The translations under genes were made by a program, and so were the position numbers. From Pseudogemmatithrix spongiicola (lineage in GTDB: Bacteria > Gemmatimonadota > Gemmatimonadetes > Gemmatimonadales > Gemmatimonadaceae): a stretch of 64,000 nt of DNA. This document shows, piece by piece, positions 1 to 64,000 of the stretch. The notes under the pieces are model-generated. The model did no database searches, was not told the origin of the DNA, and saw only the letters and a list, made by a program, of their open reading frames with translations. The number at the start of each line of letters is the position of its first letter. The stretch's first letter is position 1. The stretch spans positions 2,294,001 to 2,358,000 of the forward strand of contig NZ_CP130613.1 of assembly GCF_030623445.1 (NCBI RefSeq). The letters are read 5' to 3'.

Positions 1-1538
1 CCCAGGGCCATGAAGTCACCATCGTCGAGCAGCGCGACCAGGCGGGCGGGCGCGCGTACGTGTACCGGCAGGACGGGTTCACGTTCGACGGGGGCCCGAC
101 GATCATCACCGCGCCGTGGCTGATCGACGACCTCTTCGACCTCGCCGGGAAGAAGACGTCGGACTACGTGAAGATCGTGCCGATCGATCCGTTCTATCGG
201 ATCCGATTCGAGGACGGGTCGGTGTTCACGTACAACTCCGACCGCCAGAACCTGCTCAAGCAGATCCGCGAGTTCCGCGCGGGCGACGAAGCGGGCTACC
301 TGAACTTCCTGAAGGCCAGCGAGGCCGTGTTCGATTCCGGCATGGCGCTGATCGACAAGCCCTTCGGGACCATCGGCTCGATGGCGAAGGTGCTGCCGGA
401 CCTGATCAAGCTGCGCGCCGACCGCTCGGTGGCAGGCCTCGCCTACAAGCACCTCAAGGACGACCGCCTCCGGCAGGTGTTCTCCTTCCACCCGCTGCTG
501 GTGGGTGGGAATCCGTTTCAGACTACGAGCATCTACGCGTTGATCCACCACCTCGAGCAGAAGTGGGGGGTGTGGTTCGCGATGGGCGGCACGGGCGCGC
601 TCGTGCAGGCCTTCGTGAAGCTCTTCGAGGATATCGGCGGCACGATCCGCTACTCGACGCCGGTCAATGAGATCATGGTGGACGACCGCACGGGCAAGGC
701 GACGGGCGTGCGCCTGCAGGGCGGCGAGGTCCTCGCGGCCGACACGGTGGTCAGCAACGGCGACGTGGCCTTCACGTACAAGAAGCTCATCGCGCCGAAG
801 TACCGGAAGAAGTGGACGGACGCAAAGGTCGACGGCCTCGATTACTCCATGTCGCTGTTCGTCATCTACTTCGGCACGAACCGGAAGTACGAGGACATCG
901 CGCACCATGAGATCATCATGGGCCCGCGCTATCGCGGGCTGCTCGACGACATCTTCAAGACGAAGCAGCTCTCGCCGGACTTCTCGCTGTACCTGCATCG
1001 CCCGACGGCCACCGATCCGTCGCTGGCGCCTGAGGGCTGCGACTCCTGGTACGTGCTCTCGCCCGTGCCGCACCTCGGCGGGCCCACCGACTGGGCCAAG
1101 CAGGGCCAGGCGTACCGCGACGCGATCATCCAGTACCTGGAAGAGCGCTACATGCCGGACCTCTCGAAGCACATCGTCTCGGAGCACCGGATCGATCCCG
1201 TGCATTTCCGCGACACGCTCTCGAGCCACTTGGGCTCTGCCTTCTCGGTGCAGCCGACGCTCTTCCAGAGCGCGTACTTCCGGCCGCACAACAAGAGCGA
1301 GGACATCCCAAACCTGTACTTCGCGGGAGCGGGCACGCATCCGGGCGCGGGGCTGCCGGGTGTGATATCGAGCGGCAAGATCGTCGCGGAGCTGATCGGC
1401 GAGGCACAGGACAAGTCGCGCGTGCGCGTGAAGCGCAGCGCGGAGGTGTCGGCGCCGAAGCGTGAGGCGCGTGCCGCCGCGGTGGCGAATGAGCAAGCCG
1501 GCGGCGCAGGCACGATCGCAGCCGAGGGCGCGCGCTGA
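1..1538 (+). CDS. crtI: Phytoene desaturase (CrtI family), 5' truncated
   Basis: FAD-dependent carotenoid desaturase that introduces double bonds into phytoene at the membrane. The frame is open from base 3; its first visible residues (GHEVTIVEQRDQAGGRAYVY) are the end of the N-terminal dinucleotide-binding fold, so the true start is upstream of the window. The C-terminal signature FAGAGTHPGAGLPGVISSGK (around bases 1320-1380) is the typical CrtI FAD-binding end. It is followed by about 45 Ala/Arg/Glu-rich residues that look like a non-conserved tail. The stop overlaps the crtB start (TGATG), so the two are translationally coupled. Which desaturation series it performs cannot be read from sequence. 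Confidence 0.93.
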   Translation, partial: QGHEVTIVEQRDQAGGRAYVYRQDGFTFDGGPTIITAPWLIDDLFDLAGKKTSDYVKIVPIDPFYRIRFEDGSVFTYNSDRQNLLKQIREFRAGDEAGYLNFLKASEAVFDSGMALIDKPFGTIGSMAKVLPDLIKLRADRSVAGLAYKHLKDDRLRQVFSFHPLLVGGNPFQTTSIYALIHHLEQKWGVWFAMGGTGALVQAFVKLFEDIGGTIRYSTPVNEIMVDDRTGKATGVRLQGGEVLAADTVVSNGDVAFTYKKLIAPKYRKKWTDAKVDGLDYSMSLFVIYFGTNRKYEDIAHHEIIMGPRYRGLLDDIFKTKQLSPDFSLYLHRPTATDPSLAPEGCDSWYVLSPVPHLGGPTDWAKQGQAYRDAIIQYLEERYMPDLSKHIVSEHRIDPVHFRDTLSSHLGSAFSVQPTLFQSAYFRPHNKSEDIPNLYFAGAGTHPGAGLPGVISSGKIVAELIGEAQDKSRVRVKRSAEVSAPKREARAAAVANEQAGGAGTIAAEGAR

Positions 1539-2533
1539 TGGTGCTCCCCGGCTTCCTCCGGGAGGACGACGCCGCGCTGGCGAAGAGCGACGCCCAGCAC
1601 TGCGAGTCGATCACGCGCGCGCATGCCCGCACCTTCGCGCTGGCGAGCGGCTTCCTGCCGCCGCGGAAGCGGCGCGGGGCCTTCGCGGTGTACGCGTTCT
1701 GCCGCCTGGCCGACGACATCGTCGACCGCAATCGCGGCAAGGATCCGCAGCACCTGCAGGCCGAGCTCGATGCGTATCGCGCGGGCGTGGCGGAGGCCAT
1801 CAACGGCAATCCCGACGGCCCGGTGTTCCGCGAGCTCTGGCGCTGCGTCAGCGAATACGGCGTGCCGGCGGACGTGCTCGAGGAGCTGCTCAACGGCGTC
1901 GCGCGCGACGTGCAGCCGCAGCGCTACGCGACCTGGGCGGAACTCTCGCTGTACTGCGAAGGCGTCGCGGCCTCCGTCGGCGCGATGTGCACCTACATCT
2001 TCGGCGTCAGCGGCGACGAATCCGTGCGCGAGCGCGCCATCAAGTACGCGCGCACCCTCGGCGTGGCCATGCAGGTGACGAACATCCTGCGCGACGTCGG
2101 CGAGGACGCGCGCATCGACCGCTGCTACCTGCCGGACGACGTGCTCGCCGCCTTCGGCCTGAGCGCGGAGCGCGTGCTGCACGACCCGACGATCAAGGAC
2201 GATCCGAAGTGGGTGGCGATGATGCGCCACGAGGTCGCGCGCGCGCGCGCCTTGTACCGTGCGGCATCGCCGGGCATCGCGCTGCTCGAACCCGATGCGC
2301 AGCGCTGCGCGCGGGCCTGCGCCGATGGCTACGAGGCGATCCTCGGGGCCATCGAGGCGAACGGCTACGACTCCATCACGACGCGGGCGCGTGTGGGGAA
2401 CTGGGCGCGTGCCGGGCTGCTTTGGACTATCTGGCGCTCGGGCGCGGAAGTACCGCCCGCCGAGGCGGAAGGACCGGTGATTGAATGGGGCGCGCGACAG
2501 CTCTCGCGCCCCGAGGAGATGGTGCTCGGCTGA
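1538..2533 (+). CDS. crtB: Phytoene synthase (squalene/phytoene synthase family)
   Basis: Condenses two geranylgeranyl diphosphates to phytoene, the first committed step of carotenoid synthesis. The protein has 331 residues. Both Asp-rich motifs that bind Mg-diphosphate are visible: LADDIVDRN (residues 58-65) and NILRDVGEDARID (about 184-195). Start ATG overlaps the crtI stop, and its own stop overlaps the next gene, so crtI-crtB-cruF reads as one operon. Confidence 0.95.
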   Translation: MVLPGFLREDDAALAKSDAQHCESITRAHARTFALASGFLPPRKRRGAFAVYAFCRLADDIVDRNRGKDPQHLQAELDAYRAGVAEAINGNPDGPVFRELWRCVSEYGVPADVLEELLNGVARDVQPQRYATWAELSLYCEGVAASVGAMCTYIFGVSGDESVRERAIKYARTLGVAMQVTNILRDVGEDARIDRCYLPDDVLAAFGLSAERVLHDPTIKDDPKWVAMMRHEVARARALYRAASPGIALLEPDAQRCARACADGYEAILGAIEANGYDSITTRARVGNWARAGLLWTIWRSGAEVPPAEAEGPVIEWGARQLSRPEEMVLG

Positions 2534-3456
2534 TGTCGCAGACCCGACTCGACGATTATCCGCTCGACCGCGTGGCCCAGGGATTCCTCTGGGGTCACCT
2601 GGCCTTGATCGCCTTCGCCACGGCAGCGATGGTGACCATCCTGGCCGGTGAGTTCCCGGTGTGGATGCAGGGCCCCTACACCGCCAAGGTGTACGCGCTC
2701 GGCTGGAAGTACTCCGGCCAGGTCTACATCCTGCTCGGTACGGCGGCCGTGCTGCTGCATTCGGCGCCGCGTTTCGGCTGGGGCAAGGCTCTGGCGCTGT
2801 TCGTGGTCGCCAGCGGCGTCGCGCTGCTGAGTGAATTGGGTGGCACGAACATCGGATTCCCGTTCGGGCCGTATCACTACACCGAGATGCTGGGGTATCG
2901 CATCGCCGGGGATGTGCCGTACCCGATCCCGATCTCGTGGTACTACATGCTGTACTGCTGCCTGGTGTTCTGCGCGCGGCTGATGACCACGGATGATTCG
3001 TCGGCGACGAAGTGGCGCTGGGCGCTGGTCGCGGGTGCCTTCTTGACGGCCTGGGACGTGCCGATGGAAGTGCAGATGACGAACGTGCAGCCGCCGCATT
3101 GGGTCTGGGAGCTGGAGAACTTCGCAGCCTGGGTGCCGACCTTCCTGAAGGCGCCGATCTTCTACGGCATGCCGCTGTCGAACTGGGTGGGCTGGTACAT
3201 CACCGGCGTGGTGGTGAGCCGCCTGATGCTCATGCTGGTGCCGCCGACCAAGTGGAAGGAGACCACGGCCCTGACCGCCTTCCCGCTGATCCTGTACGCG
3301 ACGAACGGCATCATGCCGATCGCGACGGTGGCCCGTCACGGCTACTGGTGGGCGGTGGTGTTTGGCGTGCTGGCGATGGGGGCCCCGCTGTGGCTGGTGC
3401 TGCGGGCCCGGAAGCGGGCTGGCGCCGCCCTTGGAGCCAATCCCGCCACCGCTTAG
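2533..3456 (+). CDS. cruF: Carotenoid hydratase-like membrane protein (CruF/DUF422 family)
   Basis: Predicted integral membrane protein of 307 residues with about seven hydrophobic segments. The stretch ELGGTNIGFPFGPYHYTEMLGYR matches the conserved core of CruF-type 1',2'-hydratases, which add water to the psi end of acyclic carotenoids. ATG at 2533 overlaps the crtB stop; an in-frame ATG at 2485 lies inside crtB and is less likely. Together with crtI and crtB it would give hydroxylated acyclic carotenoids, consistent with the orange pigments of Gemmatimonadota. The exact product is inferred. Confidence 0.8.
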   Translation: MSQTRLDDYPLDRVAQGFLWGHLALIAFATAAMVTILAGEFPVWMQGPYTAKVYALGWKYSGQVYILLGTAAVLLHSAPRFGWGKALALFVVASGVALLSELGGTNIGFPFGPYHYTEMLGYRIAGDVPYPIPISWYYMLYCCLVFCARLMTTDDSSATKWRWALVAGAFLTAWDVPMEVQMTNVQPPHWVWELENFAAWVPTFLKAPIFYGMPLSNWVGWYITGVVVSRLMLMLVPPTKWKETTALTAFPLILYATNGIMPIATVARHGYWWAVVFGVLAMGAPLWLVLRARKRAGAALGANPATA

Positions 3457-3555
3457 TTTTCAAGGCTCAGGCAGCCCCCCGCCCCGCCTCGGCGAACCTC
3501 GCCCGGGCGGGGCGGATTGCTCTGATTCGTCCCTTCCCGCAGCCGAACTCCCGTC

Positions 3556-4800
3556 ATGGAAATCCAGATCACTGCCACCAAGGCCGAGGGCGCTGAGCGC
3601 CGCCTCCAGGTGGCTGTCCCGGCCGCCCGCGTTGCCGAAGCCCGCAACAAGGCCGCCGCGCGCGTGTCCAAGCAGGTCCGCATCCCCGGCTTCCGCCCCG
3701 GCAAGGCGCCGGCCGCGATGGTCAAGAAGCAGTATGCCCAGGCGATCGACCAGGAAGCCGTGGACCAGCTCCTGCGCGAAGCCTTCGAGGCCGTCCTCGC
3801 CCAGGAGAAGCTCGACCTCGCCACGCAGCCGCACGCGCATGACGTGAAGTTCGGTGAGGACGAATCGCTCTCGTTCGAGCTGCACTGCGAAGTGCGCCCG
3901 ACGATCGAGCTCGCGAAGCTCGAGGGCTTCCGCGTGATGCGTCCGAAGTCGGACGTGACGGACGCGATGGTGCAGGAGCAGCTCGACCGCCTGCTCGAGC
4001 AGCGCGCGACGTGGACGCCGGTCGAGGGCAAGCCCGCCGAAGGCGACCTCGTGACGGTGACGCTGGCGACCGCCGAGGAGGATGGCACGATCCCCGAGGG
4101 GCGTGAGTACCGCCTCGTGATGGGCGCGGGCCAGGCGATCACGGGCATCGAGGAGCTCGTGCTCTCGATGTCGATCGGCGAGACGAAGGAGCAGCCGGTG
4201 AAGTGGCCGGAGGACTTCCCGGACGAGTCGCAGCGCGGCAAGACCAAGCCGGTGCGCGCGACGCTGACCGAGATCAAGAAGAAGTCGGTGCCGGCGCTGG
4301 ACGACGCCTTTGCCGCCGAGATGGGCGACTTCGCCTCGCTGGCGGCGCTGAAGGAGACGATCGAGAAGGACCTCGCCGAGAACCTCGTGCGCGAGGCCGA
4401 TGCGGCCGCACGCACGCAGCTGCTCGACGAGATCGTCACGGCGAACCCCTTCGACCTGCCGCCGAGCTGGGTGAAGCAGATGATCCAGGCGTACGCGGAA
4501 GCGTACCGGATCCCGCAGGAGGAGATCCTCAAGTTCGGCGACGAGATCAAGGGCATGGCGGAGCGTCAGGTGCGCCGCGACCTGATCATCGACACGCTGG
4601 CCGAGAAGCACGCGCTCGTGGCGACCGAGGCTGACGTCGATGCGAAGGTCGCCGAGGTGGCCGGCAAGCGCGGCGAGGACGTCGGCAAGACCTACGCCGC
4701 CTTGCAGAAGGCGGGGCGCCTCCGCGAGCTTGAGCGGAGCATCACCGAGGAGCGCGTGTTCGCGTGGCTCCTCGAGCGCAACACGATCGAGCAGGCCTAA
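3556..4800 (+). CDS. tig: Trigger factor, ribosome-associated chaperone
   Basis: Binds the ribosome near the exit tunnel and assists nascent chain folding; it also has a peptidyl-prolyl isomerase domain. The protein has 414 residues. The ribosome-docking signature GFRPGKAP is at residues 45-52. An FKBP-like domain follows (about 145-235), then a long charged helical C-terminal domain. It is directly upstream of clpP and clpX, the classic tig-clpP-clpX order. The 99 bases before it hold no recognisable element. Confidence 0.96.
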   Translation: MEIQITATKAEGAERRLQVAVPAARVAEARNKAAARVSKQVRIPGFRPGKAPAAMVKKQYAQAIDQEAVDQLLREAFEAVLAQEKLDLATQPHAHDVKFGEDESLSFELHCEVRPTIELAKLEGFRVMRPKSDVTDAMVQEQLDRLLEQRATWTPVEGKPAEGDLVTVTLATAEEDGTIPEGREYRLVMGAGQAITGIEELVLSMSIGETKEQPVKWPEDFPDESQRGKTKPVRATLTEIKKKSVPALDDAFAAEMGDFASLAALKETIEKDLAENLVREADAAARTQLLDEIVTANPFDLPPSWVKQMIQAYAEAYRIPQEEILKFGDEIKGMAERQVRRDLIIDTLAEKHALVATEADVDAKVAEVAGKRGEDVGKTYAALQKAGRLRELERSITEERVFAWLLERNTIEQA

Positions 4801-4824
4801 GCTCCACCACTGAGGAACCGCACC

Positions 4825-5451
4825 ATGGCGATCATCCCGAATCCGTATGTGATCGAACGCAGCAGCCGCGGCGAGCGCAGCTACGACGTGTACAGCCGCC
4901 TGCTGATGGACCGCATCATCTTCCTCGGCACGCCGGTGAACGATGACGTGGCCAACATGATCATCGCGCAGCTGCTGTTCCTCGAGGCGGACAACCCGGG
5001 CCGCGACATCCACCTGTACATCAACTCGCCGGGCGGCAGCGTGAGCTCGGGGTTGGCGATCTACGATACGATGCAGTTCCTGAAGTCGCCGGTGAACACG
5101 ATCTGCATGGGCTTGGCGGCCTCGATGGGTGCCTTCCTGCTGACGGCCGGCGCGAAGGGCAAGCGGTCGGCTCTGCCGAACTCGCGCATCATGATCCACC
5201 AGCCGTCGGGCGGCGCGTCGGGCACGGCGGCGGACATCGAGATCCAGGCGAAGGAGATCATCTATCTCCGCAGCCGGATGAACGAGCTGATGGCCAAGCA
5301 CACGGGCCGTCCGCTGGAGCAGATCGAGCGCGACGTGGACCGTGACCGGTTCATGAGCGCAGCGGAGGCGGTGCAGTACGGGTTGATCGACCAGGTGGTC
5401 GCGAGCCGTGCGGAAGCCGAGGCCGCGACGGTGCTGACGGCGACGAAGTAG
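4825..5451 (+). CDS. clpP: ATP-dependent Clp protease proteolytic subunit
   Basis: Serine peptidase that forms the double-heptamer degradation chamber used by ClpX or ClpA. The protein has 208 residues. The catalytic triad is readable: Ser100 in GLAASMGAF, His125 in IMIHQPSG and Asp174 in DVDRDRF. A short Shine-Dalgarno-like TGAGGA precedes the ATG. It follows tig by 24 bases, so co-transcription is likely. The next gene, clpX, is 187 bases away behind a strong hairpin. Confidence 0.97.
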
Positions 5452-5512
5452 GCCGGATTGTAACGGCCCGGGTGCTTGTGATTTTTTTCACGAGCCCCAA
5501 GGTGGTTTTCTT

Positions 5513-5551
5513 CGCGGCGTCACTGACCTAGCGTTACGTCAGGACGCCGCG
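5513..5551 (+). promoter_or_regulatory. Strong hairpin in the clpP-clpX spacer
   Basis: CGCGGCGTC and GACGCCGCG (9 bp) enclose CTGAC/GTCAG (5 bp) around a 10-base loop, with one unpaired A. No U-tract follows, so it is not a standard intrinsic terminator. A weaker hairpin with a T7 loop (about 5469-5497) precedes it. It could modulate clpX relative to clpP or protect the clpP mRNA end; this is inference. Confidence 0.5.
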
Positions 5552-5638
5552 AGCAGTCGAATGTGACCTAGGTCGCAGGTAGGCTTGGTCCGCCGACGAT
5601 ACTCGCACTGTCCCCTTCAGCCCTCCGTCCTCGTCGAA

Positions 5639-6879
<1,241 letters not shown>

Positions 6880-6883
<4 letters not shown>

Positions 6884-7545
6884 CGCCTCCCGACGAGCAG
6901 GTGCCGAGCGCGCCGGTGAAGGCGCGCGACCCGCTGCCGATTCGCAAGATCGATTATCTCGGGCCGATGGCCGCCGCCGGCGGTTGGCGGCCCGAGACGT
7001 CTTTGCCGGAGGTGGCGTTCAGCGGGCGCTCGAACGTGGGCAAGAGCTCGCTGATCAATGCCTTGGTGCGGCGGAAGGCCTTGGCGCGCGTCTCGAAGAC
7101 GCCGGGGCGCACGCGCGAGATCCATTTCTTCGGCATCAACGACGCGTTCACGCTGGTGGACCTGCCGGGCTACGGCTACGCGAAGATCTCGAAGGAGCGG
7201 CAGGCGGAGTGGCGGCCGCTGATCGAGGGCTACCTGCGCGGCGCGCCGGCGCTGCGCGGCGTGGTGCAGCTGCTCGACGTGCGCCGCGACCCGACGGATG
7301 ACGACCTGCAGATGTTCGACCTGCTGGCGGACATCGGCTTGCCGACGTTGGTCTGCGTGACGAAAGTAGACAAGCTCTCGAAGGGCGCGGCGGCGAAGCA
7401 GGTGCAGTCGCTGGCGCTGCGCTTGGGGTTGGATCCGGCGCAGGTGATCTCGTTCTCGGCGGTCAGCGGCGCGGGGCGGGATGAGCTGGCGGAGGCGGTG
7501 ATGTCGCTGGTGACCGCTGAGCCCGCTGCGGCCGACGAGGAGTAG
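6880..7545 (+). CDS. engB: Ribosome biogenesis GTPase EngB (YihA/YsxC)
   Basis: Small GTPase needed for assembly of the large ribosomal subunit. The protein has 221 residues. G1 is GRSNVGKSS (residues 49-57), G3 is DLPGYGYAK and G4 is TKVDK. The GTG start overlaps the clpX stop by four bases, indicating coupling. A dispersed repeat follows the stop. Confidence 0.95.
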
Positions 7546-7552
7546 CTACTTT

Positions 7553-7674
7553 CACCACGAAGGCACGAAGGGAGCCGCGACGCTTCCGGAGATTGGCAAA
7601 CGCGAGTTGAGCGAGGCTTCGTTCGGGTCGCGGGGCCGACAAATCGTTGCGAGATCCTTCGTGCCTTCGTGGTG
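7553..7674. repeat. Dispersed palindromic repeat family A, copy 1
   Basis: 122-bp intergenic element with perfect 19-bp terminal inverted repeats: CACCACGAAGGCACGAAGG at one end and its reverse complement at the other. Two more copies with the same ends and similar length are at 8546-8664 and 30785-30904. There is no ORF, which resembles a REP- or MITE-like unit. Confidence 0.8.
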
Positions 7675-7704
7675 ATTGCCGTTCATTGCTGAGGTAACAG
7701 CCAA

Positions 7705-8538
7705 ATGCCAAGAATCCCCCTGCAGAAGCTGCCCGCGCGCGCGACGGAGTCGATCGAGGACGCCTGGATCGCGAACCTGAGCGAGAAGCTGTCCGATGCG
7801 AGCACGGACCGTGCCCTGCTCTGCCGCGACACGCTGCTCGAGCTGGCCTACCCGCAGTACGTCGGCCGCTACGAAGCGACGATGGCGGACCTGAAGACGC
7901 CGCTGGGCACGCAGCTGGCGCTGGCGGCGCTGGACCCGCGCAACGTGACGCTGGAGCCGGAGTACTACGGCGACTGCGACCAGGCGAAGTTCCAGCGTGT
8001 CAAACCGCTGCTCTGGCTGTGGTATTCGTTCGATCGGCTGCCGATCGGCGGGCAGGCGGTGCAGCAGGGCGTGAAGCTCCGCCGCGCGCTGGCGCCGCAC
8101 ATCTTCAAGCGCGTGGGCAAGAACTTCAAGTGCTTCCAGCACGTGGAGTTCTCGTTCGGCTACAACATGGAAGTGGGCGACGACGTGGTGGTGCACCGCC
8201 ACGTGCTGCTGGACGACCGCGGCGGGATCCGGATGGGGAATCGCGTGTCGATCTCGGACTACGCGAACATCTACTCGCACACGCACAGCATCGTGGAGCA
8301 GGTGGACGTGACGAACGCGCTGACGATCCTCGACGACGACGTGCGCATCACGTACCACGCGACGGTGCTGGCCGGCGTGCACGTGCGCGAGAACGGCATG
8401 GTGGGCGCGGTGGCCGTGGCGACGAAGGACGTGCGGCCGTACCACGTGAACGTGGGGATCCCGGCCAAGTCGGTGCGCGTGAAGCCGAATGCGCCGGCGG
8501 AGCGAACGTCGCTGGCGCCAGAGCGCACGACCGAGTGA
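7705..8538 (+). CDS. Hexapeptide-repeat (left-handed beta-helix) acyltransferase
   Basis: The 277-residue protein has a C-terminal half of imperfect hexapeptide repeats typical of acetyl- and other acyl-CoA transferases (for example VEFSFGYNMEVGDDVVVHRHVLLDDRGGI and the segment ending GIPAKSVRVKP). A His in the YSHTHS segment is a plausible catalytic base. The N-terminal 130 residues are alpha-helical and not recognised. It is flanked on both sides by family A repeats, so it is probably monocistronic. The substrate is unknown; sugar or cell-envelope acylation is the usual role. Confidence 0.8.
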   Translation: MPRIPLQKLPARATESIEDAWIANLSEKLSDASTDRALLCRDTLLELAYPQYVGRYEATMADLKTPLGTQLALAALDPRNVTLEPEYYGDCDQAKFQRVKPLLWLWYSFDRLPIGGQAVQQGVKLRRALAPHIFKRVGKNFKCFQHVEFSFGYNMEVGDDVVVHRHVLLDDRGGIRMGNRVSISDYANIYSHTHSIVEQVDVTNALTILDDDVRITYHATVLAGVHVRENGMVGAVAVATKDVRPYHVNVGIPAKSVRVKPNAPAERTSLAPERTTE

Positions 8539-8545
8539 ACGGATT

Positions 8546-8664
8546 CACCACGAAGGCACGAAGGGCTAGCTGCACACGAAAGGCCCCGCAACTCCGAGAA
8601 GCTTTCCTGTCCTTGGGTTGCGGGGCCTTGAGATTCTCGTGGCTCCCTTCGTGGCTTCGTGGTG
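8546..8664. repeat. Dispersed palindromic repeat family A, copy 2
   Basis: 119 bp, starting CACCACGAAGGCACGAAGG and ending CCTTCGTGGCTTCGTGGTG. Internally GGCCCCGCAAC pairs with GTTGCGGGGCC, giving a second, central hairpin. It lies between convergent genes (acyltransferase and Nudix hydrolase), so it may also act as a bidirectional terminator. Confidence 0.8.
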
Positions 8665-8671
8665 AACGCCC

Positions 8672-9130
8672 TTAGGAAAGCGCCACGGTAAGCACGTCGT
8701 GCACCTCGGGCGTGCGCAGCAGCGCGTAGGCGTCGTCCAGGTGACGGCGCTCGTGCGGCCAGGAGTAGCGACGGCGCGCCTGTGAGATCGTGAGCCAGGC
8801 ATGCTTGTCGTGTTCTTCCCCGCGGACGATGGGCGCGTCGGGCGGGACGATGGCGGCGAAGACGGCGGCCAACTGCACGCTACCCTGCGGCACCAAGTAG
8901 AACGGGTGCATGGTCACGCTGAGCAGGCGCTCGGGCTTGAGGCCCGTCTCCTCGAAGAGTTCGCGTACGGCTGCGTCGGGCAGGGTCTCGCCCTCCATGA
9001 CCTTGCCATGGACCATCTCCCAGGAGCCGGCGCAGCGGGTGCCGGCGCGGCGACGCAGCGCGAGGGCCTGCCAGCCGCGCTCGACGGGGCGGAAGGCCAC
9101 GACGTCGATGACGCGCACTTCGATGTTCAC
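8672..9130 (-). CDS. Nudix hydrolase
   Basis: Hydrolyses nucleoside diphosphate-linked substrates. The 152-residue protein carries a complete Nudix box: G42, E48, then R56-E57-L58-x-E60-E61-x-G63-L64, exactly the GX5EX7REUXEEXGU pattern. Its ATG overlaps the stop of the upstream PilB-REC gene by four bases, so the two are coupled. The substrate cannot be assigned, although the layout resembles dATP/dihydroneopterin-triphosphate type enzymes. Confidence 0.9.
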   Translation of the reverse strand: MNIEVRVIDVVAFRPVERGWQALALRRRAGTRCAGSWEMVHGKVMEGETLPDAAVRELFEETGLKPERLLSVTMHPFYLVPQGSVQLAAVFAAIVPPDAPIVRGEEHDKHAWLTISQARRRYSWPHERRHLDDAYALLRTPEVHDVLTVALS

Positions 9131-11448
9131 TCTTTCTTCGCCTTGCGGTCGATGAGCGAGTGGATGCGCGCCGAGAGGGCGCGGGCGCGGAACGGCTTCG
9201 TCAGGTAGTCGCTGGCGCCATACTCGAACACCCGCACCTCGCTGTCCTCGTCGCCCTTGGCGGTGAGCACGATGACGGGCAGCTTGGCCGTGGCCGGCCG
9301 CGCGCGCAGGTGGCTCAGCACGCCGTAGCCGTCGAGCCGCGGCAGGTTGAGATCGAGCACCACGAGATCGGGCGCGAGGCGATCGATCTCGTCCAGTGCG
9401 ACGACGCCGTCGTTGGCTTCGTAGATCACGAAGCCCTCGCGTTCGAGCAGGTCCTTCATCACGCGGCGCAGCGCCTCTTCGTCTTCGACCAGCAGCACGC
9501 GCTTGGCGGCGGGCCGCTTGGCGATCTCGTCGCCGACGAGTTCGAAGGCGTCGGCGCTGAAGGTGTTGGGCGCGGCGTGCCGCGTCCCGCTGCGGCGGGC
9601 CTTGGCGCTGGGCGACGACGGACCCTCGTCGTCGTCGAGCACCGGAGCCGACGACGCCGACGAGAGCCGGATCGGGTTGCCCAGCGGCGGCTTGACCGGC
9701 GTGACTTCGTCGGTGGTGACGCGCGCGGCCGCCCCGCTCTTGCTGCTGCCCTCCTGCGGCGCCTCGAGCACGCGCAGCAGCTCCTCGATGGTCGTCTCGC
9801 CCTTGCGCACGTGGGCGACGGCGGACTCCCAGAGCGAGCGCATGCCGCCCTCGCGGGCCGCATCGTTGATGCGGTCCACGCTCTCGTTGCCGGCGATGCG
9901 GCGTTCGACTTCCTCGGTCACCTGCAGCACTTCCTCGATGGCGAGGCGCCCGCGGTAGCCGGTCATCGAGCAGTCGGGGCAGCCGACCGCTCGGTAGAGC
10001 GTGCCCTGCTCGGGGAAGTACTTCTGCATGCGCTCCGGCACCTGGCCCACCGCGAGTTCGCGGCAGCTGCTGCAGATGCGGCGCATGAGGCGCTGTGCGA
10101 CGACGCCCTTGAGCGCGGCGGCGATCTTGTAGCTCTCGATGCCGATGTCGACGAGACGCGTGACCGAGCTCGCGGCATCGTTGGTGTGCAACGTCGAGAG
10201 CACCAAGTGGCCGGTGAGCGAAGCCTGCACCGCGATGTTCGCCGTCTCCTTGTCGCGGATCTCGCCGACGAGGATGACGTCGGGGTCTTGGCGCAGGATC
10301 GAGCGCAACGCGGCGGGGAACGTGAGCCCGGCCTTCTCGTTCACCTGCACCTGCACGATGCCCTGCAGCCGGTACTCGACCGGGTCCTCGACCGTGACGA
10401 TGTTGACGCCGCGGCCCTGCACGGTGCGCAGCATCGAGTACAGCGTGGTCGTCTTGCCCGAGCCCGTGGGCCCGGTGACGAGCACGATGCCCTCGCGGGC
10501 CTGCAGCAGCTCGTGGATGCGCGTGAGTTCGTCGGGCAGCAGGCCCAGCGAATCCAGCGAGAGGATGGTGCTCCGCTGGTCGAGCACGCGGATGACGACC
10601 TTCTCGCCCTGCGAGGCCGGCAGCGTGGAGACACGGAGGTCCACGCGGTTGCCGGAGATCGCGACGCGCGCGCGACCGTCCTGCGGGCGCAGGCGGTCGG
10701 CGATGTCGAGCTGCGCCATGATCTTCACGCGGCTCACGAGCGGGATGCCCGCCGCCTTCGGCAGCACCATGGCCTGCCGCAGCACGCCGTCAATGCGGTA
10801 GCGCACGGCGACGCCCGCTTCCTCCGGCTCGAGGTGGATGTCCGAGGCGCGGCTCTGGATGCCCTCGGCGATGATGCGGTCCACGAGCCGGATGACGGGC
10901 CGCTCGCCGGCGCGCGCCGCCGAGATGTCGAGGTCGGCCTCATCCACCGACTCGTCCACCGTCTCGACGTCATAGGTGCCCTCGACCTTCTCGAGGATCT
11001 TCTCGATGACGTTCTCGGGCCGATACACCTCTTCGATGCGATCGACGATCTTGCGCGGCGTCGCGATGCTCATGCGCACCGTGCGGCCGAGCGCGAAGGC
11101 GAGCGTGCGCTCGCAGTCGAGGTCGAGCGGATCGGCGGTCGCGATGTCGAGGATGGAATCCGAAATGGCGAGCGGCAGCACGCGGAACTTGCGGGCCAAC
11201 GCTTCCGGCACGAGCTCGCGGGCCTGCTGCGACACGCTGCCAAGATCGGCGATGCGCATGCGGAAACGCGCGGCGACCGCCTGCACGATGGCGTCGTCCG
11301 TCAGCCAGCCACGGCGGACGACGTCTTCCCAGAGGCTCTCCGGTGGCGCCGCCCGCAGGGCCTCGACCTGTTCCGGTTCGAGGAGCCCCTCAAGGGTGGC
11401 CCACAACCACTCGTCACGCATCGACTTGGCGCTGCTGCTGCCCATCAC
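9127..11448 (-). CDS. PilB/GspE-type secretion ATPase fused to a response-regulator receiver domain
   Basis: The 773-residue protein has three parts. An N-terminal MshEN-like domain (about residues 15-170) precedes a GspE/PilB ATPase with Walker A GPTGSGKTTT, an Asp-box region, and a four-cysteine zinc motif (CSSC and CPDC). After a low-complexity linker comes a complete CheY-like receiver domain (about residues 650-770) with LVVLDLNLP (phospho-acceptor Asp), LTAKG and YLTKPF. Such ATPases power type IV pilus or type II secretion assembly in the cytoplasm. No pilin, PilC or PilT gene is nearby. The receiver fusion suggests control by a histidine kinase. Confidence 0.9.
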   Translation of the reverse strand: MMGSSSAKSMRDEWLWATLEGLLEPEQVEALRAAPPESLWEDVVRRGWLTDDAIVQAVAARFRMRIADLGSVSQQARELVPEALARKFRVLPLAISDSILDIATADPLDLDCERTLAFALGRTVRMSIATPRKIVDRIEEVYRPENVIEKILEKVEGTYDVETVDESVDEADLDISAARAGERPVIRLVDRIIAEGIQSRASDIHLEPEEAGVAVRYRIDGVLRQAMVLPKAAGIPLVSRVKIMAQLDIADRLRPQDGRARVAISGNRVDLRVSTLPASQGEKVVIRVLDQRSTILSLDSLGLLPDELTRIHELLQAREGIVLVTGPTGSGKTTTLYSMLRTVQGRGVNIVTVEDPVEYRLQGIVQVQVNEKAGLTFPAALRSILRQDPDVILVGEIRDKETANIAVQASLTGHLVLSTLHTNDAASSVTRLVDIGIESYKIAAALKGVVAQRLMRRICSSCRELAVGQVPERMQKYFPEQGTLYRAVGCPDCSMTGYRGRLAIEEVLQVTEEVERRIAGNESVDRINDAAREGGMRSLWESAVAHVRKGETTIEELLRVLEAPQEGSSKSGAAARVTTDEVTPVKPPLGNPIRLSSASSAPVLDDDEGPSSPSAKARRSGTRHAAPNTFSADAFELVGDEIAKRPAAKRVLLVEDEEALRRVMKDLLEREGFVIYEANDGVVALDEIDRLAPDLVVLDLNLPRLDGYGVLSHLRARPATAKLPVIVLTAKGDEDSEVRVFEYGASDYLTKPFRARALSARIHSLIDRKAKKE

Positions 11449-11552
11449 GCTCCTCTGGATGTCCGGACCTGCGCACCTGTCACAAAGATACCGCAGGACC
11501 TGCGTGCGGCTACCACCCCGACGCGGCGCTGGACAGCGCCGTCACACCCGGG

Positions 11553-13640
11553 TCAGAGGACGGGCCACAGCGCCCGGGTCACGTCCAGCGAGAACGTCCA
11601 GGTGCCGGCCCGCAGTCCACGGGCCACGTCCAGCCGGACGGTATCGAACAGGCCGATGCCGCCGAGCCCGACGGCCGGGTACCAGCCCTGCGCCCCGGAG
11701 GCCTCGCCGTCCACCCACACGCCGTGCGCGTACGGCGCCAGCACGAGGGTCGCCGGCACGCGACCAAACCGCCCGAGGTTGAGCGGGATGAAGGGAATAC
11801 GCATGTGCCACTCCACGCGCTGACTGAGTCCGCGGCGCGCCGCGAAGCGGTGGAACGCGTACCCGGGGCCGGAGACCGGACCGCCCAAGCGAACCAAGTC
11901 CTGCGCGGGGACCACGCCGCCAGACAATCCGGCCGCGATGGTCCGCATGCGCAGCCGTGCGCTGCCGACGCGCCACCCCGCCTCGGCATCCAAGCGCCAG
12001 CGGAGGTTCTCCCCGGCGCTGGTGGCGTCGGCCGTCTCCCATCGGGAGGCCTCGAGCAGCGCCTCGACGCGCCAGTCGGCATCGCCGCTGGCGATCGCCT
12101 GCGGCCCCTGCGCCAACGCACCGGCACGCGCCACGCCGAGACCCACCGTCTCACGGGTCAGCGCGAGTGCCGGGACCGTCGGCTCGAAGCGCCCGCGCGC
12201 CGGCGAGGCCCGCGGAACGAGCGCCCGCTCATCGCGCCGCGAGGTCTCGACAAACCAGTGCGTGCGGTCGGGCGGCGCCCAATGGAGGCGCAGCGCGCCG
12301 CCGACGGCGCCGATGGGCTGCGTCCAGTCGCTGCCGAACTCTTGCGCGCCGATGGCATTCCGGATGCCGCTGCCCTCGGGGACCTCGCCGAGCTGCCGCC
12401 AGTCGTCGTATCCGGTGGCGCGGAGCGCGAGGCCCGACGCGCGCCGCCACTCGAGGCTGCCCTGCCCCTTCCAGCGGTGATCGGCGAAGCCATAGCGCCC
12501 CAGGGCTGCGGCGCTCACCCCCAATCCGAGGCGCTGCGAAAGTCCGGCCCCGAGCGCGAGTCCCTCGACTCGATCGCTGCGCACGAAGTCCGAGACGCGC
12601 CGCGCCATGAGATTGCTCGAGCGCACGCGGCGCAATGCCGACTCCTGCACCAAGCGCCGCGCCTCGTCCTGCACGGCGCGCACCTCGTCGGCGTCGAGGG
12701 CGCGCACGTCCTCGGGCAGCGCGTCGAGCACCTCGCCGGTGAACGCCGGATGCTGCCGCAGCTGCTCCGGTGGCCCCGCCTCGACGATCTCGGGGCCGCG
12801 GAACACCGGCGAGGCCAGCGATTGGTTCGTCGTGATGCAGCAGACTTCCCAGCGTCCGCGGATGATGCCCTTCGCGGGGAAGTCCATCCAGCTGGCCGAG
12901 CGGCGGATCTCGATCTCCTGCCGCCGCGGCAGCCAGAAGCGGCCGTCGACGAGCCCGTTCTCGAGGATCACCGAGACGTCTTCGAGCTGGCGGTCGCGCA
13001 GCGCGGCGCGGGTGAAGGAGAACGTCATGCGCACGACGCTGCCGGTGGCGCGGTCGAGATACACGGCGCCGACGGCGGCGGGGCGACGTGGATCCTTGGG
13101 CCGCACGCTGAGCATCATCACGTCGACGCTGACGCCGCCGCCGCGGATGGCCAGCGAATCGCGCAGCGCGTAGTCGTACGTGCCCGGCCCCGCCGGGCTC
13201 AGCGGGTGGACGACGTCCAGCACCTCGTCGCCCTCGCCGAGGCGGATGATGTCGGGGAAGTTGTTCTGGATGATGCCGAGGTGATCGCGATGGTACTGCA
13301 TGTCGGACGGCAGCAGCAGCGTGTCGCGCCGACCCACGATGCGTTGCTTGCTGCGGTCGGGCGCGCCCCAATAGACTTCGAGCGCCAGCTGGTCCGACTT
13401 GACGACGATGGGGCGCGAGAAGGCGCCGTCGCCGAACTGGGCGAGGAAGGTGACGGTGCCAAGGGCCTGCGCGGTGTAATCGCGGAGGGCGGTGTCGGCG
13501 AGCTGGAGGCTGCGGCGCGCGGTCGCGGCCTGGACCAAGGCCATGCTGCGGTCGTCGTTCCAGCGCTCCTGCGCGGCGAGGGTCGCGGTGCAGGTCACAA
13601 GCAGAGCCGACGCGGCAGCCGCCGCGCACAGGATTCGCAT
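11553..13640 (-). CDS. Large exported protein, probably outer-membrane beta-rich, unknown function
   Basis: The 695-residue protein starts with a clear signal peptide (cleavage near LAAQ, residue 23). The N-terminal half resembles a periplasmic beta domain. The C-terminal 350 residues alternate in the manner of beta-barrel strands, with many aromatic and Arg residues, and the chain ends in FSLDVTRALWPVL, an outer-membrane-like terminus. No family was recognised with confidence. It stands alone between PilB-REC and trpE, with about 100 bases free on its 3' side. Confidence 0.7.
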   Translation of the reverse strand: MRILCAAAAASALLVTCTATLAAQERWNDDRSMALVQAATARRSLQLADTALRDYTAQALGTVTFLAQFGDGAFSRPIVVKSDQLALEVYWGAPDRSKQRIVGRRDTLLLPSDMQYHRDHLGIIQNNFPDIIRLGEGDEVLDVVHPLSPAGPGTYDYALRDSLAIRGGGVSVDVMMLSVRPKDPRRPAAVGAVYLDRATGSVVRMTFSFTRAALRDRQLEDVSVILENGLVDGRFWLPRRQEIEIRRSASWMDFPAKGIIRGRWEVCCITTNQSLASPVFRGPEIVEAGPPEQLRQHPAFTGEVLDALPEDVRALDADEVRAVQDEARRLVQESALRRVRSSNLMARRVSDFVRSDRVEGLALGAGLSQRLGLGVSAAALGRYGFADHRWKGQGSLEWRRASGLALRATGYDDWRQLGEVPEGSGIRNAIGAQEFGSDWTQPIGAVGGALRLHWAPPDRTHWFVETSRRDERALVPRASPARGRFEPTVPALALTRETVGLGVARAGALAQGPQAIASGDADWRVEALLEASRWETADATSAGENLRWRLDAEAGWRVGSARLRMRTIAAGLSGGVVPAQDLVRLGGPVSGPGYAFHRFAARRGLSQRVEWHMRIPFIPLNLGRFGRVPATLVLAPYAHGVWVDGEASGAQGWYPAVGLGGIGLFDTVRLDVARGLRAGTWTFSLDVTRALWPVL

Positions 13641-13690
13641 ATGTCAAAGATTGCCGCAGCGCAGGATGTGAACAACCGCGGACGGATGGC

Positions 13691-15181
13691 GTGAGCGATT
13701 TCGCGGCATTCGCCTCGCGCGCCCGTACGGGCGGGCTCGTGCCCGTCTGGCGCGACACGCTGCTCGATGGCGACACGGCCGTGGGCGCCTTCCACAAGCT
13801 GCGCGAGGGGCCGTTCGCGTTCCTGCTGGAATCCGCACCGGCCGGCAGCGAGACCTGGGCGCGGTACTCGTTCTTCGGCACGGCGCCGCGCGGGGCTTGG
13901 CGGCTCGCGGACGGCGTGGTCGAGGACTGGTCGCCAAGCGCGGGCTGGACGGGGGCGCGCCGACCTGCGGATCCGTTCGAGGACCTGCGCGAGGCCCTGA
14001 CGCAGCACCCCGTCGTCGAAGTGCCCGAGCTCGGCCCCTTCTGGGGCGGCGCGGTGGGCTTCTTCGGCTACGATGTGGTGCGGCACATCGAGCGCCTGCC
14101 AAACGCGCCGCCGCGCGGCATTCCCTGCCCCGATGCGCTCTTCGTCTTCACGCGCAACGTGGTCATCGTCGACAACCTGCGGGCGCAGGCACGCGTGGTC
14201 GCGACCGCCACGGTGCCGGCGAAGGCCGACGACGCCACGCTGCGGCGGCTGTACGATGAGGCACAGGCGGAGATCGCCGCGACCATCCACCGCCTGCACA
14301 CCGGACCGGCACTGCCGCCGCTGGTGCTGGACGCCGCGCGTCCCGCGGCGGCCGGCACGTCGAACACCACGCGTGAGCGATTCCTCGAGGGCGTGGCGCG
14401 CATCAAGGAGCACATCCTCGCCGGTGACGTCTTCCAGTGCCTCCTGGCGCGCCGCATCCGCGTGCCGCGGGACTTCGACGGCACGTCGCTCTACCGCGCC
14501 ATCCGCGTGCTGAATCCGTCACCGTACATGTTCCACCTCGTGCTCGAGGACCTCGAGCTGGTGGGCAGCTCGCCCGAGCTGCTGGTGCGCGTCTCCGATG
14601 GCAAGGTCGTCGTGCGGCCGATCGCCGGCACGCGGCCGCGTGGAACGACGCCCGAGGAAGACGCCGCGCGCGCCGCCGAACTGCTGGCCGACCCCAAGGA
14701 GCGCGCCGAGCACATCATGCTCGTGGACCTCGGCCGCAACGACGTTGGCCGCGTCGCCCAGTACGGCACGGTCACGGTGCCGGACCTCATGGTCGTGGAG
14801 CGCTACTCGCACGTATTGCATTTGGTGAGCTCCGTCGAGGGCCTGCTGCGCGATGCGCGCTCATCGCTGGCGGTGTTCAAGGCGGTGTTTCCGGCGGGCA
14901 CGATGACCGGCGCGCCGAAGGTTCGGGCGATGGAGATCATCGACACGCTGGAGCCGGAGCGCCGCGGCCCGTATGCCGGGGCGGTGGGGCACATCGGCTG
15001 GGGCGACACGCGGATGGACCTCTGCATCACCATCCGCACCTGCGTGTTGGCGGGGGCTGAGGCCAACGTGCAGGCGGGCGCGGGCATCGTGGCCGATTCG
15101 GACCCCGCCGCCGAGTGGGCGGAGACCGAGGCGAAAGCCCGCGCGATGCTGACGGCCATAGGCCGTGTGCGCCATATTTAG
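13691..15181 (+). CDS. trpE: Anthranilate synthase component I
   Basis: Converts chorismate plus ammonia/glutamine to anthranilate, the first step of tryptophan synthesis. The 496-residue protein has the chorismate-binding core motifs: GTRPRG, MLVDLGRNDVGRV, FPAGTMTGAPKVRAMEIID and the C-terminal AGAGIVADSDP. These fit TrpE better than PabB. The GTG start at 13691 follows an ATG two codons earlier that is out of frame. The glutamine amidotransferase subunit (trpG) and other trp genes are not in the window. Confidence 0.9.
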   Translation: MSDFAAFASRARTGGLVPVWRDTLLDGDTAVGAFHKLREGPFAFLLESAPAGSETWARYSFFGTAPRGAWRLADGVVEDWSPSAGWTGARRPADPFEDLREALTQHPVVEVPELGPFWGGAVGFFGYDVVRHIERLPNAPPRGIPCPDALFVFTRNVVIVDNLRAQARVVATATVPAKADDATLRRLYDEAQAEIAATIHRLHTGPALPPLVLDAARPAAAGTSNTTRERFLEGVARIKEHILAGDVFQCLLARRIRVPRDFDGTSLYRAIRVLNPSPYMFHLVLEDLELVGSSPELLVRVSDGKVVVRPIAGTRPRGTTPEEDAARAAELLADPKERAEHIMLVDLGRNDVGRVAQYGTVTVPDLMVVERYSHVLHLVSSVEGLLRDARSSLAVFKAVFPAGTMTGAPKVRAMEIIDTLEPERRGPYAGAVGHIGWGDTRMDLCITIRTCVLAGAEANVQAGAGIVADSDPAAEWAETEAKARAMLTAIGRVRHI

Positions 15182-15184
15182 GGC

Positions 15185-16771
15185 ATGCACTATCGCCTGA
15201 TCGGCGTCGGCAACGAATTCAAGTTCGAGCTCATCGGTGCGGGCCCCCACAACGTGGGGCGCGCCGTCACGAACGAGTGCGCCGTCGTGGACCCCACGGT
15301 CTCACGCAAGCACGCCGAACTGCGGCTGACCGAGACCGGCATCGAGATCGCCGACGCGGGGTCGAGCAACGGCACCTTCGTGAATGGCGTACAGATCACG
15401 AACGGCCACGCCGCGCCGGGTGCGGAGATCACGTTCGGGAAGGTGGTGTTCCGACTCGAACAGGTCGTGGTGCCCAAGCCGGCGGCGGCCGTTCCCCCCA
15501 CGGCGCAGTCCAAGCCGGCCGCCGCGACCATCGTCCGGCAGATTCCGCAGACCGGCGAGTTCGGCGCGCTCAAGGGCGACTCGGGGTCCATCAACAAGCA
15601 GCTCGCGGGCGAAGTGGACCCCGCCGAGAAGGACCGGCGCAAGCTCGCCATCCTGCTCGAGGTGGCGAAGGGCCTCACGAAGGCCACCGACGTGCACGGC
15701 CTGCTCGTGAAGATCGCCGAGTACGCGTTCCAGACGCTGGAGGCGGACCGCTGCGCGATCCTGCTCACGGACCGCGACGGGCACCTGCATCCGCAGATCT
15801 CGCGCGACCGGCGCGGCGAGGCGGCGAGCGGCGACGTGCCGCAGTCGATCGTCACGCAGGCTGTGGTGGACAAGGTCGCCATCCTCACCGACGACGCCGG
15901 CGGCGACCAGCGCTTCACGGGCCAGTCGATCGTGCTGCAGAAGGTGCGCTCGGCGATGTGCGTGCCGCTGATCGGCAGCGAGAACCGGGCGCTGGGCGTG
16001 CTCTACGTCGACAACTTCTCGCTCAAGCGCTTCGGCGAGACGGACCTCGACTTCCTGATCGCGTTCTCGGGCATCGCGGCCGTGGCGCTGGAGAACGGGC
16101 AGTTCGCCGAGCGCATCAAGGCGGAGATGCTGGCGCGCAGCAACTTCGAGCGCTTCTTCACGCCGCACCTCGCGGCGCGCATCGCGAGCAGCCCCGATGC
16201 CGTGAAGCTGGGTGGCGACAAGCGACGCGTGGCCGTGCTGTTCTCCGACATCCGCGGGTTCACGGCGCTCTCGGAGACGATGAGCGCCGACTCGATGGCC
16301 AAGCTGCTGACGGAGTACTTCACCGAGATGGTGGAGTGCGTGTTCCGTCACGGCGGCACGCTCGACAAGTTCATCGGCGACGCGGTGATGGCGCAGTGGG
16401 GCGCACCGATCGGCGAGCCGGATGACTGCGACCGCGCGATGATGGCGGCGATGGACATGATGGACGAGCTCGACCGCCTGAACGCGCGCTGGCAGAACGA
16501 AGGCCGGCCGACGCTGAGAATCGGGATTGGGCTCAACGTCGGCGAGGTGTTCGCGGGCAACATCGGCTCGGACCGCCGTCTCGAGTACACGGTGATCGGT
16601 GACCCGGTGAACATCTCGAGCCGGCTCTGCGGCGCCGCCGCGGCGGGCGAGATCCTCATCAGCGATGACTTCCGCTCCGCGCTGGGCACGCCGCCGCCGC
16701 TGGAAGCATTGCCGCCGATGGAACTCAAGGGGAAGAGCCAGGCGCTTCCCGTCTTCCGCGTCCGTCGGTGA
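15185..16771 (+). CDS. FHA-GAF-class III adenylate/guanylate cyclase
   Basis: The 528-residue signalling protein has an N-terminal FHA domain (about 1-95, with VSRKHAEL and GSSNGTFVNG), which binds phosphothreonine. A GAF sensor domain (about 155-310) and a class III nucleotide cyclase domain (about 340-510, starting VAVLFSDIRGFTALSE) follow. The metal-binding Asp residues (FSDIRG and FIGDAVMAQWG) are present, so the cyclase is probably active. It lies 3 bases after trpE and overlaps the next gene, but shares no obvious pathway with either. Confidence 0.9.
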   Translation: MHYRLIGVGNEFKFELIGAGPHNVGRAVTNECAVVDPTVSRKHAELRLTETGIEIADAGSSNGTFVNGVQITNGHAAPGAEITFGKVVFRLEQVVVPKPAAAVPPTAQSKPAAATIVRQIPQTGEFGALKGDSGSINKQLAGEVDPAEKDRRKLAILLEVAKGLTKATDVHGLLVKIAEYAFQTLEADRCAILLTDRDGHLHPQISRDRRGEAASGDVPQSIVTQAVVDKVAILTDDAGGDQRFTGQSIVLQKVRSAMCVPLIGSENRALGVLYVDNFSLKRFGETDLDFLIAFSGIAAVALENGQFAERIKAEMLARSNFERFFTPHLAARIASSPDAVKLGGDKRRVAVLFSDIRGFTALSETMSADSMAKLLTEYFTEMVECVFRHGGTLDKFIGDAVMAQWGAPIGEPDDCDRAMMAAMDMMDELDRLNARWQNEGRPTLRIGIGLNVGEVFAGNIGSDRRLEYTVIGDPVNISSRLCGAAAAGEILISDDFRSALGTPPPLEALPPMELKGKSQALPVFRVRR

Positions 16772-17553
16772 GCGAAGCGGGGCCCAGCGCACCGCCGGGC
16801 TACACGCGTCTGCAGGTGCGGGACGCGACGGTGATCGCGCGGCATGACGCGGTGCTGGGCATCCAGGAGGCGCTGCAGGAGACGCGCACGTTGCACTGCT
16901 GGGCGGCGACGGTCCCGGGGGCGAAAGCCTTCCAAGGCCGCGCGACGGCATGGGGCACGACGCTTCCGCGGGGCGGGCCGGCGGTGGTGGTGCGGCACGC
17001 GCGGCACGGTGGATTCTTCGCGGCGTTCACGGGCGATCGCTTCCTCTGGCCCGGACGCGCGCCGTGGGAACTGGAGGCCAGCGAGCGCCTGCGCGCCGCC
17101 GGCGTCCCGACGCCGGCGATGGTCGCGTACGTGCTGTACCCGGCGGGTCCGGGCTTCTGCCGCTGCGATGTGGCGACGGCACGGTTGCCCGACGGTGCGG
17201 ACTTCCCACAGGCCTGGCGCGACGCCGCACCCACCGAGCGCGAATCCATGCTCACGGCGACCGCCGCGCTCGTGCGCGCGTTGGGCCTCGTCAACGCACA
17301 GCACGAGGACCTGAACGCCAAGAACGTGTACCTCGCGCGCGAGGGCCGTGGCTATCGCGCCTTTGCGCTCGATGTCGATCGCGTACGCTTCCTGAGCGCT
17401 GGCGACGGCCGCGCCACCGCGCTCAACCTCTCGCGCCTGCTGCGTTCCCTGCGCAAGCATCGCGAGCGCCACGGCTTGGCGATCGGCGACGCGGAGTTCG
17501 CCCAGCTCGAACGCCGTGCGCTCGGGCGCGCCGCCGACGAGGCGCAGCCGTGA
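16768..17553 (+). CDS. Kdo kinase-like lipopolysaccharide kinase
   Basis: The 261-residue protein kinase-like fold has the motif QHEDLNAKNVYL, which matches the catalytic HRDLN-x-xN of KdkA/WaaP enzymes; the expected His-Arg-Asp is His-Glu-Asp here. ALDVDRVRF supplies the metal-binding Asp. Such enzymes phosphorylate Kdo in the LPS inner core. GTG at 16768 overlaps the cyclase stop, and its own stop overlaps the following GT9 gene, so it belongs with the two heptosyltransferase-like genes in an LPS core operon. Confidence 0.75.
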   Translation: MSEAGPSAPPGYTRLQVRDATVIARHDAVLGIQEALQETRTLHCWAATVPGAKAFQGRATAWGTTLPRGGPAVVVRHARHGGFFAAFTGDRFLWPGRAPWELEASERLRAAGVPTPAMVAYVLYPAGPGFCRCDVATARLPDGADFPQAWRDAAPTERESMLTATAALVRALGLVNAQHEDLNAKNVYLAREGRGYRAFALDVDRVRFLSAGDGRATALNLSRLLRSLRKHRERHGLAIGDAEFAQLERRALGRAADEAQP

Positions 17554-18587
17554 CCCTGCGGGTGCCGATGGATCGCACGGCGATCGTGATGATGTCGGCG
17601 GTGGGCGACAGCGTACATGTGCTCCCCGTGCTCACGGCGCTCAAGCGCGCGCGGCCCACGATGCGCGTGACCTGGGTACTGCAGCCGGGGCCAGCCTCGT
17701 TGGTGCGCGGGCATCCCGACGTCGACGAGATCCTCCCCTTCCACTATGGCACTGGCCTCGGGGCGTACACGGCGATCCGCCGCGCACTCGCGGCGCGGGA
17801 GTTCGACCTCGTGCTGGCGCTGCAGGTGTCGCTCAAGGCGGGGCTCGTGACGCGCTTCGCGAAGGCGCCAGTGAAGCTGGGGTTCGACCGGTCGCGAGCC
17901 CGCGACCTGAACTGGCTGTTTACGACGCACAAGATCCCACCGGGCCCGCGGCGCCACGTCCAGGACCAGTACTTCGAGTTCCTCGCGCACCTCGGCATCC
18001 CGCACGGGCCCGTCACGTGGAACCTCGGACCGTGGCCGCAGGAGCGTGAGGCGCAGCGCGCCTTCGTGCAGAAGGTCGGGCGCCCCTACGCAGCCATCGT
18101 CTGCGGCACAAGCGACGCGGACCGCGATTGGATGCCCGAGCGGTGGGCCGCCGTCTGCGATGCGCTGCACACGCAGCATGACCTCCAGCCGGTGCTGGTC
18201 GGCGGGCCGAGTGATCGCGAGCGTGCGACCGCCGCGGCGATCGTTGCGGCGGCGAAGGTCGCGACGCCGCTGGTCGCGCTCGGCGAAGGCGGATTGCGAG
18301 GGCTCGTGGGGATTCTCGATGCCTCGGAGCTGGTGCTCTCGCTCGACACGGCACCGCTGCACATCTCCGTCGCGCTCGGCAAGCCCGTGATCGCGCTCAT
18401 GTCGCAGGCCGACCCGAAGCGCACCGGACCGTACGGGCGCTCGATGGACCTCGTCGTGAACGCCTTCGCCGAGCCCGGAGACCCGCCGGACGAAGTGCTG
18501 TGGATGCGGCGGCGCGGCCGCATGGGGCGCATCACGGTGGACGACGTGCTCGAGCGCGTGGCGCGCTGGAAGGCGGGCGCGCGGTGA
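17550..18587 (+). CDS. Glycosyltransferase family 9 (heptosyltransferase-like), first copy
   Basis: Adds heptose or a related sugar to the LPS core. The 345-residue protein has the GT9 N-terminal motif MSAVGDSVHVLPVL and the nucleotide-binding segment LSLDTAPLHISVALGKPVIAL. The GTG at 17550 overlaps the kinase stop; ATG at 17568 is an alternative start six codons in. It overlaps the next GT9 gene by four bases. The two are paralogues with the same layout, probably from an old tandem duplication. Confidence 0.88.
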   Translation: MTLRVPMDRTAIVMMSAVGDSVHVLPVLTALKRARPTMRVTWVLQPGPASLVRGHPDVDEILPFHYGTGLGAYTAIRRALAAREFDLVLALQVSLKAGLVTRFAKAPVKLGFDRSRARDLNWLFTTHKIPPGPRRHVQDQYFEFLAHLGIPHGPVTWNLGPWPQEREAQRAFVQKVGRPYAAIVCGTSDADRDWMPERWAAVCDALHTQHDLQPVLVGGPSDRERATAAAIVAAAKVATPLVALGEGGLRGLVGILDASELVLSLDTAPLHISVALGKPVIALMSQADPKRTGPYGRSMDLVVNAFAEPGDPPDEVLWMRRRGRMGRITVDDVLERVARWKAGAR

Positions 18588-19615
18588 GCGGCGCGGCGCT
18601 GGACCGCGTGCTCATCGTGATGCTCGCGGCCGTGGGCGATGCCGTGCACGCCCTGCCGGTGATCAACGCGATCAAGCGCGCCCATCCGCGCGCACGCATT
18701 TCCTGGGTCATGCAGACGGGCGCGTTGACGCAGTTGCTGACGGGGCATCCGGCGATCGACGAGGTCATTCCGTTCGCGCGCAAGGACGGCTGGCGCGGGT
18801 TCCTCGACGTGCGGCGCCGCCTGCAATCGCAGCGCTTTGACGCGGTGCTGGTACTGCAGCCCTACCTGAAGAGCGGCATCGTCGCGAGCTTCGCACCCTC
18901 GCCGATGCGACTTGGCTTCGACCGCGCGCGTGCCCGCGATGCCTCGTGGCTGTTCAGCACCCATCGCATCCCCGCGCATCCGCTGCAGCACATGCAGGAC
19001 CAGTACCTCGAGTTCCTCGCATATCTCGGTGTGCCGGCGCAGCCGCTGGAATGGAAGATCGGGCCGTGGAACGACACGGAGCGCGCCTGGCAGTCGACGT
19101 TCTTCTCGCGCTACGAACGCCCCGTGGCGCCGATCGTCGTGGCGACGAGCAAGGCGGAGAAGGATTGGCCCGCCGAGCGCTGGGCGGAGGTGAGCGACGC
19201 GCTCTGGCATGATTTCGGCCTGCAGCCGTTGCTGGTCGGCGGGCGGTCCCCACGCGAGGTGGAGGCGGAGCGCATCATCTTCGAGCGTGCGCGCGTGAAG
19301 CCTGCCTCGGCGCTCGGGGACGGCGGGCTCCGCGGGCTAGCGGCGATCATCGAGAAGAGCGCGCTGGTGCTCTCGCCGGACACCGGGCCCCTGCACCTGA
19401 GCGTCGCGCTGGGGACGCCGGTGGTCTCACTGCTGGGTTACACGAATCCCAAGCGGGTGGGGCCGTACCGCCGGTTCAGTGAGCTGATGATCGACGCCTA
19501 CGGTGATCCGGGGGAGGATTACCCCGTGAGCATGGAGAATCGGCCGGGGCGGATGGCGCGGATCACGGTGACGGAGGTGCTGGAGCGGGTGCAGAGATGG
19601 GCGACGAGAGACTGA
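18584..19615 (+). CDS. Glycosyltransferase family 9 (heptosyltransferase-like), second copy
   Basis: Paralogue of the preceding gene (343 residues). It shares MLAAVGDAVHALPVI at the N-terminus, the central RLGFDRARARDASWLFSTH block and LSPDTGPLHLSVALGTPVVSL. The GTG start at 18584 overlaps the previous stop; the frame stays open further upstream but only within the neighbour's coding region. It ends the LPS operon, followed by a perfect 17-bp hairpin. Confidence 0.88.
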   Translation: MSGAALDRVLIVMLAAVGDAVHALPVINAIKRAHPRARISWVMQTGALTQLLTGHPAIDEVIPFARKDGWRGFLDVRRRLQSQRFDAVLVLQPYLKSGIVASFAPSPMRLGFDRARARDASWLFSTHRIPAHPLQHMQDQYLEFLAYLGVPAQPLEWKIGPWNDTERAWQSTFFSRYERPVAPIVVATSKAEKDWPAERWAEVSDALWHDFGLQPLLVGGRSPREVEAERIIFERARVKPASALGDGGLRGLAAIIEKSALVLSPDTGPLHLSVALGTPVVSLLGYTNPKRVGPYRRFSELMIDAYGDPGEDYPVSMENRPGRMARITVTEVLERVQRWATRD

Positions 19616-19620
19616 TAACT

Positions 19621-19686
19621 GCAGTTACGAGTTGGGAGTAGGGAGTTGGGAGTGCTCACAACTCCCAACTCCCTACTTATAACTGC
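19621..19686. terminator. Perfect 17-bp hairpin of repeat family B between convergent operons
   Basis: AGTAGGGAGTTGGGAGT (19637-19653) pairs perfectly with 19661-19677 around a 7-base loop. Outer arms GCAGTTA/TAACTGC extend it. It sits between the convergent LPS operon and nos-cluster cytochrome gene, as a bidirectional terminator would. The same GAGTTGGGAGT and AACTGCAGTT words recur near 27040 and 32752-32872. Confidence 0.65.
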
Positions 19687-19697
19687 CGTTCTGCGCC

Positions 19698-20147
19698 CTA
19701 CTTGTGGCTCACGCTATACACGTAAGCGGCGACCGCCCGCCACCGATCATCCGGTAGCATTACTCCTCCGTAGGGCGGCATCACGCTCGAGAACTGCTTG
19801 GGCGACATCACGCCGGCCTTGATCGTGTTGGCGATGCCTTCGTACGAGCCGTCGCTGTGCAACCACTCGCCATCGGTGAGGTCGGGCGCCGCGGCACCGG
19901 CCTTTCCGCCCGCACCATGACAGGCCTGGCAGGAGCTCGCGCCGATCTTGCCATGGAAGATCGAATCGCCGAGGGCGATCATCGCGGGCGTGATGCTCGC
20001 GGGATCGAACGAGGCCTGCGCGACGGGCGTGCTGGCCGCGGAGGCCGAGGACCCCGAGGCCGCAGGGGCGGCATCACCGCCACCACCACAGGCCGCGAGC
20101 GCCACGACGGCGGCGAGGGAGAGCGAACGGGTGCGGACGGTCGACAT
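19698..20147 (-). CDS. Lipoprotein mono-haem cytochrome c of the nos cluster
   Basis: The 149-residue protein has a lipoprotein signal (LAACGGGG) followed by a low-complexity Ala/Ser linker. A single haem-binding CQACH precedes a likely distal Met ligand in MPPYGG. It is last in the minus-strand nos cluster and is a plausible electron donor to NosZ in the periplasm. The start ATG at 20147 is chosen because it begins the signal sequence; the longer open frame upstream overlaps nosY. Confidence 0.85.
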   Translation of the reverse strand: MSTVRTRSLSLAAVVALAACGGGGDAAPAASGSSASAASTPVAQASFDPASITPAMIALGDSIFHGKIGASSCQACHGAGGKAGAAAPDLTDGEWLHSDGSYEGIANTIKAGVMSPKQFSSVMPPYGGVMLPDDRWRAVAAYVYSVSHK

Positions 20148-20178
20148 CAGGATGCTCCGTGAATGAGAGAGGGGGGAC

Positions 20179-21009
20179 TCAGAAGTCGCGCCGCAGGAAG
20201 CGGCGGCGCGCGAGGGACACGGGCAGCACCGTCCAAAGTGCCAACGCCGTGAGCGCGACGCTAGGGCCGAGCGCGCCGCCGAAGAGCCGGCGGAACAGCG
20301 CGCCGGTGTAGCCCAACAAGGCCGCGGTATCGAGGCCGGTGAGGACGAGCACGCGAGCGAGATCGACCGGATTGCCGAGCATGAGCAGCAGCAGCGGCTT
20401 CTCGAGCGGCCAGTCGCCAAACATCGAGACCACCGCGAGCACCGCCCCATCGTAGCCGATGGTGAACAGGAACCAGGCGCCGAGCGACAGCGACATCCCT
20501 TTCAGGCGGTCATCGCTGCCGAGCGCGATGGCCATCGCCATGGCGGCGAACGTCGCCGTGAGCAGCACGCCGACGGCGGCGAGCGCCAGCAACGCCGACG
20601 GCGAAGCGGCGGAGAGGGTGCCGTGCAGCAGCAGCGGGATGCCGACGCCGAGCACGAACGCGCCGGCCAGCGGCAAGGTCAGGCCGAGGTACAGCCCCGT
20701 GAAGATCGCGCGTCGCGGCAGCGGCTGCGCGAGCAGCAGTTCGATGAACTCGCGCGAGGCGTACACGTGCATGGTGCCGAACACCAGCGCGACGAGCGGC
20801 ACGAGCAGCAACGTGGCATTGAGCAGCGAGAGCAGCACCTGCTGCCCCGCCCCGCCGAACACGAAGAGCAGCTCCGACATGCCCGCGAGGGCGATGCCAT
20901 ACGCGAGCAACCAGCGGTTCCGTGCGAGGTCGCGCACGCCGGCGCGGAGCACGAGTCCGAGGGGACTCGCTGCGCGGGGCGCCGCGGCAGCCAGGGTCAC
21001 GGTCGTCAT
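20179..21009 (-). CDS. nosY: ABC transporter permease NosY-like
   Basis: The 276-residue membrane protein has about six hydrophobic helices, the usual layout of NosY. It pairs with the adjacent ATPase NosF and periplasmic NosD in maturation of the copper centre of nitrous oxide reductase. Its start overlaps the NosF stop by four bases. Confidence 0.85.
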   Translation of the reverse strand: MTTVTLAAAAPRAASPLGLVLRAGVRDLARNRWLLAYGIALAGMSELLFVFGGAGQQVLLSLLNATLLLVPLVALVFGTMHVYASREFIELLLAQPLPRRAIFTGLYLGLTLPLAGAFVLGVGIPLLLHGTLSAASPSALLALAAVGVLLTATFAAMAMAIALGSDDRLKGMSLSLGAWFLFTIGYDGAVLAVVSMFGDWPLEKPLLLLMLGNPVDLARVLVLTGLDTAALLGYTGALFRRLFGGALGPSVALTALALWTVLPVSLARRRFLRRDF

Positions 21010-21731
21010 CGGGCACCTCCGTTGGCCACCTTGAGACCGCGCAGCAACGCGGCGATGGCTGGCTCGAGCCGCCGCGTGCCTGTTTCGGCCAGCAACGCCT
21101 GCACCGATCCGGCGAAGCGCAGCCGACCGTCCGTAAGGAAGGCGACGTCATCGGCCAGCTCCTCGAGCTCGCTGAGAATGTGGGACGTGATGAGCACCGT
21201 GCGTCCCTCGGCGCGTGCCGCACGGATGGCGTGCTTGAGCAGCCCCGCGGCGATGGGATCGAGGCCCGCCGTGGGCTCGTCGAGGATCAGCACGTCGGGG
21301 CGGAACAGCCAGGCGGCGGCGAGCGAGACCTTTTGCCGCCAGCCGCCGCTCAGCGTGCCGACCGGCGTGGCCCACTCCGCGCGCAGCGAGAACTCGTCGA
21401 GCAGCGTCTCGTCGACGCTGGCCGTCGGACGCAGCGCCTGCAGCATCGCAAAGACCTCGCCGACCGCGAGGTTGGCCGGAAAGTGCGGCGCTTGCGGGGC
21501 GTAGCCGATACGCGCACGGTAGGCACCGTCTGCATCGGCAGGCGTGCCGTCGAGCAAGAGGCGGCCAGCGTCGGCGCGCGCGAGACCGAGGATGCACTTG
21601 ATGAGTGTCGTCTTGCCCGAGCCGTTCGGCCCGACGAGCGCTGCGATGCGGCCCGGTTCGAGGGACAGCGAGACGCCATCGAGCACGGTGCGGGTGCCGA
21701 AGGCCTTCCGCATGGAGTCGAGCGTGATCAT
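21006..21731 (-). CDS. nosF: ABC transporter ATP-binding protein NosF-like
   Basis: The 241-residue ABC ATPase has Walker A GPNGSGKTT, signature LSGGWRQKV, Walker B VLILDEPTAGLD and a switch His in ITSHILSE. It overlaps nosD upstream and nosY downstream by four bases each, so these three are a tight unit. NosDFY is required for CuZ assembly on NosZ. Confidence 0.92.
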   Translation of the reverse strand: MITLDSMRKAFGTRTVLDGVSLSLEPGRIAALVGPNGSGKTTLIKCILGLARADAGRLLLDGTPADADGAYRARIGYAPQAPHFPANLAVGEVFAMLQALRPTASVDETLLDEFSLRAEWATPVGTLSGGWRQKVSLAAAWLFRPDVLILDEPTAGLDPIAAGLLKHAIRAARAEGRTVLITSHILSELEELADDVAFLTDGRLRFAGSVQALLAETGTRRLEPAIAALLRGLKVANGGAR

Positions 21732-22954
21732 CGGGGCGGCCTCATGAGCGGACGTTCATCCGCCAGCGGGGGAGTGAGCACGGGGAACACGCGCTCGGCG
21801 GCGTCGAGGACGGTCGTCACCGGCGAGCGCAGCATGAGCAGCGCCTCGGGATGCCGCTCGACGACGAGCGCGAAGAAGCGCACGGGCCGGAAGGGCACGT
21901 CGCCGCGCCCGTCCCGGTCGAGGTCGTAGCCGCGATAGGCATCCCACCAATTGCCGTCGAAGGTGGAACGGAGCGTGCGGCTGTTCGTGGCGACGTCGAA
22001 GGCATTGCCTTCGAAGGTGTTGCCGACGAAGCGGTTGTCCAACGCATCGGCCATGAGGCGCACCGCCCAGCCGTTGGCGCGGAATTCGTTGCCGCGGATC
22101 TCGAAGCGCGAGGCGCCCTCGAGATACAGGCCGGTGGAGCTGCCGATGAACTTGTTCTCGACCAGCACCCCATCGGTGATCTCCTTGAGCAGCAGCGCGT
22201 ACGCCGCCGAACCCACGGCATCGCGGAACTCGTTCCGCTCCATCGTGATGCCCTTACTGTACATGACGGCCACGCCGGCGCCGTTCGCGACGAAGGCGTT
22301 GTCGGTATAGCGGCAGGAATCGGAGAACATGAAGTGCAGGCCGTACCGGGCGTTGGCCTCGCTGCGGTTGTTCTCCGCCACGGCTCCGCGCGAGAACTCG
22401 AAGTAGATGCCGTCGCGCTGGCCGGTGATGCGATTGCCGATCACGCGGATGCCCGTGGAGTGCCAGAGGTGCACGCCGTTGCCGTTGCTGGACTCACCGC
22501 CGCCAGCGCCGACGATGTCGTTGTTGCGGATAGTGCAGTCCACGGCGCGCTGGAGGTACACGGCGAAGAGCGTCTGCCGGAAGCGGTTGTCGGCGACCGT
22601 GCAGCGGGCGGCCTCGATCACGCGCAGCGCGGCGCGATCCTGCATGTGGGCGATGCCCGTGTTGAAGAACACGAGGCCCTGCAGGGTCACGTCGTCGGCA
22701 CGGATGTTGACGATCTCGCGCTGGCCCTCGCCGTCGAGCACCGGCCACCCCTCCCCGACGATCCGGAGACGTGGCGTGCGGATCTCGATCGTCGGTTCGC
22801 GGTAGGTGCCGGGGCGCACGCGAATGGTGCTGCCGGGACGCGCCGCAGCGACCGCGGCGGAAACGGTCTTGAACGGCGCGCCATCGCCCACGACGAGTTC
22901 CTGCGCCGGCAGTGCGGCGGCGAAGAGCATCGTGAGGAGAAGGGCGGCGCGCAT
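21728..22954 (-). CDS. nosD: NosD, periplasmic copper-centre maturation protein
   Basis: The 408-residue protein has a cleavable signal peptide (MRAALLLTMLFAAALPAQ). It is followed by many parallel beta-helix repeats (patterns such as NRITGQRDGIYFEFSRGAVAENN), the fold known for NosD. It works with NosF and NosY to deliver copper or sulfur to NosZ. It starts next to the end of the NosL-fusion gene. Confidence 0.93.
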   Translation of the reverse strand: MRAALLLTMLFAAALPAQELVVGDGAPFKTVSAAVAAARPGSTIRVRPGTYREPTIEIRTPRLRIVGEGWPVLDGEGQREIVNIRADDVTLQGLVFFNTGIAHMQDRAALRVIEAARCTVADNRFRQTLFAVYLQRAVDCTIRNNDIVGAGGGESSNGNGVHLWHSTGIRVIGNRITGQRDGIYFEFSRGAVAENNRSEANARYGLHFMFSDSCRYTDNAFVANGAGVAVMYSKGITMERNEFRDAVGSAAYALLLKEITDGVLVENKFIGSSTGLYLEGASRFEIRGNEFRANGWAVRLMADALDNRFVGNTFEGNAFDVATNSRTLRSTFDGNWWDAYRGYDLDRDGRGDVPFRPVRFFALVVERHPEALLMLRSPVTTVLDAAERVFPVLTPPLADERPLMRPPR

Positions 22955-22955
22955 C

Positions 22956-23963
22956 TCAGGGCCCGCCGTGGACCGACTCGGCTGCCCCGCCGCGCACCAC
23001 AGCCCAGTCGATGAGCCTCCCGCCGAGTCGCGCGCGCGCCGCCTCGGCGGCTGCCGGCGACGCGAACGCCGTGATGCGACCCATCGGGCTGCGCAGGTTG
23101 GCGTCGGCGAGGTAGCCCGCGGCCTCCGCGCTCACCCAGGTGCCCGGGTTCTCGACGTCGAGCACCCAGATGCTCGCCACCTTGTCGGCCGGCGTGCGCT
23201 CGAGGAACTCGGCGAGGCATTCCGGTGAATCGAACACGAGTTGGCGCCCCGTGGTCGTCACGACCTGTGACCCGAAGCGCGGATCACTGATCTGCATCTT
23301 GCAGTGCTCGCAGGCGTCCTGGTTCACGACGAGGTCGCGCGGCGGGACGTTCGCGCAGCCCGCGGCGGTGAGCAGCACCGCCCCGAGCAGGGCACGCCGC
23401 CGCGTGTCGAGCACGGCGAGGAATACCAGGCCTGCCGCGAGCGTCAGCGCGATGCCGCCGCCCGATGGCCAGGACGTGGCCCGGAAGTTGAGCAGCTTCT
23501 TGGAGCCGATGAGCGGGGGTTGATAGGTCATCCCCGGCACCTTGATGATGGCGACCTCTTCGTCGAGGTCGTGCCCGTAGTCGTAGCCCCAGCGATAGAA
23601 GTCGGCGAGGCCGGCGACGAGGGTCAGGGCCAGCGCCCCGCCCCAGACGTGCAGGGCGAGACGCTTCCCCGAGGCGGCGACCGCGAGGCCGCCGGCGATG
23701 AGCCCCGCGAGGATCCACGGCATGTACCGCAGCTCGGGAATCGCGTCAGGCTCGATCCTCTTCATGCCGATGTAGTGGTTCAGGTTGTTGATGGAGTTGA
23801 GGTCCTGCGGCTTCAAGCCCTCAACCCCATTGATCTTGATGTACATCCCAAGGCCCTCCGGATACTGCGGCGCGATCAGATCGACGCGCCACAGCGGGAG
23901 TACGTAGGCCGTCGCCATCACGAACGAGGCGATCAAGACCATCCAGCGGGCCCGGGATGTCAT
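22956..23963 (-). CDS. nosL: Membrane protein fused to a NosL copper chaperone domain
   Basis: The 335-residue protein has an N-terminal part (about 1-205) with four to five predicted membrane helices and a conserved loop (LWRVDLIAPQYPEGLGMYI and NLNHYIGMKRI). A lipoprotein-like TAAGCANVPPRDL follows, and then a NosL domain (about 210-330, with DACEHCKMQISDPRFG). NosL delivers copper(I) to NosZ; the CEHCKM motif supplies the ligands. In many genomes the two parts are separate genes, so this is probably a gene fusion. It lies one base from the nosZ stop. Confidence 0.82.
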   Translation of the reverse strand: MTSRARWMVLIASFVMATAYVLPLWRVDLIAPQYPEGLGMYIKINGVEGLKPQDLNSINNLNHYIGMKRIEPDAIPELRYMPWILAGLIAGGLAVAASGKRLALHVWGGALALTLVAGLADFYRWGYDYGHDLDEEVAIIKVPGMTYQPPLIGSKKLLNFRATSWPSGGGIALTLAAGLVFLAVLDTRRRALLGAVLLTAAGCANVPPRDLVVNQDACEHCKMQISDPRFGSQVVTTTGRQLVFDSPECLAEFLERTPADKVASIWVLDVENPGTWVSAEAAGYLADANLRSPMGRITAFASPAAAEAARARLGGRLIDWAVVRGGAAESVHGGP

Positions 23964-23964
23964 C

Positions 23965-25953
23965 TCAGTTCCCTCCGGCGCGCTGCGGCGCCCGGTTGTT
24001 CGTGGTCGCGCGCAGGGCGACGTTCGAGCCGCGTGCCGACACGCGCACGTAGCCTTGCATCTCCTGGTGCAGCGCCGAGCAGAAGTCCGTGCAGTAGAAG
24101 GGATAGACCCCGACCTTCAGCGGCACCCAGCGCAGCGTGCGCGTCTCGCCCGGCATGATCAGCAGCTCGGCGTTCTGCGCGCCGAGGATGGCGAAGCCGT
24201 GGGGCACGTCCCAGTCCTGCTCGAGGTTCGTCACGTGGAAGAGCACCGTGTCGCCGACCTGCACGCCTTCGATGTTGTCCGGCGTGAAGTGCGAGCGGAT
24301 GCTGGCCATGCGCACGTGCACCACGTTGCCGCGGCGTTCGATGCCGCTTTCGCGCTCGGCGCGGATCACGCGCTGATGGCGGTTCTCGGCCAAGGCGTAG
24401 AAGCGCTTCTGGTTCTCGCGGACCTTCGCGGCATCGATGGCGTTGGCGTAGTGCGGCTCGCCATGTGTCGGGAAGTCGAGCAGCAGCTCCATGCGTTCGC
24501 CCGTGATGTCATAAAGCTGGGCCGAGTGGGCGAGCTCCGGACCGGTGGGCAGGTAGCGGTCCTTCGTGATCTTGTTCATGGCCAGCACGTAGCGGCCGTA
24601 GGGCTTCCGCGTGCCGCCGCCGGGGATCATGAGGTGGCCCACCGAGTAGTAGGTCGGCTGGCGGTCGACGACTTCCCAGGTGCCGAGCTTCCACTTCACG
24701 ATTTCCGACGAGAGGAACATCGAGGTGTACGCATAGCCTTGGCCGTCGAACTCGGTGTGGAGGGGGCCGAGGCCCGGCTCCTTCACCTCGCCGGCCAGCG
24801 TCGCGTTGTACTTGAGCACCGGAATGCCCTCGAGCTCACCCTCGAACTCCTTGGCCTCGATGGCGGCCAGCATCTTGGTGGCCGAGTGCACCGGGATCAC
24901 CGACGCGAGCTTGCCACCGGCGACGATGTATTCGCCCGACGGATCGACATCGGCGCCATGCGGCGACTTCGGCGTCGGCAGGAAGTACATCACCCCCTGG
25001 CAGTCCGCGGGCGTGATCTGCAGCACGGACGTCTTGCGCTCGCTGACCGCGGTGCGCGTGAACTCGTCCATGTGGTTGTGGCGATAGTCCACCTGCGCGC
25101 GGCGGCCCTTGCCCTGGCGGACGCAGGCTTCGGCGGCGCGGTAGTTCACCGCGGCGATGTAGTCCTTGTCGTTCTGCGAGGCGTTGACCTCGAGCAGCGT
25201 GTTGGCCTGCTCGGTGTTGTACGACGAGAAGAACATCCAGCCGGCCGACGGGCCCTTGCCCGCGCGGGCGAGGTCGTAGTTGAACCCCGGCACGATGAGC
25301 TGGAAGGCGATGTCCATCTTGCCCGGCTGGTCGGCCGTGATGAACGAGATCTGGCCGCGGAACTGCGCCTTGTACTCGGCGATCGGCACGTCGCGGTTGG
25401 GCACCGGGATCGAGAAGCGCGTCGAGGAGACGATGTACTCGGTGTTCTCGGTGACGAAGGGCGAGGCGTGGTTGCCGGCGGCGTTCGGGATCTCGAGGAT
25501 TTCCGAGGTCTCAAAGGTCGTGAGGTCCACGCGCGCGACGCGCGGCGTGTTGTTGCCGTTCACGAAGAGCCAGCGACCGTCGTCCTCGCCGTTGGTCTGC
25601 GAGAGCGCGGTGTGATGGAGGTCGTCCCAGGGGATGAAGCCATAGGACGTCTCGAGCATCGGCTTCGTCTCCTCCGAGTAGCCCCAGCCGTTCTCGGCGT
25701 TCTGCGAGAAGACGGGGATCACCTTCAGGAGGCGGCCCGACGGGATGCCGTAGACGCCGACTTGGCCCGAGAAGCCGCCGGAGAGGAACGCATACAGTTC
25801 GTCGTACTCACCCGGCGCGACGTAGGTGCGCTGGGCATTGCCGGCTCCGCCGGCGAGGGAGGATGTGCGGTTGCCCGCACAGGCATACCCGATCCCGACG
25901 GCTCCGAGGAGCGCGGCGCCGAGGATCAGGCGGTTGCGGGAGAGGGACGGCAT
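23965..25953 (-). CDS. nosZ: Nitrous oxide reductase, clade II (Sec-dependent)
   Basis: Reduces N2O to N2 in the periplasm. The 662-residue protein has a plain hydrophobic signal (LILGAALLGAVGIGYACAG) without a twin-arginine motif, which marks the Sec-exported clade II. The CuZ beta-propeller His residues (WDDLHHTA and later His) and the CuA domain (YPFYCTDFCSALHQEMQGYV) are present. The start at 25953 begins this signal; the frame stays open 41 codons further but would cover the regulatory palindrome. It is first in the minus-strand nos operon. Confidence 0.96.
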   Translation of the reverse strand: MPSLSRNRLILGAALLGAVGIGYACAGNRTSSLAGGAGNAQRTYVAPGEYDELYAFLSGGFSGQVGVYGIPSGRLLKVIPVFSQNAENGWGYSEETKPMLETSYGFIPWDDLHHTALSQTNGEDDGRWLFVNGNNTPRVARVDLTTFETSEILEIPNAAGNHASPFVTENTEYIVSSTRFSIPVPNRDVPIAEYKAQFRGQISFITADQPGKMDIAFQLIVPGFNYDLARAGKGPSAGWMFFSSYNTEQANTLLEVNASQNDKDYIAAVNYRAAEACVRQGKGRRAQVDYRHNHMDEFTRTAVSERKTSVLQITPADCQGVMYFLPTPKSPHGADVDPSGEYIVAGGKLASVIPVHSATKMLAAIEAKEFEGELEGIPVLKYNATLAGEVKEPGLGPLHTEFDGQGYAYTSMFLSSEIVKWKLGTWEVVDRQPTYYSVGHLMIPGGGTRKPYGRYVLAMNKITKDRYLPTGPELAHSAQLYDITGERMELLLDFPTHGEPHYANAIDAAKVRENQKRFYALAENRHQRVIRAERESGIERRGNVVHVRMASIRSHFTPDNIEGVQVGDTVLFHVTNLEQDWDVPHGFAILGAQNAELLIMPGETRTLRWVPLKVGVYPFYCTDFCSALHQEMQGYVRVSARGSNVALRATTNNRAPQRAGGN

Positions 25954-26021
25954 AGGACGACTCCAGAAGGAAGGGGGTGGATCCAGCGGGTGCTGTGGAG
26001 GTGGCTTGCGCTGGACGACTA

Positions 26022-26046
26022 AAAGGTGCATTTTACTTGCACCTTT
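26022..26046. promoter_or_regulatory. NsrR-type operator between nosZ and the Rrf2 regulator
   Basis: A perfect inverted repeat, AAAGGTGCA and TGCACCTTT with 7 bases between, sits between the divergent nosZ and Rrf2 genes. Its inner 23 bases fit the 11-1-11 NsrR consensus (AAGATGCATTT, N, AAATGCATCTT) with three mismatches. It is about 69 bp from the nosZ ATG and 62 bp from the regulator ATG. It could control both, giving NO-responsive nos expression and autoregulation. Confidence 0.75.
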
Positions 26047-26107
26047 AATCCAGTCCGAGAACGCCGGATTTGGCATAAGGGTTTCCCCTAGGGGCTAGGT
26101 TCGACCC

Positions 26108-26542
26108 ATGCGACTGACTCGACACACCGACAGCGCCCTGCGCGCACTCATCTACCTCGGCATCCACACCGAGGAGGCGCCGGCCCGCATCACCGACATC
26201 GCCCGCCGCATGGGCATGAGCGAGGACCACCTCGCGAAGGTGATCGCGCGGCTCTCCCAGCTCGGCTACGTGGAGACCATCCGCGGGCGCGACGGCGGGG
26301 CGCGGCTCGCGCGGCCGGCCTCGGAGATCGTCGTGGGCGCCGTGGTGCGCGCCACGGAGGACAATCTCAACTTGGTCGAATGCTTCGACCCCGCCACCAA
26401 CCAGTGCCCGATCGCCCCGGCCTGTGCGCTGGCGCCAGCACTCGATGAAGCGCTGACGGCGTTCCTCGCGGTGCTCGACCGCTACACACTCGCCGACCTG
26501 GTCGCCAAGCCGCGCGGCCTCACCAAGCTACTCATCGCCTGA
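26108..26542 (+). CDS. nsrR: Rrf2-family NO-responsive regulator, NsrR-like
   Basis: The 144-residue regulator has an N-terminal winged helix (ARITDIARRMGMSEDHLAKVIARLSQLGYVETIRGR). A three-cysteine segment, ECFDPATNQCPIAPAC, would bind an Fe-S cluster, as in NsrR; the spacing C-x7-C-x5-C is slightly longer than in Escherichia coli. It is divergent from nosZ, with a near-consensus NsrR box in between. The ligand is inferred from that box and the context. Confidence 0.85.
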   Translation: MRLTRHTDSALRALIYLGIHTEEAPARITDIARRMGMSEDHLAKVIARLSQLGYVETIRGRDGGARLARPASEIVVGAVVRATEDNLNLVECFDPATNQCPIAPACALAPALDEALTAFLAVLDRYTLADLVAKPRGLTKLLIA

Positions 26543-26567
26543 CGTCTTTCCCTTCGCCACGCATCCC

Positions 26568-27029
26568 ATGGACTGGTTCGTCCGCAGCTTCCTCAAGGCC
26601 AGCCTCGTCTGGCTCTCGCTCGCCGTCCTCCTGGCGCTCACGATGGCCTTCGTGCCCACGCTGACCGTCTATCGCACGGCGCACCTGCACATGGCGCTCC
26701 TGGGCTTCGTCGGGCAGATGATCTACGGCGTGGCGCTGCACGTGATCCCACGCTTCTTCGGCCAGCCGCTGGTATACCGTCGCGCCGCCGAGGTGCAGTT
26801 CTGGGCCGCGCAGATCGGCCTCACGGCCCTCGCGACCGGATTCATCACGCGCGTCCACGGCCTGCCCGTCGCGACCGCGCTGATCGCGACGGGCGGCACA
26901 CTCAGCGCCGTCGGCGCCGGCTGCTTCGTGGTGAATGTGTGGAGGACGATCGACGCCAGCCCGATGGCGGCGGTGCATCAGAAGGCGGGGAAAGGGCTGC
27001 CGACGCTGCCGCAAGCTGATGCGCACTGA
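26568..27029 (+). CDS. Small haem-copper oxidase subunit I-like membrane protein
   Basis: The 153-residue protein has four predicted membrane helices. The motifs AHLHMALLGFVGQMIYGVALHVIPRFFG resemble part of the CcoN/NorB core, but the chain is far too short for a full oxidase subunit. It is 25 bases downstream of the NsrR-like gene and probably co-transcribed, suggesting a role in NO or N2O respiration. A repeat of family B follows. Confidence 0.55.
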   Translation: MDWFVRSFLKASLVWLSLAVLLALTMAFVPTLTVYRTAHLHMALLGFVGQMIYGVALHVIPRFFGQPLVYRRAAEVQFWAAQIGLTALATGFITRVHGLPVATALIATGGTLSAVGAGCFVVNVWRTIDASPMAAVHQKAGKGLPTLPQADAH

Positions 27030-27039
27030 CAACCTCTTT

Positions 27040-27080
27040 CAACTGCAGTTGCGAGTTGGGAGTTGTGAGTGGGGAGTGCA
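27040..27080. repeat. Dispersed repeat family B, copy 2
   Basis: Contains AACTGCAGTT and GAGTTGGGAGTTGTGAGT, the same words as the 19621-19686 hairpin, but no full opposite arm, so it seems a partial copy. Confidence 0.55.
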
Positions 27081-27096
27081 CTAACCGCGTAAGCAA

Positions 27097-27186
27097 ATGT
27101 CCGCCCACCCCTCCCATCTCCCCCCCGTCTCCCTCATTCCCCTCTCTCCATCCCCGCCCCTACCCTCGTCTCCCGTCTCCCACGAT
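27097..27186 (-). repeat. Polypyrimidine tract, inverted partner of 34270-34361
   Basis: Almost pure C/T run with CCC and CTCC blocks. Its reverse complement matches about 45 bases of the purine-rich tract at 34317-34361 with only a few mismatches. The tract covers the 3' end of the minus-strand maf gene (27160 onward). Confidence 0.6.
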
Positions 27187-27771
27187 GAGACCGGCTGCAA
27201 ACCCGTATCGCACCCCGTGCCTCTCGAAGAGCTCCACGAGCCTCCGCAGCCCCAGCCCCATGACGCTGAAGTAGTCGCCGTCGACGCGCTCGACGATGGT
27301 CGCGCCCCAGCCTTGGATGCCGTACGCGCCCGCCTTGTCCATCGGCTCACCGGTCTCGACGTATGCAGCGATCTCCGCGTCGCTGAGCGCGCGGAACGTG
27401 ACGTCCACCTGCTCCACCGCGCTCTCGATGCGCCCGCCGTGCGCGACGGCGATGCCCGTGCACACCGTATGGCTGCGGCCGCTGAGTCGCTTCACCATCG
27501 CCCGCGCGTCGGCTTGGTCCACTGGCTTGCCGAGGATGTCCCCATCCACGACTACGGTCGTGTCGGCGGCGATGACATACGCCTCCGGATGCCTCGCGGC
27601 GATCGCCGCGGCCTTCTCCCGCGCCAGGCGTTCGGTGTACGGCACGGCCTGCTCCCCCGCGCGCACATCCTCGTTGATGTCGGCAGGCAGGACCTCATGG
27701 TCGATGCCGACGAGGGCGAGCAGTTCGCGCCGCCGCGGCGACTGCGAAGCGAGGATCACGCGCAGGGTCAT
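27160..27771 (-). CDS. maf: Maf-type nucleoside triphosphate pyrophosphatase
   Basis: House-cleaning enzyme that hydrolyses modified or non-canonical nucleotides. The 203-residue protein opens with the [11 protein letters not shown] signature and has ADTTVVVDG and the GKP segment. Its 3' end runs into the polypyrimidine tract, so the last residues ([16 protein letters not shown]) may be variable. It overlaps dtd by four bases. Confidence 0.93.
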
Positions 27772-28205
27772 TTCTCGAGCCAGAGGGTGACAGGGCCATC
27801 GTTGACCAGCGCGACGTCCATCATCGCGCCGAACTCGCCGGTCTCGACCGTCACGCCGCGCTCCCTCAGCTTGCCGATGAAGGCCTCGTAGAGCGGAATG
27901 GCCTGCTCCGGCCGCGCCGCGTCGATGAAGCTCGGGCGGCGGCCCTTCTGCGCGTCGCCGTAGAGCGTGAACTGCGAGACGACGAGCATCGCACCGCCCA
28001 CATCCTCGATGCCGAGGTTCATCTTGCCATCGGCATCGGGGAAGAGGCGCAGGCCGTGGACCTTGTCGGCCATCCAGTCGAGCCCGGCGTCGCTGTCGCC
28101 GTGCGTGAAGCCGACGAGCAGCAGGTAGCCGCGGCCAATCTGCCCGACGACGCGGCCGTCGATGGTGACCGAGGCTGACGAGACCCGCTGCAGCAGGACT
28201 CTCAC
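27768..28205 (-). CDS. dtd: D-aminoacyl-tRNA deacylase
   Basis: Removes D-amino acids from mischarged tRNA. The 145-residue protein has the hallmark [17 protein letters not shown] and the C-terminal [11 protein letters not shown] (variant of the Gly-cis-Pro motif). It overlaps maf and the M28 peptidase gene by four bases, so the three form one operon. Confidence 0.95.
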
Positions 28206-30712
28206 TTCACGACGGTCCGCGCCCAGTCCCAGCCTTCCATGCCGCGGGCGTTCACGGCCTTCACCGCCACGTGCCAGCCCTCGCGCAGCGAGTTGAGCAC
28301 CGCGCGCGGGCTCGTCGCCGTGGCGCTGTACTGCATCGGGTTCGCCGGCGGGCCGTAGCGGATCAGATAGCGCGTGACACCGCGCTCGCGCGCCGGCGTC
28401 CAGCTCACGGTGCTGCCCTGCGCCACCAGCCCGGTGAGCCGCGACGGGCTCGACGCCATGTACATGATCGTCGCGACGGTGGTCTTGCTCGTCTCCGTCA
28501 GCTGCCGGTGGTTGATCGTCTCGAGGACGTCGTGCACCTGGTGGTAGTGCGGGTTGCCGAGGATCGGATACGAGCCGATGCCGGCGATGATGTCGCCCCA
28601 GGCGTCGTACAGCGCCTGCGCGTCCGTGCTCTTGTAGTAGAACGCGTCGTAGGTGATCAGCTCGGAGAACTGGATCGCCGCCGCGTGCTGCACGTCACGC
28701 AGGCCGGGGTTCGAGTAGCGGATGGTGTTGTCGATGCGATGGTCGTTGGACCAGCCCATCATGTCATTGTTGAGCGCGCCGACGACCGTCATGGAGTCCT
28801 TCATGACGCGGCCGAACTCACGGGCACCGCGCAGGCCGGCCTCCTCGCCGGTGAACGCGACGAACATCACGGTGGCCGGCTGCGGGCGCTTGGCCAACAC
28901 GCGCGCCGCCTCGAGGATCATCGCCGTTCCCGAGGTATTGTCGTCCGCGCCGGGGCCTTCGGCCCGCGAGTCGAAGTGCGCCCCAACCACGTACACCAGC
29001 TCGGGATTCTCGGTGCCGGGAATCGTCGCGAGCACGTTCGCGACTTCGATCTCGCTGCCGGCGACCGTCTTGAACCGCTGGAGGCGCGTCTGCAGGCCGA
29101 AGCCGCGGTACGTCTCCTCCAGCCAGTTGGTCGCCTTCCAGTTGCCCGGCTGCGTGATGTGCTTTGAGTCGAAGCTGAACAGCTGCTTCTGGTACTCGTA
29201 GATGCGGCCCGTGCTCACTTCCTCGGTGGCAGCCCGCACCTGCGCGGCGATGGGCGCGAAGATGCGGCGGCCGTTGGCGCGCAGCGCCCGCTCCGCGGCG
29301 AGATTCGAGTCCACGCGGGCCACCAGGGCCTGACGCGACACCTTCCGCGTCAGGTCCGTCATCCAGAGATGGCGATGCGGTGTGACCGTATCGCCGTCGC
29401 GCTCGGTCACGATCGCCACGCGCGAGCCATCGGGGCTCACCGCCCACTCGTACTCCGGCGCCACCGTGCGCACCGAGTTGTTGTGGTGCAGGCGCGTGCG
29501 CGTGCCGCTGCGCAGGTCGTAGAGGTACGAGCGCTGGTGACGGCCCTCGCCCATCGCGCCCAGCAGCAGCGAGTCGCTGATGAAGCGCGGCGAATGGTCG
29601 TGCTGGATCTCGCGGGTGACGCGCATGGGCTCACCCCCGTTCCCCGACACGGCGAAGAGCTCCCAGTCCTCGCGTAGCATCGTCGGATACGCGACGTAGG
29701 CGCCGGTCGGCGACACGGCCGGCGCCTGGAAGCGCCCCGTGATCGTCACGAGATCGCGCACGGGTCCATCGTCGCGGCGGAGCCGCAGGCGGGCGACTTC
29801 ACCACCCGGCTCGATCCACGCCAGCGCGCGGCCGTTGGCGCTCCAGGTCGGCATGATGCCGCCCTCAACTGCACCGAGCGCGTTGCCCCGCAGCTCGGCG
29901 AAGGCCGTGTTGCGCGATTGCTGTTGGAAGCCGGGCACCTGGCGCGCAAACGCACCGCGCTCACCGAGCAGGACGAGGAGACGACGGCCGTCGGGTGACC
30001 GCAGCAGCGACACCGGCTGCAGGGCACCGGTGCTCACCGTGGTCCAGCTCCCCTCGCCGACCGAGTACACCAAGAGTCGCGCGGTGGAATCGCCGGGCGT
30101 GCCGGCGATGACGGCCACGCGCACCGGGTTGCTGCCGAAGGCGGTGACGGACGTGATGGCCGGCGCATCGACGTTGACGCGCTCGAGCCCGCGTCCGCCG
30201 ACCACGGCGTAGTTGAAGGCCGACGCGCTGCCGGCGCCGAGCGGCACCCACGCGACGGTGCGGTTGTCGGCCCCGAAGGTCGGGCCGAAGCCGGTGCCCT
30301 CAAGCAGCGCCGGTTCATTGAGAGCTGCGGGGTTGCTCACGCGGAAGAATCGCTGCGCGCCGACACCGGCGGTATACGCGAGCAAGCGACCGTCCGGCGA
30401 CCACAGCGGCGCCGACGCGTTCTCGGCGACCAGCGACGTGGTGTAGATCTCGCCCGTGAGCTCGGCCACGCGATCGTGGAACTGATCGGCATCCGGAGCA
30501 GCGAGCACGCGCTTGAGCTCGACGAGCGCGGTGTCGAACTTGCCGGCGTCCCAGAGATAGTAGGCGTTCTCGTAGCGCTGCGCGGTGGTCATCGCGGGCC
30601 GTTGGGCGGCGGCCGCCGGGGCGGCTGGGCGCGGCGCTGCGGCGGGCTGCTGGGCGAGGACCGGGCCGGCGGCCGCGGCAACGAGGGCGAAGGCAAGCGT
30701 CGAACGGCGCAT
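28202..30712 (-). CDS. Exported M28 metallopeptidase with beta-propeller N-terminus
   Basis: The 836-residue protein has a signal peptide ([10 protein letters not shown]). A TolB/WD40-like propeller (about 90-480) precedes an M28 zinc aminopeptidase domain (about 520-740), with ligands in [19 protein letters not shown] and [12 protein letters not shown]-terminal fibronectin-like beta domain (about 750-836) ends it. It would act in the periplasm or outside the cell on peptides. A family A repeat lies upstream. Confidence 0.85.
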
Positions 30713-30784
30713 CAGGCGGGCTCCCGTGGGTGGATCTGCTGCTGTGCAAGCTAGCCGCGGCCGCGGGCCTCACCAACTGCTGGT

Positions 30785-30904
30785 CACCACGAAGGCACGA
30801 AGGGCTCCGCAACGGAGACTCGGGCCCGCGACCCCAAGAAGCATTGCTTCCTTGGCGTTGCGGGCCCGAGATGTTGTCGCGACTCTCTTCGTGGCTTCGT
30901 GGTG
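30785..30904. repeat. Dispersed palindromic repeat family A, copy 3
   Basis: 120 bp with CACCACGAAGGCACGAAGG at the left and the near inverted copy at the right. The centre has CTCGGGCCCGC pairing with GCGGGCCCGAG. It sits between the glmS stop and the start region of the M28 peptidase gene. Confidence 0.8.
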
Positions 30905-30917
30905 AAGGCCGTGGCAG

Positions 30918-32744
<1,827 letters not shown>

Positions 32745-32751
32745 AGAAAAG

Positions 32752-32872
32752 GCAGTAGTGAGTTGTGAGTTACGAGTTACAAGAGAACTGCAACGGCGAG
32801 AGGGGGAGCAAGGCAAGACGGTGAGGCGCCTCTCATGACTCACAACTGCCAACTACCTACTGCAGTTGTCAG
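32752..32872. repeat. Dispersed repeat family B, copy 3, between glmS and glmM
   Basis: Carries GTAGTGAGTTGTGAGTTACGAG on the left and TCATGACTCACAACTGCCAACT with ACTGCAGTTG on the right, so the two halves are related and inverted with a longer, diverged centre. Confidence 0.55.
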
Positions 32873-32889
32873 CCCGTCTCTCCCATCCC

Positions 32890-34269
32890 TTACGCGAGCT
32901 TCGCCAGCAGCTCCCTTCCCTTCTCCACCAACCCTCTGGCCGCCCGCTCATCCGGCCCTTCCGCAATCACCCGCACGATCGGCTCCGTCCCGCTCGGCCG
33001 AATGTGCACCCAGCGATCGCTCCAGCCAAGGCGCAGGCCATCCTGCGTATCCGCCTCGGCGTCCGCAAACGCGTCCCGCAGCGCGGCGTAGACGGCGTCC
33101 AGCGGCTTGGCCGGCCGATCCAGCTTGTCCTTGATGATGGTGTAGCGCGGGAACCGCTCCACCGTGCGAGACAATGGCTCCGCGTCCTCGTGCATCATCT
33201 GCAAGAGCAGTGCCACGCCCAACGGCGCGTCGCGGCCCAGATGCAGTTCGGGGAGGATCACGCCGCCGTTGCCCTCGCCGCCGATGACGGCGTTCACGGC
33301 CCGCATCTTGAGAGCGACGTTGACCTCACCCACCGGCGCGCGCACGACGCTCACGCCGTGCTCGGCCGCCATGTCGTCCACGATGCGGCTGGTCGAGAGA
33401 TTCGTCACCACCGCGCCCTTGCGGTGTCGCAGGACGACACGTGTCGCCAGTGCCAACGTGTAGTCTTCACCGATCGCGCGCCCGGTGTCGTCGACCAGCG
33501 CCAGGCGGTCCACGTCGGGGTCGGTCGCGAAGCCAATCTGCGCGCCCGTCTTCTGCACCAAGGTCTGGAGCGCCACGAGATTCTCAGCCACCGGCTCCGG
33601 CGGACGCGGAAAACGACCGTCGGCCTCGAGCTCGATCGCGTGCACTTCGCAGCCGAGGAGTTCGAGCAGCTTCGGGATCACTGCACCACCGGCGCCGCGG
33701 CAGGCGTCGTACGCCACGCGGAAGTTGCGGCTGCGAATGCCGTCCACGTCGATGAACGGCAGCGCCAACACGGCATCGAGATGCCGCGCCACCGCATCCC
33801 CGTCGAAATACACTTCGCCAAGCGCATCCCACTCGGCGTAGGGAACGCCGGCATCCACGAGCGCGCGCATCTCGGCGCCTTGCGCGGCGCTCAGGAACAG
33901 GCCATCGGGCCCGATGAACTTGAGCGCGTTCCACTCGATCGGATTGTGGCTCGCCGTGATGCCGAGTCCGCCCGCCGCGTGGTGATGCTCGACCGCCAGC
34001 TGCAGCGTGGGCGTGGTGGTGAGACCGATGTCGATGACATCCGCGCCGACGCTTTCGAGCGCGGCGCGCGTGACACTATGGAAGAGCGGACCCGTCACGC
34101 GGGAGTCGCGGCCGAGCACGATGGCGGTACGGGAGCCGCGGTCCTTGGCGCGGGCCACGGCCCAGGCGCCGAAGGCGGCGGCGTAGCGGGCGACGACTTC
34201 CGGCGTGAGGCCGTGGCCGACGCGGCCGCGGATGCCGGAGACACTAATCATGAGACGGGGGTCGGTCAT
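32890..34269 (-). CDS. glmM: Phosphoglucosamine mutase-like phosphohexomutase
   Basis: Converts glucosamine-6-phosphate to glucosamine-1-phosphate for peptidoglycan and LPS. The 459-residue protein has the active-site TASHNP, the metal-binding TDPDVDR and the sugar-binding GGEGNGGV. GlmM is preferred over PMM/PGM because glmS is next door. The family B repeat (about 120 bp) separates the two genes. Confidence 0.88.
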   Translation of the reverse strand: MTDPRLMISVSGIRGRVGHGLTPEVVARYAAAFGAWAVARAKDRGSRTAIVLGRDSRVTGPLFHSVTRAALESVGADVIDIGLTTTPTLQLAVEHHHAAGGLGITASHNPIEWNALKFIGPDGLFLSAAQGAEMRALVDAGVPYAEWDALGEVYFDGDAVARHLDAVLALPFIDVDGIRSRNFRVAYDACRGAGGAVIPKLLELLGCEVHAIELEADGRFPRPPEPVAENLVALQTLVQKTGAQIGFATDPDVDRLALVDDTGRAIGEDYTLALATRVVLRHRKGAVVTNLSTSRIVDDMAAEHGVSVVRAPVGEVNVALKMRAVNAVIGGEGNGGVILPELHLGRDAPLGVALLLQMMHEDAEPLSRTVERFPRYTIIKDKLDRPAKPLDAVYAALRDAFADAEADTQDGLRLGWSDRWVHIRPSGTEPIVRVIAEGPDERAARGLVEKGRELLAKLA

Positions 34270-34361
34270 TCCTGAAATCTAGGTGGGAGACGGGAGAGGG
34301 GGGCACGGGCGGGGGGTGGGAGAGGGGAATGGGGGAGACGGGGGGGAGAGGGGAGGGGTGG
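34270..34361 (+). repeat. Polypurine tract, inverted partner of 27097-27186
   Basis: Nearly continuous G/A run (GGGAGA, GGGG blocks) directly upstream of glmM on its 5' side. The last 45 bases match the reverse complement of the tract at 27101-27146. Capable of unusual structure (G-quadruplex or triplex). The rest of this intergenic stretch to 34496 shows nothing else recognisable. Confidence 0.6.
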
Positions 34362-34496
34362 GTTCGATTGGGTGCGCTTCGACTCGCTTTAGCGGCTCCT
34401 TTCCGTCCTGCCAGTCCGCCCGCGCCGGCGGCCCCCTAATAGCCGAGGGTCCTTAGCTTTCCCGCGATGGCTCTTCACCTCGATTTGGCCTAGGTC

Positions 34497-35999
34497 ATGG
34501 ACCTCCTGCCCCTCAGGGCCGCGGCTGGACGCGGCAGCATTGATGGGATTCCCGCGGCGGCGCTGGTGTCGGCTGGGTTCACGCTGCTGCAGCGCTGCGT
34601 GCCGCTGGTGCGCGCGCTGGCGGGGCGGCGCTCGGCGATCCTGCTGCCCTCGTCGCCACAGTTCCTGCTCGCGCTCGCCGCCTCAGATGGGCGCGGTGCG
34701 GTGCTGGTGAACCCGCTCGCGTCGAGCGCCGAGGTGGAGCATCAGCTGCGGGAATCGAACGTGGGGGCGGTGTTCACGGTGCGGGCGTTGGCCGCGAAGG
34801 TCCCGGAGCATCTGCCCTGCGTGTTGCTCGACGAGGCCCCGCGCCGCGCGACCTTTTCCGTACTCGGCGGCGATGACCTCGAGATCGACCTCGGCAGCCA
34901 CTTCGGCCTCGATCTCGAAGGCGACGCGGACGCGACCGGGCGCGACGAGGAGTGCGCCATCGTCTACACCAGCGCGATGGCCGGCACGCCGCTCGGCGCG
35001 GTGCTCACGCATCGCAATCTCATCACGAACGCGCGGCAGACGGTGCAGGCCGCGGAGAATACGCCGCAGGATCACCTGCTCGCGGTACTGCCGTTCTCGC
35101 ACCTGTTCGGGCTCACCGTTTCGCTGATTGCGCCGATGATGGCCGGGGCGCGGGTCACGACGATGCCGCGCTTCAATCCGATTGCCGCGGTGGACCTGAT
35201 CGAGCGGGAAGGCATCACGGAAATCGTCGGCGTGCCGGCCGTGTTCGCCGCGATGCTCGGCGCGATCGCACGGCGTGGCGGCAAGCTTGCGGCCCCTGCC
35301 CTGCGCCTCTGCATCTGCGGCGGCGCCCCGCTGAGTGTCGCGCTGCAGGAGCAGTGGGAGGCGGCGACGGGCGTGCCGCTGCGTCAGGGCTACGGCCTCA
35401 CCGAAGCGTCGCCGGTGGCGCTGTTCAATCGCGTGAACGCCGAGAACGTGCGGGGCACGCTTGGGCTGCCCTTTCCCGGCGTCTCGATCTCGATTCGCGA
35501 TTCCGTGACCGGCGCGGAGCTGCCGGCGGGCAGCGTCGGCGAGATCTGCGTGGCGGGCGACACGGTGTTCCGCGGCTACGTGAGCGAGTTGCCAGCGACT
35601 CCGGACTTCCTCGCGCCGGCTGCCGCGAGCGCCGACTCGCTGGCGCGCCGCGCACAATCGGCGGGATTGCGCACCCGCGACGGCTGGCTCTACACGGGTG
35701 ATGCGGGCGTGCTCCGCAGCGACGGCCGCGTGGAGTTCCGCGGTCTCATCAAGCCGATGTTCACGCGCAACGGCTTCAACATCTATCCGCGCGAGATCGA
35801 GCGGGTGCTGTCGCTGATGCCGGGCGTCGCGCGTGCGGCGGTGACGCCGCTGCCCGAGCCGGCGCGGGAGAACGACATTCGCCTCGAGCTGTGGCTCGAT
35901 GGCAGTCGTGGGGTGAGCGACGCCGAGGTGAAGGCGTGGTGCGAGCAGCGGCTCGCGCAGTACAAGCAGCCATCGCAGATCGTCATCGCAGGCGCGTGA
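34497..35999 (+). CDS. AMP-dependent acyl-CoA synthetase/ligase-like protein with degenerate active-site motifs
   Basis: The 500-residue protein has the ANL superfamily fold: LTHRNL, GYGLTEASP and GWLYTGDAG are conserved. The P-loop reads YTSAMAGTPLGAV instead of YTSGTTGxPKG, losing the Gly and Lys residues. The C-terminus ends at YKQPSQIVIAGA, before the usual catalytic Lys segment. It may be a non-canonical or inactive ligase. It is divergent from glmM and not obviously part of an operon. Confidence 0.8.
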   Translation: MDLLPLRAAAGRGSIDGIPAAALVSAGFTLLQRCVPLVRALAGRRSAILLPSSPQFLLALAASDGRGAVLVNPLASSAEVEHQLRESNVGAVFTVRALAAKVPEHLPCVLLDEAPRRATFSVLGGDDLEIDLGSHFGLDLEGDADATGRDEECAIVYTSAMAGTPLGAVLTHRNLITNARQTVQAAENTPQDHLLAVLPFSHLFGLTVSLIAPMMAGARVTTMPRFNPIAAVDLIEREGITEIVGVPAVFAAMLGAIARRGGKLAAPALRLCICGGAPLSVALQEQWEAATGVPLRQGYGLTEASPVALFNRVNAENVRGTLGLPFPGVSISIRDSVTGAELPAGSVGEICVAGDTVFRGYVSELPATPDFLAPAAASADSLARRAQSAGLRTRDGWLYTGDAGVLRSDGRVEFRGLIKPMFTRNGFNIYPREIERVLSLMPGVARAAVTPLPEPARENDIRLELWLDGSRGVSDAEVKAWCEQRLAQYKQPSQIVIAGA

Positions 36000-36021
36000 G
36001 CGGCACGCGCGACGGACCGGC

Positions 36022-36633
36022 TCAGGGCTCGGCGAACAAGTCGATCTGCGGTGGCTCGAGCGGCAGCGCGAGGGACTCCAGCACGGCGGGCACCCAGCCA
36101 TCGCGATTCGCGGGGTCTAGGTGCACCACCGGCACGTCGAAGGCGCGCACGAGCTCGTCGATCGTGGCGTCGATGTCCAATTGGAACTGTCGGCTGACTG
36201 CGCGCTTGCCATCGAAGGTCGGCGCGTGGATCACCGGCACCTTGAACAGCGCGTCGTAGCCCGTGATCCACTCGCGGACGAGGTGATCCAGCTCCGGACG
36301 CCGCCCGATCCGCGCCACGAGATAGGCGTAGTTGTCCAGCACCGAGCGGTCGCAGACCACGACCTCATACATCGCCTGGGCGGCGATCTCCTCGGCCACC
36401 TGCGAGTGCAGGATCCACAGCTGCGCGTCGAGCGTCGTCTCCTCGTTGATCGGCAGCGGGCAGCGCCGTGCGACCTCCTTCACGAGGTCCACGGCGAGGT
36501 CCAAGCGCTTGAGGTGCGCGGCGAGGTCGAAGCACAGCGTCGTCTTGCCGACGCCATGCGTGCCGACGAACGCGATCTTCAGGCGACGGCACCCACTGGC
36601 GTCGAGGGGGAGCAGGAGGCGAGGCGCAGACAT
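36022..36633 (-). CDS. AAA-type ATPase (NadR kinase-like/AAA_28)
   Basis: The 203-residue protein has Walker A FVGTHGVGKTTL and a Walker B-like VVCDRSVLDNYAY. It resembles the P-loop kinase half of NadR and related small ATPases. It is likely a nucleoside or sugar kinase, but the substrate is unknown. It follows the ligase gene convergently. Confidence 0.7.
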   Translation of the reverse strand: MSAPRLLLPLDASGCRRLKIAFVGTHGVGKTTLCFDLAAHLKRLDLAVDLVKEVARRCPLPINEETTLDAQLWILHSQVAEEIAAQAMYEVVVCDRSVLDNYAYLVARIGRRPELDHLVREWITGYDALFKVPVIHAPTFDGKRAVSRQFQLDIDATIDELVRAFDVPVVHLDPANRDGWVPAVLESLALPLEPPQIDLFAEP

Positions 36634-36658
36634 CGTGCGCGAAATCTAACCGCTCCCT

Positions 36659-37171
36659 TCAGGTGAAGATGATCTGCCCTCCCGCCGCCATCGCATAGAA
36701 CTCACCGACCGTGATGATGTCCTCCACCTGTGGGATGAAGTCATCCTTGGTGAGCCCGAACATCTCCACACTCGCCTTGCACGCGTAGAGCTTGCCGCCC
36801 GAGTCGGCGATCAGCTCCAGGAACTCCGGGATCGGCGGGATGTCGAGCTTCTCCATCTGCTTCATCATCTGCCGCGTCACCAGCGCCGACATGCCCGGCA
36901 CGCCGCCCAGCCAGGTCATCAGGTGCAGGCCGGGATTCCCCACCGTCGCGACCTTGATGGCGTCATGCCGCGCCTTGTTGATGGCGTCCATGCCGAAGAA
37001 CGTGAAGAACACGTTCGCCTCGATGCCTTCCATGCGCGCGCCGTTCGCCATGATCAGCGCCGGATACACGCCGTCGAGCCAACCCTTCGACACGATGATT
37101 GACACCTTCGTGATCGGCTGCGGCTCCATCGTCGCGGCCGCGCCTTGGCCCTGCGTGAACTCGGGTGACAT
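36659..37171 (-). CDS. DsrE/DsrF/DrsH-like sulfur-relay protein
   Basis: The 170-residue protein has the DsrE-like fold: VSIIVSKGWLDGVYPALIMANGARMEG, and a conserved Cys in LYACKASVEMFGL, a likely persulfide carrier. It is adjacent to DsrC/TusE and an SQR-like gene, so it probably moves sulfur among them in the cytoplasm. Confidence 0.82.
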   Translation of the reverse strand: MSPEFTQGQGAAATMEPQPITKVSIIVSKGWLDGVYPALIMANGARMEGIEANVFFTFFGMDAINKARHDAIKVATVGNPGLHLMTWLGGVPGMSALVTRQMMKQMEKLDIPPIPEFLELIADSGGKLYACKASVEMFGLTKDDFIPQVEDIITVGEFYAMAAGGQIIFT

Positions 37172-37186
37172 GGGTTCCTCCGGCCG

Positions 37187-37492
37187 TCAGATGCAGCCTT
37201 TGGGTTTCGGGATGCCGCCGATCTTCGCGGCGAGTTTGGCGGGGCCCTTCGGGAACAGCGCGTACAGTTCCTTCACCTGCACGCCCGACTCCTTGCCCAG
37301 CGTGCGGATCGTCGGCGCGCTGCCTGTCGCGATGTACGTGTCGCGCATGTAGTTCACGACGAGCCAGTGCCGGTCGCTGAGCTCGGGGATGCCGGCCTCG
37401 CGGGCGATCTCGCGGGCGATGTCGCGATCCCAATCCTCCACGCGTTCGAGGAAGCCTTCGGCGTTGCGGGGCACTGCGGCGAGTGTGGTCAT
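37187..37492 (-). CDS. DsrC/TusE family sulfur-carrier protein
   Basis: The 101-residue protein has the conserved WLVVNYMRDTYIATGSAPTIR segment and C-terminal PKPKGCI, with the penultimate Cys that carries the persulfide. It sits between DsrE-like and SQR-like genes, 15 bases from the first. No dissimilatory sulfite reductase genes are seen, so this set is not a full dsr system. Confidence 0.88.
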   Translation of the reverse strand: MTTLAAVPRNAEGFLERVEDWDRDIAREIAREAGIPELSDRHWLVVNYMRDTYIATGSAPTIRTLGKESGVQVKELYALFPKGPAKLAAKIGGIPKPKGCI

Positions 37493-37514
37493 GAGGGATC
37501 TCCCAGTCGAAGTC

Positions 37515-38810
37515 TCAGTCCTGTGTCTGCAGCATCCGTTTGCCCGAGCGCTTCATCTTGGCGTCGATGCCCGGGAAGTCGCGGCCCGGCAGCAGGCGGT
37601 TCCAGTACGCGTGGCGGAACGCCAGCTTGCCGAGGTGGTTGAGCCGGCTCTCCTTGAGCAGCGGCACCGGACCCCAGGCGTACGGGAACATGCCCGGCAG
37701 CGGCTCGGTGTCGTAGTTGAAGTCGATCAGCAGCGCCTTGCGATGGCCCGTCTCGATGAAGCAGTTGGCGTGGCCATCGAAGCCCGCGTCGAGCGCGCGG
37801 CCCTCGAGCATGCGGACGACATTCTCCTCCAGCACTTCCGCCTGGAAGTGCGCCACGCTGCCGGCCTTGGACGTCGGGCAGTTCGCGGCGTCACCGAGGG
37901 CGAAGATGTTCGGTTTCCGCTGGCTCTGCAGGGTCCGCGGGTTGACCATCACGAAGTCCATGGCGTCACCGAGTCCCGCCGCCGTCGCGATGAACGCGGC
38001 GCCCTTGTGCACCGGCACCGTCACCAGCAGGTCGAAGGGGATGCGGCGCTCGTCCCAGCTCACCAGCGCGCCCGCGCGGCCGTCGAGCTCGTCTGCGGGC
38101 GCACCGGCCGCCCGCGTCTCGATGCGCCCGGTGTTGAACTCCGTCTCGAGCAGGATGCCCTTCTCTTCCAGCAGGTGCCCGAGCGACTTCGCGGCGACCG
38201 GCTTCGTGAACGCGCCGTCCAGCGGCGTCGCGTAGACGATCTCCACCTTGTCGCGAATACCGCAGTTCGTGAAGTACGCGTCGGCGAGGAAGGCGAACTC
38301 CAGCGGCGCCACCGGGCACTTGATCGGCATCTCGACCACGTTCACCACCACGCGTCCGCCGACGAAGCAGTCCAGCGCATACCCCAGGCGTTCGGCCCCT
38401 TCGAGTGAGTAGAACTCGTGCACCGACTCGCGCCAGCCCGGGCCCGTCATGCCCTCCGTCTCTTCCGGCACGAGGCGGGCGCCTGTTGCCACGATGCAGA
38501 GGTCGTACGACAGCCGCGTACCGTCGGCGAGCGTCACCGTATCCGAGTCCGGATCCATCGCCGTGATTGCCGATGCCACGTACCGCACGTCGCGGTCCAG
38601 CGTCGGACGGCGGTCCTTGGTGATGCGTTCGCGGAACGATTCGCCGAAGGGAATGAACAGCAGGCCCGGCTGATACAGGTGCACCGGGTCTGGGTCGACG
38701 ATCGTGATGTTCACGCGGCCCGCGCGCAGTTGGCTGCGGAGCCGCCGGCTGAGGCGATTGGCAATGACCGTGCCGGCCGTGCCAGCACCGAGGATGAGGA
38801 TGTGCCGCAT
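37515..38810 (-). CDS. Sulfide:quinone oxidoreductase-like FAD protein
   Basis: The 431-residue protein has the N-terminal FAD fold ([17 protein letters not shown]), a central [10 protein letters not shown] and cysteines at [10 protein letters not shown] and [13 protein letters not shown]; the last is the SQR redox Cys region. Expected reaction: sulfide to sulfane sulfur with electrons to quinone at the membrane. The start at 38810 begins the FAD motif; the frame open to 39746 runs over the integrase gene on the other strand. Confidence 0.85.
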
Positions 38811-38984
38811 GCGCGCTCCCGTTGGTGTGCTGCACGATGGGCGGCCGGCGCGGTCTACATCTATAGGAAGAGTTCCGCGGGCGCTGTGCGGGGATGCCGT
38901 AGGGGAATGGCTGGCGCCGCGTGGTGCACCAAGTGGCATTCTCGTGATGCGCGTCTGCTGCCGCTCCTCCCCTTCGTAGAGGTC

Positions 38985-40034
38985 ATGCCCATGCTTCCCC
39001 TTGATGGCCGTCCCGATGCCCCCACCCAGCCGCCGACCATTCTCGAAGAGCTCGCCACCGCCATGCGACTCAAGCGGTATAGTGCACGCAGTGTCGAGTC
39101 GTATTGTCGGTGGGTCGGACAGTACATCCGGTTCCATGGGCTCCGGCATCCCAGTGAGCTGCATGCCGTGCACATCAAGCGCTTCCTCGTGCATCTCGCC
39201 GAGGACCGGAAGGTCAGCGCGAGCACGCAGAACCAGGCGCTGTCCGCGCTGCTCTTCCTGTACCGAGAAGTGCTGTCGCAGCCCATGGGCGCGCCCGAGG
39301 GCCTCGCCCCAGCCAAGCGGAGCGAGCACGTCCCCACCGTCCTCTCGCGCATAGAGATTCAGCAAGTACTGAGCTACCTCAGCGGCGCCCCTTGGCTCAT
39401 GGCGTCGCTGCTGTACGGCGCCGGCCTGCGCGTCGGCGAAGTCGTTGCACTGCGTGTGAAGGACGTCAATCTCCAACGGCGGGAGATCACCGTACGGGCC
39501 GGCAAGGGAGCGAAGGACCGGCGGACCATGTTGCCCGAGCAGCTCGTCGGCCCCCTGCGGAAGCAGATCGACGCCGTCGAGCGCCTCCTCGCGCGCGATC
39601 GCGCTGCCGGTCACGCCGGCGTCGTCCTGCCCGACGCCTTCCAGCGGAAGTCCCCCAGCGCCCCCTGGAGCCTCGCATGGCAGTGGGTGTTCCCCGCCCG
39701 GCGCGTGTACGTCGAGCGCGAGACCCGCCTCGTGCGCCGGCATCACGCCGACGCGTCGCTAGTGCAGCGTGAGGTCGGCGACGCCGCGCGGCGTGCACAG
39801 CTCGGCCGGCGTGTCACCTGCCACACGTTTCGGCACAGCTTCGCGACCCATCTGCTCGAAGCGGGCTATGACATCCGGACCGTGCAGGAACTCCTAGGCC
39901 ACAAGGATGTGAGCACGACGATGATCTACACGCACGTGCTGAACAAGGGCGCGCTGGGCGTTCGGAGTCCGCTGGATATTGCTGCAGACTCGCAAGAATA
40001 CACGGGCGGCGGCGGGCGTGGGTCGCGCGGCTAA
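38985..40034 (+). CDS. intI: Integron integrase (IntI-type tyrosine recombinase)
   Basis: The 349-residue enzyme recombines attI and attC sites. Catalytic residues are readable: R149 (GAGLRVGEV), K174/K177 (AGKGAKDR), H280-R283 (HTFRHSF), H306 (LLGHKDV) and Y315 (MIYTHV). The IntI-specific insertion is present between them: [15 protein letters not shown] (226-240) and [16 protein letters not shown] (249-264), absent from other tyrosine recombinases. It is transcribed in the same direction as the cassettes that follow. ATG at 38991 is an alternative start. The 174 bases upstream hold its presumed promoter; no recognisable LexA box was seen. Confidence 0.95.
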
Positions 40035-40140
40035 GGCTAGGTGCTGTGGGGAGTTGCGGGGAATCGTGCGGGGCGGCATAGTCTGGATATTGGCTTGGAA
40101 TGGCGGGCGGAAATCTGAGCTAATCCACGTTAGGTGGACG
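40035..40140 (+). promoter_or_regulatory. attI: Candidate attI site downstream of intI
   Basis: No ORF. CCACGTTAGGTGGAC at 40125-40139 carries the core GTTA, followed by the same GTTAxxxxGAC pattern that begins every later cassette. The first cassette is therefore inferred to start at 40130. No attC-like stem is seen to its left, as expected for attI. Confidence 0.65.
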
Positions 40141-40180
40141 TGCGCGAGACTAGAGAATACCGGACGCTGGAGCCGCTGCG

Positions 40181-40870
40181 ATGACGAAGGAGGCGCCTCG
40201 GGACGTATTTCGCGCGGCTTGCGACGCTCTCGCATCGCGCCTCGAAGAAGCCGGCTTCCGTTATGCGCGGAGCAAGGCGCGCGCCACACGGCACGCATCC
40301 GACTTCAGTCACCACGTGACGTTCCACTCCAGCCGTTACAACCACGCGGGTCACAGTGTCGTGCTCGCTATCAGCGTGGCTATTCACTCCGACACCCTGT
40401 GCGCGTGGAGGACGCTACGCCAGCTGCCCGATGCATCTGGAACGCTTCTCGCCTCACACCTTGGCAACCTCGATACCCCTTGGGGCTGGCGCCAATGGAA
40501 CCTGGCTGACGCAAAGAGCCGGCCAGTCGCCCTTGCGGAGAGCTGGGAGCAGATCTCGCGCGTGGCGCTTCCTCTGTTCGCTCGGTTTACTTCGGCTCAT
40601 GGAGCGCTCCAAGCGCTACTGGACCCAGAGAACGGGTCCGTGGCTCCGGTCAATGCGATAGAGTTTGCATTCGCCTGCGAGCGCCCAGAGCTCGCGCAGC
40701 GCTACCTCGTCGAGCTTCTTCAGGTTCGCCCTAGGGTGAAGGAACTGCTCGCCGCCGAGCGAGAATCCCGGGCGCGTGTCCCGGAGCACGCACGGAACGC
40801 GTCGATTGCGAAGCAGCTGGCGTGGTGTATACAGACCTACGACCTCTCGCTTCCGACAGCCGCCACCTAA
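40181..40870 (+). CDS. First-cassette protein, unknown (possibly DUF4304-like)
   Basis: The 229-residue soluble protein is in the newest cassette position, next to attI. FRAACDALASRLEEAGFRYARSK and the later SVVLAISVAIHS resemble DUF4304-type proteins, but the match is weak. The stop codon TAA overlaps the attC start. No signal peptide or membrane segment was seen. Confidence 0.55.
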   Translation: MTKEAPRDVFRAACDALASRLEEAGFRYARSKARATRHASDFSHHVTFHSSRYNHAGHSVVLAISVAIHSDTLCAWRTLRQLPDASGTLLASHLGNLDTPWGWRQWNLADAKSRPVALAESWEQISRVALPLFARFTSAHGALQALLDPENGSVAPVNAIEFAFACERPELAQRYLVELLQVRPRVKELLAAERESRARVPEHARNASIAKQLAWCIQTYDLSLPTAAT

Positions 40871-40997
40871 CGACGCTTGCTGCCGACAAGCGCGGGTGCG
40901 GTAGCGGTTGTGGGGCCGCTGCTTCACATTCAGTGAAGGACTGCAGCGGCCCCACAACCGCATCTTATGGGAGCGCTTGCAGCAGAAGCATACGTTA
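40868..40997 (+). repeat. attC: attC 1
   Basis: R'' TAACGACG and L'' GCTTGCTGCC pair with L' GCAGCAGAAG and R' ACGTTA. The long central stem is of the GGTTGTGGGGCC class. Confidence 0.9.
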
Positions 40998-41043
40998 TCG
41001 CGACTCGCGCCGGTCCGCCCTCACACCAAACTAGATACCCCGA

Positions 41044-41721
41044 GTGAAGCGCCAGACCGCGATCATCGCTGTGCTTATCGGCACCCTGCTCTTCGGCGCC
41101 GAAGTGGCCTATCGCGAGCGTGACACACAGAAGGCCGGCTGGCAGAGCTACGTAGCTAGCACGTCGATTTCTGCTCGCGTACGCACCTTCGTGGAAGGCA
41201 CGCCCAACCCCTTCCGTGGCAACAAGAACGCGGACAGCCTGAATCGGCGTTGCCGCGCATTAATCGATAGCCTTGGCATCTACCAGAAGGAGAGAAGTCT
41301 CGTCTCCTTGATGAGTCCTGCGCAACGTGCGACGCTCCCACCCCCCGCGCGCACGATCACCGTTGCGGACTCTCTTTTGCTTGCCGCAGAGACACCGTGT
41401 GACTTCGCGCCTCTCCCTTCTCAGGACTTTCGCGCAGATACTCTTGCCGTGTCGCTCGCGTTCCTCAATGGATGTCTGATTGGGTTGGTACTTCTAGTGC
41501 CGCTGGCCATTGTGGCAACGTACTCCTCTCGCGGCTGGAGACGGGTAGCTATCGTTACTGGAGTTGCAGGGGCGGCCGTTGCAGCATCACTCGCGCTTTC
41601 AGATTCATCGCGGGACTCTCTGTTCTTGGTAATACTCGCCGCAGCAAGTGGCGCATCGTTCTCGGTTATCGTTTTGCGCGAAGGCGTCCTATGGATTCGC
41701 CGAGGATTCCACCAGGACTAG
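41044..41721 (+). CDS. Cassette-encoded membrane protein, unknown
   Basis: The 225-residue protein has an N-terminal hydrophobic segment (AIIAVLIGTLLFGAEVAY), a periplasmic-looking region of about 100 residues, then two or three C-terminal helices. GTG start at 41044. No family was recognised. Its cassette is bounded by attC 1 and attC 2. Confidence 0.6.
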   Translation: MKRQTAIIAVLIGTLLFGAEVAYRERDTQKAGWQSYVASTSISARVRTFVEGTPNPFRGNKNADSLNRRCRALIDSLGIYQKERSLVSLMSPAQRATLPPPARTITVADSLLLAAETPCDFAPLPSQDFRADTLAVSLAFLNGCLIGLVLLVPLAIVATYSSRGWRRVAIVTGVAGAAVAASLALSDSSRDSLFLVILAAASGASFSVIVLREGVLWIRRGFHQD

Positions 41722-41742
41722 GTTTCTTCTCCGAACGCGCGA

Positions 41743-41872
41743 TAACGACGCTTGCTGCCGACAGCCGCAGGTGCGGAGTGGGTTGGGCGGGGCGTCCGGG
41801 ATGGCCTAGGCTGGTTGCGGACGCCCCGCCCAACCCTTCTTATTGGAGCGGCTGCAGCAGAAGCAAACGTTA
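41743..41872 (+). repeat. attC: attC 2
   Basis: Complete long site, TAACGACG to ACGTTA. The central stem is GGGTTGGGCGGGGCGTCCG with its inverted partner. Confidence 0.9.
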
Positions 41873-41896
41873 TCTGGACTCACCATTCCCGGGAAT

Positions 41897-42199
41897 ATGA
41901 CAGATCGCCTGCGGCTTCACTTCAATCTCTACCGTCCCTCGCCAACGGGAGCTACCGGACCTGAGGTGATTCATTCGTATCTCGTGCTTGCTAGCCCATG
42001 GCAGTTGCCGGATTCCGGCGTGGCAAGCATGGTTCCGCTGAGCGCGGACGCTCCAGCGCCACCGATGGCCGCCCTCATCCGAGAATCGGGCGGAGCTCGC
42101 GCAGCGTTTTCAGCAGCGGTTGCGGAGATTCTGTCCCTGCCCGGGAACGCGGGGCTTCATTCGGTGCCTAAAGACTTGACCCAAGCTCAAAACTGGTGA
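41897..42199 (+). CDS. Small cassette protein paired with a DUF4160 gene
   Basis: The 100-residue soluble protein begins MTDRLRLHFNLYRPSP and was not recognised. Its stop overlaps the GTG start of the DUF4160 gene by four bases, so both are one unit. Whether the pair acts as a toxin-antitoxin module is unknown. Confidence 0.5.
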   Translation: MTDRLRLHFNLYRPSPTGATGPEVIHSYLVLASPWQLPDSGVASMVPLSADAPAPPMAALIRESGGARAAFSAAVAEILSLPGNAGLHSVPKDLTQAQNW

Positions 42200-42555
42200 G
42201 CAAGTGGAGGGTCGCAGTGACCGGCCCGATCGTCGCCGAGCTTCTGCAGGACCTCGAAGCGGGGCCAATCTATGATGATGCGGGACGCCGCTCACTCAAT
42301 GAGGTCAAAGTCGGAGAAATTGGTGGGCTGCTCGTTTTTGTTTTTGCCGACGAGCACCCTCCGCCGCACTTCTGTGTTAAGTACGGAGACGAGTCAGCGA
42401 ACTTCCGCATTTCCGATGGAGCGAAGATGCAGGGCAAGCTTGACCGTTTTGAACGCAATATTCGCAAGTGGTACAAGAAGAACCGTGCTCACATTATCGA
42501 GCAGTGGAACCTGAATCGACCAACGGACTGCCCGGTCGGCGACTTCAAGGATTGA
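42196..42555 (+). CDS. DUF4160-domain protein
   Basis: The 119-residue protein has HPPPHFCVKYGDESANFRISDG and a C-terminal WYKKNRAHIIEQWN, the DUF4160 pattern. In other genomes this family often lies beside a DUF2442 gene and is suspected to be toxin-antitoxin related. Here its partner is the unknown gene immediately upstream. Confidence 0.72.
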   Translation: MSKWRVAVTGPIVAELLQDLEAGPIYDDAGRRSLNEVKVGEIGGLLVFVFADEHPPPHFCVKYGDESANFRISDGAKMQGKLDRFERNIRKWYKKNRAHIIEQWNLNRPTDCPVGDFKD

Positions 42556-42565
42556 GCGCGGCCAG

Positions 42566-42621
42566 ATTACGACGCTTGTTGCTGACAGCCGCGAGTAAGG
42601 ATGCAGCACAAGCATACGTTA
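42566..42621 (+). repeat. attC: attC 3, very short
   Basis: Only 56 bp: ATTACGACGCTTGTTGCTGAC then GCAGCACAAGCATACGTTA. The large central stem is absent. R'' and L boxes differ from the consensus, so it may be weakly active. Confidence 0.75.
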
Positions 42622-42740
42622 TCTGGACCTGAAGCCTTCGCTTGGCCGAAGCGGTCCTCCTACTGCACTGACGCGCTATCTCGCGCACAGCGGTGCTCTT
42701 AGAGTAGCCCCACGTTTCCAGTTTTGCCGTACCAGACCTC

Positions 42741-43715
42741 GTGCCACCTGCGAATATGACCATCTGGAAAGACACCGAGATTGAGCGCGCCATTTTTGCC
42801 GAGCCTCTTCGCGCGGGGTGCAACTCGCTTCACGTTCTGAGCGGCTATGCCTCGCCTCAGATTGTGTATTCGCTTCTCGCGCGAGAAGGCGCGACTTCCG
42901 TGAAGGTAAACGTCACGGTCGGTATGGTCGTCGCAGATGGAATTTCGCTGGGAGCGCACAGAGGCTTCGTTTCGCTACAGAACATTGACTATCCCGGCCG
43001 CGTACGCGTTGGATACGTGGTGCGAGGAAAGCCAGTGCACACGAAGCTGTATGTGTGGTGCCAAGGTCGCGTGCCGCGATTCGCATTTGCAGGATCGGCG
43101 AACTTTACTTCAAACGGTCTACTGGGAGGGTATCGAGAGGTACTCGTTCCGGCTGACCCAGCGGCAGGTCTTGCGCTCGTGAACAGCGTGGCGGCGACGT
43201 CGATTTCGTGCGACGACCCGAAGATGCCTGGTGAACTGGTTGTTCTCAATCCGCGCGCTCGCGCCCGAGTCACCGGAGTGATTCCGCAGTACCGTCCTTG
43301 GCAGGGAGAAGGCGAGAAGTTTGCTGATATCTCACTCCTGAACTCCCGCACGGCTACGGGTGTCGCCTACGGACTGAACTGGGGACACAGGCCAGGACGA
43401 GATCGAGACCAGTCCTATTTGCCAGTACCTGCCGTTGTTGCGAGGAGTGGGTTTCTGCCACGGCGAGGACTGCGGTTCACGCTCTTGTCAGCTAGTGGCA
43501 CTGCGTTGAGCGCCGTCGTAGCGCAGGATGGCGACAAGGCGATCGAGACGCCGGACAGCAATGCGATAATGGGCCGATTCATTCGCTCCGAACTTGGCTT
43601 ACCGTCGGGCGCTCTAATCGAAGCGTCCGACCTCAAGCGAGCGAAGGTTACCGGATTTCGCCTTTACGCGGTCGATGACGAGACTTTCGCAATCGAGTTT
43701 GGCTTGTTCGGCTAG
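42741..43715 (+). CDS. NgoFVII-like PLD-family type II restriction endonuclease
   Basis: The 324-residue protein has one PLD-superfamily motif, HTKLYVWC, followed by FAFAGSANFTSNGLLGG, the hallmark of NgoFVII and BfiI-like nucleases, which dimerise to form the active site. It lies 87 bases upstream of a C5-cytosine methyltransferase, and the two form a restriction-modification cassette. Start is GTG at 42741; ATG at 42756 is an alternative. Its base composition is visibly less GC-rich than the core genome. Confidence 0.85.
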   Translation: MPPANMTIWKDTEIERAIFAEPLRAGCNSLHVLSGYASPQIVYSLLAREGATSVKVNVTVGMVVADGISLGAHRGFVSLQNIDYPGRVRVGYVVRGKPVHTKLYVWCQGRVPRFAFAGSANFTSNGLLGGYREVLVPADPAAGLALVNSVAATSISCDDPKMPGELVVLNPRARARVTGVIPQYRPWQGEGEKFADISLLNSRTATGVAYGLNWGHRPGRDRDQSYLPVPAVVARSGFLPRRGLRFTLLSASGTALSAVVAQDGDKAIETPDSNAIMGRFIRSELGLPSGALIEASDLKRAKVTGFRLYAVDDETFAIEFGLFG

Positions 43716-43802
43716 ACTATTGGAAGCCCGGTTGCCACGCTCGAATCACAATCTCTCGGTTCACCGAACCCCGCTTGATTTACGGCTTGTCTTCGGGCTA
43801 TT

Positions 43803-44945
43803 ATGTCGGACACGACAGCGGTTCAGCCCACTCTAGGAGACCAACCTATGCGTTTCGGAGAACTCTTTTCTGGCCCGGGCGGGCTGAGCCTAGGCGCGCA
43901 CCTCGCTGCTCGCGAGGTTGGGTTGAAGTTGAAGCATCTTTGGGCGCTCGACTATGACGCCGACGCGACGGCTACGTACAAGCGAAACTTCCCGACCGCG
44001 GAAGTTCATACCGCAGACATTCGAAAGTTTCCTCTAAAGTCGCTTCCGCAAGTCGACGGCATGGCCTTTGGTTTTCCGTGCAACGACTTCAGCCTCGTGG
44101 GTGAACACAAGGGCGTCAACGGAAACTTCGGGCCTCTGTATAAGTACTGCGTTGCTGCAGTTGAGCACTCGATGCCCAAGTGGTTCGTTGCGGAGAATGT
44201 CGGAGGAATTCGAAGCGCGAACTCTGGCGAGGCTCTCGAGACAATTCTGCGCGACTTCTCCGACCTCGGCTACTCGCTGACGCCGCATCTGTTTCGATTT
44301 GAAGATTATGGAGTCGGGCAACGGCGTCATCGAGTCCTGATCGTTGGCTTGCGCGACGATCTCGGGTTGCGCTTTGAAGTGCCTGCACCTCGGAAAGCTC
44401 CGCGAACCGCGAAGCAGGCAATCGAGGAGCCGCCCATTCCAGCCAGTGCGCCAAACCACGAGTACACCAAGCAGTCACAGCGGGTCATTGAGCGCTTGAA
44501 CGCGCTGGCTCCTGGGGAGAATGCCTTTTCGAATAACCTTCCCGAGGAGCACAGGCTCAACGTGAAGGGTGCGCGCATCAGTCAGATTTATCGCCGCCTT
44601 AACCCGGACCAGCCCTCCTACACGGTTACCGGAAGTGGTGGTGGTGGCACGCATGTGTATCACTGGAGTGAGCCAAGAGCTCTCACCAATCGTGAGCGCG
44701 CGCGCCTCCAATCATTTCCGGACGACTACGTGTTCGAGGGAGGCAAGGAAGCGGTCCGACGTCAGATTGGGATGGCAGTTCCGCCTGCGGGAGCCGCAGA
44801 GGTCTTTCGTGCACTGTTCCTCACTCTTGCAGGCCAACGATATCCTCGGGTGCCAGCAAGCTTGGGCGGAAAGTACGCTGGACTCGTGGCTGAACTACGA
44901 GGAGAGCAGTCGGTTCCAGCTCAGCGCACCAAGGTTGCCTCCTAG
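43803..44945 (+). CDS. DNA (cytosine-5-)-methyltransferase
   Basis: The 380-residue protein has motif I FGELFSGPGGLSLG, motif IV GFPCNDFS (with the catalytic Cys; FPC rather than the usual PPC), motif VI ENV, motif VIII QRRHRV and motifs IX-X near LTNRERARLQSFPDDYVFEG and QIGMAVPP. It would protect the site cut by the upstream NgoFVII-like enzyme. ATG at 43849 (MRFGELF) is an alternative start. Confidence 0.93.
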   Translation: MSDTTAVQPTLGDQPMRFGELFSGPGGLSLGAHLAAREVGLKLKHLWALDYDADATATYKRNFPTAEVHTADIRKFPLKSLPQVDGMAFGFPCNDFSLVGEHKGVNGNFGPLYKYCVAAVEHSMPKWFVAENVGGIRSANSGEALETILRDFSDLGYSLTPHLFRFEDYGVGQRRHRVLIVGLRDDLGLRFEVPAPRKAPRTAKQAIEEPPIPASAPNHEYTKQSQRVIERLNALAPGENAFSNNLPEEHRLNVKGARISQIYRRLNPDQPSYTVTGSGGGGTHVYHWSEPRALTNRERARLQSFPDDYVFEGGKEAVRRQIGMAVPPAGAAEVFRALFLTLAGQRYPRVPASLGGKYAGLVAELRGEQSVPAQRTKVAS

Positions 44946-44987
44946 TTCATTGCAGATACGACGCATTCTTTTGTATCGCTGCCAGAC

Positions 44988-45013
44988 AAGGAAGCTTGCT
45001 GCCGACGAGCGCA
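44988..45013 (+). repeat. attC remnant (left half only)
   Basis: GAAGCTTGCTGCCGACGAGCGC matches the L''-side arm of the long attC sites. The central stem, L' and R' with GTTA are missing, and the next ORF starts within the following bases. This looks like a deletion that fused two cassettes. Confidence 0.75.
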
Positions 45014-45014
45014 A

Positions 45015-45698
45015 ATGTCGCGCAAACTGAGAGCCTGTACCTACTGCGGGCGACCTGCAGATACCAAGGATCATGTACCCCCGCAGGCGTTCCTTCGGCC
45101 GCCGCTGCCTTCGACACTTCGGTCCGTTCCAAGCTGCGAGCCATGCAACGGCGGTCGCTCAGAGGACGAGAACTATGTCCGCAACCTACTAGCACAGGTG
45201 GGCACCTCTCAGCACGCGACAAATCTCGTTTCGTCGGGTGGTACTGTTGACCGCGCCATGGCACGAGATCGACGTCTCGCGGCGCGGATCGACGACACTG
45301 CGGTGATCGATCCGTCAGGTGAGCGCGTAGCACTATTTCCTGAGAACGTTCCGATTGCGAGAGTTCTCCACAAGATTGCTCACGGACTTTTCGTCCTTGA
45401 CTATCGTCGCAATCCCGGCAGGGAGGCATTTCGTGTAATCGGGATGTTTCCGTACAGCATCGAGGAGCAGCGCCCTGCGGCAATCTTCGTCAGCACCTTC
45501 GATGCTCGATTCCGCGCGAAGCGCTGGAAGTCGGTACAAGCGGGCGCCTTCGAATACATCTTTGTGCGTCACCCTGCTTCGGGCGCGCGCATGTTGTGCG
45601 TGATGGACTTCCACCAAGACGTGTGGGGCGTCGTGGAGTCCCCGTCACCACTGGCCGGTCAGCCGCCGGCATTTGTTGGGCAACCGACGTTACTCTGA
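45015..45698 (+). CDS. HNH-type nuclease-like cassette protein
   Basis: The 227-residue protein has an N-terminal zinc-HNH pattern: CTYCGRPADTKDHVPPQAF, then VPSCEPCNGGRSEDENYV. The ATG is directly at the edge of an attC remnant, so its original upstream sequence is lost and expression may depend on the upstream R-M genes. The C-terminal half is unknown. Confidence 0.75.
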   Translation: MSRKLRACTYCGRPADTKDHVPPQAFLRPPLPSTLRSVPSCEPCNGGRSEDENYVRNLLAQVGTSQHATNLVSSGGTVDRAMARDRRLAARIDDTAVIDPSGERVALFPENVPIARVLHKIAHGLFVLDYRRNPGREAFRVIGMFPYSIEEQRPAAIFVSTFDARFRAKRWKSVQAGAFEYIFVRHPASGARMLCVMDFHQDVWGVVESPSPLAGQPPAFVGQPTLL

Positions 45699-45716
45699 TT
45701 CTGCCCGCGCCAGATA

Positions 45717-45845
45717 ACGACGCTTGCTGCCGATGAACGCGGGTGCGGATTGGGTTTGGCGGGGCGTCCGCGATGGCCTAGGCTCGGTTGCGGACGCCCC
45801 GCCAAACCCTTCTTATTGGAGCGTTCACAGCAGAAGCAGACGTTA
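45717..45845 (+). repeat. attC: attC 4
   Basis: Long site, central stem GGGTTTGGCGGGGCGTCCG class. R' is CAGACGTTATCG. Confidence 0.9.
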
Positions 45846-46218
45846 TCGCGACTTGTGCCGGGGGACAGGCGATTCGCAGCATTCGCGTCGCGAGCAGTGC
45901 GTTGTGATCCGCGGGTTCAGCGATGGTGCTTTTGGGGTCCGCTCCGAACGGTGCTGCGCGCGGGTGTCCCGCCAGACTTCGCGACTTACGGTCGGATCCT
46001 GGCGGACGGCCCAGGCCGCTCGACGGGCATCGCCTACGCATCCCGCGCAGTTTGCGCGCTCCGCCGCGCGCGCCGACGCCGCGCGCGATAACGACGCTTG
46101 CTGCCGACAGCTGCGGCTGCGGAAGCAGTTGTGGGGCGGCCGCCCTGTGGGGCGTGGGACGGCCTAGCGGCCGCCCCACAACTGCATCTTATTGGAGCAG
46201 CTGCAGCAGAAGCTCACG
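45843..46218 (+). repeat. Duplicated cassette, copy 1
   Basis: A 376-bp cassette including attC 5, repeated at 62521-62896 with equal length and about a dozen substitutions. No ORF inside has a good start, ribosome site and consistent synonymous change pattern; open frames run into the flanking attC sites. It is probably non-coding, or its function is not protein-based. Confidence 0.85.
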
Positions 46219-46221
46219 TTA
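46089..46221 (+). repeat. attC: attC 5
   Basis: Long site of the AGCAGTTGTGGGGCGGCC class. Nearly identical to attC 26, apart from about six bases. Confidence 0.9.
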
Positions 46222-46300
46222 TGCTGACACCGAGGCGTTCACGTGTACGAATGGGTTTTCGGCTCCACTGAACCCTTCCACATCAGCGCGCCACGACGCC

Positions 46301-47329
46301 CTATCGAGACGGACAGCGTCGACCAGAGAACATCGCCAGCGTCGGAATCGGCTCCTCTTGGAGGCAGACTACCTGCGCGCCGAACGCTCCCACTTGGCCC
46401 CACGCTTCCAATGGCGGCGCAGCGACGGAAGTGCGCGCGGCGAGCGTATAGGTGAGATACCCGACGGTTCGTCGGCCCTGGGGAGTCATCCGTCCACGCG
46501 CGACGACAATGCCGAGGTTGTCCGCGAGCGACACGAGGTTGGACACGATGTCATAGGTGTCCCCTTGGCGTATCTCAGCGGCGAATCCCCCGCCGTTCGC
46601 AACCATTGTCATGACAGCGAACCCCGGCAATGCATAGACGTCATGCCGTCGCCCCTCGGGGTCGATGCGATGGACTTCACCGAGGGTCCGCGAGACGACC
46701 ACGAGTTCTCCGTGGCGGGTGTCGCAGTGCAACGACCCCGACGCCTCATTTCGCAGAGCTGGGATCGCGGAGAGGGGATGGAGAGATCTTGGCTCCGCGA
46801 ATGCGCGCTTGACTACGAGCCGATCTCCCTCGACGGCGAACTCCCTAAGCATGGTCGCCGAGTTTCGCACTAGACCGAAGAGTCGTCCACGCAGCAGGCA
46901 CACGCCCTCCAGCGATGGCTCAGGGGCGGTGAGCGAACGGACGAATCGTAGCGAGTCCCCCAGCGAGTAGACCGACACCCGGACCGCCGCCCCGTCGACG
47001 ACGAGCACTTCGCGTCGCGTCAAGTCGAAGTACACCGCGCTCGGTTGCCGGAACTCGCCCGGTCCTCCTCCCAGCCGGCCAATCTGCTGCCGTACCCGAC
47101 CCTCAGGAGTGACGAGCTTGAGAAACGGCGCATCACGCTCCACTACGAGCAAGTGATTCGGTAACCGAAAGACACGTGCACGGGCGCCGAGTTCGGTCCC
47201 CTCACCTTCCTCTCCTCCGACAACCCAATTCGGAGCGGACTGCGCTTCGCAGTTGATCGCCGCAGCGGAAAGCGCGGCAATGAGCGAAATGCTGACAGTC
47301 AGTCTCACGTTGGCTCCTCCCATCGTCAT
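46301..47329 (-). CDS. Exported 6-bladed beta-propeller (NHL-like) cassette protein, reversed
   Basis: The 342-residue protein has a signal peptide (VSISLIAALSAAAINCEAQ). Repeats such as FRLPNHLLVVERDAPFLKLVTPEGRV and QIGRLGGGPGEFRQPSAVYFD fit the 6-bladed propeller family common in Gemmatimonadota and Bacteroidota. It lies on the strand opposite to the array, so it needs its own promoter. The start at 47329 is chosen for the signal peptide; an in-frame ATG at 47398 is possible. Confidence 0.75.
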   Translation of the reverse strand: MTMGGANVRLTVSISLIAALSAAAINCEAQSAPNWVVGGEEGEGTELGARARVFRLPNHLLVVERDAPFLKLVTPEGRVRQQIGRLGGGPGEFRQPSAVYFDLTRREVLVVDGAAVRVSVYSLGDSLRFVRSLTAPEPSLEGVCLLRGRLFGLVRNSATMLREFAVEGDRLVVKRAFAEPRSLHPLSAIPALRNEASGSLHCDTRHGELVVVSRTLGEVHRIDPEGRRHDVYALPGFAVMTMVANGGGFAAEIRQGDTYDIVSNLVSLADNLGIVVARGRMTPQGRRTVGYLTYTLAARTSVAAPPLEAWGQVGAFGAQVVCLQEEPIPTLAMFSGRRCPSR

Positions 47330-47441
47330 GGCTCGCCGCCGCCAGCTCGCTTCGTCCACAGTCAACATATGTGCGGGATGGTTCACGTAAAGTCTCATGG
47401 CCTGTGTGCGCCGAGGCAACGTGGGATCGCGACGAGCAGCA

Positions 47442-47570
47442 TAACGACGCTTGCTGCTGATGAACGCGGTGCGGATTGGGTTTGGCGGGGCCGCCGTGAT
47501 GCCCTAGGATGGTTGCGGCGGCCCCGCCAAACCCTTTTTATATGAGCGTTCACAGCAGAAGCACACGTTA
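47442..47570 (+). repeat. attC: attC 6
   Basis: Long site, central stem GGGTTTGGCGGGGCCGCC class. Confidence 0.9.
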
Positions 47571-47571
47571 T

Positions 47572-47871
47572 ATGGACCGCCCGAATGGAGAGAGCATGGT
47601 CTCCCCGCGTCTCGCTCGCAGCTCTCGCTGGCTCGTCACGTCCTTCGCGCTCTTCGCGTTCGCCAGCGCGCTCACCGGCGGCCTCTTCTCACCGGTAGCC
47701 GAGCCCCGCTGGCAGCGGCTGATGTTCGCCACGGGCGTTTCGCTCTTAGCCGCATCCGCCTGGGTCGCCCCGATCGAGGCTTGGCTCACCCTCCCGCCGT
47801 CGCGGAAGCGGCTCTTCTATGGACTGGTCACCGCCGCGATCCTCCTCGGCGTCGTCCAGCTCTCCTGGTAG
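47572..47871 (+). CDS. Small cassette membrane protein
   Basis: The 99-residue protein has about three hydrophobic helices (WLVTSFALFAFASAL, LMFATGVSLLAASAWV, LFYGLVTAAILLGVVQL). The ATG at 47572 abuts the R' site of attC 6; ATG at 47596 is an alternative. The frame is also open from an ATG inside attC 6. Function unknown. Confidence 0.6.
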   Translation: MDRPNGESMVSPRLARSSRWLVTSFALFAFASALTGGLFSPVAEPRWQRLMFATGVSLLAASAWVAPIEAWLTLPPSRKRLFYGLVTAAILLGVVQLSW

Positions 47872-47901
47872 ACCGGCGAGCGCGGCACCGGCGTCGCCAT
47901 A

Positions 47902-48030
47902 TAACGACGCTTGCTGCCGACAAGCGCGGCTAGTGTAGCGGTTGTGGGGCCTCAGCTTCATCTTGATGAAGGTCTGCTGAGGCCCCACAACCGCATCTTA
48001 TGGGAGCGCTTGCAGCAGAAGCATACGTTA
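47902..48030 (+). repeat. attC: attC 7
   Basis: Long site of the AGCGGTTGTGGGGCC class. Confidence 0.9.
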
Positions 48031-48093
48031 TACCGATTTGACGAAGTGCAGCGCGTGTGCAATGTTCGCCTGCCCTGCGTTCGGCGAACGTCC

Positions 48094-48624
48094 TTACCGC
48101 GACAGAAGGAGCCCGAGCTCCACACGCGTCGTGACGTGGCTATCATCTCCCGACATCGCGTGCGTTCGCACGGTCAGGCGTGGACCGATGCCACGACGTG
48201 CCCCCGCAGAGATTGCGCCGCCAAAACCCGTACGCCCCACACCGAAGCGGGTATACGCCACGCTCGGGCCCACAAATACGCCCCAGCTGCGCGTCTCCGG
48301 CGTGAGCAACCATAAAGCCGCCGCTTCACCATAGATGCCCGACGACGTGCTGCCACCCGCGGTTCCGCCTGGCAATGCTCCGGCCCCAGCCGAGACGCCG
48401 AGCCGGAGTCGCCGTCCGCCGCCGAACTGAAGCGAGGCACCGAGCAGCGGCACGCGCACCGACGTGCTGCCGTCAAAAGGATCGAGCGGCGTCGCGAACT
48501 CCCCCATCCCCACGTATATCGTCGTCGCGACGCGCGCAGGATCCGGCGCGCTCGGCTGCGCTGCCAGTGAACCGCTTGCGAGGCTGAGCACACTCACGAG
48601 TGCGAGACTGGCGGATGAAGTCAT
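48094..48624 (-). CDS. Exported outer-membrane beta-barrel-like cassette protein, reversed
   Basis: The 176-residue protein has a signal peptide (SLALVSVLSLASGSLAAQ). Alternating strands rich in Gly and aromatic residues follow (for example GVFVGPSVAYTRFGVG). It is on the strand opposite to the array. The start at 48624 places the signal peptide first. Confidence 0.6.
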   Translation of the reverse strand: MTSSASLALVSVLSLASGSLAAQPSAPDPARVATTIYVGMGEFATPLDPFDGSTSVRVPLLGASLQFGGGRRLRLGVSAGAGALPGGTAGGSTSSGIYGEAAALWLLTPETRSWGVFVGPSVAYTRFGVGRTGFGGAISAGARRGIGPRLTVRTHAMSGDDSHVTTRVELGLLLSR

Positions 48625-48837
48625 CGATGAGCGCACAGTTCCTCCTTGGGTCACTCGTTTCGAGGCGTCTTCCAATAATCGTCGCACAAACCGCACGGGG
48701 GCTACGGTATCGCGCGTAACGGTATAACGACGCTTGCTGCCGACGAGCGCGGGGGCGGTAGCGGTTGTGGGGCCTCGCCTTCATCTTCTGTAAGGTTTGG
48801 CGAGGCCCCACAACCGCATTTTTCTGTGAAGCGGCGG

Positions 48838-49084
48838 CCCGCGTCAAGCCCCAGATGTGCTGACGCTGTTGCAACTCTCGATTGTGCCCGCGCGGCTCGA
48901 GGTGCTGCTCATCCTTCTGTTCGCGCTCACTCGTGAGGCCCGCGGCCTCGGCGCATTGGGGTCTGCGAAGGAGTGGTGGCGCCAACTATGGGTCGGCTCT
49001 CACCAGCGGCCATAAAATGCGTCGCGCTCACCACGCCCGATTCAGTCATCTCGATCCTACGCAGGTCCTGCATGCCCGCGGTGC
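48838..49084 (-). ncRNA. Candidate guide RNA (seekRNA/bridge RNA) of the IS1111-type element
   Basis: About 247 bp without an ORF, 3' of the transposase, where IS1111 elements encode their guide RNA. It contains CCAACTATGGG (48982-48992), identical to the right IS-attC junction (50238-50248), and TTCTGT (48915-48920), identical to the left junction. The first match lies in a loop closed by TGGTG/CACCA. Exact ends are not known. Confidence 0.5.
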
Positions 49085-50128
49085 TTACGCGGCGTGCACC
49101 GGCTCGCTCGGCGGCATCCGCAGCTGGCCCGCGTCATACGCCCGCTGATCCCGCCACATCGCATACAGGATGCCCGCGAGCCGCCGCGCCAGCGCGACCG
49201 CCGCGATCTTCTTGCCCCGCCGATGCAGGATGCGCTGCGCCCACGCGCGCAGCACCGCGGTGTCGGCCGCCTTCGAGCGGAGGATGCGCCACGCCGCCTC
49301 GACCAGGAGATAGCGCGCGCGGCGGTTGCCCGCCTTCGTGATGTGCCCGACCCGGCGCTTCTCGCCTGAGCTCCGCTCCCCGGGCACCAGCCCGAGGAAG
49401 GCCTCGAACTGGTGCGCCGACGGGAACCGGCCGACGTCATCCGCAATCGCGACGAGGCCGCTCGAGGTCACCGGCCCGATGGAGGGGGCCGTCTGCAGCA
49501 GCGCCACGATCGGGTCCGTGCGCCCCAGTGCCGCGATGCGCGCGTCCGCGGCCTCGATCTGGACGTTCAGCGGGCCGAGGACCGCGATCAACGGCGCGAG
49601 CTCGGCCGCCAGCGTCGACCCGAGGGGGAGCGCCGTGAGTCGCTCGACGAAGTTCGCGGCCGTGCTGCTCGGCACGCGCAGGCCGTCGCGGCGCACGAGC
49701 GCCTTGGCGAGCGCGATGCACCGCGTGCGCGTGCGGACCAGCGCCTCGCGCACCGCCAGCTCGGCGCGCACGTGGCGGCGCGCGGCCGACACGCGGTGCG
49801 CTGGCCGATAGGCGCCGAGCCGGAGCGCGTCGGCGAGGGTGCGCGCATCGCGCCTGTCCGTCTTCACGCGCCGACTCCGCGTGGCGTACATCGGCGCGAA
49901 GTTCGGGTCGGCGACAATCACCGCGTGGCCGAGCGCCTCCAGGTGACACGCGACCCATTCGCTCTCGGTCGACGCCTCGACGAGGATCCGCGCGGGCGGA
50001 CGCGACCCCAGCACCGCCGTGAAGCGGTCACGGCTCGTGACGATGCGCCGCTCCGTCGCGTGCCCCTCCGCGTCGAGGATGCAGAGTTGGCTCTCGCGCT
50101 TGTGGAGATCAATCCCTATCATATCCAT
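49085..50128 (-). CDS. IS110-family transposase (DEDD + Ser recombinase, IS1111 type)
   Basis: The 347-residue protein has the RuvC-like DEDD domain (MIGIDLHKRES, VEAST, RVKTDRRDARTLAD). The C-terminal Transposase_20 domain has LQTAPSIGPVTSSGL and AFLGLVPGERSSGEKRRVGHITKAGNRRARYLL with the catalytic Ser region. It starts at ATG 50128. Known function: RNA-guided strand exchange at a CT core. Confidence 0.93.
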   Translation of the reverse strand: MDMIGIDLHKRESQLCILDAEGHATERRIVTSRDRFTAVLGSRPPARILVEASTESEWVACHLEALGHAVIVADPNFAPMYATRSRRVKTDRRDARTLADALRLGAYRPAHRVSAARRHVRAELAVREALVRTRTRCIALAKALVRRDGLRVPSSTAANFVERLTALPLGSTLAAELAPLIAVLGPLNVQIEAADARIAALGRTDPIVALLQTAPSIGPVTSSGLVAIADDVGRFPSAHQFEAFLGLVPGERSSGEKRRVGHITKAGNRRARYLLVEAAWRILRSKAADTAVLRAWAQRILHRRGKKIAAVALARRLAGILYAMWRDQRAYDAGQLRMPPSEPVHAA

Positions 50129-50286
50129 GGCGGCTGGCCTCCGCAGTGTGCCCCGTCGCGAGACGGTGAGCACGGTAGATGGTATGGGGCAGAACCTTGC
50201 ACCCCGCGATGGGCGGAGGTCCAGCCGCCGCTTCATACCAACTATGGGAGCGCTCGCAGCAGAAGCAAACGTTAGCAGGACAGGAC

Positions 50287-50928
50287 ATGCCTCGACTCAT
50301 TTTCACGGTTCTCCTGCTGCTCGCACTGCCGACGACGCTTGCCGCGCAGGCGACGCTCAGCGGGCGCCTCGTCGAGGTGTCGAGCGGTCGGCCCATGTTC
50401 TGCCTCCACGTCACACTGCTCGATAGCGCCGGTGTCGCGCGCGACTCCACGTACTCGGGGTTCGGCGGACTCTTCGAGTTCGCCGTGCCGGAGCACGCGG
50501 ACTTTCGGCTCCGCATCTCCAGCCCGCCCGTCGTGGATGTGCAGACCGCCCCGGAGCGCACGGGCGCGGCGACGTTCTTCAGCCGGGAGTATCGCATCAC
50601 CCTCACGCCCGACCCGCGGATCTTCACCGACACCCTGCCGGGCGATTCCATCACACCCATCGGCCTGGCACCGGGCTCGCCCGGTCCACGGTATCCCCGC
50701 GCGCTCCAGCGCGAGGGCGTCGAGGGGGCCGTGCACTATACCTTCGCCATCGACACCCTCGGCCAGATCGACACCGCCTCGGCCTTCCCGCTCCGCGCAA
50801 CGCACCGGCTCTTTCTGCGGGCTGTCCAGGAGGCGCTCCCGCGCATCCGCTTCCGCCCGTGGTCCCCGACCGGCATGGCCACCTGCACCCGCGTCGTCCA
50901 ACCGTTCCTCTTCCGGCTCCAGCGCTAG
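50287..50928 (+). CDS. Exported protein with TonB C-terminal-like domain
   Basis: The 213-residue protein has a signal peptide (LIFTVLLLLALPTTLAAQ). A CarboxypepD_reg-like beta domain (about 24-90) is followed by GPRYPRALQREGVEGAVHYTFAIDTLGQI and later RFRPW, typical of TonB C-terminal domains. Interaction with an outer-membrane partner is inferred only. Confidence 0.68.
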   Translation: MPRLIFTVLLLLALPTTLAAQATLSGRLVEVSSGRPMFCLHVTLLDSAGVARDSTYSGFGGLFEFAVPEHADFRLRISSPPVVDVQTAPERTGAATFFSREYRITLTPDPRIFTDTLPGDSITPIGLAPGSPGPRYPRALQREGVEGAVHYTFAIDTLGQIDTASAFPLRATHRLFLRAVQEALPRIRFRPWSPTGMATCTRVVQPFLFRLQR

Positions 50929-50942
50929 GCGCGCGCGCCTGC

Positions 50943-51073
50943 TAACGCCGCTTGCTGCCGACAGCCGCAGGTGCGGAACGGGTTGGGCGGGGCGTCCGGG
51001 ATGCCCTAGGCTCGGTTGCGGCCGCCCCGCCCAACCCTTCTTATTGGAGCGGCTGCAGCAGAAGCACACGTTA
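50943..51073 (+). repeat. attC: attC 9
   Basis: Long site; R'' is TAACGCCG and the central stem is the GGGTTGGGCGGGGCGTCCG class. Confidence 0.9.
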
Positions 51074-51115
51074 TGTTGACGCGCGTGTTCTTTCAGTCAC
51101 GACAGCCCGCCCATC

Positions 51116-51829
51116 ATGTGCCGTGGACCTGAATGCACCGAACTCGGCGCAGATAGCAGCCGATGGAGTCGGCAGGCGCCCCTGCCCCCGCCCGACTGGT
51201 TTCGCCGCGAAATCGAAACACTCCATCGCGTGGTCCACGCGGCGTCCCGCGGCGACGTTTCGCAGAGCGCTCAGCTCCTCACAAAGCTTCGCGGCGAAGC
51301 GTTAGCGGAGTGGTACGTCGAGCACGGGCAGCGCTCTGGCTTCTTTCGGGTTCGTAACGCGACACTCGCGCCTCGAACGGCGCGCGGGATTCGCGTGCGG
51401 ATGCCTGCCTCCCCGAGACTGCGCGCCATCCTCGAGCGTGACAGATTCCGCTGCCGCTACTGTGCCCTTCCCGTCGTGCCCATCGCTGTATTTCGGTGGC
51501 TGAGTCGCGCACTCGGACCCGACGTCTTCCGGGCCGAGGGAAGCGGGAACGCCGCCAAGCACGGTGCCGTCATCGCGTTTCGCGCGAACTTCGACCACGT
51601 CGTGCCGCTCGCACTTGGCGGTCCGAATGACGAGCAGAACCTGGTCGCCTGCTGCTGGTCGTGCAACTATGGCAAGCGCGCGTTCACGCTCACAGAGCTC
51701 GGCCTCGACGATCCGCGCGATCGGCCACCGCTCGCAGATGCGTGGGACGGCTTGGTCGGCTGCATAGACGGGTTGCGAGCCACCGCACAGGCGCGGCGAG
51801 GAGCGCGCGCCAGCACGGGCGCAACATAA
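51116..51829 (+). CDS. HNH endonuclease cassette protein
   Basis: The 237-residue protein has CRYCALPV, then FDHVVPLALGGPNDEQNLVACCWSCNYGKR, an HNH motif with two zinc-binding CxxC pairs. The first about 100 residues form a separate, unrecognised domain. Likely DNA target; role may be defence or homing. Its stop TAA falls at the start of attC 10. Confidence 0.85.
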   Translation: MCRGPECTELGADSSRWSRQAPLPPPDWFRREIETLHRVVHAASRGDVSQSAQLLTKLRGEALAEWYVEHGQRSGFFRVRNATLAPRTARGIRVRMPASPRLRAILERDRFRCRYCALPVVPIAVFRWLSRALGPDVFRAEGSGNAAKHGAVIAFRANFDHVVPLALGGPNDEQNLVACCWSCNYGKRAFTLTELGLDDPRDRPPLADAWDGLVGCIDGLRATAQARRGARASTGAT

Positions 51830-51957
51830 CGACGCTTGCTGCCGATGGCCGCGGGTGCGGATTGGGTTGGGCGGGGTCGCCGTGATGGCCTAGGCTTGGT
51901 TGCGGCGACCCCGCCCAACCCTATTTATATGAGCGTCCACAGCAGAAGCACACGTTA
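51827..51957 (+). repeat. attC: attC 10
   Basis: Long site, central stem GGGTTGGGCGGGGTCGCC class. Confidence 0.9.
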
Positions 51958-51982
51958 TGCCGACACGCTGCGCACTAGGAGT

Positions 51983-52318
51983 ATGCCAAGCTCGTTCGTC
52001 GCGCTGATTGGGCCGCTTACGCTACCCCCGAACACGCGCCATACGCTCCGTGTCGGCGACGCAGGGGTCGAGCAGTTGATGCCTCCTGCCCAGCTCGTGC
52101 TGCTCGAGGTAGAAGACTTGGGCTATTGCCAACTCTATCGCTACACACTCGACGGCACGTTCGCAGGCGACACGTGGCACCAGTCGAGAGGTGACGCCGA
52201 ACATCAAGCTCGATTTGAGTTTGGTGACGCCCTTGGCGAGTGGCACGAGTTTGTCGCGCCAGACGACGATTCGCACGAAGCGGCGATCGAGTGGGCGCGT
52301 CGGATGGGTGCGGCATAA
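51983..52318 (+). CDS. Small cassette protein, unknown
   Basis: The 111-residue acidic soluble protein has no recognised motif. It contains LVLLEVEDLGYCQLYRYTLDGTFAGDTWH, which looks like beta strands. The stop TAA is part of attC 11. It could be an immunity-type or antitoxin-type small protein, but nothing shows this. Confidence 0.6.
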   Translation: MPSSFVALIGPLTLPPNTRHTLRVGDAGVEQLMPPAQLVLLEVEDLGYCQLYRYTLDGTFAGDTWHQSRGDAEHQARFEFGDALGEWHEFVAPDDDSHEAAIEWARRMGAA

Positions 52319-52444
52319 CGACGCTTGCTGCCGATGGCCGCGGCTAAGGATGGGTTTGGCGGGGCCTCCGTGATGACCTAGGCTAGTAGCGGAGGCCCCG
52401 CCAAACCCTTTTTATATGAGCGTCCACAGCAGAAGCACACGTTA
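52316..52444 (+). repeat. attC: attC 11
   Basis: Long site, stem GGGTTTGGCGGGGCCTCC class. Confidence 0.9.
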
Positions 52445-52476
52445 TCTGGACGAGGGAGAGATCAGCCTAATCTCAC

Positions 52477-53145
52477 ATGGGGATTCTCACTCGCTTCTGG
52501 TCGTACGTAAGCGACGGGCCGTTCCAGCTGCCTCGGCGCGAGTACCACCACTTCCACAACATCGTCATTCCGACCACGCGCGGCACGACAGAGGTTGACC
52601 ACCTCATCGTGTCGCGCTTCGGCGTGTTTGTCGTGGAGCTGAAGGACTACTCCGGTTGGATTCTCGGCAACGCGAACGATTCGTTCTGGACGGCCGTGCA
52701 CTTCAGGCAGCAGTACCGGTTCCAGAATCCCTTGCACCAGAACTTCGGGCATCTCAAGGCCGTCGAGGAGCTTCTGCACGTCAGCCAGCACGCGCTGCAC
52801 GGTATCGTGGTCTTCCGCGGCTCATTCCGCTTCAAGACGGCGGTTCCGCCAGGCGTGCTGCTGCATCGGTACCGCAGCTGGGTTGCATCGCACCAGGATG
52901 TCCTGCTCGACGATGCGGCAGTCGTTCGCATGGTCACGACACTCGAATCTCGCGGCGAGCGTGGCTGGCTTGCCGGTCGGCAGCATGCACGATCGGTGCG
53001 TGAGCGCTATGCAAGCGACACCGAGTGTCCCAAGTGCGGTGGGGAGCTGCGCGTCCGGACCGCGCGGCGCGGATCCGGAGCTGGCTCGCAGTTCCTCGGC
53101 TGTTCCAACTATCCCAAGTGCAAGTTCACGAAGCCCCTCGGGTAG
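52477..53145 (+). CDS. NERD-domain protein with C-terminal topoisomerase-type zinc finger
   Basis: The 222-residue protein has an N-terminal NERD nuclease-related domain (GTTEVDHLIVSRFGVFVVELKDYSG). The C-terminus has CPKCGGELRVRTARRGSGAGSQFLGCSNYPKC, a topoisomerase I-like zinc finger. NERD proteins are linked to DNA processing and antiphage functions. It is the only gene in its cassette. Confidence 0.88.
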   Translation: MGILTRFWSYVSDGPFQLPRREYHHFHNIVIPTTRGTTEVDHLIVSRFGVFVVELKDYSGWILGNANDSFWTAVHFRQQYRFQNPLHQNFGHLKAVEELLHVSQHALHGIVVFRGSFRFKTAVPPGVLLHRYRSWVASHQDVLLDDAAVVRMVTTLESRGERGWLAGRQHARSVRERYASDTECPKCGGELRVRTARRGSGAGSQFLGCSNYPKCKFTKPLG

Positions 53146-53171
53146 CGGGCGAGGATCGGCGCGCCGCCAGA

Positions 53172-53301
53172 TAACGACGCTTGCTGCCGATGGCCGCGGG
53201 TGCGGATTGGGTTGGGCGGGGCGTCCGTGGTGGCCTGGGCTTGGTTGCGGACGCCCCGCCCAACCCTCTTATTGGAGCGTCCACAGCAGAAGCATACGTT
53301 A
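53172..53301 (+). repeat. attC: attC 12
   Basis: Long site, GGGTTGGGCGGGGCGTCCG class. Confidence 0.9.
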
Positions 53302-53336
53302 TGCCTGCCTTTCCACTTTTCGCGCAGGATACCGAT

Positions 53337-53597
53337 ATGAACGAGCGCGAGTCCCCCTCCGCAATGGCCGTCCGTCTCTGGCGACGTGTACCATTCGCCT
53401 TCGGCGTCGCGATCGCATTCGGCTACCTCGGCGTCGACGCGCTCCTGACGGACCTCGGAGTCGTGGTCAACAGCGGCCCCAGTTGGCGATACGTCGGTGC
53501 GGCGAGCAGTGGCGTGGTCGGATACTTGATGGCCTCCGACTGGCGCCGCGACGCGCGAGAGCGTGAGCACCGCGAGATCGACCGCACGGAGGCATAA
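53337..53597 (+). CDS. Small cassette membrane protein
   Basis: The 86-residue protein has two hydrophobic segments (VPFAFGVAIAFGYLGVDALL and YVGAASSGVVGYLM) and a charged C-terminus (DWRRDAREREHREID). Unknown function. Stop TAA is part of attC 13. Confidence 0.55.
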   Translation: MNERESPSAMAVRLWRRVPFAFGVAIAFGYLGVDALLTDLGVVVNSGPSWRYVGAASSGVVGYLMASDWRRDAREREHREIDRTEA

Positions 53598-53706
53598 CGA
53601 CGCTTGCTGCCGATGGCCGCAGCTAGGGATGGCCTGGGCCGAAGCGGCCTAGCGGCCGCAGGGCCCAGGCCTCTTATTGGAGCGTCCACAGCAGAAGCAC
53701 ACGTTA
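53595..53706 (+). repeat. attC: attC 13
   Basis: 112 bp; the central stem is an unusual GCCTGGGCC/GGCCCAGGC type, distinct from neighbouring sites. Confidence 0.88.
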
Positions 53707-53724
53707 TACGCACCTAGGACGGCC

Positions 53725-54264
53725 TTGCCTACTCTCGAGCACCAACTGCAGGACGCATTCGCGCGCTTCTCCCAAGACCTTGCTCGCGAAGCACCTTGGG
53801 CGAGGGAGAACGAGCTGGTCAGTCTGTTCGCGTTTGGGCCGCTCGCTGACGTGGTGGCCGACGGTGCGCCGCTTTTCAGCCAACGCCAGATCGCCATTGA
53901 GTGCGCCGTTCCCCAGCGCGTGAACGCGGCGAAGTCCGGGCGTGCCAAGCGGGACGTACGTAAGGACCTCCTGATTTGGAAGGAGGCTGGGATGACAGCC
54001 TGGGATGCGACCGGCCGTCTCGCGAATGACCCGATTGCCGTTATCGAGTGGAAAGGCGGGCGCGCGAAGGCGGCTCGGCGTGAGTCACTCAAACGCGACC
54101 ACGACCTCCGCTTCCTGCGCGCATTCGTCAAGGCCACCGGCAACGAGGCGTACTCCGCGCATGTCCGGTGGACGGGCAACGACTGGCACGTGAACGTGGC
54201 GCGCATCACCAGCGGTGCTGAATACCCGCATTGGTTCGACTCCGCTGAGCGCGCGGGCGTATAA
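53725..54264 (+). CDS. Cassette protein, possible PD-(D/E)XK-like nuclease
   Basis: The 179-residue protein contains DPIAVIEWKGGRAKAA, which has the D-x(5)-E-x-K layout of PD-(D/E)XK nucleases, preceded by a helical N-terminus. No ATG start in the cassette body; TTG at 53725 is chosen, but a TTG in attC 13 (53677) keeps the frame open. Family not recognised. Confidence 0.55.
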   Translation: MPTLEHQLQDAFARFSQDLAREAPWARENELVSLFAFGPLADVVADGAPLFSQRQIAIECAVPQRVNAAKSGRAKRDVRKDLLIWKEAGMTAWDATGRLANDPIAVIEWKGGRAKAARRESLKRDHDLRFLRAFVKATGNEAYSAHVRWTGNDWHVNVARITSGAEYPHWFDSAERAGV

Positions 54265-54393
54265 CGAAGCTTGCTGCTGATGAACGCGATGTGGATGCAG
54301 TTGTGGGACGGCCGCCCTGTAGGGCATGGGACGGCCTAGCGGCCGCCCCACAACTGCTTCTTATTGAAGCGTTCACAGCAGAAGCTGACGTTA
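54262..54393 (+). repeat. attC: attC 14
   Basis: Long site, GCAGTTGTGGGACGGCC class, with AACGAAGC in place of AACGACGC at the left. Confidence 0.9.
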
Positions 54394-54418
54394 TCGCGAC
54401 TCATACACATCGGACCGG

Positions 54419-54634
54419 ATGAGAGCTATGTCTGAGGAAATGCTCGCTCGGGATGGATACGCGGCGCGTCCGCCGCTGTTCCGTGCGCTCGCGCTGTCCC
54501 TGATCAGCTTGGTCGTGGCGCTCATCGAGGGGCCGCGCTACATGGTCGTCCTGCTCGCGGCCGCCGCCGGGCTCGAGTCCCTGCGCTACGCCCATCGGCG
54601 GCGCGATGCCCTCACCTCGCCCGACGCACGCTAG
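54419..54634 (+). CDS. Small cassette membrane protein (first of two)
   Basis: The 71-residue protein has two short hydrophobic segments (LALSLISLVVALIE and MVVLLAAAAGLESL). ATG at 54428 is an alternative start. It shares its cassette with the following gene, 28 bases away, which makes this a two-gene cassette. Confidence 0.5.
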   Translation: MRAMSEEMLARDGYAARPPLFRALALSLISLVVALIEGPRYMVVLLAAAAGLESLRYAHRRRDALTSPDAR

Positions 54635-54662
54635 CCGCTTTCGGTCCCAGAGGATTTCGCCG

Positions 54663-54950
54663 ATGAAGAGTCGCCTCGCACAGCGCAGTGAGCGCGCGCA
54701 GCAAGCGCGCCGGATGCGCGCGAGCCTGACGGAGATGACGGGTGACAGCATCGCCGCTGAGGATCAGATGGTCGCGAGCGTCCTGCACCAGTTCATCCTC
54801 GGGCCGTTCCTCGTCGCCGGCCTGGCCGCCGTCTACTTCTGGTGGCGCGGCGACGAGATGACGCTCGGACACTTTATTGCCATGGGCGCCGCCGGTGCGA
54901 TCCTCGGCTTCCGGTTCTGGCCCCGACGCAATCGACGCGCGGCGCGATAA
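54663..54950 (+). CDS. Small cassette membrane protein (second of two)
   Basis: The 95-residue protein has a charged N-terminus and two hydrophobic segments (FILGPFLVAGLAAVYFWW and FIAMGAAGAILGFRFW). The stop TAA is part of attC 15. Function unknown. Confidence 0.55.
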   Translation: MKSRLAQRSERAQQARRMRASLTEMTGDSIAAEDQMVASVLHQFILGPFLVAGLAAVYFWWRGDEMTLGHFIAMGAAGAILGFRFWPRRNRRAAR

Positions 54951-55080
54951 CGCCGCTTGCTGCCGACAGCTGCGGGTGCGGAAGCAGTTGTGGGGCGGCC
55001 GCCCTGTAGGGCATGGGACGGCCTAGCGGCCGCCCCACAACTGCGTCTTATTGGAGCAGCTGCAGCAGAAGCAGACGTTA
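54948..55080 (+). repeat. attC: attC 15
   Basis: Long site of the AGCAGTTGTGGGGCGGCC class; closely related to attC 5 and attC 26. Confidence 0.9.
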
Positions 55081-55108
55081 TCGCGACTCCCCCAGCATCC
55101 GCTCACAG

Positions 55109-55480
55109 ATGGCTTCTCCTGCCGAGATCAGTGGAACACGTCGCGCCGTCGCGGTACTCGCGGCGCTATTTCTGCTCGCGTACTTGGGCGGCACGCCCGC
55201 TGCGGAGCGCGTCGCCACAGCCGTCCATCTCGCCGTCGCGTGCGCAACCGGACTCGCATATGCCGCAGTAGGCAGCTGGCCTCGTTCTAGCTCCGCGCGG
55301 ACCTTTCTTGGCGCAGGAGTCGCCGGCATCCTCATAGCGGCGATTCAACTAGTACAGGCTGCTCCAGCCTCCGATTACGAAACGGGCACCGTTGTCGCGG
55401 AGAGCATTTTCACCACTCTGCTCTTCGGTGGCCTCGCAGCCCTTATCAGGCGTGGCGTAGTGCGCGACGAGAAGATCTGA
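55109..55480 (+). CDS. Cassette membrane protein
   Basis: The 123-residue protein has about four hydrophobic helices (VAVLAALFLLAYLGG, VHLAVACATGLAYAAVG, GAGVAGILIAAIQLV, FTTLLFGGLAALI). Family not recognised. Confidence 0.58.
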   Translation: MASPAEISGTRRAVAVLAALFLLAYLGGTPAAERVATAVHLAVACATGLAYAAVGSWPRSSSARTFLGAGVAGILIAAIQLVQAAPASDYETGTVVAESIFTTLLFGGLAALIRRGVVRDEKI

Positions 55481-55526
55481 CCGATGCCGGTCTAACCACA
55501 CTCGACGAGACTCCCCCGCTGCGCGA

Positions 55527-55657
55527 TAACGACGCTTGCTGCCGACAGCCGCAGGTGCGGATTGGGTTTGGCGGGGCGTCCGTGATGACCTAGGCTCGGT
55601 TGCGGACGCCCCGCCAAACCCTTCTTATTGAAGCGGCTGCAGCAGAAGCACACGTTA
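55527..55657 (+). repeat. attC: attC 16
   Basis: Long site, GGGTTTGGCGGGGCGTCCG class. Confidence 0.9.
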
Positions 55658-55672
55658 TACCGAGCTGTGCAT

Positions 55673-56167
55673 ATGACTGGCTTTTCACGGATTGTCGCCG
55701 CGCTACTTGTCGCGGTGCTCGTCGGCTGTGATCGTGGTGCCGCGCCCGAAGCGTCGACGCCCGATGCCGGCTCCTCGCCATCCACGTCCGCCCCCTCGGC
55801 CGTTCCCGACTCGCTGCAGATCGACGTTGCCCAGCTCACCCTCATCGGCTTTCATCCGTTCGCCACCGATTCGATGCTGGAGCGCGACGAGGCCCTCGCG
55901 ACCATCCTCGATGACTTTGGCTATCACCTGAGCGGGGCCATGACCGCCCTCCGGGACTCCGGCTGGGTGGTGGACACCCGCATCGCGGACACGCTGCACT
56001 TCCGGTCGAGCGGCCGCACTTGGACTTGGATCCGGCCGGCGGACAGCGTCAACGTCGGCTACATCCTCACCGACTCGACGGGCCGCATCCGCACCCTGTT
56101 CGGTGTCCGCACGAACATCGACCTCGTCATCGTCGCCGACAGCTTCGCGCGCGGGTCGCGACGCTAG
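55673..56167 (+). CDS. Cassette-encoded lipoprotein, unknown
   Basis: The 164-residue protein has a lipobox (LLVAVLVGC) after a basic N-terminus, then a Ser/Pro/Ala-rich linker and a small globular domain. It would be anchored in the inner or outer membrane. No family recognised. Confidence 0.65.
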   Translation: MTGFSRIVAALLVAVLVGCDRGAAPEASTPDAGSSPSTSAPSAVPDSLQIDVAQLTLIGFHPFATDSMLERDEALATILDDFGYHLSGAMTALRDSGWVVDTRIADTLHFRSSGRTWTWIRPADSVNVGYILTDSTGRIRTLFGVRTNIDLVIVADSFARGSRR

Positions 56168-56179
56168 GATGGGCCGGTA

Positions 56180-56309
56180 TAACGCCGCTTGCTGCCGACA
56201 GCCGCGGGTGCGGAGTGGGTTGGGCGGGGCGTCCGTGATGGCCTAGGTCGGTTGCGGACGCCCCGCCCAACCCTTCTTATTGGAGCGGCTGCAGCAGAAG
56301 CACACGTTA
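56180..56309 (+). repeat. attC: attC 17
   Basis: Long site, GGGTTGGGCGGGGCGTCCG class, left arm TAACGCCG. Confidence 0.9.
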
Positions 56310-56333
56310 TGTGGATCTGGCCACCTCCGGAGC

Positions 56334-56801
56334 ATGCGAACGCATTTCCTGCCGCTCGTCGCGCTGCTTGTCACTGGGTGCGCCTCCCGACCCCCCGCCG
56401 TACTCGGCTCGCTCCACGGTGAGTGTCCGCGGCGCGAGAACTGGCTCGCGCAGGTCGCCGTCCGGCGGGCGGAGCGCCCGGAGCCGGCGCTCGCCACCGC
56501 TCAGCAGGCCGGTCTCGCCATCCAGGCGCGCGTCAAGGCCGACACCACCGACTCGGTGCTCGTAGACGCGCAGTTGCGCGTCTTCCGAGGCAATCAGGAC
56601 TTGCCGACCACTCTCATCGCGACCGGCACCGTCGACAGCACGGGGTGGTTTACGCTCGACACGCCTGCTCCGCTCGTTGCCTACGTCCACGCACGCTGGT
56701 TCGGCTACGTGCCTCGCGGTGAGCCTATTCCGCTCCGCGCGGGCTATCGCGACACGGTCATCATTCATCTGCGCTACGACGTGGTTTGCCTCAGCTCGTG
56801 A
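56334..56801 (+). CDS. Cassette-encoded lipoprotein, unknown
   Basis: The 155-residue protein has a lipobox (LPLVALLVTGC), then a mostly beta domain with a transthyretin-like character (IQARVKADTTDSVLVDAQLRVFRGN). Function unknown. Confidence 0.62.
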   Translation: MRTHFLPLVALLVTGCASRPPAVLGSLHGECPRRENWLAQVAVRRAERPEPALATAQQAGLAIQARVKADTTDSVLVDAQLRVFRGNQDLPTTLIATGTVDSTGWFTLDTPAPLVAYVHARWFGYVPRGEPIPLRAGYRDTVIIHLRYDVVCLSS

Positions 56802-56806
56802 CCACA

Positions 56807-56936
56807 TAACGACGCTTGCTGCCGACGAGCGCAGCTGGTGTAGCGGTTGTGGGGCCCCAGCCTCATCTTAGAACAAGGTCTGCTGGGGCCCCACAACCGC
56901 ATTTTATGGGAGCGCTCGCAGCAGAAGCACACGTTA
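56807..56936 (+). repeat. attC: attC 18
   Basis: Long site of the AGCGGTTGTGGGGCC class. It gives the uninterrupted sequence to which interrupted attC 8 can be compared. Confidence 0.9.
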
Positions 56937-56969
56937 GGCCGACTCAACAAGATTCTCGGAGAGGACATA

Positions 56970-57365
56970 TTGACCGTACTTCGCTGGATTGCCTTTGCTC
57001 CGCTCGCACTTGCCCTGAGTCTTGCAGCGGGTGGGCTGACTGCCTTTGTAAGCGAGTTGTTCGCGGGAGGCCCAAACTGGTACACTTGGCTCGTCAGCGG
57101 TGCAGTCACCGGGGGCGTGTGCTGCTACGTGGCGTTTCGGGTCGCTCCCACGGCCAATTCGCTGGTAAAGTGGGTCACCGTGGGCTTTGTCGGACTCGTG
57201 GGTGCGGTAGCCACAATTCGACCGATTTTTGACGGCGACGTCCTGCGCGCGCTTCAGGGTATTGGCATGCTTGTCATGGCCGTCACCTACGCACGGCAAT
57301 CGCCGGCGTCTCTGCTGCAGAATCCAGAAGGCGTTCCAGAACGCGCCGAATCAGCAGCACTGTAG
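56970..57365 (+). CDS. Cassette membrane protein (TTG start)
   Basis: The 131-residue protein has four predicted helices (FAPLALALSLAAGGLTAFV, LVSGAVTGGVCCYVAF, WVTVGFVGLVGAVATI, IGMLVMAVTYA). A strong GGAGAGGA ribosome site 5 bases before the TTG at 56970 decides the start. Confidence 0.62.
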   Translation: MTVLRWIAFAPLALALSLAAGGLTAFVSELFAGGPNWYTWLVSGAVTGGVCCYVAFRVAPTANSLVKWVTVGFVGLVGAVATIRPIFDGDVLRALQGIGMLVMAVTYARQSPASLLQNPEGVPERAESAAL

Positions 57366-57447
57366 CTCCCTGCCGCGGAACTGACCGCGCCACATTGATG
57401 CACGTCCTTGAGTCCAGCACCCTTGTCACGTCCCTTTCGGAGAAAAG

Positions 57448-57735
57448 ATGAGCGCCAAGCAGCGCAAGACCATCGTGCCCCTTGAGAATGGCAACGGGAT
57501 CACGGTTTACTCGGGAGCAAAGGTCAGCACGGCTCTCGAGGAAGTGATGGCAGACATGACCTTGTACAAGGGAGTCAAGCTTTCGCAGGTGCTTGAAGCC
57601 GTATACTCACAGGGCAAAAAGGATGGAGCTCGGGACGCGTTCGAGAAGATGAGAGCGGGCCTAGAGCAGGCTGAATCTGCGGTTCCTCATCGTATCCCTG
57701 GACGACCGAAGAAGCGCGCCGCCAAGAAGAAGTAG
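57448..57735 (+). CDS. Small basic cassette protein, unknown
   Basis: The 95-residue protein has a clear ribosome site (GGAGAAAAG). It begins MSAKQRKTIVPLENGNGI and ends in a strongly basic tail (PGRPKKRAAKKK) that may bind nucleic acid. Shares the cassette with the preceding membrane protein; the 82-base gap shows no clear promoter. Confidence 0.55.
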   Translation: MSAKQRKTIVPLENGNGITVYSGAKVSTALEEVMADMTLYKGVKLSQVLEAVYSQGKKDGARDAFEKMRAGLEQAESAVPHRIPGRPKKRAAKKK

Positions 57736-57748
57736 TGCGGGCGCAGCC

Positions 57749-57877
57749 TAACGCAGCTTGCTGCTGATGGCCGCAGTTATGGATGGGTTTGGCGGGGCCT
57801 CCGCTATGGCCCGGGCTTGTTGCGGAGGCCCCGCCAAACCCTTTTTATATGAGCGTCCACAGCAGAAGCACACGTTA
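57749..57877 (+). repeat. attC: attC 19
   Basis: Long site, GGGTTTGGCGGGGCCTCC class, left arm TAACGCAG. Confidence 0.9.
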
Positions 57878-57952
57878 TCGCGACCACCGACGGTCTGTGG
57901 CGTTCTCAGGCTTCCTGGGGCTAGATTTCCAGTATCTCTCCAGGAGCGCGCC

Positions 57953-58135
57953 GTGGTCGAGTCAACCGCCAAAGTCTTGCTGCGTCAAGCCGTTGAGCAG
58001 CTGCCTGATGACGCCACCGTCGAGGATGCTATCGAGCGCCTCGTCGTCCTTGCCGAGATCGAACGCGGCATCGCAGACGCTGACGCCGGTCGGACGATCA
58101 GCCATGAAGAGGTCAAGCGGCGCCTCGGCCTGTGA
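57953..58135 (+). CDS. Antitoxin-like small protein, partner of ParE-type toxin
   Basis: The 60-residue acidic helical protein ends EEVKRRLGL, which resembles ParD/RelB-like antitoxins. Start GTG at 57953 is preceded by CAGGAG. Its stop overlaps the toxin start by four bases. Homology is weak; the role is inferred from the neighbour. Confidence 0.7.
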   Translation: MVESTAKVLLRQAVEQLPDDATVEDAIERLVVLAEIERGIADADAGRTISHEEVKRRLGL

Positions 58136-58437
58136 TCGAAATCCGCTGGACCGAGCACGCCTTCGAGAACCTCCGCGGCATCCACGCGCAGATTGCCCTC
58201 AGCTCGCCTGCCGTCGCGCGCGAGGTGGCGGCCCGCCTCTGGGAGTCCGTCGGCCAGTTACGGCACTTCCCTGACTCCGGACGAATGGTACCCGAGCGTC
58301 GCGCTCCCGACCTGCGGGAACTCGTGCTGCCCCCGTATCGCCTCGTCTACCGGCGGCACGAAGCCGTCGTCGAGATTCTGACCGTGTTTCACGGGACGAT
58401 GCGCTTCCCCAGGCGGCTCCCGGGCGAAGCGCGATAG
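58132..58437 (+). CDS. RelE/ParE-family toxin
   Basis: The 101-residue protein begins IEIRWTEHAFENLRGI and has PDLRELVLPPYRLVYRRHEAVVEILTVFHGTM, the ParE pattern. Start GTG at 58132 overlaps the antitoxin stop. ParE toxins inhibit DNA gyrase. It is the last gene before attC 20. Confidence 0.88.
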   Translation: MIEIRWTEHAFENLRGIHAQIALSSPAVAREVAARLWESVGQLRHFPDSGRMVPERRAPDLRELVLPPYRLVYRRHEAVVEILTVFHGTMRFPRRLPGEAR

Positions 58438-58525
58438 CGACGCTTGCTGCTGACGGTCACGCTATTGATGGCGCGGGCTGCGCCCGCGCATTCAATTGGA
58501 GTGTCCGCAGCAGAAGCACACGTTA
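58435..58525 (+). repeat. attC: attC 20 (short class)
   Basis: 91 bp; left arm reads TAGCGACG (A to G in R''). Central stem is GCGCGGGC/GCCCGCGC. First of five adjacent short-class sites. Confidence 0.85.
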
Positions 58526-58867
58526 TGCGGACTTGCGCGCGGGACGCTTACGGCCGACCGTCGCGAACGCTTCGCCGATCTTCGTGCCGGACGCCCCGGA
58601 CACGATCAGCGACCGCACGAGCAAGTCAATCGAAACCGACTTGTCCGCAGCCTCCATCTTCGCCACCCGCGACTGGCTCGAGCCCAGCGCGCTTGCGAGC
58701 TGCGCCTGCGTCCAATGCCGCTCGACGCGCGCCTCCTTGAGCACGCGCGCCAGTTCGGCTCGCACCGCGACGAGCGTCGCCTCTTCGTCCGTCAGGCCCA
58801 GGAAATCCTGAGCGGTTCCGACCTTCCAGCCAGCCGCCTCCAGGCGCTGGCGCTTCTCCTTACGCAT
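58523..58867 (-). CDS. higA: XRE-family HigA-like antitoxin, reversed
   Basis: The 114-residue protein has the helix-turn-helix HWTQAQLASALGSSQSRVAKME. It follows the toxin gene in a reversed toxin-first (HigBA) order. Its stop codon is the complement of the GTTA core of attC 20. It probably represses its own promoter upstream of higB. Confidence 0.88.
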   Translation of the reverse strand: MRKEKRQRLEAAGWKVGTAQDFLGLTDEEATLVAVRAELARVLKEARVERHWTQAQLASALGSSQSRVAKMEAADKSVSIDLLVRSLIVSGASGTKIGEAFATVGRKRPARKSA

Positions 58868-58884
58868 CGGCTCCTCCCGTGGCC

Positions 58885-59217
58885 TCACACGCTGTCGTAG
58901 CGCTTCAGCCGAGCCTTGCAGGTGTCAATCACGTGCTTCGGGGTCTGCCCCGTCTTCTTCGCGAACACTTCGAGGATCACGACGGCATCCTCGTCCAACC
59001 GATACATGATGCGCCACGTCACGTTCTCATCCACGATGCGCAGCTCGTGGCACCGCGGGCCGACGCTCGGCATCGGGCGCGAGACCGGCATCCCCAGCCG
59101 GTCGCCCCGCTGGAGCATGCGCAGCAGAACGCCCGCTTCGAGGCGCGCCGCAGCCGAGAAGGGTGGCGTCTTGACCTCGCCGTGCAGCCAGACCAGCGGC
59201 TTGTCGTGAGGGGACAT
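58885..59217 (-). CDS. higB: HigB-like toxin (phage Gp49-like family)
   Basis: The 110-residue protein has HELRIVDENVTWRIMYRLDEDAVVILEVFAKKTGQTPKHVID, the RelE-superfamily Gp49/HigB pattern. It is likely an mRNA-cleaving toxin. The cognate antitoxin gene follows 17 bases downstream on the same strand. Confidence 0.88.
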   Translation of the reverse strand: MSPHDKPLVWLHGEVKTPPFSAAARLEAGVLLRMLQRGDRLGMPVSRPMPSVGPRCHELRIVDENVTWRIMYRLDEDAVVILEVFAKKTGQTPKHVIDTCKARLKRYDSV

Positions 59218-59230
59218 TGGAGGAAGCTAA

Positions 59231-59260
59231 TGTCACGACTGACATATGTCAATACCGACA
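59231..59260 (-). promoter_or_regulatory. Operator/promoter region of the reversed higBA cassette
   Basis: Overlapping TGTC/GACA palindromes: TGTCA-CGAC-TGACA (59231-59244), a perfect TGACATATGTCA (59240-59251) and TGTC/GACA (59247-59260). On the minus strand a TTGACA -35-like hexamer is present. The position, 14-43 bases upstream of higB, fits HigA autoregulation. Confidence 0.6.
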
Positions 59261-59268
59261 TAGCCGCA

Positions 59269-59359
59269 TAACGACGCTTGCTGCTGACGGCCACGATGAG
59301 GATGGCGCGGGCTGCGCCCGCGCGTTCTATTGAAGTGTCCGCAGCAGAAGCAGACGTTA
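59269..59359 (+). repeat. attC: attC 21 (short class)
   Basis: 91 bp, GCGCGGGC/GCCCGCGC stem. Confidence 0.88.
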
Positions 59360-59390
59360 GGCTGACCAAGACAGTCCTGCCCATTCCGCG

Positions 59391-60875
59391 GTGAAGTCGA
59401 TGCCGAGAGTCTTGTCCGTTGCGCTGTTGGTCCTGCTGAGCGGATCCGTCCTCAGAGCGCAGGAAGTGTTCGGCGTCTTGCGCCGCGCCGATATCGATGC
59501 GCCGTCTCAGGGGACGCTGGTCATCGCGGAGCGTGTCGCCGATGGACAGGTGGTGGCCCGAGCGGTGACCGGCGCGCGAGGCTCGTGGCAGCTGCGCGTC
59601 ACCGCCGATTCGGTCGTCATACGGGCCCTCCGCATTGGATTTGCCCCGCACGTGCTCGGCACCGTTCGCCTAGCCGCGGGAGAGCGCCGGGAGCTCAACG
59701 CCGTGCTGCCCGTGACGCCCGTCGCGCTACCGGCCGTCCGCACCGCCGCCGACACGCGCTGTCGCGTCCGGCCGGAGTCCGCCTCGCTGGTCGCCTCGGT
59801 CTTCCACGAGGCGCGGACCGCCCTGGCCGCTTCGCAGCTCATCGCGCCCGATGGTCCCGTGCGGACACGCGTTCGTCTGAGCGAGGAGGTCCTGTCGCCT
59901 TGGGATGACGAGGTCATGGAGGTTGAGCACCGCGAGTACGTCACCGACGCCCTCCGCCCATACCGCACCGCACCCGTCGACTCGTTGCTCGAGTTTGGAT
60001 TTGTCACGCGAATCCTCGATCCATTCAATCACTACGCGAAGAACGCCGTGGCCGTGGAGTATCGCGTGCCGAGCGTCGACCTGTTCCTCGACGACCGATT
60101 CCTTGACGAGTACTGCCTTCGTCTCGTCGAGTCGCCGACCGAGCGCCGCGACTGGATCGGCGTCGGCTTCCGCCCGGCACGCTGGCGGCCGATCACCCAG
60201 CTCGAGGGCACGCTCTGGATTGATCGCCGCACGTCGGAGCTGCGACGGATGGAGTTTGGGTACGCCGGGCTCAATGCGTCCGAAGTGCGCCTCAGCCCGG
60301 GAGGCTGGCTGGAGTTCTCGCGTCTCGAGCGCGGCCTGTGGTTCGTCAGCCGCTGGATGCTCCGCGCGCCGGCGCTCGGCACCTGGTCGGAGCGACGGGG
60401 GCGCTCGAATTATCAGATCACCATTCGGCACGTGCCCGTAATCCGCGTGCACGGCTCCGTGCTGGAGTTGGCGGTGGACGCACGCGCCTTGTTCACGGCC
60501 GGTGTCCCCGACGCGCTCGAAAATGGAGCGCTGCTGCCGCTCCCCGCCCTCGCCGACTCCGCGGCGACCGGATGCACGCGAGCACCAGGCACCGTATCCC
60601 TCTCCGGCGCGGTTCGCGGCGTCGACGGGTCGGCGGTTCCCTTGGCAGACCTTCGCTTCTTTTGGAGGGAGCCCGGCGGGTCCCCTGATGCGTGGCAGCA
60701 GGCGTCAGCCGTCGCGGGGCCCTCGGGGGTCTACCACTCGTGCGCGCTTCCCCAGGATGCGCTGGTCATCGTCGAGGTCCGCGCGGCCGGATATGAGCCA
60801 GCCGCCATCACGCTCCGCGTCGGAGCACCGCGCTCGGCGGCACGGCTAGATCTCACACTCGTGCCCGCAGCCTAA
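59391..60875 (+). CDS. Large exported cassette protein with carboxypeptidase-regulatory-like domain
   Basis: The 494-residue protein has a signal peptide (LSVALLVLLSGSVLRAQ). An N-terminal CarboxypepD_reg-like beta domain precedes a central region resembling surface-barrel-associated proteins, and a second beta domain with LSGAVRGVDGSAVPLADLRFFW ends it. It is the longest ORF in the array and similar in style to host core exported proteins. GTG at 59391; ATG at 59400 is an alternative. Confidence 0.68.
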   Translation: MKSMPRVLSVALLVLLSGSVLRAQEVFGVLRRADIDAPSQGTLVIAERVADGQVVARAVTGARGSWQLRVTADSVVIRALRIGFAPHVLGTVRLAAGERRELNAVLPVTPVALPAVRTAADTRCRVRPESASLVASVFHEARTALAASQLIAPDGPVRTRVRLSEEVLSPWDDEVMEVEHREYVTDALRPYRTAPVDSLLEFGFVTRILDPFNHYAKNAVAVEYRVPSVDLFLDDRFLDEYCLRLVESPTERRDWIGVGFRPARWRPITQLEGTLWIDRRTSELRRMEFGYAGLNASEVRLSPGGWLEFSRLERGLWFVSRWMLRAPALGTWSERRGRSNYQITIRHVPVIRVHGSVLELAVDARALFTAGVPDALENGALLPLPALADSAATGCTRAPGTVSLSGAVRGVDGSAVPLADLRFFWREPGGSPDAWQQASAVAGPSGVYHSCALPQDALVIVEVRAAGYEPAAITLRVGAPRSAARLDLTLVPAA

Positions 60876-60963
60876 CGACGCTTGCTGCTGACGGCCACGA
60901 TGAGGATGGCGCGGGCTGCGCCCGCGCGTTCTATTGGAGTGTCCGCAGCAGAAGCACACGTTA
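60873..60963 (+). repeat. attC: attC 22 (short class)
   Basis: 91 bp, almost identical to attC 21. Confidence 0.88.
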
Positions 60964-60975
60964 TCTGGACCAGTC

Positions 60976-61695
60976 ATGACTTCCTCAGAATCGAAGAGAT
61001 CGAAGCCGCGTGTTGATGACCGCGGCCGTGCATTCGCTGGAAGCCAGCTGCAGGTTCAGCTCTACTCGTCCCGCCTGCTTCCGACGCTCGAGGCCGCACT
61101 CGCTGGCGCGATCAATCGGGCCGGCGAGCAACTCGATTGGATTGCCCCGGCCGAGAACAAGAAGTTCGAGGAGCTGCTGGATGAGGCGTTCATCAACGCC
61201 CTAGGCCTTGGCGCACATGCCGCTGCGCTCCGAAGCTTCTGGCCGGGGAGCGGTCCGCGCTGGGATGGTCTCGCGCGCTTGCGGCAAAGTGGCGCGGTCC
61301 TACTCGTCGAGGGAAAGAGCTACCCTGCGGAGATGCGCGGGAGTGGATGCCAGGCGAAGGACCCTCGTTCCATCGAGCTGATCGACGCGGCCTTGGACGG
61401 GACGAAGGCATGGCTCGGCGTTCCGAGGGAAGCCGACTGGAAGGGCGAACTCTACCAGTACGCCAATCGCTTGGCGCACGTCCGCTTCCTTCGCGAGCGT
61501 GGTGTGGAGGCTTGGCTCGTGAACCTCTGCTTCGTGGACGACCCCACGAAGAATCCGACGGACGCAGCGACGTGGAAAAGCGCGTTGACGCAGGCCAAGA
61601 TCGACCTAGGCCTCGGCGATATCAGCCACGTCGCGGTGGACGTGCTCCTGCCCGGTCTCGCGCCAACTGCTTGGGACCTTCCCGCGGCCAGATAA
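60976..61695 (+). CDS. PD-(D/E)XK-like cassette protein, unknown
   Basis: The 239-residue protein has WDGLARLRQSGAVLLVEGKSYPAEM, with the D...E-G-K layout of PD-(D/E)XK nucleases and an upstream helical E-rich region. Family not recognised. It is the only gene between attC 22 and attC 23. Stop TAA is part of attC 23. Confidence 0.68.
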   Translation: MTSSESKRSKPRVDDRGRAFAGSQLQVQLYSSRLLPTLEAALAGAINRAGEQLDWIAPAENKKFEELLDEAFINALGLGAHAAALRSFWPGSGPRWDGLARLRQSGAVLLVEGKSYPAEMRGSGCQAKDPRSIELIDAALDGTKAWLGVPREADWKGELYQYANRLAHVRFLRERGVEAWLVNLCFVDDPTKNPTDAATWKSALTQAKIDLGLGDISHVAVDVLLPGLAPTAWDLPAAR

Positions 61696-61782
61696 CGACG
61701 CTTGCTGCCGACGGCCACGCTATGGTAGCGCGGGCTGCGCCCGCGCAGTCTATTGGAGTGTCCGCAGCAGAAGCATACGTTA
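61693..61782 (+). repeat. attC: attC 23 (short class)
   Basis: 90 bp, GCGCGGGC/GCCCGCGC stem. Confidence 0.88.
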
Positions 61783-61813
61783 TGCGGAAGGATCCGAGCT
61801 CACGGAGCTCCCG

Positions 61814-61924
61814 ATGCTTCGCAATGCGGCAGACCCGGCAGGCGCGGGTCCCCAACCGCTCTCTTGGGTGGTCCGTGTGAGCGGATCGGCGCGCGTCCGC
61901 TGCGAACTCTATCGGCCAGCCTGA
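61814..61924 (+). CDS. Possible micro-ORF in a very small cassette
   Basis: 36-codon frame with ATG at 61814, coding MLRNAADPAGAGPQPLSWVV and 16 further residues, in a cassette of about 265 bp. No ribosome site is clear and no homologue is known. The cassette may instead be non-coding. Confidence 0.25.
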   Translation: MLRNAADPAGAGPQPLSWVVRVSGSARVRCELYRPA

Positions 61925-61959
61925 TGGTCCCGACTCGCGACGCGGCCTAGGCCTCCGCA

Positions 61960-62048
61960 TAACGAAGCTTGCTGCTGACGGCCACGTTATTGAAGCGGCC
62001 GCTGCGCGGCCGCATCTTATGGAGTGGCCGCAGCAGAAGCCAACGTTA
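61960..62048 (+). repeat. attC: attC 24 (short class, variant)
   Basis: 89 bp; the central stem is GCGGCCGC/GCGGCCGC instead of GCGCGGGC. Left arm TAACGAAG. Confidence 0.85.
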
Positions 62049-62063
62049 GGCTGACCACCACGA

Positions 62064-62348
62064 ATGGACCCTCACACCACTTACGCGTGGATCCTGCTCG
62101 CAGTCCCGACGGCGGGCGCGCCGATCCAGACGGTCCGAGCGCGAGCGGAGATGCTGAACAAGTCGTCGCCCTCGGAGCGTGAGCTGCACGACAGCATTGC
62201 GTGGCTATGCGAACACGGCTTCCTGGATGCGAGCGAAGATGGTGTGCGGTACACTGTCGCTGGTGCACAACTGGTAGCTGAAGCGTGGGCGAGCGATTCC
62301 ATGTATGAGACGTGGAGTCGCGTCGCGCGGCGCCTGGCTCTGGTCTGA
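62064..62348 (+). CDS. Small cassette protein, possible winged-helix
   Basis: The 94-residue protein contains RELHDSIAWLCEHGFLDASEDGVRYTVAGAQLVAEAW, which resembles a winged-helix recognition and wing segment (as in PadR-like proteins). The family is not recognised with confidence. Confidence 0.55.
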   Translation: MDPHTTYAWILLAVPTAGAPIQTVRARAEMLNKSSPSERELHDSIAWLCEHGFLDASEDGVRYTVAGAQLVAEAWASDSMYETWSRVARRLALV

Positions 62349-62394
62349 TAGTCCGCCCATATGACTGCCCGTTGACCTGCGGCGCGCGGCAGCC

Positions 62395-62523
62395 TAACGA
62401 CGCTTGCTGCCGACAAGCGCGGGTGCGGTAGCGGTTGTGGGGCCGCTGCTCCACTATATGTAAGGTCTGCAGCGGCCCCACAACCGCATTCTATTGGAGC
62501 GCTTGCAGCAGAAGCACACGTTA
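62395..62523 (+). repeat. attC: attC 25
   Basis: Long site of the AGCGGTTGTGGGGCC class; marks the return to long-class sites. Confidence 0.9.
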
Positions 62524-62896
62524 TCGCGACTTGTGCCGGGGGACAGGCGATTCGCAGCATTCGCGTCGCGAGCAGTGCGTGGTGATCCGCGGGTTCAGCG
62601 ATGGTGCGTTTGGGGTCCGCTCCGAACGGTGCTGCGCGTGGGTGTCCCGCCAGACTTCGCGACCTACGGTCGGATCCTGGCGGACGGCCCAGGCCGCTCG
62701 ACGGGCATCGCCTACGCATCCCGCGCGGTTTGTGCGCTCCGCCGCGCGCGCCGACGCCGCGCGCGATAACGACGCTTGCTGCCGACAGCTGCGGCTAGGG
62801 AAGCAGTTGTGGGGCGGCCACCCTGTAGGGCATGGGACGGCCTAGCGGCCGCCCCACAACTGCATCTTATTGAAGCAGCTGCAGCAGAAGCTCACG
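62521..62896 (+). repeat. Duplicated cassette, copy 2
   Basis: 376 bp, aligned without gaps to 45843-46218 with about a dozen substitutions (about 97% identity). It includes attC 26. As for copy 1, no convincing ORF. Confidence 0.85.
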
Positions 62897-62899
62897 TTA
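62767..62899 (+). repeat. attC: attC 26
   Basis: Long site of the AGCAGTTGTGGGGCGGCC class, nearly identical to attC 5. Confidence 0.9.
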
Positions 62900-62934
62900 T
62901 ACTGACCACGATTACTTGGTGACCCGCCCGGCTA

Positions 62935-64000
62935 ATGTCCCATGATGCACGCGACACCGAGGAGCGCCTCCGTAGTTGGCTGGATGGCAATCAGCCGGCC
63001 CGCGAGCGTCTTTGCCTCCACTTGCTTTCGCTCGATCGTCGGTTCACACAGATCAAGCCCGTTCAGCCAAAGGGCGGCCCTGATGGTGGGCGCGACCTCG
63101 AAGCGCGTTTCGACAATATCGGCCCCGCTCGCGGTGGGATCGGGTTTCGCAACTCGCCGAGCGATTCTTCGACAGATTTTCGTTGGGTGAAGTCGAAGCT
63201 TGCTGACGACCTCTCCAGCGCACTGACGAATGAACCGCGCTTAGTCGCCTTTGCGTTCTTCACGAACGTACGGCTGACGGTCGGTCAGAGACAGAAGCTC
63301 GAGGAACTCGCCAGGACGAAGACCACCGCACAGCTTGAGTTATATGACCGCGAGCGTATGCGGGTGCTTCTCGATGGCGTCGAAGGTTTAGCCGCGAGAT
63401 ACCAGTTCCTGCAGATTCCGCTGAGCGCACCCGAGCAGGCTGCATTCTTCTCACGCTGGGGATCAGACCTTGAGGCAATGGTCACGAGGTCGTTCACGAA
63501 GGTTGATGAGCGCCTGCGTCGTATTGAGTTCTTGCAGGAGTCACAGCGCCCACTGACGCAGTTGGCGTTCCACATCGTCCTTGCTTCCGCCACGCCCATA
63601 TCCGACCTGCCACATGTTCGGGCCATGCTGCACATCTCGCGCTTCACTGGCGACCTGCGCCGCAATCGGTGGAACCTCGCGGTGTGCAACAATTCACCAG
63701 ATCGCTCGCTGCCCAGCTGCGGTCAAGGTCCGTGCGTTGGCGGTGCGTTCTGGCATGAGGACGCCGCCACGCCGCTTGGCACCTTCGCCTCAACGTGGCC
63801 AGACCCGTTCCGAATCATCGCATCGCACGGCGGAGTAAGTGCGTGGCTCGACGACAGTCAGCTCTCTCGACTTGCTGATTTGGACGAAGCTTCATTTGCT
63901 TTCTTTATGAATCGCAAGCTTTGGGAACGCGTTGGTCGGATTGACATCTTTGCGAACGACTACTTAGTGTGGACGGCATCCGTTAGCGAGCTCAGTGACG
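62935..64000 (+). CDS. Mrr/restriction-endonuclease-like cassette protein, 3' truncated by window
   Basis: Open frame from ATG 62935 to the window end without a stop (at least 355 residues). The N-terminus has KPVQPKGGPDGGRDLEARF, like PD-(D/E)XK nuclease domains of the Mrr-like type (DGGRDIE pattern), and a later WVKSKLADDL. The usual ExK pair is not clear, so activity is uncertain. The C-terminal part is unseen. It is the first gene after the copy 2 duplicate cassette. Confidence 0.65.
   Translation, partial: MSHDARDTEERLRSWLDGNQPARERLCLHLLSLDRRFTQIKPVQPKGGPDGGRDLEARFDNIGPARGGIGFRNSPSDSSTDFRWVKSKLADDLSSALTNEPRLVAFAFFTNVRLTVGQRQKLEELARTKTTAQLELYDRERMRVLLDGVEGLAARYQFLQIPLSAPEQAAFFSRWGSDLEAMVTRSFTKVDERLRRIEFLQESQRPLTQLAFHIVLASATPISDLPHVRAMLHISRFTGDLRRNRWNLAVCNNSPDRSLPSCGQGPCVGGAFWHEDAATPLGTFASTWPDPFRIIASHGGVSAWLDDSQLSRLADLDEASFAFFMNRKLWERVGRIDIFANDYLVWTASVSELSD

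Follow-up and report, generated by a model that had tools for sequence, protein, structure and literature searches.

NsrR regulons that include denitrification genes were predicted by Rodionov et al. in 2005 (PMC1274295). In later reports, holo-NsrR represses its targets and is released by NO (PMC4861436, PMC11500311), and the cluster ligands of ScNsrR are given as three cysteines together with Asp8 (PMC5411485). In Magnetospirillum, NsrR binds and represses the nosZ promoter, NO weakens this binding, and nosZ expression is higher in an nsrR deletion mutant, in which NO still induced nosZ (PMC11014258). In metagenomes from marine sediment, Rrf2 genes have been found adjoining clade II nos clusters, in a role that the authors considered difficult to predict (PMC6264515), and the clade II nosZ of Campylobacterota has been linked to Crp/Fnr regulators (PMC11539149). 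Both the binding of NsrR to a nosZ promoter and the proximity of Rrf2 genes to clade II nos clusters are, then, already on record. Our search of the literature, judged partly by title and abstract, found no NsrR site described in Gemmatimonadota. Gemmatimonas and other clade II N2O reducers are much-discussed soil N2O sinks, and the induction of their nosZ has been little studied.

A palindrome between nosZ and an Rrf2 gene

We analyzed a stretch of 64,000 nucleotides from Pseudogemmatithrix spongiicola, referred to here as the window, in which nosZ and an Rrf2 gene diverge from a 154-bp intergenic gap that contains a palindrome. The features are as follows.

19698 to 20150, minus strand: c-type cytochrome, end of the nos operon
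20179 to 21009, minus strand: ABC-2 membrane protein (nosY position)
21006 to 21731, minus strand: ABC transporter ATPase (nosF position)
21728 to 22954, minus strand: nosD (TIGR04247)
22956 to 23963, minus strand: nosL-domain protein of the nos operon (PF05573)
23965 to 25953, minus strand: nosZ, clade II (Sec-type) nitrous oxide reductase (TIGR04246, 923 bits, cut-off 625)
26022 to 26046, no strand: predicted NsrR-type operator, a perfect 9-7-9 inverted repeat with a 23-bp core at 26023 to 26045
26030 to 26035, minus strand: TAAAAT, a possible −10 hexamer for nosZ, within the box
26052 to 26069, minus strand: second conserved element, reading ATCCGGCGTTCTCGGACT in the nosZ direction and lying upstream of the putative promoter of that gene
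26108 to 26542, plus strand: nsrR, predicted Fe-S regulator of the Rrf2 family (D8, C92, C100, C106)
26568 to 27029, plus strand: small COX1/NnrS-like membrane protein, 3′ of nsrR; in relatives, its homologues at an unlinked locus have the same box

The assignment of NosZ to clade II reflects its score of 923 bits against the Sec-type model versus 356 bits against the TAT-type model, TIGR04244. The nosZ reading frame is open up to 26076, and its likely start at 25953 is conserved in relatives. With this start on the minus strand and that of the Rrf2 gene at 26108 on the plus strand, the palindrome lies between the two genes, as the first-pass annotation had placed it. No NirK or NirS scored over the curated cut-offs in the genome. 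Separately, the locus at G000:C1:2691368 (L180, 1417 to 3168) encodes a ba3-type oxidase-like subunit with GHSSQQ in place of the GHPEVY of typical oxidases; it is possibly an eNOR-type NO reductase, and its PDB matches are ba3-type oxidases.

The palindrome itself, AAAGGTGCATTTTACTTGCACCTTT, consists of two perfect 9-bp arms separated by a 7-nt spacer (AAAGGTGCA-N7-TGCACCTTT, spacer letters TTTTACT) and is thus the perfect inverted repeat that had been claimed. By direct reading, it departs from the 19-bp NsrR core gATGyAT-N5-ATrCATc (PMC1274295) at three positions and from the strict 23-bp consensus AAGATGYATTTNAAATRCATCTT at four, so the three mismatches counted in the first-pass annotation hold for the core and not for the strict longer form. 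If R/Y is permitted at the fourth base and its partner, the mismatches to the NsrR consensus fall to two.

Apart from the shortness of its arms, nothing favors the view that this is a chance palindrome. A perfect-arm pattern with three or fewer mismatches is expected by chance 0.01 times per 64 kb, as estimated from shuffles, and the NsrR pattern occurred in none of 100 shuffled sequences. Across the whole 3.26-Mb, one-contig genome, 26022 to 26046 was the sole site within three mismatches of the palindrome; these genome-wide counts are pattern searches, in which NsrR-like matches with three mismatches were about as numerous as those to a control pattern. The shuffle controls and the uniqueness in the genome contradict a chance origin, which is refuted because the palindrome is conserved across genera (see below), and we give it next to no weight. 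Two other genomic matches were rejected as targets: C1:680237, the next best NsrR-like match (one mismatch), lies within a long open reading frame, and C1:2791639 directly precedes a PIN-toxin-like gene, as judged by eye.

A standard sigma-70 scan of the gap found no promoter. The central base of the palindrome is A on the nosZ strand in 21 of 22 sites, a base that a symmetric dimer need not fix, which suggests that a nosZ −10 element may lie inside the box. The second conserved element, approximately TC(A/G)GG-N6-CC(T/G)GACT on the nosZ strand and seen also in L050, L051, L061, and L063, is in most genera separated from the box by 3 to 6 nt. Since it is also found in some nosZ promoters that lack nsrR, it seems to belong to nosZ and not to NsrR. 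It is possibly a −35 element or an activator site, with a variable distance of 14 to 16 nt to the putative −10.

Conservation and distribution of the box

Of 298 genomes from the phylum, 41 had an orthologue of the Rrf2 gene, and a divergent nosZ adjoined the gene at 31 loci in related genomes. The first-pass annotation had named absence of the motif from orthologous promoters as evidence against its reading. The reading was not refuted on this point: an unguided search for palindromic 23-mers in the 31 upstream regions returned exactly the window site as its top motif, and models built with each genus omitted in turn recovered the box in 21 of the 31 gaps at p ≤ 0.01, namely in every one from Gemmatimonas g1, g8, and g10 along with g21 and g26. 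These searches were seeded with another genus's site and run with 200 shuffles each, which limits circularity; G155 gave a p of 0.025. In each of the seven Gemmatimonas genomes, the site lies at −81 to −85 relative to the start of the regulator gene.

The other 10 gaps (g3, g12, g17, g19, and g9) had no box at p ≤ 0.01 with the held-out models, recovery having failed in g12, g17, and g19 and being weak or absent in g3. The g3 and g12 gaps have palindrome-like blocks of their own. That of g3 is an aligned, diverged block, ATCTCGGAT-N5-ATACC(A/G)GAT, on the same side of the gap; g12 (L014, L018) has a different palindrome, ATCCTCTATTCTTAGTAGAGGAT, about −130 from nsrR, possibly a box of altered specificity. 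In g10 we observed a second box in tandem, displaced from the first by 27 to 28 bp toward nosZ (L020, 910 to 932; L024, 1317 to 1339; L025, 1314 to 1336).

The palindrome might instead be a site for another factor, or a feature of the nosZ promoter, with the Rrf2 gene an incidental neighbor. The second element adjoining the box, which recurs in some nsrR-less nosZ promoters, does indicate that nosZ promoters have other inputs. The box, however, accompanies nsrR and not nosZ: it was found in none of 38 nosZ promoters without a neighboring nsrR (best score in any held-out model, 8.8). When 254 kb covering 40 further nosZ loci were scanned, the only matches of at least 14 bits were the two boxes of G217, whose nsrR lies about 2 kb away. 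The strict pattern gave eight sites in seven of the 298 genomes, every one with an NsrR homologue, against no control sites. Four genomes in which we found an nsrR of the same clade and no nosZ (G039, G074, G184, and G202) also lacked the box.

Two of the eight strict-pattern sites precede an operon for an ScdA_N protein (confirmed by Pfam in one of the two) and two COX1-like proteins, the first of which is 46% identical to the product of the window gene 3′ of nsrR. Among Gemmatimonadaceae, a box of at least 20 bits lay near an unlinked COX1-like copy in 7 of 14 nsrR-positive and 0 of 21 nsrR-negative genomes, the best score at the latter's COX1-like loci being 11.4; none of the sites at these loci was used in building the motif model. 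Fisher's one-sided p, calculated by hand, is about 5e-4, a value that ignores kinship, with six of the seven positives from one genus. As unlinked operons bear the box solely where nsrR is present, the view that the palindrome serves another factor has very little probability. The COX1/NnrS-like membrane protein, of 150 aa, is linked to NsrR boxes in two genomic settings (window 26568 to 27029; L193 and L199) and may handle NO or haem.

The first-pass annotation had also proposed a search for the motif at other NO or nos genes. In the genome itself this yielded the one site, too few for a regulon cross-check; in relatives it found boxes at nirK, truncated-haemoglobin, RIC-like ScdA_N, and COX1/NnrS-like operons. 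A box precedes nirK-nsrR-truncated haemoglobin in L046 (NirK scored 390 bits, over the cut-off; the haemoglobin was named by similarity to that of L048), nsrR-haemoglobin in L038 (the strongest, 32.3) and L048, and an nsrR-cupin locus in L047. In other phyla, proteins about 50 to 62% identical to that of the window, from Gluconobacter, Peribacillus, Methylobacterium, and an acidobacterium, had the same box near their own genes, whose neighbors, where checked, were hmp, NnrS, RIC, or haemoglobin; in Gluconobacter and Peribacillus the box lies near an nsrR beside hmp. In Billgrantia campisalis (L112, 5103 to 5125), an NsrR-like box occurs about 50 bp before a NosR-type gene, named by its Fer4_5/FMN-binding domains and position; nosZ comes next, and nsrR and nnrS are close by.

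The Rrf2 protein as a probable NsrR

The 144-aa Rrf2 protein scored 132.5 bits against PF02082, and its best PDB match was NsrR structure 5n07 (ScNsrR; E = 2e-23). The close relatives that carry names are from Gemmatimonas sp. and other Gemmatimonadaceae. Residues D8, C92, C100, and C106 were invariant across 13 aligned orthologues, and by analogy with the NsrR family the protein would carry an Fe-S cluster. In a quick tree, used for grouping only, the nosZ-linked Gemmatimonadaceae proteins formed one group (SH-aLRT 100) amid NsrR loci of other phyla that adjoin hmp, nnrS, and RIC.

RirA is closely related to NsrR and resembles it in Cys pattern, and the protein could be a RirA-like iron or Fe-S sensor, in which case the box would tie nosZ to iron or redox state and not to NO. 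The NCBIfam RirA equivalog (PRK11920) did score 10 bits above the NsrR equivalog (PRK11014), at 143 and 133 bits, but both fell below their cut-offs (193 and 182, respectively), and for this reason the name NsrR rests on context and box and not on the NCBIfam score. The homologue in L047 has its own strong box and likewise fell under the NsrR cut-off, so PRK11014 seems too narrow to decide membership here. Iron-responsive boxes have the pattern TGA-N9-TCA, which is absent from 26022 to 26046 by direct reading, whereas the NsrR consensus fits. The NO-metabolism genes that adjoin the regulator or are linked to the box are nosZ here and nirK, haemoglobin (group III truncated), ScdA_N, NnrS, and hmp in relatives; they are not iron-uptake genes. 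We therefore consider a RirA-like role unlikely.

From its sequence and setting (Asp8 with three Cys residues, ScNsrR as the nearest structure, and NO-gene context), the Rrf2 protein is NsrR-like. The first-pass reading of the palindrome as an NsrR box likewise gains support, at the sequence level, from a box that is conserved and tracks nsrR and from a protein that groups with NsrR loci. As a separate observation by eye, half-site type appeared to vary with one recognition-helix residue (Q with GTGGTAT; A, G, or N with TGCAT), with L012, L015, L016, and L046 as exceptions.

Proposed regulation and comparison with known systems

The palindrome is very probably the docking site of the divergently encoded NsrR-type regulator. 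We think it probable that the full NsrR scheme operates here, with binding, NO as the signal, and repression as the sign carried over from the NsrR family. A dimer of the holo (Fe-S) protein would occupy the 23-bp site and repress transcription in both directions, of the nos genes from nosZ onward and of nsrR with the COX1/NnrS-like gene. NO would destroy or modify the cluster, NsrR would leave the DNA, and both units would be transcribed. As no NirK or NirS over the cut-offs was found in the genome, the NO is probably external, from neighboring denitrifiers or chemistry, and could act as a cue for the presence of N2O.

A smaller but appreciable likelihood attaches to NsrR binding as an activator or weak modulator, with the main control of nosZ exerted by oxygen or by an activator at the second element. 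Magnetospirillum NsrR activates some promoters (PMC11014258), G. aurantiaca is said, in a secondary report, to need oxygen for nosZ transcription (PMC6264515), and a conserved second element precedes the putative nosZ promoter. Against this, the box appears to overlap the likely nosZ −10, the position of a repressor. More tentatively than the NsrR repression scheme itself, we suggest that in N2O-reducing Gemmatimonadaceae without nitrite reductase, NsrR may now be a dedicated nosZ switch that reads the NO of others as a cue for N2O, jointly with a factor at the TC(A/G)GG-N6-CCTGACT-like element.

The prediction is that a soil-type N2O sink turns on its N2O-consuming enzyme upon meeting NO. A defined operator and regulator make NO control of N2O uptake in nondenitrifiers directly testable.

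In Wolinella and Nitrosophilus, clade II nosZ is under Crp/Fnr-type control, which is likewise linked to NO or N2O and uses another regulator family (PMC11539149). The marine-sediment clusters, which were reported with no binding site, share clade II nosZ and an Rrf2 gene with our locus (PMC6264515). Magnetospirillum NsrR shares nosZ as a target, which here is predicted from sequence; unlike our organism, Magnetospirillum is an alphaproteobacterium that has nap, nir, and nor genes itself and in which NsrR has many targets (PMC11014258). The NsrR regulons of Proteobacteria, Bacillus, and Streptomyces (PMC1274295, PMC4432287, PMC5411485, PMC9338935) resemble the present one in having an Rrf2 protein with D8 and three Cys residues, a 23-bp palindromic box adjoining the regulator gene, and a small local regulon. 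Gemmatimonas has the half-site GGTGCAT and the sister genera have GTGGTAT, in contrast to GATGYAT in the known regulons, and the predicted target, unlike theirs, is a clade II nosZ in Gemmatimonadota.
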